From a virus, in the IMG/VR virus record IMGVR_UViG_3300043431_000053, positions 1 to 26,998 of that record: DNA of 26,998 nt. One strand, given 5' to 3'. Under the pieces are notes generated by a model. That model was not told the DNA's origin. It saw nothing but the letters and a program-made list of their open reading frames with translations, and ran no database searches. Positions 1-26,998 of the stretch are shown in pieces. A program made the translations under genes and the position numbers. How positions within the stretch are numbered: position 1 is the stretch's first letter; each line of letters starts with the position of its first letter.

Positions 1-219
1 ACCCGTAAGTACCGGAAAACTCGGCGCTCCGTGAAAGTCATTCAGCGACAGCGCCCCAGACGCGGGGATTAAAGTGCGCACCCCAGATGGAGTTCCCGTT
101 GTGCCGGGAATGATGTACGGGCCGCCTAGGTAGTATTCACTTATGCTGTGCGGGGCTCCGCCTCCGAACTGTGCGGCAACAGCAGAAAGACTGATAGCGC
201 CAGATGCTGGGAGTGCCAT
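1..219 (-). CDS. Tail/virion protein, N-terminal part (runs off window)
   Basis: The first 73 codons are visible and the reading frame stays open to the window edge. The N-terminus reads MALPASGAISLSAVAAQFGG, a style I recognise from phage tail-associated proteins whose short motifs (SGAISLSxV, GALSLNDFHG) recur along the chain. Here SGAISLS near residue 6 and SGALSLNDFHGA near residue 55 are two instances of that motif. The start is set by the TAATG overlap with the stop of the preceding 56-residue gene, which implies translational coupling. It is the last visible gene of the leftward structural operon, after the tail fibre. Exact role unknown; part of the distal tail is the likeliest. Because the C-terminus is missing, full length and later domains cannot be judged. 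Confidence 0.65.
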   Translation of the reverse strand, partial: MALPASGAISLSAVAAQFGGGAPHSISEYYLGGPYIIPGTTGTPSGVRTLIPASGALSLNDFHGAPSFPVLTG

Positions 220-389
220 TACCGTAGTCCGTAAATAGGAACGCCATCAACCGCCGTCAACGATATGGTCGTATCGTTACTTGCGCCGATCAGCGTTCCG
301 AGGTTGGTGTTGGTTGTGGTTCCCCACGTACCGGCTTGGTCGCCCGTGGTGATGAGTTCAATTCGGAGGTCTGGGGAGTATGTGCTCAT
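219..389 (-). CDS. Short 56-residue tail protein, resembles the N-terminus of a larger family
   Basis: A 56-residue protein starting MSTYSPDLRIELITTGDQAG. The motif LRIEL-x(4)-GDQAGTWGTTTNTNLGTLI is, from memory, the usual opening of phage structural proteins several hundred residues long; here the chain ends soon after it (...DGVPIYGLR). The start overlaps the tail-fibre stop as ATGA, and its stop overlaps the next start as TAATG, so it sits cleanly in the operon. It may be a truncated derivative that kept only the N-terminal, probably virion-binding, segment, or a naturally short variant. I see no in-frame continuation after the stop, because the next ORF has an unrelated start. Function not established. 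Confidence 0.65.
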   Translation of the reverse strand: MSTYSPDLRIELITTGDQAGTWGTTTNTNLGTLIGASNDTTISLTAVDGVPIYGLR

Positions 390-3331
390 GGTGCGCTACC
401 TTTTGTCAATTGTGCCACGAGGGCCTCCAGTTTAGCAATGCGCGCATCCTGTTCGACAACGCGCTTTGCCAACTCGACTGCGGAAACGAGTGCAGCGTTG
501 CCGTAAGAAACAGTCAGCGTATCGTCAAGCCCCGTAATTACAGCCTCGGGCATGACTTTCTGCAGTGATTGCGCGGATACACCAATCTGAGTCAGACCTT
601 CTTCGTCGATCCTGTCATAAATACCGTTTTTTACTTCAGCCAAACGCTCAACAAAGTCTGCCGAAACATTGCGCCAATTCTTCTTAAGCCGCTCGTCCGA
701 ATAGGCGGTTACGTTACCAGCGGCAACCATACTCCCATCCGGCGCGGAATACCACGACCACGCGGCGCGTGAAAATCCGCCAAGACCGAAATAGCCGTCT
801 GCGCGAATACCCATTTTGATGGCGTACGAAGCGTTCCAAAATGTCATGCCCGCAAGATTTGCGTCACCGGACCCATCTGCCTTGCAAATAAAACTCCCGA
901 CTGTGGCCCCACCGTCTTGCGACATGGCCATGGATGCCTGCTTGCCCGTAATCGTGTTGATCTGTTGGGTTGTGCTTACGTAAGTGGCCGTAGTTGCCGT
1001 AGTTGCAGTTCCTGTCAAGTTGGCGGTTATCGTGCCTGCACTGAAGTTGCCCGAGCCGTCCCGTGCCACAACCTTACCGGCTGTGTTTGCTGTGTCGGCG
1101 TCAACAGCCAGTGTGCCGGTCGTTGTGATCGTGCCGCCAGTCAGGTATGAACCCGCAGCCACCGAAGTGACCGAGCCGTTGCCCGTACCAGCGCCCAAGT
1201 TTGCTCGTGCTGTTGCTGCGTCTGTTGCACCTGTACCGCCGTTACCCACCTCAAGTGTTCCGCTGACATGTGTTGTCAAACCGACCTTCCCCCACGCTGG
1301 GGCTGTACTTGTGCCGTCAGACAGCAGCACGTTGCCGTAGATTACAGCTGGAAGACCCGCCAGCGTGGTGCCTGTGTCCGAATACAGCAGATCGCCTACG
1401 GTGTAGGAAGATAGGCCGGTTCCGCCGTAATCGGCAGCAATAACGTCGCCGCTCCAAGTGCCAGCAATAATGTTGCCAACGGCGGTAATCCCGGTGTACG
1501 GTCCGTTAAGCCGCGCAGAAGGCAGGGTTCCGGAAGTGATGTTTGCTGCGTTGGTTGTGTCCGTGGTTGCTGAGGGCGCAAGTCCCGAGACGTCTGCAGC
1601 AGCAATGGTTCCCCATGCCGGAGCCGCTGAGACACCACCGCCCGCGCCGGTCTGGACCAAGAAGGTTTTGGTTGTCGTGGTGTTGCCCGCCAGCTTGGCG
1701 ATTGTGTTGGCGGCTGACGAATACAGCAGGTCGCCCAACGTGTAGGTTGTGAGCCCCGTACCGCCATTTGTTGTCGGCAAGGTGCCAGACACCGCGCCGG
1801 ATTGGTTCAAAGAAACCGCGTTCCACTCGACGTTTGTGCCGCCAGCATTCATCACCAGAGACTTGTATCCAGCGCCCGCAGCCAGTTTACTCCATGTGTT
1901 GGTGCCCGAGCCGTACAGTAGATCGCCTGTTGCGACTGTGTTTGTGCCAGTTCCGCCATTGGTTGCGGCCACCACACCAGTCAGCGAAAGCGTGTTGCCC
2001 GTCAAGTTTAGTGGAGCGACGACGTTATAGCTCGGCACTTGGCTGAACTCAGTAAACGTAATGGCTGTCGTGCCAAACGTGATGGCGTCCGTGTTTGTGC
2101 AGATGAACGCAAAGAAGCCCAGCGTGGCTCCGCTGCTCACAAAGAAGTAATCGCCACCACCCAGCGAGTTTGGGTCGCCTTCTGACGATGTGTCTGCATC
2201 CGCAGAGCGGGTCAGTACCCAGTTTGCTGCGCCACTTCCGACGGTTGTGACGACGTACACGCCGTTCTGGGTTCCAGTGGTTTGCTGCCAAACCAAAACT
2301 CGATCGTTCGTGGACATGGCCACGCCGTCAACGTAAAGGGGTTCTTGTGTACCTGAGTTGGTCAGCGTCGCCCCAACGCCGGATGTGCCGTTGTTGTATG
2401 TTGCCGTGAGGTTGCCCGTGGTGGCCACCAGCACCGGGGCGTGGACGTGAAAGCCGTTGGAGGTGGCGTTGTCCACGTACTGCTTTGTGGCAGCTTGTAG
2501 GGCCAGTGTTGGGTCTGCGTCCAGCAGCACGGTGGACTGGAACTCCGCAGCGCCTGTGATGGTGGCGGTGCCCGCAACGGAGATGTCGCTGGCCAGCTCC
2601 ACGCGCTGGTCGGCTCCTTTGATCCGAACAGCCTCATTGGCTGTGTCCGCACCACCCGCGAACAACACAACGTCTTTGCCCGCCGTCTGGTTGCCGAGGA
2701 AGAAGTTGTCCCCGTCATGGAACACGTAGCCAGAGCCGGGTGTGAACAAGGGGTAGTCAACCGAGGTGTAGTTCGAGCTGTTGATGCCCATGTCGGTGAA
2801 GTGCGTGTACCCGTCTGTGGTGGAGTCGTTGTACACCACGAAGTCGGCAGAAGCCGAGGAGCCGTCGCTCTGGTTCAGGTTGTACACCTGACCAAACGAG
2901 TCCACGTTGCCAACGAATTTACCCAGCTCCGCTTCCAGAGTAGGGTTCACGGTGACGTTGCTGCCCAAAATGGTGATGGGGCCGCCGTCGATCAGGGTTT
3001 GGCCATCAGGTTCTTCATAAATGGCTCGTTCGGCGGGGTATGTGACAAACACATCTTTGGTACCAGTCGAGAAGTTGACCAAGTTACCAGCGTTGCTGGA
3101 CTCGAATACGGTGTCACGCGACAGCGTAAATGTGCCTGCTGTGTCAGTGACGGTACCAACACCAACCTCCCACTCGTCACCAGACTGCGCCGCAATAGTA
3201 TAGTAAGTCTCGTTGCCGTCACCAATCGCAGCAAAGGTTTGAAAGCCTGTTGCAGCTGAACCCAACGTTGCCGTACCTGTTCCGGTAACACCTGATGCAA
3301 CTTTAACTCTGTCTTTTAAAACAATGGCCAT
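386..3331 (-). CDS. Tail fibre/spike with C-terminal S74 intramolecular chaperone
   Basis: A 981-residue receptor-binding tail fibre. The N-terminal 110 residues (MAIVLKDRVKVASG... with FTLSRDTVFESSN and VFVTYPAERAI) look like a virion-attachment domain. The middle is rich in Gly, Thr, Ser and Ala and holds repeats of the form NGGTG-x(3)-YT-x-GDLLYS, between roughly residues 460 and 740, typical of a trimeric beta-structured shaft. The C-terminal 100 residues form a Peptidase_S74 domain: SDERLKKN begins at Ser878, the expected self-cleavage site with the Ser/Lys pair, followed by IGVSAQ, VMPEAV and a final helix (VVEQDARIAKLEALVAQL). In known S74 proteins this end assists trimerisation and is then cut off. 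A ribosome site AGAGG precedes the ATG. Confidence 0.9.
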   Translation of the reverse strand: MAIVLKDRVKVASGVTGTGTATLGSAATGFQTFAAIGDGNETYYTIAAQSGDEWEVGVGTVTDTAGTFTLSRDTVFESSNAGNLVNFSTGTKDVFVTYPAERAIYEEPDGQTLIDGGPITILGSNVTVNPTLEAELGKFVGNVDSFGQVYNLNQSDGSSASADFVVYNDSTTDGYTHFTDMGINSSNYTSVDYPLFTPGSGYVFHDGDNFFLGNQTAGKDVVLFAGGADTANEAVRIKGADQRVELASDISVAGTATITGAAEFQSTVLLDADPTLALQAATKQYVDNATSNGFHVHAPVLVATTGNLTATYNNGTSGVGATLTNSGTQEPLYVDGVAMSTNDRVLVWQQTTGTQNGVYVVTTVGSGAANWVLTRSADADTSSEGDPNSLGGGDYFFVSSGATLGFFAFICTNTDAITFGTTAITFTEFSQVPSYNVVAPLNLTGNTLSLTGVVAATNGGTGTNTVATGDLLYGSGTNTWSKLAAGAGYKSLVMNAGGTNVEWNAVSLNQSGAVSGTLPTTNGGTGLTTYTLGDLLYSSAANTIAKLAGNTTTTKTFLVQTGAGGGVSAAPAWGTIAAADVSGLAPSATTDTTNAANITSGTLPSARLNGPYTGITAVGNIIAGTWSGDVIAADYGGTGLSSYTVGDLLYSDTGTTLAGLPAVIYGNVLLSDGTSTAPAWGKVGLTTHVSGTLEVGNGGTGATDAATARANLGAGTGNGSVTSVAAGSYLTGGTITTTGTLAVDADTANTAGKVVARDGSGNFSAGTITANLTGTATTATTATYVSTTQQINTITGKQASMAMSQDGGATVGSFICKADGSGDANLAGMTFWNASYAIKMGIRADGYFGLGGFSRAAWSWYSAPDGSMVAAGNVTAYSDERLKKNWRNVSADFVERLAEVKNGIYDRIDEEGLTQIGVSAQSLQKVMPEAVITGLDDTLTVSYGNAALVSAVELAKRVVEQDARIAKLEALVAQLTKGSAP

Positions 3332-3340
3332 GAAAACCTC

Positions 3341-3961
3341 TTACGCTTGTGTTTTTACCGGAGTCCAAACAACCGACTGATTGTTGTCAATTGTGCCCCA
3401 GCTTGACGCTGATTGGCTGGTGTTCACCGCACCCCATGCAACCGATTGCGAATCATTGATGACGTTCCAAAGAAAGTTTGCGACGTCCGCATCTGTGATT
3501 GTGGCCGAATCTGTGAAAGATGCCACCATAACGGCCAGAGCACGAACTGCGTCATCGCCTTCCGCCACATCAGAAACTATGGCGTTAAATGTAGAGGCCT
3601 CAACCAACATGGAGTCGGCACCCACAGCGCTATCAGACACGTTTGCCAAAAACGTAGCAATAGCAGCTACAGAATCCGACCCTACAGCGGCCCCAGAAAA
3701 GCTTGACAAGAACGCAGCTACTGCAGCGGTTGTCACAGAACCTGCAGCCGCCCCAGACATACTGGCGTTGAATGTGGAGTCGGCTACATGCACCACTTCT
3801 GAAGCTATACCCGCTGCCGTAATGCTGGTGGAAAATACCGCAAACGCTTGAAGCGCAGTATCGGCAATCACTGCCGCATCAACAAATGAAGCGTCGTATG
3901 CAGTTCCGCCTGAACCGACTGCCCCCAACGGGGCCGCAGCGAGTGGCGCGAACCCAAGCAT
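3341..3961 (-). CDS. Virion protein made of about seven 20-residue repeats
   Basis: A 206-residue protein, almost all Ala, Ser, Val, Asp and Gly. From about residue 45 to 170 it is a chain of repeats 20-21 residues long with the pattern SDxAxGxDxVxAxAxFxAxV (for example SGAAVGSDSVAAIATFLANV and SDVAEGDDAVRALAVMVASF). The C-terminal 38 residues change to a second repeat, (N/S)QSVxWxxV, three times. No cysteines and no membrane segment. The regular spacing suggests a solenoid or beta-helix fibre-like fold. It lies immediately upstream of the tail fibre in the same operon with a good ribosome site (AAAGGAAC), so a tail-fibre accessory or connector role is plausible. I do not recognise a named family. 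Confidence 0.7.
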   Translation of the reverse strand: MLGFAPLAAAPLGAVGSGGTAYDASFVDAAVIADTALQAFAVFSTSITAAGIASEVVHVADSTFNASMSGAAAGSVTTAAVAAFLSSFSGAAVGSDSVAAIATFLANVSDSAVGADSMLVEASTFNAIVSDVAEGDDAVRALAVMVASFTDSATITDADVANFLWNVINDSQSVAWGAVNTSQSASSWGTIDNNQSVVWTPVKTQA

Positions 3962-3973
3962 TGGGGTGTTCCT

Positions 3974-4549
3974 TTAAGCTGCGTCGAGGCTGAAGGTGTA
4001 CGACACGTTCAGTGTGTCACCGCTAACCACGTTGCGGTCGCCGGGGGAATCAAAGTCTGCTTCAGAGAACAAGATGCCCGAAGTGCCGCTGGCCACTGTG
4101 CAAATGAACGCGCCAGCCACAGTCGCTGTACCAGTGATGGCAAACGAAGATGGGGAGCCGGTGCTGTCGATAACCGAAGGAGCTGCGGTTGTTGGTGTAC
4201 CAAAAGTCACAGCCTTGCGTGAGCCGGAGTAGCTGCTGAACTCAGTCCAGCCAGCATGTGAAGCCAAAGTGTCGGCTGCAGCATAGGCAGTGGCAGAAGC
4301 AGGGCCAGTCACTAAGCCGAGGTAAAACGCGGCTGTGTAAGTCGAGCCCTTGAAGTAGTTGTTGTTCATGTCCTGCAGCCCCGTGTTGACGACGAGGTTG
4401 GTCATGTTGGCTTCCCACTTCAAGTTGCCGTCTTTGTCGAGGCACTCGACGTGATATACGCCACCACCTTTGGCGGACTCGCCAAAACCGTTTTTAGCAA
4501 CCATGCCGGCGGACACGCTGTCTGCAGATTTTGCTTTTTCGATAGCCAT
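3974..4549 (-). CDS. Virion structural protein, unknown role
   Basis: A 191-residue protein. The N-terminal third has a strand-turn-strand pattern (GGGVYHVECLDKDGNLKWEANMTNLVVNTGLQDM) followed by a Thr/Ser/Gly/Ala-rich beta-type C-terminal half ending VVSGDTLNVSYTFSLDAA. Proteins that open 'xHVECLDKDGNLKWE...NLVVNxGL' are, from memory, common in tail or neck clusters of environmental phages but carry no experimental function. It is placed between the 138-residue protein and the repeat protein, so a tail-tip or fibre-adaptor role is the best inference. No catalytic motif is visible. Start chosen at ATG 4549, preceded by an AGGAATTTCTC ribosome site. Confidence 0.7.
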   Translation of the reverse strand: MAIEKAKSADSVSAGMVAKNGFGESAKGGGVYHVECLDKDGNLKWEANMTNLVVNTGLQDMNNNYFKGSTYTAAFYLGLVTGPASATAYAAADTLASHAGWTEFSSYSGSRKAVTFGTPTTAAPSVIDSTGSPSSFAITGTATVAGAFICTVASGTSGILFSEADFDSPGDRNVVSGDTLNVSYTFSLDAA

Positions 4550-4561
4550 GAGAAATTCCTT

Positions 4562-4978
4562 TTAGGAAATACGGATCAGCGCACTTGTTGCTGTGTTAGC
4601 GGGCATCTGCACCGTGAAGATGGTCGTGGCGGTTTTATCCGACCCGAAGTCCAATACTGCAATCGCTTTGTTGCTCTTGCTTGCATTGTAAATGAGGGCA
4701 CCCCGTGCAGTAAAGGCCGCAGGGTCCCAAGAGGGGTTGGCAAAGTCCACATAAGCCGTGGTGCCAGAAGTCAGAACCGTCACGCCCGTGAGCACTTCTC
4801 CGCCTGCTGTGTAGCCGGTACCGGAAGTCTCGCCAGTCGTGGTGTAGATGGTAATGTCCGCGCCCAGATTGGCGGTTGCCAAATACAACGCCATCTTGAT
4901 GGTGTCGGTCTCAAGGTCGTGAACCCCAAGCAGAATATCCTGCTTGAAGCTCGTGGTGAGTGTCTGCTCAAATGCCAT
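4562..4978 (-). CDS. Virion structural protein, unknown role
   Basis: A 138-residue protein with a helical start (FEQTLTTSFKQDILLGVHDLETDTIKMALYLATANLG) followed by beta-rich sequence with a conserved-looking YVDFANPSWDPAAFTARGALIYNAS segment. Phage proteins with this 'TDTIKMALY ... ARGALIYN' layout are known to me from tail/neck neighbourhoods but are uncharacterised. The ATG begins 1 base after the stop of the 224-residue adaptor gene and has a poor ribosome site, so translation is probably coupled to that gene. It may be a small tail or head-tail joining component. Confidence 0.7.
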   Translation of the reverse strand: MAFEQTLTTSFKQDILLGVHDLETDTIKMALYLATANLGADITIYTTTGETSGTGYTAGGEVLTGVTVLTSGTTAYVDFANPSWDPAAFTARGALIYNASKSNKAIAVLDFGSDKTATTIFTVQMPANTATSALIRIS

Positions 4979-4979
4979 A

Positions 4980-5654
4980 TCAAGTCACCGCCTGTCGGTA
5001 TTGGCCAGAACGATACGCGTCCTGACGCTCCATGCCATCGCCCAGACGTTTTGCCAGTGCAAGCGCTTCGGTGTACTTGCCGTTGTACAGCGCGGTCATG
5101 TCGGCCTCACCCTTCATGAAGGTGTTCGCCTCAACCAGCGACCCATACAGCAGCACGGAATCAAAGTTATCACCCAGCCAAGTCTCGCCAGCAGTGACGA
5201 TCGACTCAGGATAGTAGTAATAATGCAACTCAACCGAGTACACGGCGGAAGGGGTTGGGCCCAGAATCAGCGACAGCTCGTTCGTGATGATCGGAGAAGC
5301 GTCGTTGGTAGTGGATGGGCCGAACAGGGCGTAGTACTTGGGGATGCCGGTGCTCGTAGGCGTGGGGTACGCCTGACGGATGAAGTTGACGTCCTTGTTC
5401 AGCAAAAACTCGTACGCGCCCGTGCTGTCGATCACAGCCAAGGAGTACACCGCCAAGAAATCGCTTGGGGCGGACAAGTACTTGTTGTTCGTCGTGGTCA
5501 CGCCTGTGACGTTCTTGCGCAACGAAGGGAACTGCACCGTGTTGTAGATGCGCTGCTCCGCCTGCTTCACAAACACCGGGATGTTAGAAACAAAATCTTG
5601 GTCAAAGTTCTGCGTGTAATCGCAGATTGCCGCTTGCAACTCGGTGTAGGTCAT
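4980..5654 (-). CDS. Phage adaptor (head-tail connector) protein
   Basis: A 224-residue protein resembling the SU10-type adaptor family that forms the ring below the portal. The N-terminus MTYTELQAAICDYTQN and the following VFVKQAEQRIYNTVQFPSLRKNVTG are typical of this group. The rest alternates beta strands (LSLILGPTPSAVYSVELHYYYYPESI) with a helical C-terminus (DSVLLYGSLVEANTFMKGEADMTALYNGKYTEALALAKRLGDG). It is located in the neck cluster, with a second, longer adaptor-like gene (6263-6961) three genes upstream. The start has a weak ribosome site and lies 7 bases past the stop of the 66-residue gene, so coupling is likely. Family assignment is from recognition, not a search. Confidence 0.75.
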   Translation of the reverse strand: MTYTELQAAICDYTQNFDQDFVSNIPVFVKQAEQRIYNTVQFPSLRKNVTGVTTTNNKYLSAPSDFLAVYSLAVIDSTGAYEFLLNKDVNFIRQAYPTPTSTGIPKYYALFGPSTTNDASPIITNELSLILGPTPSAVYSVELHYYYYPESIVTAGETWLGDNFDSVLLYGSLVEANTFMKGEADMTALYNGKYTEALALAKRLGDGMERQDAYRSGQYRQAVT

Positions 5655-5661
5655 GTTCGTA

Positions 5662-5862
5662 TCAGGCCATTGGGCCGCGAGCCATCACGCCGCGAGTAGC
5701 AGCGCCTGTGCCACGGATTTTGATGCCGGAAGTCTTGGTGCCGGGGTACTCATTGCTGTGGTTGCTTGCCACGGACACGTTGGTGTCTTGCATGTGCTTC
5801 ATGGCGTTGTCTTTTTTCAACACGGCAGGTTTGGCGGATTTGGGTTGCTTGTACGTGGCCAT
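5662..5862 (-). CDS. Small basic phage protein, unknown function
   Basis: A 66-residue basic protein (MATYKQPKSAKPAVLKKDNA...) ending in the motif IKIRGTGAATRGVMARGPMA. I recall this 'KIRGTGAAT.G..ARGPMA' ending in small genes of environmental phages beside neck genes; its function is unknown. No membrane segment or cysteines. A clear ribosome site (AAGGAGCCTGCC) precedes the ATG. Likely a minor virion component or assembly factor; its charge would suit DNA contact. Confidence 0.7.
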   Translation of the reverse strand: MATYKQPKSAKPAVLKKDNAMKHMQDTNVSVASNHSNEYPGTKTSGIKIRGTGAATRGVMARGPMA

Positions 5863-5872
5863 GGCAGGCTCC

Positions 5873-6262
5873 TTATGTTGTTACGATTGTCACTTGGCCG
5901 ACAGCAGTAGTCAACACCAAGTTATTTGGGGTCAGCGCGTCTTCAAAAAACCGAGAACCACCAACCGGGGCCCAGCCCCACTGGATGTCCCGAGAGCCGC
6001 CGGTATTGAAACCATCCGGCCCTACGCCTGCTGTGACATACGTTGTGTCCCGACGTGGGTTGCGCACCGCTTGCGGGTCGTCCACCGGGTACATGCCAAG
6101 CTGCAACTGCGGCTGATCTGGGTCCCAGCACGAGTCGCACACAAGGATGTTGACCTGTTTGGTCTTGATGATTTCCTTGCGCAGCTCGGTCAGTTTGAAC
6201 TGAAAGCCACAACGGTCGCACACGGCGATCGAGTTCTTGGCGCTGGCAAACCGGTTTCCCAT
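5873..6262 (-). CDS. Zinc-ribbon phage protein
   Basis: A 129-residue protein with two CxxC pairs, Cys15/Cys18 (CDRCGFQF) and Cys43/Cys46 (CDSCWDPDQPQ), 25 residues apart, which form a treble-clef or zinc-ribbon metal site. After it come PQLQLGMYPVDDPQAVRNPRRDT and a beta-type C-terminus. Proteins of this shape occur in the neck region of several phages without a known role. The ATG directly abuts the TAA of the adaptor-like gene upstream, so the two are probably co-translated. It may contact DNA at the portal or stabilise the neck. Confidence 0.75.
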   Translation of the reverse strand: MGNRFASAKNSIAVCDRCGFQFKLTELRKEIIKTKQVNILVCDSCWDPDQPQLQLGMYPVDDPQAVRNPRRDTTYVTAGVGPDGFNTGGSRDIQWGWAPVGGSRFFEDALTPNNLVLTTAVGQVTIVTT

Positions 6263-6961
6263 TTAGGTGCCGCTTCCGATGTACTGGCGACGGGGCACAA
6301 AACGTACCGCTGCCTTCTCCCGGTCTTCGCTGGCGGCCAAGTCCCAAGCCTCGTCGTACTGCTGCTTGAGTATGCCCAAGCGCTCTGTGCCACCGGGCAC
6401 TTTCAGCGCCAAGTAGTAGGACAAGCCTGCGACCATACAGGGGATGAACCGGAACGGCATGTCCATGGTGTTCACACCCTCGCCCGCGTTCTGGATGCGA
6501 CGCAAGCGCCAGTACACGAACGTGTATGGCTGGCTGTCGTCAGGAACTGGCCAGACGGTGATCCGGGGCGTGTTCAAGCGCTCAATCCAGACCTGAATCG
6601 GCCGGGCTTGCTGCAACTTGTTGGGGATCGTCGCGTAGGTTGAGACGCTGATCCGGGTGATGGTCAGGTCTGCCTGTGTCGCTGCGCTGCCTGAGCCCGT
6701 GCGGATGACATGCTCCAGCAGGTCGACAGTGTCTTCCGGCAGGTTGTATGTGGCCGTGCCTGCCACCAACGGGATCGAGCCTTGCTCGAACGTCCACATG
6801 TTGATGCCACGGTTGGCCCAGTCAGCAAACATCAAGTTCAACGACCGACGCGCTGTGCGCAGGTCGTAGCCCGTACGCATCTCACCGCCGACGCGCTCAA
6901 ACGCTTCCTCGACGATCTCAGTGAGGTCGAGGTTGAAATTGGAGACGCCTGATGTTGCCAT
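6263..6961 (-). CDS. Neck/tail adaptor-like protein
   Basis: A 232-residue protein. The N-terminus (LDLTEIVEEAFERVGGEMRTGYDLRTARRSLNLMFADWANRGINMWTFEQGSI) is a helical bundle, followed by beta strands (ATYNLPEDTVDLLEHVI, RITVWPVPDDSQPYTFVYWRLRRI) and a C-terminal helix (GLSYYLALKVPGGTERLGILKQQYDEAWDLAASEDREK). This helix-then-strand layout with 'SLNLMFADWANRGINMWT' matches phage tail-tubular or adaptor-type neck proteins. It is in the right place between head genes and tail genes. I cannot tell whether it is the adaptor or the nozzle of the tail. Start ATG 6961, just after the stop of the 48-residue gene. Confidence 0.7.
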   Translation of the reverse strand: MATSGVSNFNLDLTEIVEEAFERVGGEMRTGYDLRTARRSLNLMFADWANRGINMWTFEQGSIPLVAGTATYNLPEDTVDLLEHVIRTGSGSAATQADLTITRISVSTYATIPNKLQQARPIQVWIERLNTPRITVWPVPDDSQPYTFVYWRLRRIQNAGEGVNTMDMPFRFIPCMVAGLSYYLALKVPGGTERLGILKQQYDEAWDLAASEDREKAAVRFVPRRQYIGSGT

Positions 6962-6964
6962 GGT

Positions 6965-7111
6965 TTACTTCTTCGGTGCGCAGGCGCAGGGCTTCACAGC
7001 CCCACCGCGTTTGTACACAGTGACCTTGTTCGGATCATCCTTGCGGGTGATCGTCTTGGCCTTTGGCATTTTGGAGGGGGCGATTGCTCCCATGCCTCGA
7101 CTTGCGATCAT
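6965..7111 (-). CDS. 48-residue basic protein, unknown
   Basis: A short ORF starting MIASRGMGAIAPSKMPKAKT and ending KVTVYKRGGAVKPCACAPKK. It is supported by its tight fit: its ATG begins one base after the TGA of the upstream gene and its stop lies 4 bases before the next ATG. Strongly basic with a CxC pair near the end. The VTVYKRGGAVK motif echoes the MVTMKRGGKC end of the neighbouring upstream protein, so the two may be related small virion proteins. Function unknown. Confidence 0.65.
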   Translation of the reverse strand: MIASRGMGAIAPSKMPKAKTITRKDDPNKVTVYKRGGAVKPCACAPKK

Positions 7112-7112
7112 G

Positions 7113-7499
7113 TCAGCACTTGCCGCCGCGCTTCATTGTGACCATGGTGCCTTTGGTCTTGCCCTTGGAGGCAATACCGTCACGGCTTGGAGCGGCAGTC
7201 TTCACTGAGCCCATGCTGGTCATGCCGCCGGACTTCAAGCCTTTGTGGGCTTTGGAAGCAGGCTTGGCTGCGTGCTTGGCCAACGCGTCAGCGCCGCCCT
7301 TTTTCTTGTCCATCATTGCGGCAAAGCCAGCGTTCATTTTTGTAGCCATAGTGTCACCACCTTCTTTGAATTTGCGGCTCTTGTCCGCGTTGGAAAACTC
7401 TTTGCCCACGGATTGCGGGACGCCTGCTTTCTTCGCAAACGCGGGGTTGTGGGCCACGGCGTTCATGAAGTTGTGTTGTTTCTTACTCGTGCTCGGCAT
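7113..7499 (-). CDS. Small basic virion-associated protein
   Basis: A 128-residue basic protein from MPSTSKKQHNFMNAVAHNPA. An upstream in-frame start at 7556 would add 19 residues unlike the rest and would overlap the holin-like gene more deeply; the start at 7499 has a GAAAGAAG ribosome site and gives a 17-base overlap instead. The N-terminal part (NFMNAVAHNPAFAKKAGVPQSVGKEFSNADK) reads like small phage proteins of unknown role; the C-terminal half is Lys/Gly/Met-rich and ends MVTMKRGGKC. Probably a minor head or neck component or DNA-binding internal protein. Confidence 0.65.
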   Translation of the reverse strand: MPSTSKKQHNFMNAVAHNPAFAKKAGVPQSVGKEFSNADKSRKFKEGGDTMATKMNAGFAAMMDKKKGGADALAKHAAKPASKAHKGLKSGGMTSMGSVKTAAPSRDGIASKGKTKGTMVTMKRGGKC

Positions 7500-7686
7500 C
7501 GGGCTTCTTTCGGCGGACGATCTCCGCAAAAGGCTTGCCAGCCACCATCTCTGCAATACGCATCAGGGTCCAGACGGCACCAATCAAACCAAACACGGGA
7601 GTCAACATTTGCAAAAAGGACCCAATAGCTGCAAACACAGAAAGAATGTCCAGCGTGTTCTTTACGGTGTCATGGTTCTGTGTCAT
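7483..7686 (-). CDS. Small membrane protein, holin-like
   Basis: A 67-residue protein. Residues about 14-46 (DILSVFAAIGSFLQMLTPVFGLIGAVWTLMRIAEM) are hydrophobic and could form one long or two short membrane segments with a Pro turn; the C-terminus is charged (RRKKPDAEHE). Length, charged tail and position in the structural operon fit a holin, which makes the timed hole in the inner membrane at lysis. No endolysin is visible in this window, so the assignment rests only on topology. Alternative: a small virion-associated membrane protein. Confidence 0.6.
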   Translation of the reverse strand: MTQNHDTVKNTLDILSVFAAIGSFLQMLTPVFGLIGAVWTLMRIAEMVAGKPFAEIVRRKKPDAEHE

Positions 7687-7687
7687 A

Positions 7688-7942
7688 TCAGCACTTCCAA
7701 GCCCGCAGGCTTTTGTTGATGCGGCTGTCCGGGTCTTTGGCCGTCTTGGTGCTGGTCAGCTTTTTCTTCATGCCTTCCATGCGGGCGCAGAAAGAGTCGC
7801 GGCGTTTGCCGCCCTCTGGCTGGGGTGCTTTCAACCCGGGCTTGCCCGGGTTGGCCTTGTTGTAAGACGCACGCCCCTTCGCGTTCAGGCCGCCCTTTTC
7901 GGACTTGCCTTCCTTGCGTTGCCATGCTGCGGTCTTAGCCAT
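7688..7942 (-). CDS. Small basic phage protein (SEKGGLNAKGRASYN type)
   Basis: An 84-residue basic protein with the recognisable string EGKSEKGGLNAKGRASYNKA, then PGLKAPQPEGGKRRDSFCARMEGMKK and a C-terminal DSRINKSLRAWKC. From memory this set (GGLNAKGR, RRKSFCARMxGMK, LRxWxC) belongs to a small domain of unknown function that is frequent in environmental phages. Two cysteines are kept at the expected places. The ATG lies 2 bases past the preceding stop, without a good ribosome site, so translation is probably coupled. It may bind DNA in the virion. Confidence 0.75.
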   Translation of the reverse strand: MAKTAAWQRKEGKSEKGGLNAKGRASYNKANPGKPGLKAPQPEGGKRRDSFCARMEGMKKKLTSTKTAKDPDSRINKSLRAWKC

Positions 7943-7944
7943 GA

Positions 7945-8712
7945 TTACACATGCCCCGCGTCGTAGCTGTTGGCGATCAAGTACCCCTCACCGGCAATGC
8001 TGACTGCGTAGGTGTTCGCGCTTGTCTTTGCCTGCAGTTGAATGTCCGTTTTCTCTGCAAACGGACGCGGCATGACTCGCTGCGCATGGTACGTGTTGGT
8101 GAACGGCGCTTGCTGCGTGAGCGTTACCACACCAGAGGGCGACGTCTGCACGTTGCGGTACTGAATCCAATCCGCTGAAGCCCCGTTTGCCGACGTGTAC
8201 GCATCAACACGACTCAGGAAGAACGTGTAGCCTGCCGGAACGGTGTAAATCGCCATTTGCGATCGCCCAATGCTGGGGTTGATCTGTGCATATGTCGTTG
8301 TGTTTGTCAGGTCTTTGAGCGTAATCGTGCCCGTAGGGACGCCCGCGCTCACGCTCATGCCGTTGATCCGCAAAAATGATTTCGTTGTCACCGCGACAGT
8401 AGTACCTGTCAAGGCCAGCGTTTCCGAAATCATGTTGTACCCAGAGTCCAGACCTTGAATCAAAATCGTGGTCCCAGACAAGTCTTGCCCGGTGTTTACA
8501 CTGCTGACCAAGTGCATTGTGGTCGCGGACGCAGGGTATGTGTATGCGCCCGCCACTTCCCAAATAGGGATGTTGGTCGTCGTCACAGACACCTGAAAAC
8601 CGTAGATGTTGACCGTGCTGTGCCCAAAAATCTGATTCCGTGCAACCTGCAAGTCAAAAGGCTCAAACCCACCCATGCGGGTGATTGAAGACACTACGCC
8701 GATATTTGCCAT
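7945..8712 (-). CDS. Virion structural protein, unknown role
   Basis: A 255-residue beta-rich protein starting MANIGVVSSITRMGGFEPFDLQVARNQI. I chose ATG 8712 over an in-frame TTG two codons upstream, because AAGGAG sits 8 bases before the ATG. The chain alternates strands rich in Thr, Ser and Val (IYGFQVSVTTTNIPIWEVAGAYTYPAS, YTVPAGYTFFLSRVDAYTSANG) and closes with IAGEGYLIANSYDAGHV. The VPAGYTFFLSRVDAY segment looks like a jelly-roll type virion surface protein. It is the first gene after an intrinsic terminator, so its dose relative to the capsid genes may differ. Possible head or neck decoration; no catalytic motif. Confidence 0.7.
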   Translation of the reverse strand: MANIGVVSSITRMGGFEPFDLQVARNQIFGHSTVNIYGFQVSVTTTNIPIWEVAGAYTYPASATTMHLVSSVNTGQDLSGTTILIQGLDSGYNMISETLALTGTTVAVTTKSFLRINGMSVSAGVPTGTITLKDLTNTTTYAQINPSIGRSQMAIYTVPAGYTFFLSRVDAYTSANGASADWIQYRNVQTSPSGVVTLTQQAPFTNTYHAQRVMPRPFAEKTDIQLQAKTSANTYAVSIAGEGYLIANSYDAGHV

Positions 8713-8726
8713 AACCAATCTCCTTT

Positions 8727-8747
8727 AAAACAGGGGCCGAAGCCCCC
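8727..8747 (-). terminator. Intrinsic terminator after the decoration-protein gene
   Basis: On the minus strand a stem GGGGC with a TTCG tetraloop and GCCCC (plus a flanking G-U pair) is followed by TGTTTT. It sits 9 bases past the stop codon of the 177-residue gene and just before the ribosome site of the next gene. Leftward transcription would be attenuated here. Confidence 0.65.
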
Positions 8748-8755
8748 GAGATCAA

Positions 8756-9289
8756 TTAAGCGTCAGCGAATGGGGTAGCGACAGTGCCGGAGGCCAGCAA
8801 CACGCCAGTGACCATGTACTTGTTGGCCGCCAACACAGAGACTGTGATGGTCGAACCAGCGATACCGCCAGTGGTGGAGCCGTCCAAGTTGATGACGTCG
8901 TTAGACGAAGCGGGGGCAAAACCTGCCAGTGCGCCAGAGCTGTCCGTGTCAACCATCAGCACGGAGCCGACAAACTTGTCAGTGCCGTCAGTCTTGATGG
9001 CCAAAGCAGTGGCAGCAGTCTCAACCACAAACGTGTAGGTCGTGCCCACGTTGTTCACGGTGTTGGGGTCTTGGCCGGGGCCGGAAGTCACAGGGTTTGG
9101 TGTGACGTTGATGGTTGGCAAGGTGATGACCAAAGTGGCATCGTTCGTGCGGATCGTCTTGCCAGCGTACGTGGCGACGTCCAGAGTCACGGTGTTGGTG
9201 CCGTTTGCCAAGTTGACAACGGTGGCGGGGCCTTGAGAGATGAAGCCAGCCAACGAGCGAACTGGGCCTTGGAAGGTAGTCTGAGCCAT
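8756..9289 (-). CDS. Probable head decoration/fibre protein
   Basis: A 177-residue Thr/Val/Gly-rich protein: MAQTTFQGPVRSLAGFISQG, then strand-like segments (VVNLANGTNTVTLDVATYAGKTIRTNDATLVITLPTINV, TTYTFVVETAATALAIKTDGTDKFVGSVLMVDTD). The opening 'FQGPVRSLxGF' and this beta pattern are common in phage proteins encoded right after the major capsid gene, where they decorate the shell. It is the only gene between two intrinsic terminators (9397-9421 upstream, 8727-8747 downstream), so it may have its own transcript and dose. Ribosome site GAGGAATC precedes the ATG. Role inferred from position and composition. Confidence 0.65.
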   Translation of the reverse strand: MAQTTFQGPVRSLAGFISQGPATVVNLANGTNTVTLDVATYAGKTIRTNDATLVITLPTINVTPNPVTSGPGQDPNTVNNVGTTYTFVVETAATALAIKTDGTDKFVGSVLMVDTDSSGALAGFAPASSNDVINLDGSTTGGIAGSTITVSVLAANKYMVTGVLLASGTVATPFADA

Positions 9290-9396
9290 GATGATTCCTC
9301 ACATGCGAGTTGAGGTGCATCTGTCTGCATGTCGTCGGCCCGGAGCCGTCAGATACACCGGAAAAGTCCGGGAGTGGGTGCAATATACACCAAAAG

Positions 9397-9421
9397 AAAA
9401 AGGGGCACAAGGCCCCTTTTT
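9397..9421 (-). terminator. Intrinsic terminator after the major capsid gene
   Basis: A 10-base perfect stem AAAAAGGGGC / GCCCCTTTTT with loop ACAAG. With a T run on both strands it can act in either direction, but the only gene reading into it is the capsid gene, whose stop lies 53 bases upstream. The rest of 9290-9473 shows no ORF. It holds a small hairpin CCGGA-AAAG-TCCGG near 9358-9371 and the ribosome site of the next gene. I found no convincing promoter there. Confidence 0.75.
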
Positions 9422-9473
9422 CAAAACCGCCGTCCTTCTTGGCTATGAGCCAAGCGACCACACGGAAAACCCA

Positions 9474-10403
9474 TCAGGAGCCCGAAGAGCCCCAGATACC
9501 CAATGGATCAGACCAGCCGAACGAATAACGCTCGCGGGCCTTGTAACGGACGTTGCCGGTGTCGAAGTCGCCGTCCATGGAAGTGGCCAGAGCGGTCCGC
9601 TCGAAGTGCTTCAAGCCGTTAGGCACGTCTGTGGTCAGGAACCAAGCGTTGCTGTCGGTCAAGAAGTTGTTGACGGTGTAGCCACCAGACACGGTGCCCA
9701 TCTGCTTCAACGCGTTGATGTCGTTGTCAGCAGTGCCAACACGCAACTCGGTGTCAAGCAGACGCTTGGCAACGAACATCAGTGCTGGAGGGATCACCAG
9801 TTTGACGGGCTTGGCAGCGATCAACAGACCGCGTTCGTCCACCCAAGCAGCGATCTGGATGGTGGCGTTTTCCAACGAAGTTTCGTTGAGGTCAACACCG
9901 GTGGTGGGGCTGTTGTAGTTAACGCCGCCGCCGACCAGAGGGTGGCCAACGCGAGTGCCGGAGCTGTTGTTGCCGAACAGAGACACGCCGTCGCCGCCGA
10001 GAGCGGAGCCAGCAAAGCCAGTGTTCAACACCGAGGCAGCTTTGACCTGCTTGGTGTAAGCCATACCACGGGCCAGAGCCTTGGTGTAGCGGGCAGACAG
10101 ACTGTCGTACAGGTTGTCTTCCACAGCTTCTTCAGTGATGGAGAAGCCCAGAGCGATGGTTTCGTGGGTGTAGCGAGCAGTGAAGGCTTCCTGCGCGTTG
10201 TCGTAAGCGATGGCGGAGCCTTCGTTCTTGACAGGAGCAGCGCCAAAACCGGCCAGCTTGGTTTCTTCCTCGAACGAACGCTCAGATTTCTCTGTTTCGT
10301 ACAGTTCTTTGTGTTGCTCGCCGTAACGTGCGTATTCCAGACCGAACAAAGCGTTCAGACCGGGGAGCAGCTCTTTGAGCAGTTGTGCGCGTGAAATTGC
10401 CAT
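9474..10403 (-). CDS. Major capsid protein
   Basis: A 309-residue capsid protein, presumably HK97 fold. The N-terminus MAISRAQLLKELLPGLNALFGLEYARYGEQHKELYETEKSERSFEEETKLAGFG matches the N-arm and E-loop lead-in of phage coat proteins. It is followed by AFTARYTHETIALGFSITEEAVEDNLYDSLSARYTKALARGMAYTKQ (spine helix region), LVIPPALMFVAKRLLDTELRVGTADNDIN and a closing RYKARERYSFGWSDPLGIWGSSGS. The GFSITEEAxEDNLY and YSFGWSDP strings are typical of the family. Scaffold gene upstream, decoration gene downstream, and a strong ribosome site (AAGGAG) support high expression. About 310 residues is at the short end, with no N-terminal scaffold domain, which fits the separate scaffold gene. Confidence 0.9.
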   Translation of the reverse strand: MAISRAQLLKELLPGLNALFGLEYARYGEQHKELYETEKSERSFEEETKLAGFGAAPVKNEGSAIAYDNAQEAFTARYTHETIALGFSITEEAVEDNLYDSLSARYTKALARGMAYTKQVKAASVLNTGFAGSALGGDGVSLFGNNSSGTRVGHPLVGGGVNYNSPTTGVDLNETSLENATIQIAAWVDERGLLIAAKPVKLVIPPALMFVAKRLLDTELRVGTADNDINALKQMGTVSGGYTVNNFLTDSNAWFLTTDVPNGLKHFERTALATSMDGDFDTGNVRYKARERYSFGWSDPLGIWGSSGS

Positions 10404-10416
10404 GGTGGTTTACTCC

Positions 10417-11040
10417 TTACAGGCCAACGGCGTTGGAATAGCTGTGGTAGCCGGGGTTGATCTTCACCAACAGATCGGTGTAGGCGTCGCCCACAGTCGA
10501 AGTGATGTTGTTCGCAAAGCCGATCACGCGGAAAGCCGCAGTGGTCTGCACAGCCGAAGCGCCTGCAACCACGGAAGCAGTGGAGTTACCAGTAGTTGTG
10601 CTACCAGTTGCCACAGCGCCAGTGCTGAAGAACACGTTCGAGCCCAGCACGGTCTGTGCGCAAGTGCCAGCGGACTGGACTTGGAACACGACATCGGGAT
10701 CGTCGATCACGGTCGCAGTGATCACGCCAGTCACACCTGTGGGGTAGTACTGAGACCAGATTTGCTGACCTTGGGCGTTCACGTACGAGCAGCCGGTGAA
10801 CACACCAACGATACCGGTGTTGGCAGTACCAACAGGGAAACCGTTTGTAGTCGCATCAGCGCCAGTGGCAGTAGCCACGGCCAGATAGCCAGAAGCGTTC
10901 ACGTACACGGGCGAACCGTTGTAAATGTTGGCAGCTGTACCAGCTGGGTCGATCAAGAAAGTGCGGGTGCTTCCGGCATAGGGAAGGCCGCCGATCTCGT
11001 TTACGGCACGCAGGCCGTAGGGAGAAGCAGTAGATGCCAT
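10417..11040 (-). CDS. Head-associated structural protein
   Basis: A 207-residue protein: ASPYGLRAVNEIGGLPYAGSTRTFLI, then a low-complexity beta-type chain with YNGSPVYVNASGYLAVATATG and a C-terminus ITSTVGDAYTDLLVKINPGYHSYSN. 'SPYGLRAVNxIGGxPYAGSTR' is a pattern I know from phage structural genes beside the capsid gene, with no proven function. It probably decorates or stabilises the head. Good ribosome site (AAGGAG) 9 bases before the ATG; 13 bases separate its stop from the capsid start. Confidence 0.75.
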   Translation of the reverse strand: MASTASPYGLRAVNEIGGLPYAGSTRTFLIDPAGTAANIYNGSPVYVNASGYLAVATATGADATTNGFPVGTANTGIVGVFTGCSYVNAQGQQIWSQYYPTGVTGVITATVIDDPDVVFQVQSAGTCAQTVLGSNVFFSTGAVATGSTTTGNSTASVVAGASAVQTTAAFRVIGFANNITSTVGDAYTDLLVKINPGYHSYSNAVGL

Positions 11041-11054
11041 TTAAGGACTCCTTG

Positions 11055-11513
11055 TTACTTTGAACCAGAACCAAAACCACCGCCACGGCTTGTCGTCGAC
11101 TTGCGATCAGCGAAAAGCGGCATGCGTGGGTCATTGTTTCGCATGAAACTGTTATCAACAGATTCCATCTGGGCCTGAGCTTGTTTGGCGTAATACTCGT
11201 CACGGGCTTGGGCGCGTTCGCGTGGCATCTTGCAGAGCATGAGGCCGCCGATCTCGACGTTGCCAGTTTTCGCATTACCTTCCAGCATCAGTTCCGGATG
11301 GTCCACCGCTTTAACCGGTTCCCAACCTTCACGCATCTTGGTAGACACGTTCGTGTTTTGGGCTTCACCAAGTACGTGCGTCGCAATCCAGCGATACACC
11401 ATACCGGGCTCAGGGGTAGGGTCTGGCAGTGAACTCGGTGGCGCATACACGTACCGAGTAGATTTTTCGCGTGACACGAGTTCACGGGGTGTCCGGGTTG
11501 TTGTTTCAGCCAT
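11055..11513 (-). CDS. Capsid-region protein, unknown role
   Basis: A 152-residue protein (MAETTTRTPRELVSREKSTRYVYAPPSSLPDP...). It contains GMVYRWIATHVLGEAQNTNVSTKMREGWEPVKAVDHPEL and GGLMLCKMPRERAQARDEYYAKQAQAQMESVDNSFMR, and ends in a Gly/Ser-rich tail. This 'YRWIATHVLGE...NVSTKMREGWEPV' block occurs between scaffold and capsid genes in several phages and is uncharacterised. Its start overlaps the scaffold stop by 8 bases, suggesting coupled expression and an assembly role. No enzyme motif seen. Confidence 0.7.
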   Translation of the reverse strand: MAETTTRTPRELVSREKSTRYVYAPPSSLPDPTPEPGMVYRWIATHVLGEAQNTNVSTKMREGWEPVKAVDHPELMLEGNAKTGNVEIGGLMLCKMPRERAQARDEYYAKQAQAQMESVDNSFMRNNDPRMPLFADRKSTTSRGGGFGSGSK

Positions 11514-12456
11514 TTGATTTCTCCAATTTTGCTACTTCAGCAGCGTATTGCTGCGGGGTTAAACCGTACTTCTTTGCCAACGCAACTTGCGTAGGTGTCA
11601 GTTGTACTTTTCGTGCGCCCGTTGAACGAGTCGCGGGGGCAACAACCGAGGTAGGTCGTTTGGAGCCATCGCCGGAACGTGGCTTGTCTTCGTCCTTACC
11701 GAAAACTTCGGGGAACGTCGACTTCATGCGAGCATCAATGCGCTCGAAGTAATCGTCAGAGCGGGGGTCAACCCCGGAATTGACTAGTTTTTGGTGCAGC
11801 CCTAGTGCAAAGCTGGTGACTTCCTCGTACCCCGGAGAACCGAACCACTGGTTTTTTGCCTGCCAGCGGACAGTTTTATCGTCCAGTTCTTGACGCGGTA
11901 CTTGCGTTTGTTGAGTTTGTACCTCAGTTTCTTCCACCTGTAAAGGGGTTGGCTTGAAATTTTTTGCAGCCTGTACCTTCATCTTGGCATCCATCAGGGC
12001 ATCTTGTGCCGCAATGACGCCATCGGTGTCAAACGCTTCGGTCGCTTCCTTGAGTTGGCGCTTGGCCTTCTCAACCTCGGTCTCCGCCAACGACAGCTGG
12101 GAAGCCGCGTAGTGTTCGGTGCCCGTGTTGACGTATTGCTTGAGGCGGTTGTTCTCGGCCACCATGTGCTGGGCAAGGCGTTCAAGCTCCTGCTTCTCGC
12201 GCATGAGGGTCTCTTTGGCCCGGCGCTCGTCGTGACGGGCATGCGTCAGCTCTTTGATGCGCTTTTTCACGCCATCAGAGTAGCTCTCGATCTCGTCATC
12301 GGTGGGGTCGGCAACTTCCCGGTCCAACGGCTTGCGGCCGCGGTCTTTTTCCGGGGTGTCATCGACGATCTCAATCTCGACATCATCGTCGGTTGAGACT
12401 TCTAGCTCGACGTTTTTCTCGTCGTCTATTTCGTCTGGGAATTTGAACTCACTCAT
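11506..12456 (-). CDS. Scaffolding protein
   Basis: A 316-residue protein with classic scaffold features. It has a very acidic N-terminus (residues 1-60, many Asp/Glu), then a long coiled coil of about 120 residues (ELTHARHDERRAKETLMREKQELERLAQHMVAENNRLKQYVNT... to AKRQLKEATEA). A Gln/Thr-rich linker follows, and a C-terminal helix-turn-helix-like end (LTPTQVALAKKYGLTPQQYAAEVAKLEK) is probably the capsid-binding hook. It lies between the co-chaperonin and capsid genes, as expected. It should direct procapsid assembly and then leave; no protease gene is visible nearby, so exit without cleavage is possible. Confidence 0.8.
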   Translation of the reverse strand: MSEFKFPDEIDDEKNVELEVSTDDDVEIEIVDDTPEKDRGRKPLDREVADPTDDEIESYSDGVKKRIKELTHARHDERRAKETLMREKQELERLAQHMVAENNRLKQYVNTGTEHYAASQLSLAETEVEKAKRQLKEATEAFDTDGVIAAQDALMDAKMKVQAAKNFKPTPLQVEETEVQTQQTQVPRQELDDKTVRWQAKNQWFGSPGYEEVTSFALGLHQKLVNSGVDPRSDDYFERIDARMKSTFPEVFGKDEDKPRSGDGSKRPTSVVAPATRSTGARKVQLTPTQVALAKKYGLTPQQYAAEVAKLEKSNG

Positions 12457-12465
12457 TTCTGCTCC

Positions 12466-12900
12466 TTATGCACGGGTCAATCCGCGTGGGTCTTGCACAA
12501 CACACTCCACCTGATCGTCGTTCAGGATGCGGAACTCTTTTCCGAAAATCTTGAAACGAGTACCGGTGTAGGTACGCACGAGCACAAAATCACCTTCCTT
12601 GCACCATGCACCCGATGGGAACTTGGCGGTGTCTTTGTACGCGTCTGGTCCGACCCGAAGCACAAACAACACCGTGGTGGCGTGTTCCTCTGCTTTCATG
12701 GTCGCAGCATCTCGAACAAGGTCGAGGCTCGTACCGGCGATCTTTTCATCGACCTCGGGTACGACGCACAGCAGCTTGTACCCGGTGGGGGTAGGAAGCG
12801 CCGATGCTTTGGTTTCGTCGTCAGCCTCGGCCTCGGGGGACTCGATTGGCTGGATGTGCTTTGGCAGGCTGATGCCCGGAGGCAGAATGATTTCACTCAT
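12466..12900 (-). CDS. GroES-like co-chaperonin
   Basis: A 144-residue protein. Residues about 38-136 follow the GroES beta-barrel plan: PTGYKLLCVVPEVDEKIAGT, a variable stretch (60-75) where the mobile loop should be, VLFVLRVGPDAYKD, GAWCKEGDFVLVRTYTGTRFKIFGKEFRILNDDQVECVV. The GD-x-VLV--Y-GT--KI-GKE--IL-DDQV pattern is that of GroES. Residues 1-37 are an extra acidic, Pro-rich extension and a short DPRGLTRA tail is added. Phage co-chaperonins (T4 gp31 and others) cap host GroEL to fold the coat protein; the position just upstream of scaffold and capsid genes fits that. It is longer than the usual 95-100 residues. Moderate to high confidence by motif reading. Confidence 0.75.
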   Translation of the reverse strand: MSEIILPPGISLPKHIQPIESPEAEADDETKASALPTPTGYKLLCVVPEVDEKIAGTSLDLVRDAATMKAEEHATTVLFVLRVGPDAYKDTAKFPSGAWCKEGDFVLVRTYTGTRFKIFGKEFRILNDDQVECVVQDPRGLTRA

Positions 12901-13087
12901 CTGATTGCTCTACTTTCTCTACAAGGTCGAGGAGGTGACGCTCTGCAACCGCCAGACCTTGAATTAGGCCGCAGAGTTTTTGATAATCGTCGAAGGAGCG
13001 ACATGCCCCACCCGCCATGTCGTCGGCGTAGTTGTTCATGTCGGTGCGTAATTTCTCGCGCAATACGCGTGCGAAGTCGGCAATCAT
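12893..13087 (-). CDS. 64-residue protein, unknown
   Basis: A small helical protein (MIADFARVLREKLRTDMNNYADDMAGGACRSFDDYQKLCGLIQGLAVAERHLLDLVEKVEQ). Its start overlaps the portal stop (ATGA) and its end overlaps the co-chaperonin start by 8 bases, so it is a genuine, translationally coupled gene. The pattern 'SFDDYQKLCGLIQGLAxAER.L.DL' is familiar from small genes next to phage portals; function unknown. Confidence 0.7.
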   Translation of the reverse strand: MIADFARVLREKLRTDMNNYADDMAGGACRSFDDYQKLCGLIQGLAVAERHLLDLVEKVEQSDE

Positions 13088-15579
13088 TTGTTGGTATTAC
13101 CTCGTGGTTTCTGTGCCATGGCACGGGCTTGGGCAGCTTCTTGCTGCTTGCTCTTTGCGATGTCGATGCCCATACGGACACCTTCTCGCTCTTGGTCAGC
13201 TTGCATCTTCTTCTCCGCTTGCTGAGCCTGCTGGCCAGCCTTGAAGCCGTCCAACTCCATCTTGCCTTCCAGCGCTTGCTTCTTCAGCTCCAGCTCGTCG
13301 GCCTTTGTCGATGCGTCGATCTGCAGTTTTTTCTCTTTCAGAGCCAGCTCGCCTTCCTTGATCTTCAGCTCTTGCTGCTGCATCTGCACCACAGGGTCTT
13401 GCTGTTGCTGCTGGGCTTGTTTCTGAGCCTGCTGTGCTTGGTTCTGCTGGAGCACCTGCTGCGCGGCTTGGGCCATCATGCCCGACAAGGCAATCTCGAT
13501 CTGCGGAGGCAGCTGTTCGCCCTCTGGAGGCAGCGGCATACCTAGCTGCTGCTCGATCTTCTGGCGATAGCCAAAGCCAACGTGCTCTGCAATGTGGGCC
13601 ATCATGGCCGCCTGAATCTGCGGGGCCCGTGGGTTTTGACCGACCAACTGCATGATGATCGGGTCCTGCATGGCCGACATGTGCACCTGAATGTGGGCTT
13701 GATGGTCTTGATACTGGAACGCCTTGAGCGGCTTGCCCTTGAGTGCGTTCTGGTTCTCAGACACGGGGTCGACAGGCTTTTGATCTTCTTCCAGCGGCAC
13801 TAGCTTGTCCGCATTCTTGATGCCCAGCACCTCTAACATGCCGCGGTGCAGTTTGGGCAGGTCGTAAATGTCCGGGGCCGACTGGGCCAACTGGATCACC
13901 GCTTGGTACTGAACCACGCGCTGGGAGAGGGTTGCAGCGTTGGGGTCGCTCACCGGCAGGATGTCAACGTGGCGGTAGTCGCCTTTCTTGGCCCGTGGGC
14001 CTTCCTCGCCGTCCGGCTCGTAGGTGTACTCGTCGTCTGTGTAGTCGCGGATGATGGCGGCCAGCAACTGGAGTTCTTGCTTCAGTGTGAAGTGCACCCG
14101 GGCCTGAACGGCCGTCATGACTTTCAACTGACGCTCAAGCAGTGCAAGGGTCGAGCCCACAGGTGCGTTGGCACCCATGTCGCTGATCTTCATGTCGGCC
14201 GTGGCGGCAAACCGGCGGCCTTCTTCCACGATCGTGTTCAGCAAGCTGTACAGGGTCTGGCTTGGGTCTTTGTAAGGCAGCGGTAAGATATTGTCGCGGA
14301 TGGCACCGGAGCCAACGTCCACATCGCGCCACTCGCCCGGGGCGATCGGGGTGTCATCGCCCTTGATCCGCAAACCACGGGACTTCAAACCTCCGGGCAG
14401 GTTGCTCAGGGTACCTGCGTCGATCAACTGGCGCATGAGGGACGTTGCGGAGTTGGCGAAGCCACCGATCAGGTGGAACAGGCCAAAGCCGTAGGCACCG
14501 AAGCCGGGGATGTACTGGTAGTGCACGAAGTGCTGACGCTTCAAATGCAGGTCGTCGTCCTCGTTCCAGTTGCGGCGGATGGACAAGACGGTGTTGGTAC
14601 CGCGGATGAACGTCACCACGTACGGCAACGCAATCTTTGTTGGCTCGCCATCGTCGTCGACGTGGCACAGCGGATCGCCCTTGATCACCAGCTTGACGTG
14701 GCTCTCGCGCAGGGTGAAGCGCTCGTCGTTCAGATCAGCGAAGCCGGTCTCTTTGTCCTTGGCCTTGTTGATCTCGTCGATCGCTTTGTCGGGAGAGCCG
14801 ATGTCCACGTCGCGGTAAAAGCCTGCCTGCTGCAACTCAAGAATCTCGTTCTCGGTCTTGCGCATGACGTGCGTGACGCGGTAGCAGCTCTGGATGTCCG
14901 AGGTGCCGTATGGCAGCAGCATGTCTTCGGCCGGGATAAATATCGACGTCTGACGGCCGATGCTCGGGTCAAAGTACACCTTCTTGAACGCCGAACCTGT
15001 GGCCGGGAGGCTCCACAGCATGCGCTCGTGCTCTGGGCGGAACTCCTGCATGACCTCAGTCAGCTGGAAATTCATGTCGTCCTGCACCCGAACAGCCGCT
15101 TCCTTCTTCTCAGGGGTCTCTTTGCCCATGATTTTGGTACGTACTGGGCCCTGTGCAGGGAAAGTTTCCGTGATAGTTTCCGACTGGAACCGTACCACAG
15201 CCTCGGTAATCATCGGGTGGAACACGCCGGACGCGCCGTCCCAAGGCTCTGTGCGCTCCTCAATCTGCAGGCCCAGCAGCTTCAGGCCAGTGACATAGGC
15301 TTTTTCCCACTCTTTGCGTGAGTTCTGGTCGTTGTCGATGTCGCTGCTCAGCTCGCTGACCATGGACGAGATTTCGCTCTCGGACAGGTACTCGGCCAAG
15401 TTGGCGTCAAAGTCCTCAATGCTGGGCTCGCCCTTCTTGATGTCCAGCTCAACATCCCCCATGTCGATGTGCACAGCTTCTGGGTCGATGATCTCAATCT
15501 CGATCGGTTCCTCTTCTTGGCCAAGGGCGTCAATGCCCATGGGTTGCTGGAAGAGTGCTTTGTCAATGTTCGTGCTCAT
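13084..15579 (-). CDS. Portal protein
   Basis: An 831-residue portal. The ATG at 15579 is chosen because it overlaps the stop of the upstream gene as ATGA; an in-frame extension to 15648 would be inside that gene. Acidic N-terminus, then EWEKAYVTGLKLLGLQIEERTEPWDGASGVFHPMITEAVVRFQSETITETFPAQGPVRTKIMG. This is a hallmark stretch of large podovirus-type portals. Later come FKKVYFDPSIGRQTSIFIPAEDMLLPYGTSDIQSCYRVTHVMRKT and GFGLFHLIGGFANSATSLMRQLIDAGTLSNLPGGLKSRG. The last 140 residues are a Gln/Lys/Glu-rich coiled coil that probably forms the inner barrel or crown. It makes the 12-subunit DNA entry ring that docks the terminase. Confidence 0.92.
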   Translation of the reverse strand: MSTNIDKALFQQPMGIDALGQEEEPIEIEIIDPEAVHIDMGDVELDIKKGEPSIEDFDANLAEYLSESEISSMVSELSSDIDNDQNSRKEWEKAYVTGLKLLGLQIEERTEPWDGASGVFHPMITEAVVRFQSETITETFPAQGPVRTKIMGKETPEKKEAAVRVQDDMNFQLTEVMQEFRPEHERMLWSLPATGSAFKKVYFDPSIGRQTSIFIPAEDMLLPYGTSDIQSCYRVTHVMRKTENEILELQQAGFYRDVDIGSPDKAIDEINKAKDKETGFADLNDERFTLRESHVKLVIKGDPLCHVDDDGEPTKIALPYVVTFIRGTNTVLSIRRNWNEDDDLHLKRQHFVHYQYIPGFGAYGFGLFHLIGGFANSATSLMRQLIDAGTLSNLPGGLKSRGLRIKGDDTPIAPGEWRDVDVGSGAIRDNILPLPYKDPSQTLYSLLNTIVEEGRRFAATADMKISDMGANAPVGSTLALLERQLKVMTAVQARVHFTLKQELQLLAAIIRDYTDDEYTYEPDGEEGPRAKKGDYRHVDILPVSDPNAATLSQRVVQYQAVIQLAQSAPDIYDLPKLHRGMLEVLGIKNADKLVPLEEDQKPVDPVSENQNALKGKPLKAFQYQDHQAHIQVHMSAMQDPIIMQLVGQNPRAPQIQAAMMAHIAEHVGFGYRQKIEQQLGMPLPPEGEQLPPQIEIALSGMMAQAAQQVLQQNQAQQAQKQAQQQQQDPVVQMQQQELKIKEGELALKEKKLQIDASTKADELELKKQALEGKMELDGFKAGQQAQQAEKKMQADQEREGVRMGIDIAKSKQQEAAQARAMAQKPRGNTNK

Positions 15580-15815
15580 TTTGCGGATTCCTGTGTTTCT
15601 ATGCGTTGCATGCGGAGTTCGTCCGCTGCAATCCACGCGACGTTCCAAGCGGTTGTTTTCCAGTGTTCTGGTTTTGGGGCTGCCTGCTTTGGGTGCAGGA
15701 ACAGTTGCATATTGTCGAACATGCTGCTGTACACCGTGTTGAAAAGCTTACGCTCAGGCTCTTTCCATTTACGCCACTGCCCCACAGGAACCTTGTACTC
15801 GTTTTTAACTTGCAT
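15576..15815 (-). CDS. 79-residue protein between terminase and portal, unknown
   Basis: A 79-residue protein starting MQVKNEYKVPVGQWRKWKE and containing FNTVYSSMFDNMQLFLHP and PEHWKTTAWNVAWIAADEL. I start at ATG 15815; a TTG at 15830 overlapping the terminase stop would add five residues but lacks a better ribosome site. Small proteins with this 'KVP...WRKW...FNxVYxxM..N..LFLHP....P..WKTTAWNxAWIAAD' layout recur between terminase and portal genes of environmental phages; function unknown. A packaging or head-assembly helper is plausible. Confidence 0.7.
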   Translation of the reverse strand: MQVKNEYKVPVGQWRKWKEPERKLFNTVYSSMFDNMQLFLHPKQAAPKPEHWKTTAWNVAWIAADELRMQRIETQESAK

Positions 15816-15826
15816 GTCAGCTTTCG

Positions 15827-17365
15827 TCAATAGTACGCCGCCCTGCGGCGGGTGAAGGTGCGGTCGTCTTTCTCGTCAGATTCGAGCGAGATGAAGCCGC
15901 CTTGCCTGAAGCGCAGCAGCGCTTGGGTGGTCGTGTCCACGAAGTCGTCGTGCTCCCCAACGGGGAACGCAGCCATTTCCTCAATCACTTCCCTAGCCCA
16001 GCGCGTGTCCGGTGCCCAGACTTTACCCGAACTGAACAAATCCGCAACAGCATTCAGACGCACCAGCTTGTCGTTGCCCCGGCTGGGGCTGAACTCTTGG
16101 ACCGGAATCCCGGTGGCCCGCAGCTCTTGGATCAGTGGGGCCCCGGCCGCCTTCTTTTCCACGATGAACGCATCGGGCTCCCATTCTTTCCAGTGCTTGA
16201 GCGCTGTCTGCTTGAGGTCCGGGAACGTCATGCGGTCTTTGAACGCATCGAGCAGGATCACCTGCGGCGTGTCGTTCTCTTCCTCGTTGTAGAACACGCC
16301 CCACGTTGTGCACGCGGAATAGTCGGAGTTGTTCTTCACTTCAAACGCCGTGTCCCAGCTCTGGATGATGTAGTCGCAGCGTGGGGGCTCATCCCCGGGC
16401 CAGATGCGCCACATCTTCCTGCTCACGATGGCCGAGTTCTCCGAGGTGGGCTGCTGCATGTACTGGGCGTTCCAGTACTTGGGGTCCAACGCGGCTTTGG
16501 TTGTTTTCAGGGTAGCCAGCGGCCATTGCTCGGGCCAGAGGGACTTCTCGTTCTCCGAGCCTTCGTTCAAGATGGCCGGAAGCTCCACGATTTCCCACGG
16601 CTCGGCCTCTGGGTTCTTGGCCTGATACGTAATCAAGCGCCCAGTCAGGTCCAGCAATGACCACCGCGTCATGATGACGATTATCGCACCGCCCGGCATC
16701 AGTCGCTGGAGCGGGCCCGTCTGGAACCACGACCACGCCGTGTCAAAAGCTAGTCGGCTGTTGGTCTTGACGTCCTGTTCCGAGTGGGGATCGTCAATAA
16801 CGAACAAATCAGCACCACGACCAGCAAGAGCGCCGCCGACACCAGCAGCATAGTACTGACCGCCAGCGCCTGTAGACCATTTACCAGCAGCCTTTTGGTC
16901 TTCTGCCACCACTGTCTGGGGGAAAATCTCACGGTATTCCTCGGTGTCGATCAAGTTTCGGATACGCCGCCCGAAGTCTTCTGACAAACCGGCCGTGTGC
17001 GTGCCCATGATGATCTTCTTCTGGGGGTATTTGCCCAGAAAGTACGCCGGGAACAGATAAGAGCTGAACTCAGACTTACCCATACGTGGCGCGATGTTGA
17101 TGATGACGCGCTTTTTGCGCCCCTCAATCACGTCCGTGAAGATTTTGGCCAGCTTCCGGTGGTGCGGCCCGATTTTGAAGCCCGGATAGACGGAAGCCGC
17201 GAACCCCAGCATGTTGTCTTGGGCAGCGGCCAGCCGTGTGCGGTGCTCGCGCAGCTCCAAATCGTCGAGCAGCTCCATCTTATCCTTGACGGACATCGTT
17301 GGCAGTGCGCGTTCGAGCGCCTCCAACTCACGCTTGGTGATTGACGTCAGTTTGGACAGGTTCAT
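15827..17365 (-). CDS. terL: Terminase large subunit
   Basis: A 512-residue packaging motor and nuclease. ATPase: Walker A APRMGKS at 92-98 (an R-M-GKS variant), Walker B LFVIDD at 187-192, and the coupling motif IVIMTRW around 229-235. RNase H-like nuclease: Asp338 in QSWDTAFEVKNNSDYSA, Glu403 in FIVEKKAAG, and an Asp cluster in EHDDFVDTTTQAL (473-477). All expected catalytic residues are present, so the enzyme looks intact. It translocates DNA through the portal and cuts the concatemer. The ATG lies within the end of the small-subunit gene (38-base overlap) with a weak ribosome site; an internal Met24 is an alternative start. Confidence 0.93.
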   Translation of the reverse strand: MNLSKLTSITKRELEALERALPTMSVKDKMELLDDLELREHRTRLAAAQDNMLGFAASVYPGFKIGPHHRKLAKIFTDVIEGRKKRVIINIAPRMGKSEFSSYLFPAYFLGKYPQKKIIMGTHTAGLSEDFGRRIRNLIDTEEYREIFPQTVVAEDQKAAGKWSTGAGGQYYAAGVGGALAGRGADLFVIDDPHSEQDVKTNSRLAFDTAWSWFQTGPLQRLMPGGAIIVIMTRWSLLDLTGRLITYQAKNPEAEPWEIVELPAILNEGSENEKSLWPEQWPLATLKTTKAALDPKYWNAQYMQQPTSENSAIVSRKMWRIWPGDEPPRCDYIIQSWDTAFEVKNNSDYSACTTWGVFYNEEENDTPQVILLDAFKDRMTFPDLKQTALKHWKEWEPDAFIVEKKAAGAPLIQELRATGIPVQEFSPSRGNDKLVRLNAVADLFSSGKVWAPDTRWAREVIEEMAAFPVGEHDDFVDTTTQALLRFRQGGFISLESDEKDDRTFTRRRAAYY

Positions 17366-17978
17366 CTGGTGTCAGCGTGAAAGAGGAGCCGTTCTCGGGG
17401 ATGTCTTCGGCGTCGTCTGTGGTGGAGGCTACGTCAATGACGTCGATGACCCCCATGAATTTGTTGAGCTTGTCTTTGATCCGCTGCTCGACCTCGGCGT
17501 CGGACATGGCGGTCTGCTTGACCTCGATCTTCTCGGTGAACAGGCCAATTTCTGTGACCTTGCCCAGAAGGCCCAGCGCCTTCAAGCGGATGTTTGAGTT
17601 GGGGTTCTCGCACTCTTCCAAGATTTTGGCCACCGCGTAGCCGCGCAACTCTTTGGCTTGGTGCACAAACTCCCAGTCGTACGCTGTGAGCATGCTGGTC
17701 AGGTGCCGGACGGCCGCAGGCGTCTCAAGCGAGGCGACCAAAGCGTGTTGGTCTTTTAGAGGGGCCCCGGTTGTAAGCGCCGTGAAAGTTTCCCGGGCCT
17801 GCGCCTTCTCCAACTCGGAGACGATCGTCTCGGCGTCGGGCGAGCCCATCTCTTTTAACCAGTCGGCCGTCGTGATCTTGGCGCTTACTGCCTGCGCGGG
17901 CGTAGCTTTGGCCGCCGGGGGCGGAGCCTCGGAAGCAGACACGACTTCAGGGTCGAAGTTAATCAGATGGTCCAGCAT
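17328..17978 (-). CDS. terS: Terminase small subunit (probable)
   Basis: A 216-residue protein. Residues 1-45 are Ala/Pro-rich and probably flexible. The core is helical: WEFVHQAKELRGYAVAKILEECENPNSNIRLKALGLLGKVTEIGLFTEKIEVKQTAMSDAEVEQRIKDKLNKF. The 'NIRLKALGLLGKVTEIGLFTEKIEV' segment is typical of small terminase subunits or related DNA-recognition factors and ends in a helix suited to ring assembly. The acidic C-terminus (residues 175-216) may contact the large subunit. It directly precedes and overlaps the large-subunit gene. Start ATG 17978 has an AGGAC ribosome site. Confidence 0.75.
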   Translation of the reverse strand: MLDHLINFDPEVVSASEAPPPAAKATPAQAVSAKITTADWLKEMGSPDAETIVSELEKAQARETFTALTTGAPLKDQHALVASLETPAAVRHLTSMLTAYDWEFVHQAKELRGYAVAKILEECENPNSNIRLKALGLLGKVTEIGLFTEKIEVKQTAMSDAEVEQRIKDKLNKFMGVIDVIDVASTTDDAEDIPENGSSFTLTPDEPVQTDVNHQA

Positions 17979-18060
17979 TTGTCCTGACGGTTGGCGGGTT
18001 GCAGTCCCGATGGCGCGAGTATATACTCACTTTGGGCTTTGGTGCAACTTGTTGTTCCAT
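17959..18060 (-). CDS. 33-residue leader ORF of the structural operon
   Basis: A short ORF (MEQQVAPKPKVSIYSRHRDC...) preceded by a perfect ribosome site, AAGGAGAAAGCA directly before ATG. That is nearly the same leader used by at least five genes on the other strand (AGGAGAAAGCAAATG). It ends 20 bases inside the small-terminase gene, so it could couple that gene's translation. Basic, with no recognised domain. The strong leader is the main evidence that it is translated; it may be a regulatory leader peptide rather than a functional protein. Confidence 0.5.
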   Translation of the reverse strand: MEQQVAPKPKVSIYSRHRDCNPPTVRTNAGPSD

Positions 18061-18092
18061 TGCTTTCTCCTTGGGGGTTGCTGACCTCCTTC

Positions 18093-18122
18093 GCCCCGCC
18101 GGGCAACTGGCGGGGCTTTTTT
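18093..18122 (+). terminator. Intrinsic terminator, rightward, in the divergent region
   Basis: Stem GCCCCGCC / GGCGGGGC (8 perfect pairs) with loop GGGCAACT, followed by six T on the plus strand. It faces right, although no plus-strand gene lies to its left. It would therefore stop antisense transcripts coming out of the structural operon before they reach the early promoter. On the minus strand the same hairpin lies in the 5' leader of the structural mRNA, 32 bases before the start codon of the 33-residue ORF. Confidence 0.7.
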
Positions 18123-18139
18123 ACGCCCCTAGTTTTTAC

Positions 18140-18157
18140 AAATTTTTTAAAAAATTT
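18140..18157. repeat. 18-base A/T palindrome
   Basis: AAATTTTTTAAAAAATTT is a perfect palindrome of phased A and T tracts inside the divergent intergenic region, 47 bases upstream of the early promoter -35 element. It could be an UP element, a bendable or easily melted site, or a binding site for a nucleoid-type protein. Confidence 0.5.
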
Positions 18158-18204
18158 TGGCACGGCCCTGCTTTTTTGGAAGGGGGTGGGTCGCTGTATG
18201 ACGT

Positions 18205-18234
18205 TAGACAAACGTGGTGTTAAAGTTTTATAAT
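18205..18234 (+). promoter_or_regulatory. Strong early promoter, rightward
   Basis: -35 TAGACA (5 of 6 to consensus), 18-base spacer, -10 TATAAT (6 of 6). Transcription should begin near 18241, about 210 bases before the first plus-strand ATG. This is the best sigma70-type promoter I can see in the window and would be read by host polymerase soon after infection. Confidence 0.65.
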
Positions 18235-18240
18235 ATTACT

Positions 18241-18453
18241 TAGGTACTACAAAGATACTGTGTGCGGCTGTGGAACAGTGTTCATGTGGACGACGGTCTG
18301 CTTGCCGTATAAGGCTTGGTGGGGGTAGGGTGGGGTTCAGCCCTGCCGATTTCGGCTCCCCAATACACGGTGAATTTGACCCTTTCGCACAATAGAGGTG
18401 TCGGTTAGGGAATGGTTCTCTAGCCGATACATCAACCCTACGGAGAAACTTCC
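18241..18453 (+). promoter_or_regulatory. Long untranslated leader of the early operon
   Basis: About 210 bases without a supported ORF between the promoter and the first gene. It can form a two-part hairpin at 18331-18362 (outer TGGGG/CCCCA, inner GCCG-ATTT-CGGC) and a second at 18401-18427 (TCGGTTAG / CTAGCCGA with one G-U pair, 11-base loop). The second ends 10 bases before the CGGAGAAAC ribosome site. The length and structure suggest post-transcriptional control, but no known riboswitch is recognised. Confidence 0.4.
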
Positions 18454-18882
18454 ATGAAAAAACTCAACACCACACAGACAGCCGCAGTCAACGCCTACGC
18501 CGCATACCTCGCAGCAGGTGTCTCATACGGCGAAGCCATGCGCAAAGCGGCGCAGTCTCTCGGTGGGACAGCGTGTCCCACGTTCCTCGGTGAGCTTGCC
18601 GCCGTCCATGCGGCGAAGTACGCCTGTTCCTTCACGTGGGACGGCAAGGGCCAAGCCGTGTTCTTCAACGGCGAAGAATCAACCCGTGAGACCCGCAATG
18701 ACGCCGCCCGGAAATCGTGGAGCCGCAACGTGATGGTCTGGTTCACCCCCGAGCGTGAGGCCAAGCCTGCAAAGTCAATGCGTTTGAGCGCCGAAGCCCG
18801 TGCCGCCGCGAAAGCCTACCTCGCGCAGTTCGACAACGTGGCCGAAGCCGTGGCCGCTTTGCGTGCCGTTGCCGCCAAGTAA
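18454..18882 (+). CDS. Early protein of unknown function (142 aa)
   Basis: The first gene of the rightward operon, with a GGAGAAAC ribosome site and ATG at 18454. The 142-residue protein has an Ala-rich helical N-terminus (TQTAAVNAYAAYLAAGVSYGEAMRKAAQSL) and a central beta-like stretch (YACSFTWDGKGQAVFFNGEESTRETRNDAARKSWSRNVMVWFTPE). The C-terminus is an Ala-rich helix (LSAEARAAAKAYLAQFDNVAEAVAALRAVAAK). No catalytic motif or named family recognised. Copy 1 of the 19-base palindrome lies in-frame here (18563-18581) and encodes GTACPT, which interrupts the otherwise helical N-terminal part. First position after a strong promoter suggests a takeover or anti-host role, which is an inference. Confidence 0.65.
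   Translation: MKKLNTTQTAAVNAYAAYLAAGVSYGEAMRKAAQSLGGTACPTFLGELAAVHAAKYACSFTWDGKGQAVFFNGEESTRETRNDAARKSWSRNVMVWFTPEREAKPAKSMRLSAEARAAAKAYLAQFDNVAEAVAALRAVAAK
18563..18581. repeat. 19-base palindrome, copy 1 (inside a gene)
   Basis: GTGGGACAGCGTGTCCCAC: 8-base arms GTGGGACA/TGTCCCAC around GCG. This is the only copy within a coding sequence; it is in-frame and adds the residues G-T-A-C-P-T to the 142-residue protein. The arms are identical to the four intergenic copies. Confidence 0.85.
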
Positions 18883-18885
18883 TCG

Positions 18886-18904
18886 GTGGGACACCGTGTC
18901 CCAC
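18886..18904. repeat. 19-base palindrome, copy 2, with T run
   Basis: GTGGGACACCGTGTCCCAC starts 3 bases after the stop of the 142-residue gene and is followed by GAG and six T (18908-18913), so this copy can act as an intrinsic terminator or attenuator. A second hairpin, CCGGGC-(7)-GCCCGG at 18926-18944, follows before the next gene. Confidence 0.85.
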
Positions 18905-19001
18905 GAGTTTTTTGTTCCCAACCTGCCGGGCGAGGCTTGCCCGGTGTTTCCGTTCCTGTCCAGCGCACTAGCCACGCGAAACTTTTATCGGAGAAACTTC
19001 C

Positions 19002-19229
19002 ATGCGTAACACCAACACCCCCGTCCTCGAAACCATCCAACAGTTCCGTGATGCCTCTGGCTCTCTCTGGTGCGTCCAGCTCTACTACCCCAACGGCAAG
19101 GCCAAGGGCGGCGATCGCTACTGGATCGGCACCATCAACAACATCACCGAGAACAAGACCATCCCTGTGAGCAACCTCATGCAACTCGACTACGAGGTCG
19201 GCAAACTGCGTCAACCAGCCCTGTTCTGA
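19002..19229 (+). CDS. Early protein of unknown function (75 aa)
   Basis: A 75-residue protein preceded by GGAGAAACTTCC-ATG, the same leader as the gene before it. Sequence: ETIQQFRDASGSLWCVQLYYPNGKAKGGDRYWIGTINNITENKTIPVSNLMQLDYEVGKLRQPALF. The pattern suggests a small alpha/beta fold with one exposed basic loop (NGKAKGGDRYW). One Cys, no metal pair, no membrane segment. No family recognised. It lies between copies 2 and 3 of the 19-base palindrome and is followed by the 390-base non-coding region with the long inverted repeat. Confidence 0.65.
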   Translation: MRNTNTPVLETIQQFRDASGSLWCVQLYYPNGKAKGGDRYWIGTINNITENKTIPVSNLMQLDYEVGKLRQPALF

Positions 19230-19232
19230 CCC

Positions 19233-19251
19233 GTGGGACACAGTGTCCCAC
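19233..19251. repeat. 19-base palindrome, copy 3
   Basis: GTGGGACACAGTGTCCCAC, a perfect 9-base-arm palindrome around a central A, 3 bases after the stop of the 75-residue gene. It is followed at 19254-19273 by AGTACT-(8)-AGTACT, which can form a second hairpin, then A6. Confidence 0.85.
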
Positions 19252-19293
19252 CAAGTACTACCTGCGGAGTACTCAAAAAACAGTGTCCGTTTG

Positions 19294-19574
19294 CTTAATG
19301 TCGCTTTCAAACTGGCGGACAGCCGCAAACCCGCATGGTTGCGTCAACTCAGCACAAACTGTCCTCTCTATCTATCTATATTTATTTTATATATAGTAGT
19401 AGAAAGACCTTAATGTGAGAGAGCGTTGCTCCAGCACAGCAAAGTTAAAAGCTGTTAAACAGAAGCTAGGCATAGCCTTCTTTTGAAAATAGATAGATAG
19501 CGAGGACAGTCCAAGCCCAATCCCAGCAACCATGCGGGTTTGCGACCGTCCCGCAGTTCAAGATCGACCTTAAG
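19294..19574. repeat. 86-base gapless inverted repeat around a 109-base spacer
   Basis: The left arm (19294-19379) and right arm (19489-19574) are reverse complements at 65 of 86 positions without a gap. Four blocks, outside in: CTTAATGTCG vs CGACCTTAAG and flanks (21 of 30); a perfect 19-base core (right arm GCAACCATGCGGGTTTGCG, 19526-19544; left arm 19324-19342); a divergent 15-base block (4 of 15); and an inner 22-base block ending in ATAG repeats (21 of 22). The spacer (19380-19488) is AT-rich with small hairpins. No ORF with a ribosome site is found in 19230-19619. It could be a structured RNA, a replication origin, or paired protein sites. Confidence 0.8.
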
Positions 19575-19579
19575 GTTTG

Positions 19580-19588
19580 TGACATAAT
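19580..19588 (+). promoter_or_regulatory. Possible extended -10 promoter for the 248-residue gene
   Basis: TGACATAAT carries the TG of an extended -10 and CATAAT (5 of 6). No good -35 lies 17 bases upstream, as is usual for extended -10 promoters. It begins 6 bases outside the right arm of the inverted repeat and would start transcription near 19595, about 25 bases before the ATG at 19620. Confidence 0.4.
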
Positions 19589-19619
19589 CTGGAGACCTCA
19601 ATTTTTTAGGAGTTAAAAC

Positions 19620-20366
19620 ATGGAAAACGACATCAAAACGTGGTGGCTCAGCATGAGCGAGGGGCGATTGCGTAACCATCTGCGCACCAAGGTGCGGCTA
19701 CCTTCATCTATCGTGGAGGGCGTTGTAGCAAGGGTGCAGGAGTTAAAAGAAGCACAACGCAAGACTAAGATCAAGCAAGGCCGTGGCACATCCCTGTGGG
19801 ACGAGTTCCTTGAAGCGCCAAGGCACGAGGCATCCATCATCCGGGTGTTAAAGACTCAGCTCAAGAAGCAGGACGGAGAAGGCACGGCGAGGTGGCACGC
19901 ACTGTGTGCCTACGCTGACGTCATCAGTTCCGTGATCGAGAAACTCAAGGCAGAGGCCAAGGCTCGGGTGGCAACGCCACTCAAGCTACCTGCACTACTC
20001 CATGCCGATGGATTCTCACTACCCCGCAATGGTGGTGAACACTGGACGGACTACGTTAAGAACTCCGACCTCATCCGCATCCGCAACCTGTTCAACGCAC
20101 TGCCCCCACCAGCGAGAGGCAGGCACAAGACACCGTTCGAGCGTTCGTTGCCGCCAAGCGCATACAAGAAACGCAAAGCCGCCGTGTTCACCCGACTGCA
20201 AAGCGAACAGGAATCGGCCGAGCGTGCCCTTGAAGTAGCGCAGACCCCGGAAGATGTGGACAAGCTGACCGCCCTGCTCGACAAGATGCAGGAAGCCCAG
20301 TACCTACTGCACAACCACAAACGCAACACCCCACTGCCAGCCACATGGCACGGACTACTGAAATAA
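19620..20366 (+). CDS. Early protein of unknown function (248 aa, helical, basic)
   Basis: A 248-residue, highly charged, mainly helical protein with a TTAGGAGTT ribosome site. Segments: WWLSMSEGRLRNHLRTKVRLPSSIVEGVVARVQELKEAQRKTKIKQ (basic helices), SLWDEFLEAPRHEASIIRVLKTQLKKQDGEGTARWHALCAYADVISSVIEKLKAEAKARV, a Pro/basic centre (ALPPPARGRHKTPFERSLPPSAYKKRKAAVFTRLQSEQESAERALEVAQ), then TPEDVDKLTALLDKMQEAQYLLHNHKR. The TPEDVDKLTALLDKMQEA end looks like a coiled coil. One lone Cys, no metal site, no catalytic motif. Could be a nucleic-acid-binding or anti-host protein. It is bounded by the large inverted repeat upstream and palindrome copy 4 downstream. Confidence 0.7.
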   Translation: MENDIKTWWLSMSEGRLRNHLRTKVRLPSSIVEGVVARVQELKEAQRKTKIKQGRGTSLWDEFLEAPRHEASIIRVLKTQLKKQDGEGTARWHALCAYADVISSVIEKLKAEAKARVATPLKLPALLHADGFSLPRNGGEHWTDYVKNSDLIRIRNLFNALPPPARGRHKTPFERSLPPSAYKKRKAAVFTRLQSEQESAERALEVAQTPEDVDKLTALLDKMQEAQYLLHNHKRNTPLPATWHGLLK

Positions 20367-20383
20367 CAGCCAACGAAAACCCG

Positions 20384-20402
20384 GTGGGACACCCTGTCCC
20401 AC
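20384..20402. repeat. 19-base palindrome, copy 4
   Basis: GTGGGACACCCTGTCCCAC, 17 bases after the stop of the 248-residue gene; the flanking G and C extend the arms to 9 bases (20383-20403). It is followed after 7 bases by the pseudoknot candidate at 20410-20461. Confidence 0.85.
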
Positions 20403-20409
20403 CAACCAA

Positions 20410-20461
20410 CTCGGTCATGCTTCGCCGCCCGCATGACCGAGCCTACCCTGAACGGGCGGCG
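20410..20461 (+). promoter_or_regulatory. Candidate H-type RNA pseudoknot before a ribosome site
   Basis: Stem 1 is 11 perfect pairs, CTCGGTCATGC (20410-20420) with GCATGACCGAG (20431-20441). Its 10-base loop TTCGCCGCCC contains CGCCGCCC (20423-20430), the exact complement of GGGCGGCG at 20454-20461. Connecting loops are 2, 0 and 12 bases, which is compatible with a classical H-type pseudoknot. It ends 11 bases before the ribosome site AGGAGAAAGC of the next gene, so it could control that gene's translation. Confidence 0.55.
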
Positions 20462-20484
20462 CTTCTGAAACTAGGAGAAAGCAA

Positions 20485-20751
20485 ATGAGGCTTGATGACA
20501 TACCCGACACGGCGTACACCGCCGCACCTACCCCTGTGCCTACCAAGGTGGTGCACGACTGGCAGGCACTGCACGAGACACTCAAAGCGCGAGGCTTTGT
20601 TGTCATCGAGAGCGATGAGTTACGCAAGACACCAAGCGGAGGTGTTGAATCGTCCTTGGTCAAGATGTTCAACAGCCACCTGCGCAACACCGCAGGCATT
20701 CGCCTCAAGACCAGACGCATCAGCGCACACCGCTGGTACTGCACCCTGTAA
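20485..20751 (+). CDS. Small protein of unknown function (88 aa)
   Basis: An 88-residue protein with the AGGAGAAAGCAA leader directly before ATG. The N-terminal 24 residues are Pro/Thr-rich (DDIPDTAYTAAPTPVPTKV), followed by an alpha/beta segment (WQALHETLKARGFVVIESDELRKTPSGGVESSLVKMFNSHLRNTAGIRLKTRRISAHRWYCTL). The basic C-terminus (RLKTRRISAHRWYC) and the overall shape suggest a small nucleic-acid-binding or regulatory protein, but I recognise no family. Its mRNA leader carries the pseudoknot candidate. Confidence 0.65.
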   Translation: MRLDDIPDTAYTAAPTPVPTKVVHDWQALHETLKARGFVVIESDELRKTPSGGVESSLVKMFNSHLRNTAGIRLKTRRISAHRWYCTL

Positions 20752-20770
20752 CAACACAAGGAGAAAGCAA

Positions 20771-21013
20771 ATGACTGACAAGACAACACCCCACCACTTC
20801 TTTGCGGCAAGCGCAACCATGTGGGTCACGACCAACGACAAGCGCACCCTGCAAGGGGTGCTCAAGATCATGGACAAGGAGAAGCAAGCCTACAACCTAT
20901 ACCGAGTACCCGTAGCGCACGACACGGAGTACGACATCGAGTGGTTCATGCCACAGGTAGAGGGCACGATGCACCTTGGCACCTTCACATTCAAGCAAGG
21001 AGGCAAGCGATGA
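20771..21013 (+). CDS. Small protein of unknown function (80 aa)
   Basis: An 80-residue protein starting MTDKTTPHHFFAASATMWVTT with the leader AGGAGAAAGCAA immediately before the ATG. A longer in-frame reading starting at 20492 overlaps the previous gene and is rejected. Body: KRTLQGVLKIMDKEKQAYNLYRVPVAHDTEYDIEWFMPQVEGTMHLGTFTFKQGGKR, a likely small beta-sheet fold of strands around one helix. No motif of known function. Its stop overlaps the next start (ATGA), so the two genes are coupled. Confidence 0.7.
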   Translation: MTDKTTPHHFFAASATMWVTTNDKRTLQGVLKIMDKEKQAYNLYRVPVAHDTEYDIEWFMPQVEGTMHLGTFTFKQGGKR

Positions 21014-21174
21014 CAGCACCTGAGTTACTGAAACAAGAGATGCCGCTGGTGCGGCGCATAGACGCTGACCTTGCCGAGCACGGCTACGTCAAAGGTAGCG
21101 CTGAGTACTACCAGATGTTCGCAGACATGGTGAAGTTTCACCGATGGTTTGGTTGGGCGGTAGTAAAGAAGTGA
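21010..21174 (+). CDS. 54-residue protein of unknown function
   Basis: MTAPELLKQEMPLVRRIDAD followed by LAEHGYVKGSAEYYQMFADMVKFHRWFGWAVVKK. The ATG is within the stop of the preceding gene (ATGA) and is preceded by an AAGGAGGCAAGCG ribosome site, both good support for such a short gene. Mostly helical, with an aromatic, basic C-terminus (KFHRWFGWAVVKK) that might touch a membrane or nucleic acid. No family recognised. Palindrome copy 5 starts 4 bases after its stop. Confidence 0.65.
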   Translation: MTAPELLKQEMPLVRRIDADLAEHGYVKGSAEYYQMFADMVKFHRWFGWAVVKK

Positions 21175-21178
21175 ATCC

Positions 21179-21197
21179 GTGGGACACCCTGTCCCAC
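21179..21197. repeat. 19-base palindrome, copy 5
   Basis: GTGGGACACCCTGTCCCAC, identical to copy 4, 4 bases after the stop of the 54-residue gene. A second hairpin follows at 21206-21230 (TGCCGGGC / GCCCGGTA with one G-U pair), closely matching the one after copy 2; then comes the ribosome leader of the 504-residue gene. Confidence 0.85.
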
Positions 21198-21258
21198 CAA
21201 CGCCTTGCCGGGCGGCGACCAAGCCCGGTACTTTCAAATGAAACTAGGAGAAAGCAAA

Positions 21259-22773
21259 ATGGCAAGCTATAAATTCAACGGTATCCGTGAAGCAGAGACG
21301 TTCTGGCGTGACTGGGTCGAGCCAACGATCCGCATCTTGAACGGTGATGTGTACGACAGGGTGTTTCGCCTCGACGGCGGGTACGACTATGTGCGGCGCT
21401 ACGCTGGCCGCGAGTGGTTCAAGCAACAGTACCGCCGCCATCGTATGCACCCCGCAGTCGGTAAGATGTTCGAGTTGTACAAGCCAGCCGACTGGCAACG
21501 AGTCATCCTTGAGTGGCCACACAAGTCCATCACTGACCCAAACCGCTTGGCCTATACCCGTGACGAGAAGTCAGCCATGCACGACGGCGACAGCGACAAG
21601 AAAGCTGTGGTCACAACGATCGGCAAGTACATGACACGCCACTGGCCTGACGTGCCATCCAACATCATCCGTGACATCGTGGCCGAGCACACATACGGTG
21701 GCAGTATCGAGATCACCACTGATCTCAAGCGCATGGTGTCTGTCGTGAGCAACGGGCCTCGCTCTTGTATGTCGAGCAGCTTCGACATCGAGTGTGAGCG
21801 TGGCGTTGAGCGCCATCCGTATGCTGTGTATGACCCCTCGCTTGGCTGGTCTATGGCTGTGCGCTGTGAGGGTGACGAGGTGCTGGGCCGATGCCTCATC
21901 TGGACTGACCCCGATGACGCTGATCGCAAGGGCTATGTGCGTTCGTACAAACGTGAGCGCAGTGAGCGTGCTCACTCTGGTGCTGACGAGGCTATCGAGG
22001 CGCATCTCAACGGCCAAGGGTATACCAAGTGGCGTGCATGGCGTGACGGTAGCCGCCTCATGAAGTACGAGACACGGCGTGGCGGGTATCTCATGCCCTA
22101 CATTGACGGCGGCACTCAGCGGGTGCATGACGCAGGGGACGGGTTCGAGATAGCGGAGGACGGTGACTACGATGCCAGCAACACAGGCGGCACGATCAAT
22201 CAGTACGAGTACACCTGTGAGGACTGCGGCGCTGGGTTCAACGATGGCGATGGGTACTGGACTGGCGTCCACGAGGAGCACCATGTGTGTGACTCATGCC
22301 GCGATGACAACTACACCTACGCTTACTCACGCCGTGGCAATCAGTACTACATCAACAGCGCTGACGTCATTGAGGTTGACGGCGAGTACTACCACGAGGA
22401 CTACCTGTCTGACAACGGCATCGTTGAGTTGCACGACGGTGACTACGCACACCAAGACAACGCTGTGTACATCGAGTCTGCCGACGAGTACTACCTACAC
22501 GATGACGATGCCATCTGCTACACCGAGGACACCAATGAGTACGAGTTGAAAGATAACTGCTGGGAGTGCACTGAGTCAGGCAACTGGTACACCGATGGCA
22601 CCGACAGCGTAGAAGTTGATGGCGACCTGTACCACCCTGACAATGCGCCAGAGGTAGACGACGATAACGGCGAAGAAGACGAGGACGAGGCTGAGACAGC
22701 GGTCGAGGTCGAGCCTACCATCATCGCAGTAGTTGACGTAACCATTGACGAGCGCTTCTCGCTCGCCGCTTAA
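21259..22773 (+). CDS. Large acidic phage protein with CxxC zinc site and repeats (504 aa)
   Basis: A 504-residue protein with leader AGGAGAAAGCAAA before ATG 21259. Residues 1-300 form a conserved-looking part: TIGKYMTRHWPDVPSNIIRDIVAEHTY, VSNGPRSCMSSS, HPYAVYDPSLGWSMAVRCEGDEVLGRCLIW, KGYVRSYKRERS, DEAIEAHLNGQGYTKWRAWRDGSRLM, GYLMPYIDGG. From memory this is a hypothetical protein family in cyanophages and other environmental phages. A zinc site follows (Cys320/Cys323 and Cys344/Cys347). Residues 350-465 are imperfect Asp/Glu/Tyr-rich repeats around YYxxDDxxxx with another CxxC (434/437), and a very acidic end (VDDDNGEEDEDEAE). The acidic tail could mimic DNA or bind metal. Function unknown. 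Confidence 0.8.
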   Translation: MASYKFNGIREAETFWRDWVEPTIRILNGDVYDRVFRLDGGYDYVRRYAGREWFKQQYRRHRMHPAVGKMFELYKPADWQRVILEWPHKSITDPNRLAYTRDEKSAMHDGDSDKKAVVTTIGKYMTRHWPDVPSNIIRDIVAEHTYGGSIEITTDLKRMVSVVSNGPRSCMSSSFDIECERGVERHPYAVYDPSLGWSMAVRCEGDEVLGRCLIWTDPDDADRKGYVRSYKRERSERAHSGADEAIEAHLNGQGYTKWRAWRDGSRLMKYETRRGGYLMPYIDGGTQRVHDAGDGFEIAEDGDYDASNTGGTINQYEYTCEDCGAGFNDGDGYWTGVHEEHHVCDSCRDDNYTYAYSRRGNQYYINSADVIEVDGEYYHEDYLSDNGIVELHDGDYAHQDNAVYIESADEYYLHDDDAICYTEDTNEYELKDNCWECTESGNWYTDGTDSVEVDGDLYHPDNAPEVDDDNGEEDEDEAETAVEVEPTIIAVVDVTIDERFSLAA

Positions 22774-22791
22774 TTTTTAGGAGAAACATCC

Positions 22792-23958
22792 ATGACTTTC
22801 AACACAAACACCAACACCATCCTGTACAAAACTCTTGCCCGTGCACTGTCCATGATGCGACCGCACAACAGCGAGGGAACCAAGCGCTTGACCGACTGGC
22901 TTGAGACCAGCGCACGTACCTTACCCAACGCAATGATCGGCCGTGACGCTATCGGCAATCTCCATGTGGACACACGCCTTAACCCATCCAACCGCACGTT
23001 GTTCGTTGCGCACGTCGACACTGTGCACCGCAAGGAAGGCCCCAACAAGATCAGGAAGACGGCGACCCACTGGCATGCTGACGGGGCAGCTCTCGGTGCC
23101 GATGATGGCGCGGGTGTTGCGATGCTTATGCACTTGTTGCACAGCGGTGTCCCTGCTTACTACGTGTTCACTCAAGGTGAGGAGTGCGGCGGTATCGGTG
23201 CGACATGGCTGGCGGACAACTGGAAGGACGGGCTTGCCAAGTTCGACCGCGCCATTGCGTTTGACCGCAGGGGTATCGACAGCGTCATCACACACCAAGG
23301 GCGTGGGCGTTGCTGCTCTGATGCGTTTGGTGATGCACTGAGCGCCGCACTCAACGAGGACATGACGCTTATGTATCTGCCCGACAACTCAGGTGTGTAC
23401 ACCGACACTGCCGAGTTCATCGACATCATCCCCGAGTGCACCAACATATCGGTGGGCTACTACTCTGAGCACAGCGACAAGGAGTCTATCGACATCATCC
23501 ACTTCCAAGAGCTGGCCAAGCGTGTTGCTCGCATCGACTGGGATGCACTGCCCACTGATCGTGACCCGACTGTGCGCGAGAGCAAGTGGGGCTCCTACTA
23601 CGCCGCTGACTATGCAAGCTGGGGGGAGTGGAACCGCAATGGGTGGGGAGCGACCAGTGTCAGTTCTGTTGACCGGGATGGTGGGAATACCTACCATCAC
23701 CTGACTGATGACGGTGATGACGAGTGGATGCGTGAGGAACTGCGCGATGCGCTGTATGACGCAATGGCTGGCAGTAAGCAGTGGCTGATCGAGTTGCTGT
23801 GCGAGTCGGTGTACCCCGAAGACCCGGAGATGGCCGAGCACTTCATTGACCGCAACAAGCTGGACGAGGAGACGCTGACCATCGCCTTGCAACACAGCAC
23901 TGTGTTCGACCCCGACACTGTGCTGGCTGAGATATTCGACATCGCATATCGCACTTAA
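22792..23958 (+). CDS. M20/M28/M42-type zinc metallopeptidase
   Basis: A 388-residue protein; residues 1-245 carry the metal-ligand pattern of this co-catalytic zinc peptidase clan. His74 and Asp76 are in LFVAHVDTVH. Asp104 is in ALGADDGAGVAML, the metal-bridging Asp followed by the clan's GAG loop. Glu130/Glu131 are in FTQGEECGGIGA (catalytic base and ligand), Asp158 is in AIAFDRRG, and His227 is in SVGYYSEHSDKE. The full set looks present, so the enzyme is probably active, most likely an aminopeptidase or amidase-type hydrolase. Residues 250-388 are an extra acidic domain with YHHLTDDGDDEWMREELRDAL. A leader GGAGAAACATCC precedes the ATG. Substrate unknown; protein turnover or cell-wall/peptide scavenging are possibilities. 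Confidence 0.8.
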   Translation: MTFNTNTNTILYKTLARALSMMRPHNSEGTKRLTDWLETSARTLPNAMIGRDAIGNLHVDTRLNPSNRTLFVAHVDTVHRKEGPNKIRKTATHWHADGAALGADDGAGVAMLMHLLHSGVPAYYVFTQGEECGGIGATWLADNWKDGLAKFDRAIAFDRRGIDSVITHQGRGRCCSDAFGDALSAALNEDMTLMYLPDNSGVYTDTAEFIDIIPECTNISVGYYSEHSDKESIDIIHFQELAKRVARIDWDALPTDRDPTVRESKWGSYYAADYASWGEWNRNGWGATSVSSVDRDGGNTYHHLTDDGDDEWMREELRDALYDAMAGSKQWLIELLCESVYPEDPEMAEHFIDRNKLDEETLTIALQHSTVFDPDTVLAEIFDIAYRT

Positions 23959-23970
23959 AAGGAGAGTGAC

Positions 23971-24210
23971 ATGAGTAAAGATACGCACACATTCAGCGCT
24001 GTGCAGGAAAACATTCGAGCACACGAGGTTAAGTCCGGCAACGACCGGTGGATGAGCAGACGGCCACAGCTTTGCTGGAAGTGCCAGAAAGAAAAACAGA
24101 TCAAAGGCGGCTCGTTGAAGTTCTTTGGCAGTGTGCGCCGGTTCATCTGCGTAGACTGCGTGCTGACTAAACAGACTGCCATTGCCCGAGAAAAAGGAGA
24201 AATCAAATGA
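23971..24210 (+). CDS. Small zinc-finger protein (79 aa)
   Basis: A 79-residue basic protein with Cys35/Cys38 (CWKCQKEK) and Cys60/Cys63 (CVDCVLTK), a four-cysteine zinc site with a 21-residue loop (IKGGSLKFFGSVRRF). The ribosome site AAAAGGAGAGTGAC precedes the ATG. Probably binds nucleic acid or protein in an early regulatory role; I do not recognise a named family. The stop overlaps the next ATG (ATGA). Confidence 0.7.
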   Translation: MSKDTHTFSAVQENIRAHEVKSGNDRWMSRRPQLCWKCQKEKQIKGGSLKFFGSVRRFICVDCVLTKQTAIAREKGEIK

Positions 24211-24338
24211 AGAAGTACACAGGCCCATCCAAACCCATCCCTACGTGGCGTAGGCCACTCATAGACTACATCGAACCCATCGTCATGACGGCGGGGCTTT
24301 GTGTGGTTCTGCTTGACCTTTTTATCTGGAGAGTATGA
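24207..24338 (+). CDS. 43-residue membrane protein
   Basis: MKKYTGPSKPIPTWRRPLID followed by YIEPIVMTAGLCVVLLDLFIWRV. The basic N-terminus and one hydrophobic segment (residues 24-41) predict a single-pass inner membrane protein, N-terminus inside. Start is coupled to the preceding gene by ATGA and has an AAAGGAGAAATC ribosome site. Function unknown. Confidence 0.6.
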   Translation: MKKYTGPSKPIPTWRRPLIDYIEPIVMTAGLCVVLLDLFIWRV

Positions 24339-24342
24339 CCTT

Positions 24343-24531
24343 ATGAAAACCATCGAAGACCTACAAACCGAACTGGCGCAGGCTATTCAAGACTGTGAGC
24401 GATACGCCAGACCTGCCCACGCTGTGCGCAACTGCCCCTCTGACCTGCAAAACAGCGACCAAGCATGGCGGCGCAGACAGAATCTTGAATACCAAATTAG
24501 ACAGCTAGAAAATAATGAAAAAAGTTATTGA
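24343..24531 (+). CDS. 62-residue charged helical protein, unknown
   Basis: MKTIEDLQTELAQAIQDCER and then YARPAHAVRNCPSDLQNSDQAWRRRQNLEYQIRQLENNEKSY. Start ATG 24343 follows GGAGAGT by 8 bases and lies 4 bases after the stop of the 43-residue gene; a GTG 14 codons upstream is less likely. Both ends look like coiled-coil helices. No known family. Confidence 0.55.
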   Translation: MKTIEDLQTELAQAIQDCERYARPAHAVRNCPSDLQNSDQAWRRRQNLEYQIRQLENNEKSY

Positions 24532-24557
24532 CTTCTGTCTAACGCTGTACAAATAAT
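24528..24557 (+). promoter_or_regulatory. Possible promoter upstream of the RtcB gene pair
   Basis: -35 TTGACT (5 of 6), 18-base spacer, -10 AATAAT (5 of 6). It starts at the end of the 62-residue gene and would begin transcription near 24564, just before the gene at 24580 and the rtcB-like gene. This would let the RNA ligase be expressed separately from the upstream early genes. Confidence 0.45.
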
Positions 24558-24579
24558 CCCATCCCCAAGGAGAAAACTA

Positions 24580-24774
24580 ATGAACGAAAACACAAAACGC
24601 ACCGTGCCGTGGATACCCGTGGGTCATCCCGATTTCAAGTGGACATCAGGCGCAGATGTTCAAGCGCTATGGCGCAAGTATGGCTGGACGCCGCCCTCTG
24701 AGGGCCGTGCTACGCCGCCCCCACCCCCGATGCCGGAGGAAGCACTCGTCCCCTTCCTGCGCCGATTCAAATAA
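24580..24774 (+). CDS. 64-residue protein, unknown
   Basis: MNENTKRTVPWIPVGHPDFK then WTSGADVQALWRKYGWTPPSEGRATPPPPPMPEEALVPFLRRFK. The leader AAGGAGAAAACTA precedes the ATG. A W-x(3)-GHPDFxW-x(4)-DVQALWRKYGWTPPSE core is followed by a Pro-rich linker. I know similar short sequences from environmental phages without assigned function. The 18-base gap to the rtcB-like gene suggests one transcript. Confidence 0.65.
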   Translation: MNENTKRTVPWIPVGHPDFKWTSGADVQALWRKYGWTPPSEGRATPPPPPMPEEALVPFLRRFK

Positions 24775-24792
24775 ACAATAGGAGAAAGCAAA

Positions 24793-25980
24793 ATGAAACA
24801 AGTCATACAAGATCAGGGCGCACGCCCGATCAAAATCTGGACAGACGAGGTTGAAGAATCTGCACTGACCCAACTCAAGAACCTGTCGCGCCTGCCTTTC
24901 ATCGCAAGCAACGGCGTGGCCTGTATGCCTGACGTACACGCTGGCATCGGCTCGACTGTGGGCACCGTCATTGCCACCGAGAAGGCGGTCATACCCGCTG
25001 CTGTGGGCGTTGACATCGGCTGCGGCATGAACGCGCTGCGCCTATCCCTCAAGGCCAGCGATCTGCCCGACAACCTGAAGCCTTTGCGTGACGAGATTGA
25101 GCGCCGTGTACCTCTGGGTGTTGGCGGTGCACACGACGACAGCACTGACATTGGTGAGCTGAATGGAATGATTTGGAAAACCATCATTCATCCTATCTTC
25201 AAGGGCGACCACAACAGGTTCCATGAAAAGGCTGCGTCACAGATCGGTTCATTGGGTTCGGGCAACCACTTCATCGAGGTGTGCATCGACGAGAGCCAAG
25301 ATGTGTGGATCATGCTGCACTCCGGCTCACGCGGTATCGGCAACATGATCGGCACACACTACATCGCCAAGGCCAAGCGTCAGATGGAGCAGTTCTTTAT
25401 CACGCTGCCCGATGACAACCTAGCGTACTTCCCTGAAGACACCGAGGACTTTGATGACTACATGCACGCCGTTGGATGGGCGCAGAACTATGCGCTCGAG
25501 AACCGCCGCCGCATGATGCTGCAAGTGGTCACTGCCATGCGCGAGATGCTGCCCGCCTTTACCATCACACAGGAAGCAATCAACTGCCACCACAACTATG
25601 TCGAAAAAGAACACCACTTCGGACGCAACATGTGGGTTACTCGTAAAGGTGCCATCCGCGCACGTGCAGGCGATCTTGGCATCATCCCCGGCTCTATGGG
25701 ACAACGAAGCTACATTGTGCGGGGTAAGGGTGATCTCCAATCATATTGTTCCTGCTCACACGGCGCTGGTCGTGTCATGTCGCGTGCTGAAGCCAAGCGA
25801 CGTTTCAGTCTTGTTGACCTCATCGCTCAAACAGAAGGCGTTGAGTGCCGCAAGGACGAAGGAGTGATTGACGAGATTCCTGCCAGCTACAAGGATATCG
25901 ACCAAGTGATGGCCAACCAAACCGACCTCGTTGAAGTGGTGCACACGCTCAAGCAAGTGCTCTGCATCAAAGGCAATTAA
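24793..25980 (+). CDS. rtcB: RtcB-type tRNA/RNA-splicing ligase
   Basis: A 395-residue RtcB ligase (about 408 in E. coli). It joins RNA 2',3'-cyclic phosphate or 3'-phosphate ends to 5'-OH ends using GTP and Mn2+. Conserved blocks in order: CMPDVHAGIGSTVGTVIA (45-61), GVDIGCGM (72-79; Asp74 and Cys77 metal ligands), GSLGSGNHFIE (152-162; His159), MLHSGSRGIGN (174-184; His176), INCHHNYV (263-270; His267), IIPGSMGQRSYIVRG (297-311), and CSHGAGR (321-327; His323, the residue that receives GMP). None of the key residues is missing. Leader AGGAGAAAGCAAA precedes the ATG. Phage RNA repair can undo host anticodon-nuclease or toxin cleavage of tRNA; whether that is its role here is inference. Confidence 0.93.
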   Translation: MKQVIQDQGARPIKIWTDEVEESALTQLKNLSRLPFIASNGVACMPDVHAGIGSTVGTVIATEKAVIPAAVGVDIGCGMNALRLSLKASDLPDNLKPLRDEIERRVPLGVGGAHDDSTDIGELNGMIWKTIIHPIFKGDHNRFHEKAASQIGSLGSGNHFIEVCIDESQDVWIMLHSGSRGIGNMIGTHYIAKAKRQMEQFFITLPDDNLAYFPEDTEDFDDYMHAVGWAQNYALENRRRMMLQVVTAMREMLPAFTITQEAINCHHNYVEKEHHFGRNMWVTRKGAIRARAGDLGIIPGSMGQRSYIVRGKGDLQSYCSCSHGAGRVMSRAEAKRRFSLVDLIAQTEGVECRKDEGVIDEIPASYKDIDQVMANQTDLVEVVHTLKQVLCIKGN

Positions 25981-25997
25981 ACCTAAGGAGAAAGCAA

Positions 25998-26582
25998 ATG
26001 CCTGACATCAAAACCGCGCTGCAACAAGCGCTCGCTAAGACCGCAACAGACTGGGCCGCAGATGATGAAGCCCACCACAAGATTGAACCAGTACAAGTAA
26101 CAATACCCAAGGAAACCACCGTGCCTAAACAATACTTCAAAGCGACCAACAACGTCACACGCGCTACGTTCGACTACGTGCACAAGAACCCCGGCAAGAC
26201 ACGCAAAGAGTACATCAATGAGTTGGGAGATCAAGGTTATAAGAGATCGTCGGTCACGTCTTTGCTTGGTCAGTTCGTGAGGAGTGGCGCGATGGTCGTG
26301 CGCGGCGACATCTACTTCGCTACAACGTCCGAGTACGAGCCGATCAAGTCCTCCGTTGTTCGCAAGAAGGCAGTCAAGGTAGTGAAGCCCGCAGTCAAGG
26401 CAGCAGGCCTTGCAAGCATTGCACCCACACCCCGCAAGTACATCGAGATCACAAGCAAGCGCACAGGTGAGGTCACCAACCCACGCAAAGAAGAGTGGTC
26501 TGTCGAGTCAGTGGTCGACAAGCTGAACGTGCGCCAAGCGATGGCTGTGTACGACGAGCTGCGCAAAATCTTTGGAGCGTGA
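25998..26582 (+). CDS. Winged-helix-like DNA-binding protein, unknown role
   Basis: A 194-residue basic protein with the leader AGGAGAAAGCAA before ATG. Residues about 50-110 read as a winged helix: VTRATFDYVHKNPGKTRKEYINELGDQGYKRSSVTSLLGQFVRSGAMVVRGDIYFATT (helix, recognition helix, two-strand wing). A Lys/Ala/Val-rich linker (VVRKKAVKVVKPAVKAAG) follows, and a C-terminal region ends WSVESVVDKLNVRQAMAVYDELRKIFGA. The first 45 residues are a flexible, acidic start. Likely a transcriptional or other DNA-binding regulator of the phage. Not assigned to a named family. Confidence 0.65.
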   Translation: MPDIKTALQQALAKTATDWAADDEAHHKIEPVQVTIPKETTVPKQYFKATNNVTRATFDYVHKNPGKTRKEYINELGDQGYKRSSVTSLLGQFVRSGAMVVRGDIYFATTSEYEPIKSSVVRKKAVKVVKPAVKAAGLASIAPTPRKYIEITSKRTGEVTNPRKEEWSVESVVDKLNVRQAMAVYDELRKIFGA

Positions 26583-26584
26583 GC

Positions 26585-26692
26585 ATGGCCGAACCACAAC
26601 GCTGGCCGTTCCCAACACAGCCACTGCCCAACCCACCCAACAACAAGCCGCCCCGGTTCAACCCGGACAACTACGAGGACGCACCGCTATGA
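26585..26692 (+). CDS. 35-residue proline-rich protein
   Basis: MAEPQRWPFPTQPLPNPPNN then KPPRFNPDNYEDAPL. It begins 2 bases after the stop of the winged-helix gene and its stop overlaps the next ATG (ATGA). The tight spacing supports translation; it is Pro/Asn-rich and probably disordered. No function can be assigned. Confidence 0.5.
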   Translation: MAEPQRWPFPTQPLPNPPNNKPPRFNPDNYEDAPL

Positions 26693-26998
26693 GTAACGAA
26701 GCAATGAAGCTGGCGCTGGAGGCGATGGAGATTTGCGCTGTACGGCAAGAGCACCAGTGGCATGGTTTGCAAAAACTAAGCATGGCTAAAGCCGCCCTGC
26801 GAGAAGCACTGGCAGAGCCACAAGAAAAGTACCAGTACGGCACACCCCTGCTGGATGCCATGAGAGGCAACGCCAACGAAGCCCTCGACAAGATGGCAGA
26901 GAACGCCCGTGAGTTGAGGCTGGACTATGAGCCAGCACAGCAGGAACCGCCTGCATGGTGGCCTGCTGTTGAAAACATCCTAAAAGAGTACGGACTGC
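26689..26998 (+). CDS. Helical protein of unknown function, cut by window end
   Basis: About 103 codons are visible and the frame is open to the window edge. Sequence: MSNEAMKLALEAMEICAVRQ, EHQWHGLQKLSMAKAALREALAEPQEKYQYGTPLLDAMRGNANEALDKMAENARELRLDYEPAQQEPPAWWPAVENILKEYGL. The ALEAMEI...AKAALREALAEP opening is common in small phage proteins of unknown function. Start overlaps the preceding stop (ATGA). Cannot be judged for completeness. Confidence 0.6.
   Translation, partial: MSNEAMKLALEAMEICAVRQEHQWHGLQKLSMAKAALREALAEPQEKYQYGTPLLDAMRGNANEALDKMAENARELRLDYEPAQQEPPAWWPAVENILKEYGL

Follow-up and report, generated by a model that had tools for sequence, protein, structure and literature searches.

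Repeated palindromes in a putative early operon

The window (the whole stretch of DNA analyzed here, 26,998 nucleotides from IMG/VR virus record IMGVR_UViG_3300043431_000053) contains a segment of six plus-strand genes, g1 to g6 (18454..21174), which we infer from its position and gene content to be an early operon. The genes are g1 (18454..18882), g2 (19002-19229), g3 (19620-20366), g4 (20485-20751), g5 (20771-21013) and g6 (21010-21174). Upstream of g1, a sigma70-like promoter match (18205..18234, plus strand; TAGACA-18-TATAAT) agrees with the consensus at 11 of 12 bases and is a consensus match only. It is the sole strong match of this type near the palindromes described below, and it likely starts the rightward operon.

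The palindrome GTGGGACA-NNN-TGTCCCAC, to which no strand is assigned, is found in five exact copies. Copy 1 (18563..18581, centre GCG) is located inside g1 and occupies codons 37-43. Copy 2 (18886..18904, centre CCG) starts 3 nt past the g1 stop codon, which ends at 18882, and copy 3 (19233..19251, centre CAG) starts 3 nt past that of g2, which ends at 19229. Copy 4 (20384..20402, centre CCC) starts 17 nt past the stop of g3 (ending at 20366), and copy 5 (21179..21197, centre CCC) starts 4 nt past the stop of g6 (ending at 21174). A scan of the window confirmed the positions and centres given in the first-pass annotation, the location of four copies 3-17 bases past a stop codon, and the lack of any further copy, which is true even with 3 mismatches allowed. 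Shuffled windows contain a mean of 0.18 copies and never reach five, so the observed number is far above chance.

Two features initially ascribed to all copies, a position between genes and a second hairpin that follows, apply to copies 2-5 and not to copy 1, which is coding sequence. The T-run described at copy 2 is present as GAGTTTTTTG directly after that copy. Third codon positions in copy 1 are invariant: its six arm codons are 100% identical at these positions in 19 g1 genes of the GTGGGACA type, compared with a mean third-base identity of 66% in 34 other conserved g1 codons of the same genes. An Rfam search of the window revealed no match.

Genome-specific versions of the palindrome

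The exact window palindrome is found in 70 stretches of IMG/VR, and about 40 of these encode relatives of the window's TerS and TerL proteins, often with 3-6 copies of the palindrome. Across bacterial and archaeal genomes totalling 257 Gb, it is found in 86 stretches versus about 60 expected from its 16 fixed bases (4^-16), with one site per stretch; three of these stretches are on one Massiliimalia contig. The motif scan of host-type and unrelated genomes that had been proposed as a check therefore places the palindrome near chance in bacteria and archaea, whereas in IMG/VR it marks a clade of phages. The nearest annotated phages are remote, with a TerL identity of about 50%.

Relatives were collected by g1 and by TerL, the TerL relatives numbering roughly 600 or more. 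A de novo search among the relatives revealed 3-7 copies of a genome-specific palindrome in the same operon and near g1 in at least 83 contigs from related uncultured phages, a count that includes some redundant records. Arm types across genomes include GTGGGACA, GTGAGACA, GTGGAACA, GTGGCACA, GTGATACA, GTACGACA, GGGGAAC, CGGGTCA, GCGGACA, TGTGGTCA and others. Relatives that lack GTGGGACA have another palindrome in the same places, for example GTGGCACA in L087, GTGGAACA in L052, GTGAGACA in L079 and L080, and GTGATACA in L081-L084. The arms, which were described as invariant, are thus exact in the five window copies and differ in related phages, each of which has its own palindrome. They largely agree within one genome, differ between genomes and are mostly symmetric within each site, and most changes are also symmetric, with both half-sites shifting together. 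The spacing between the arms is 3 nt in the window (gap 3) and 2 nt in many relatives (gap 2). These comparisons suggest that site and g1 protein both come in a separate version in each of the related freshwater phages, and that the two change together.

In five long genomes (G001, G003, G004, G007 and G010; 61.9-66.0 kb), palindrome copies are found only in the early operon, and no other palindrome families of this kind are present. No such family was found in 50 simulated genomes, or in the first 30-50 kb of the distant cultured relatives DSL-LC04, HTVC027P, HTVC023P and 023Pt. The sites are found within or close to g1 and then between the genes that follow it. A site just past the g1 stop codon recurs in most relatives, and intergenic sites start a median of 5 nt after a stop codon and lie 72 nt before the next start codon. 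No promoter elements were detected in 179 non-redundant flanks of the sites.

Seven contigs with no detected match to window proteins (L022, L026, L028, L031, L038, L039 and L064) contain the window palindrome ringed by extra GTGGGAC/GTCCCAC half-sites, in several of the contigs just upstream of a gene start. These contigs possibly use another regulator with a similar site.

Palindrome type and the g1 gene

In comparisons of nearest neighbours, the palindrome type tracks g1, and neither the terminase nor the gene after g1. The nearest neighbour by the N-terminal domain of g1 has the same core arm and spacing in 62 of 89 genomes, compared with 29/89 for TerL, 41/89 for TerS and 17/45 for g3. 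With the whole 8-base arm, the corresponding values are 54/89, 28/89, 38/89 and 14/45. In the core-arm version, which was run after the whole-arm version, pairs were required to have a TerL identity <97% and non-identical g1. In 27 of the 89 genomes, the nearest g1 neighbour has a different arm type.

Closely related genomes point the same way. Among pairs with a TerL identity of at least 95%, g1 identity times coverage is about 80% when the palindrome is the same (n=50) and 23% when the palindromes differ (n=48). The genomes L137 and L138 have different palindromes, with identities of 99.0% for TerL and 49.5% for g1, and L018 and L211, which also differ in palindrome, are 99.8% identical in TerL and 81% in g1.

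The g3 protein (19620-20366) was considered as the cognate protein and rejected. The genomes L081, L082 and L083 have GTGATACA in common and encode very different g3 proteins, and genomes with GTGGGACA carry either g3 or an unrelated protein, so g3 is decoupled from the palindrome type.

Candidate regulator and recognition residues

The g1 gene encodes a protein of 142 aa from no known family, which we propose as a palindrome-binding regulator on the basis of the way palindrome type follows it, residue co-variation and an AF2 model. Searches of Pfam and PHROG revealed no family match for g1, and 48 g1 members have no meaningful Pfam match. No homologue was detected by tblastn in 50,697 phage records, bacterial genomes (prophages) likewise contain none, and a search of PDB sequence profiles returned nothing below E 0.1. 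In fold searches, the best PDB second-look match (Z 4.4) is to a designed protein and is uninformative, and BFVD contains no match below E 0.9; none of the fold matches marks g1 as a DNA-binding protein.

The AF2 model (pLDDT 87) comprises three helices, a two-strand hairpin, a helix at residues 83-92, a linker and two C-terminal helices. A second class of g1 with <20% identity to that of the window is predicted to have the same order of elements (pLDDT 76), and the profiles of the two classes match with 93% probability. Among other classes, one matches the window class in the C-terminal part only and one matches weakly. Common descent of all g1 classes is therefore tentative. The C-terminal domain was rejected as the determinant of arm spacing, since L018 (gap 2) and L211 (gap 3) have the same type of C-terminal domain and one site in L018 has gap 3.

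The predicted recognition helix is at residues 83-92 (18700..18729, plus strand), where D83, R86 and K87 track arm bases 4 and 5. Among 77 columns not encoded by the operator in 26 non-redundant g1 proteins, ranks 1 and 2 go to D83 and R86 for arm base 4 and to K87 and D83 for base 5. None of 1000 permutations, which do not model a tree although the genomes share ancestry, reached values as high. In the g1 class of the window, to which this comparison applies, residues 38 and 42 are copy 1 codons and change with the operator trivially. At residue 87, K is found with G5, M with A5 or C5, and Q or V with T5. For base 4, D or E at residue 83, usually plus R86, is found with G4, and other residues at 83 plus T, Q or F at 86 are found with A4. 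Exceptions are T86 with G4 in L012 and L013, H86 with G4 in L042, Q87 with G5 in L006, and S or N at residue 83 with G4 in L052, L087 and L211.

Because of the shared ancestry in the permutation test, four sister pairs are the main guard. In these pairs, base 5 changes from G to A or C, and K87M accompanies the change in 4/4. The only residues that differ in all four pairs are 9, 42 (operator-encoded) and 87. Later-fetched genomes agree (L192 and L211, 'RMSW'; L213, 'QVSW'; L212, 'QKSW'). Contacts of Lys or Arg with G are common in protein-DNA recognition. The joint changes of site and protein thus hint at the particular base that each of these amino acids would read.

Proposed mechanism and alternatives

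We consider it probable that the palindromes are double-stranded DNA operators of g1, which would be an early autoregulatory DNA-binding protein that represses by roadblock. Binding of g1 to the palindromes is strongly suggested by the co-variation of the two, and repression by roadblock is a more tentative part of the proposal. Coming first in the rightward operon, g1 would be made early, and its product would bind the palindromes, probably as a dimer in which each subunit contacts one 8-bp arm. D83, R86 and K87, at the start of the helix formed by residues 83-92, would recognize bases 4 and 5 of the arm from the major groove. As its level rises, g1 would become bound within its own gene and in the gaps that follow, and so switch off the operon that encodes it, most likely by standing in the way of elongating RNA polymerase at the sites. 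A block to elongation is favoured because the sites have no promoter signature and come after the one clear promoter. Sites and g1 do not match in every case, as some genomes (L047, L052, L035, L040 and L057) have mixed sites. Of the four options offered in the first-pass annotation, the evidence favours an operator set for a phage regulator, with g1 as the candidate. On this reading, the anonymous repeats would become the target sites of a regulator family with candidate specificity residues and many natural variants, and a function is proposed for a gene family outside Pfam and PHROGs.

The same co-variation would fit equally well if g1 bound the palindromes as an activator, an antiterminator or a genome-organizing, partition-like protein, and the clustering of sites in one region resembles centromere-like arrays. 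However, no promoter signature is found near the sites, and no ParA-like gene is among the Pfam and PHROG matches listed for G001, so we regard a role other than repression as rather unlikely. The sites might instead act in mRNA as hairpins with an 8-bp stem and a 3-nt loop, serving in processing, stability or translation and read by g1 or a host factor. Their median distance of 5 nt past a stop codon and the nearly perfect complementarity of the arms are consistent with this role, as is a predominance of C over G (63 vs 36) at the mRNA-strand centre position of sites in the GT..ACA class, which may reflect shared ancestry of the sites. However, mRNA-strand core mismatches outside g1 are A-C or C-A in 28 cases and G-T or T-G in 7, the reverse of what RNA pairing would favour. 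Sites also occur in both orientations within gap-2 families, a gap of 2 leaves no normal loop unless a pair opens, and the coding location of copy 1 is unhelpful for a role in protecting ends. Duplex DNA is favoured because of the A-C core mismatches, the two orientations in gap-2 families and the tracking of single arm bases by K87, R86 and D83, and hairpins that protect or process the mRNA are correspondingly improbable. Attenuation, or termination in general, is unsupported, as a T-run follows a copy on the mRNA strand only at copy 2.

If the sites were hairpin promoters recognized by a virion RNA polymerase of the N4 type, they would share with the early promoters of N4 a short stem and 3-nt loop. 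Most core mismatches also read as G-T on the template strand. Yet gaps of 2 and 3 are both present, the palindrome type follows g1, and the giant virion-side ORF of these phages (2230-aa version searched) has LPD38 as its sole Pfam match and no match among PDB sequences, so promoters of this type are highly unlikely. The multiple, mostly intergenic copies could also represent a mobile palindromic element or a repeat with no regulatory role. This explanation is very improbable, as both arms of a given site change in step while its flanks stay near-identical (L087 vs L001, L052 vs L062), the positions relative to g1 are conserved, and the sites are linked to g1 residues.

Comparison with known phage systems

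The palindrome system is best read as working like the multi-site repressor systems of phages, such as stoperators and the CIRs of phiC31. Cluster A mycobacteriophages, including L5 and TipsytheTRex, have several genome-specific sites per phage, and the site motif and repressor diverge together (PMC6550527). The immunity repressor is proposed to stop transcription elongation at stoperators (PMC9283540), which are asymmetric, have a 13-bp core and are distributed genome-wide, mostly in one orientation, and to which the repressor, a protein with two DNA-binding domains, binds as a monomer (PMC6550527, PMC9283540). The window clade likewise has genome-specific sites that co-vary with a candidate regulator. 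In contrast, its sites are inverted repeats, with flipped copies in gap-2 families, and number 3-7 in one operon instead of being spread genome-wide. Moreover, no search linked g1 to a known repressor. With regard to a helix-turn-helix, Pfam gave no meaningful match for the 48 members and the fold searches no clear one.

The CIRs of phiC31 are palindromic operators of the c repressor that are repeated between early genes. The palindromes of the window clade, for which we suggest an operator role, are also repeated between genes of an early operon. However, phiC31 is temperate and has a known repressor, whereas g1 has no match in phage records and no lysogeny genes are among the matches listed for G001. 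The tblastn search with g1 matched no phage record, and any relation to the c repressor would be a distant one. The promoter-early stem-loop cassettes of T4-type phages are also repeated intergenic sequences that form hairpins, but they carry an early promoter, whereas the window-clade sites have no promoter signature and track a protein. The promoters of the N4 virion RNA polymerase comprise a short stem and a 3-nt loop in a few early copies. In contrast, no such polymerase was recognized by Pfam or PDB sequence searches, the spacing of the window-clade sites varies and their type follows g1. A literature search found no report of palindromic operators in lytic phages.

Evolution of site and regulator

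L040 and L035 have CAGAGAGA sites, and the g1 of L057 resembles the g1 of these two genomes. L057 has one CAGAGAGA site near g1, and its three downstream sites are GTGGGACA. Orphan sites are also present elsewhere: one GTGGGACA in L040 and in L035/L069, and one GTGGAACA in L047. This pattern resembles an exchange of g1 after which the distal sites were converted.

No integrase or lysogeny genes are among the Pfam and PHROG matches listed for the 49 ORFs of G001. Lysogeny is not indicated, because G001 has no listed integrase and bacterial genomes contain no g1 homologue. It is a speculative possibility that g1 represents a new DNA-binding fold with a readable base code, and that an apparently non-lysogenic clade diversifies operator and regulator together and so avoids mutual silencing during co-infection. 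If this is true, these phages would form immunity groups without lysogeny, and L057, in which g1 would have been replaced ahead of the distal sites, would capture a switch in progress. Operator and reader appear to have been switched many times in one phage clade, which makes it testable how specificity at multiple sites changes without breaking the circuit. The near-identical sister pairs L018/L211 and L052/L062 and the apparent intermediate L057 provide material for such tests.

Other features of the window and its relatives

The noncoding region before g3 (19252-19620) is predicted to form one long hairpin RNA, with a minimum free energy of -133 kcal/mol and a z score of -9.0 over 374 nt, and has no Rfam match. 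A strongly folding gap of approximately 350-400 nt recurs before g3-type genes in many relatives, and less so before the alternative gene.

The window also contains an RtcB RNA ligase gene (24793-25980; Pfam E 3.4e-128), which is unmatched in the first 70 loci that were related or carried the pattern, and a gene for an M28-like peptidase (phrog_4191, 22792-23958) that is present in several relatives. The giant virion-side ORF mentioned above (L170:10283-16975) encodes 2230 aa with an LPD38 polyvalent-protein domain, and its length is 2230-2743 aa across five genomes. Its sequence might conceivably be that of a divergent polymerase.

The second hairpins past copies 4 and 5 are located at 20405-20440 and 21200-21235. 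Their GCCGGGC/GCCCGGC stem corresponds to GTCGGGC/GCCCGAC in the relatives L042 and L068, a pattern that hints at a conserved RNA hairpin before the gene at 21259.
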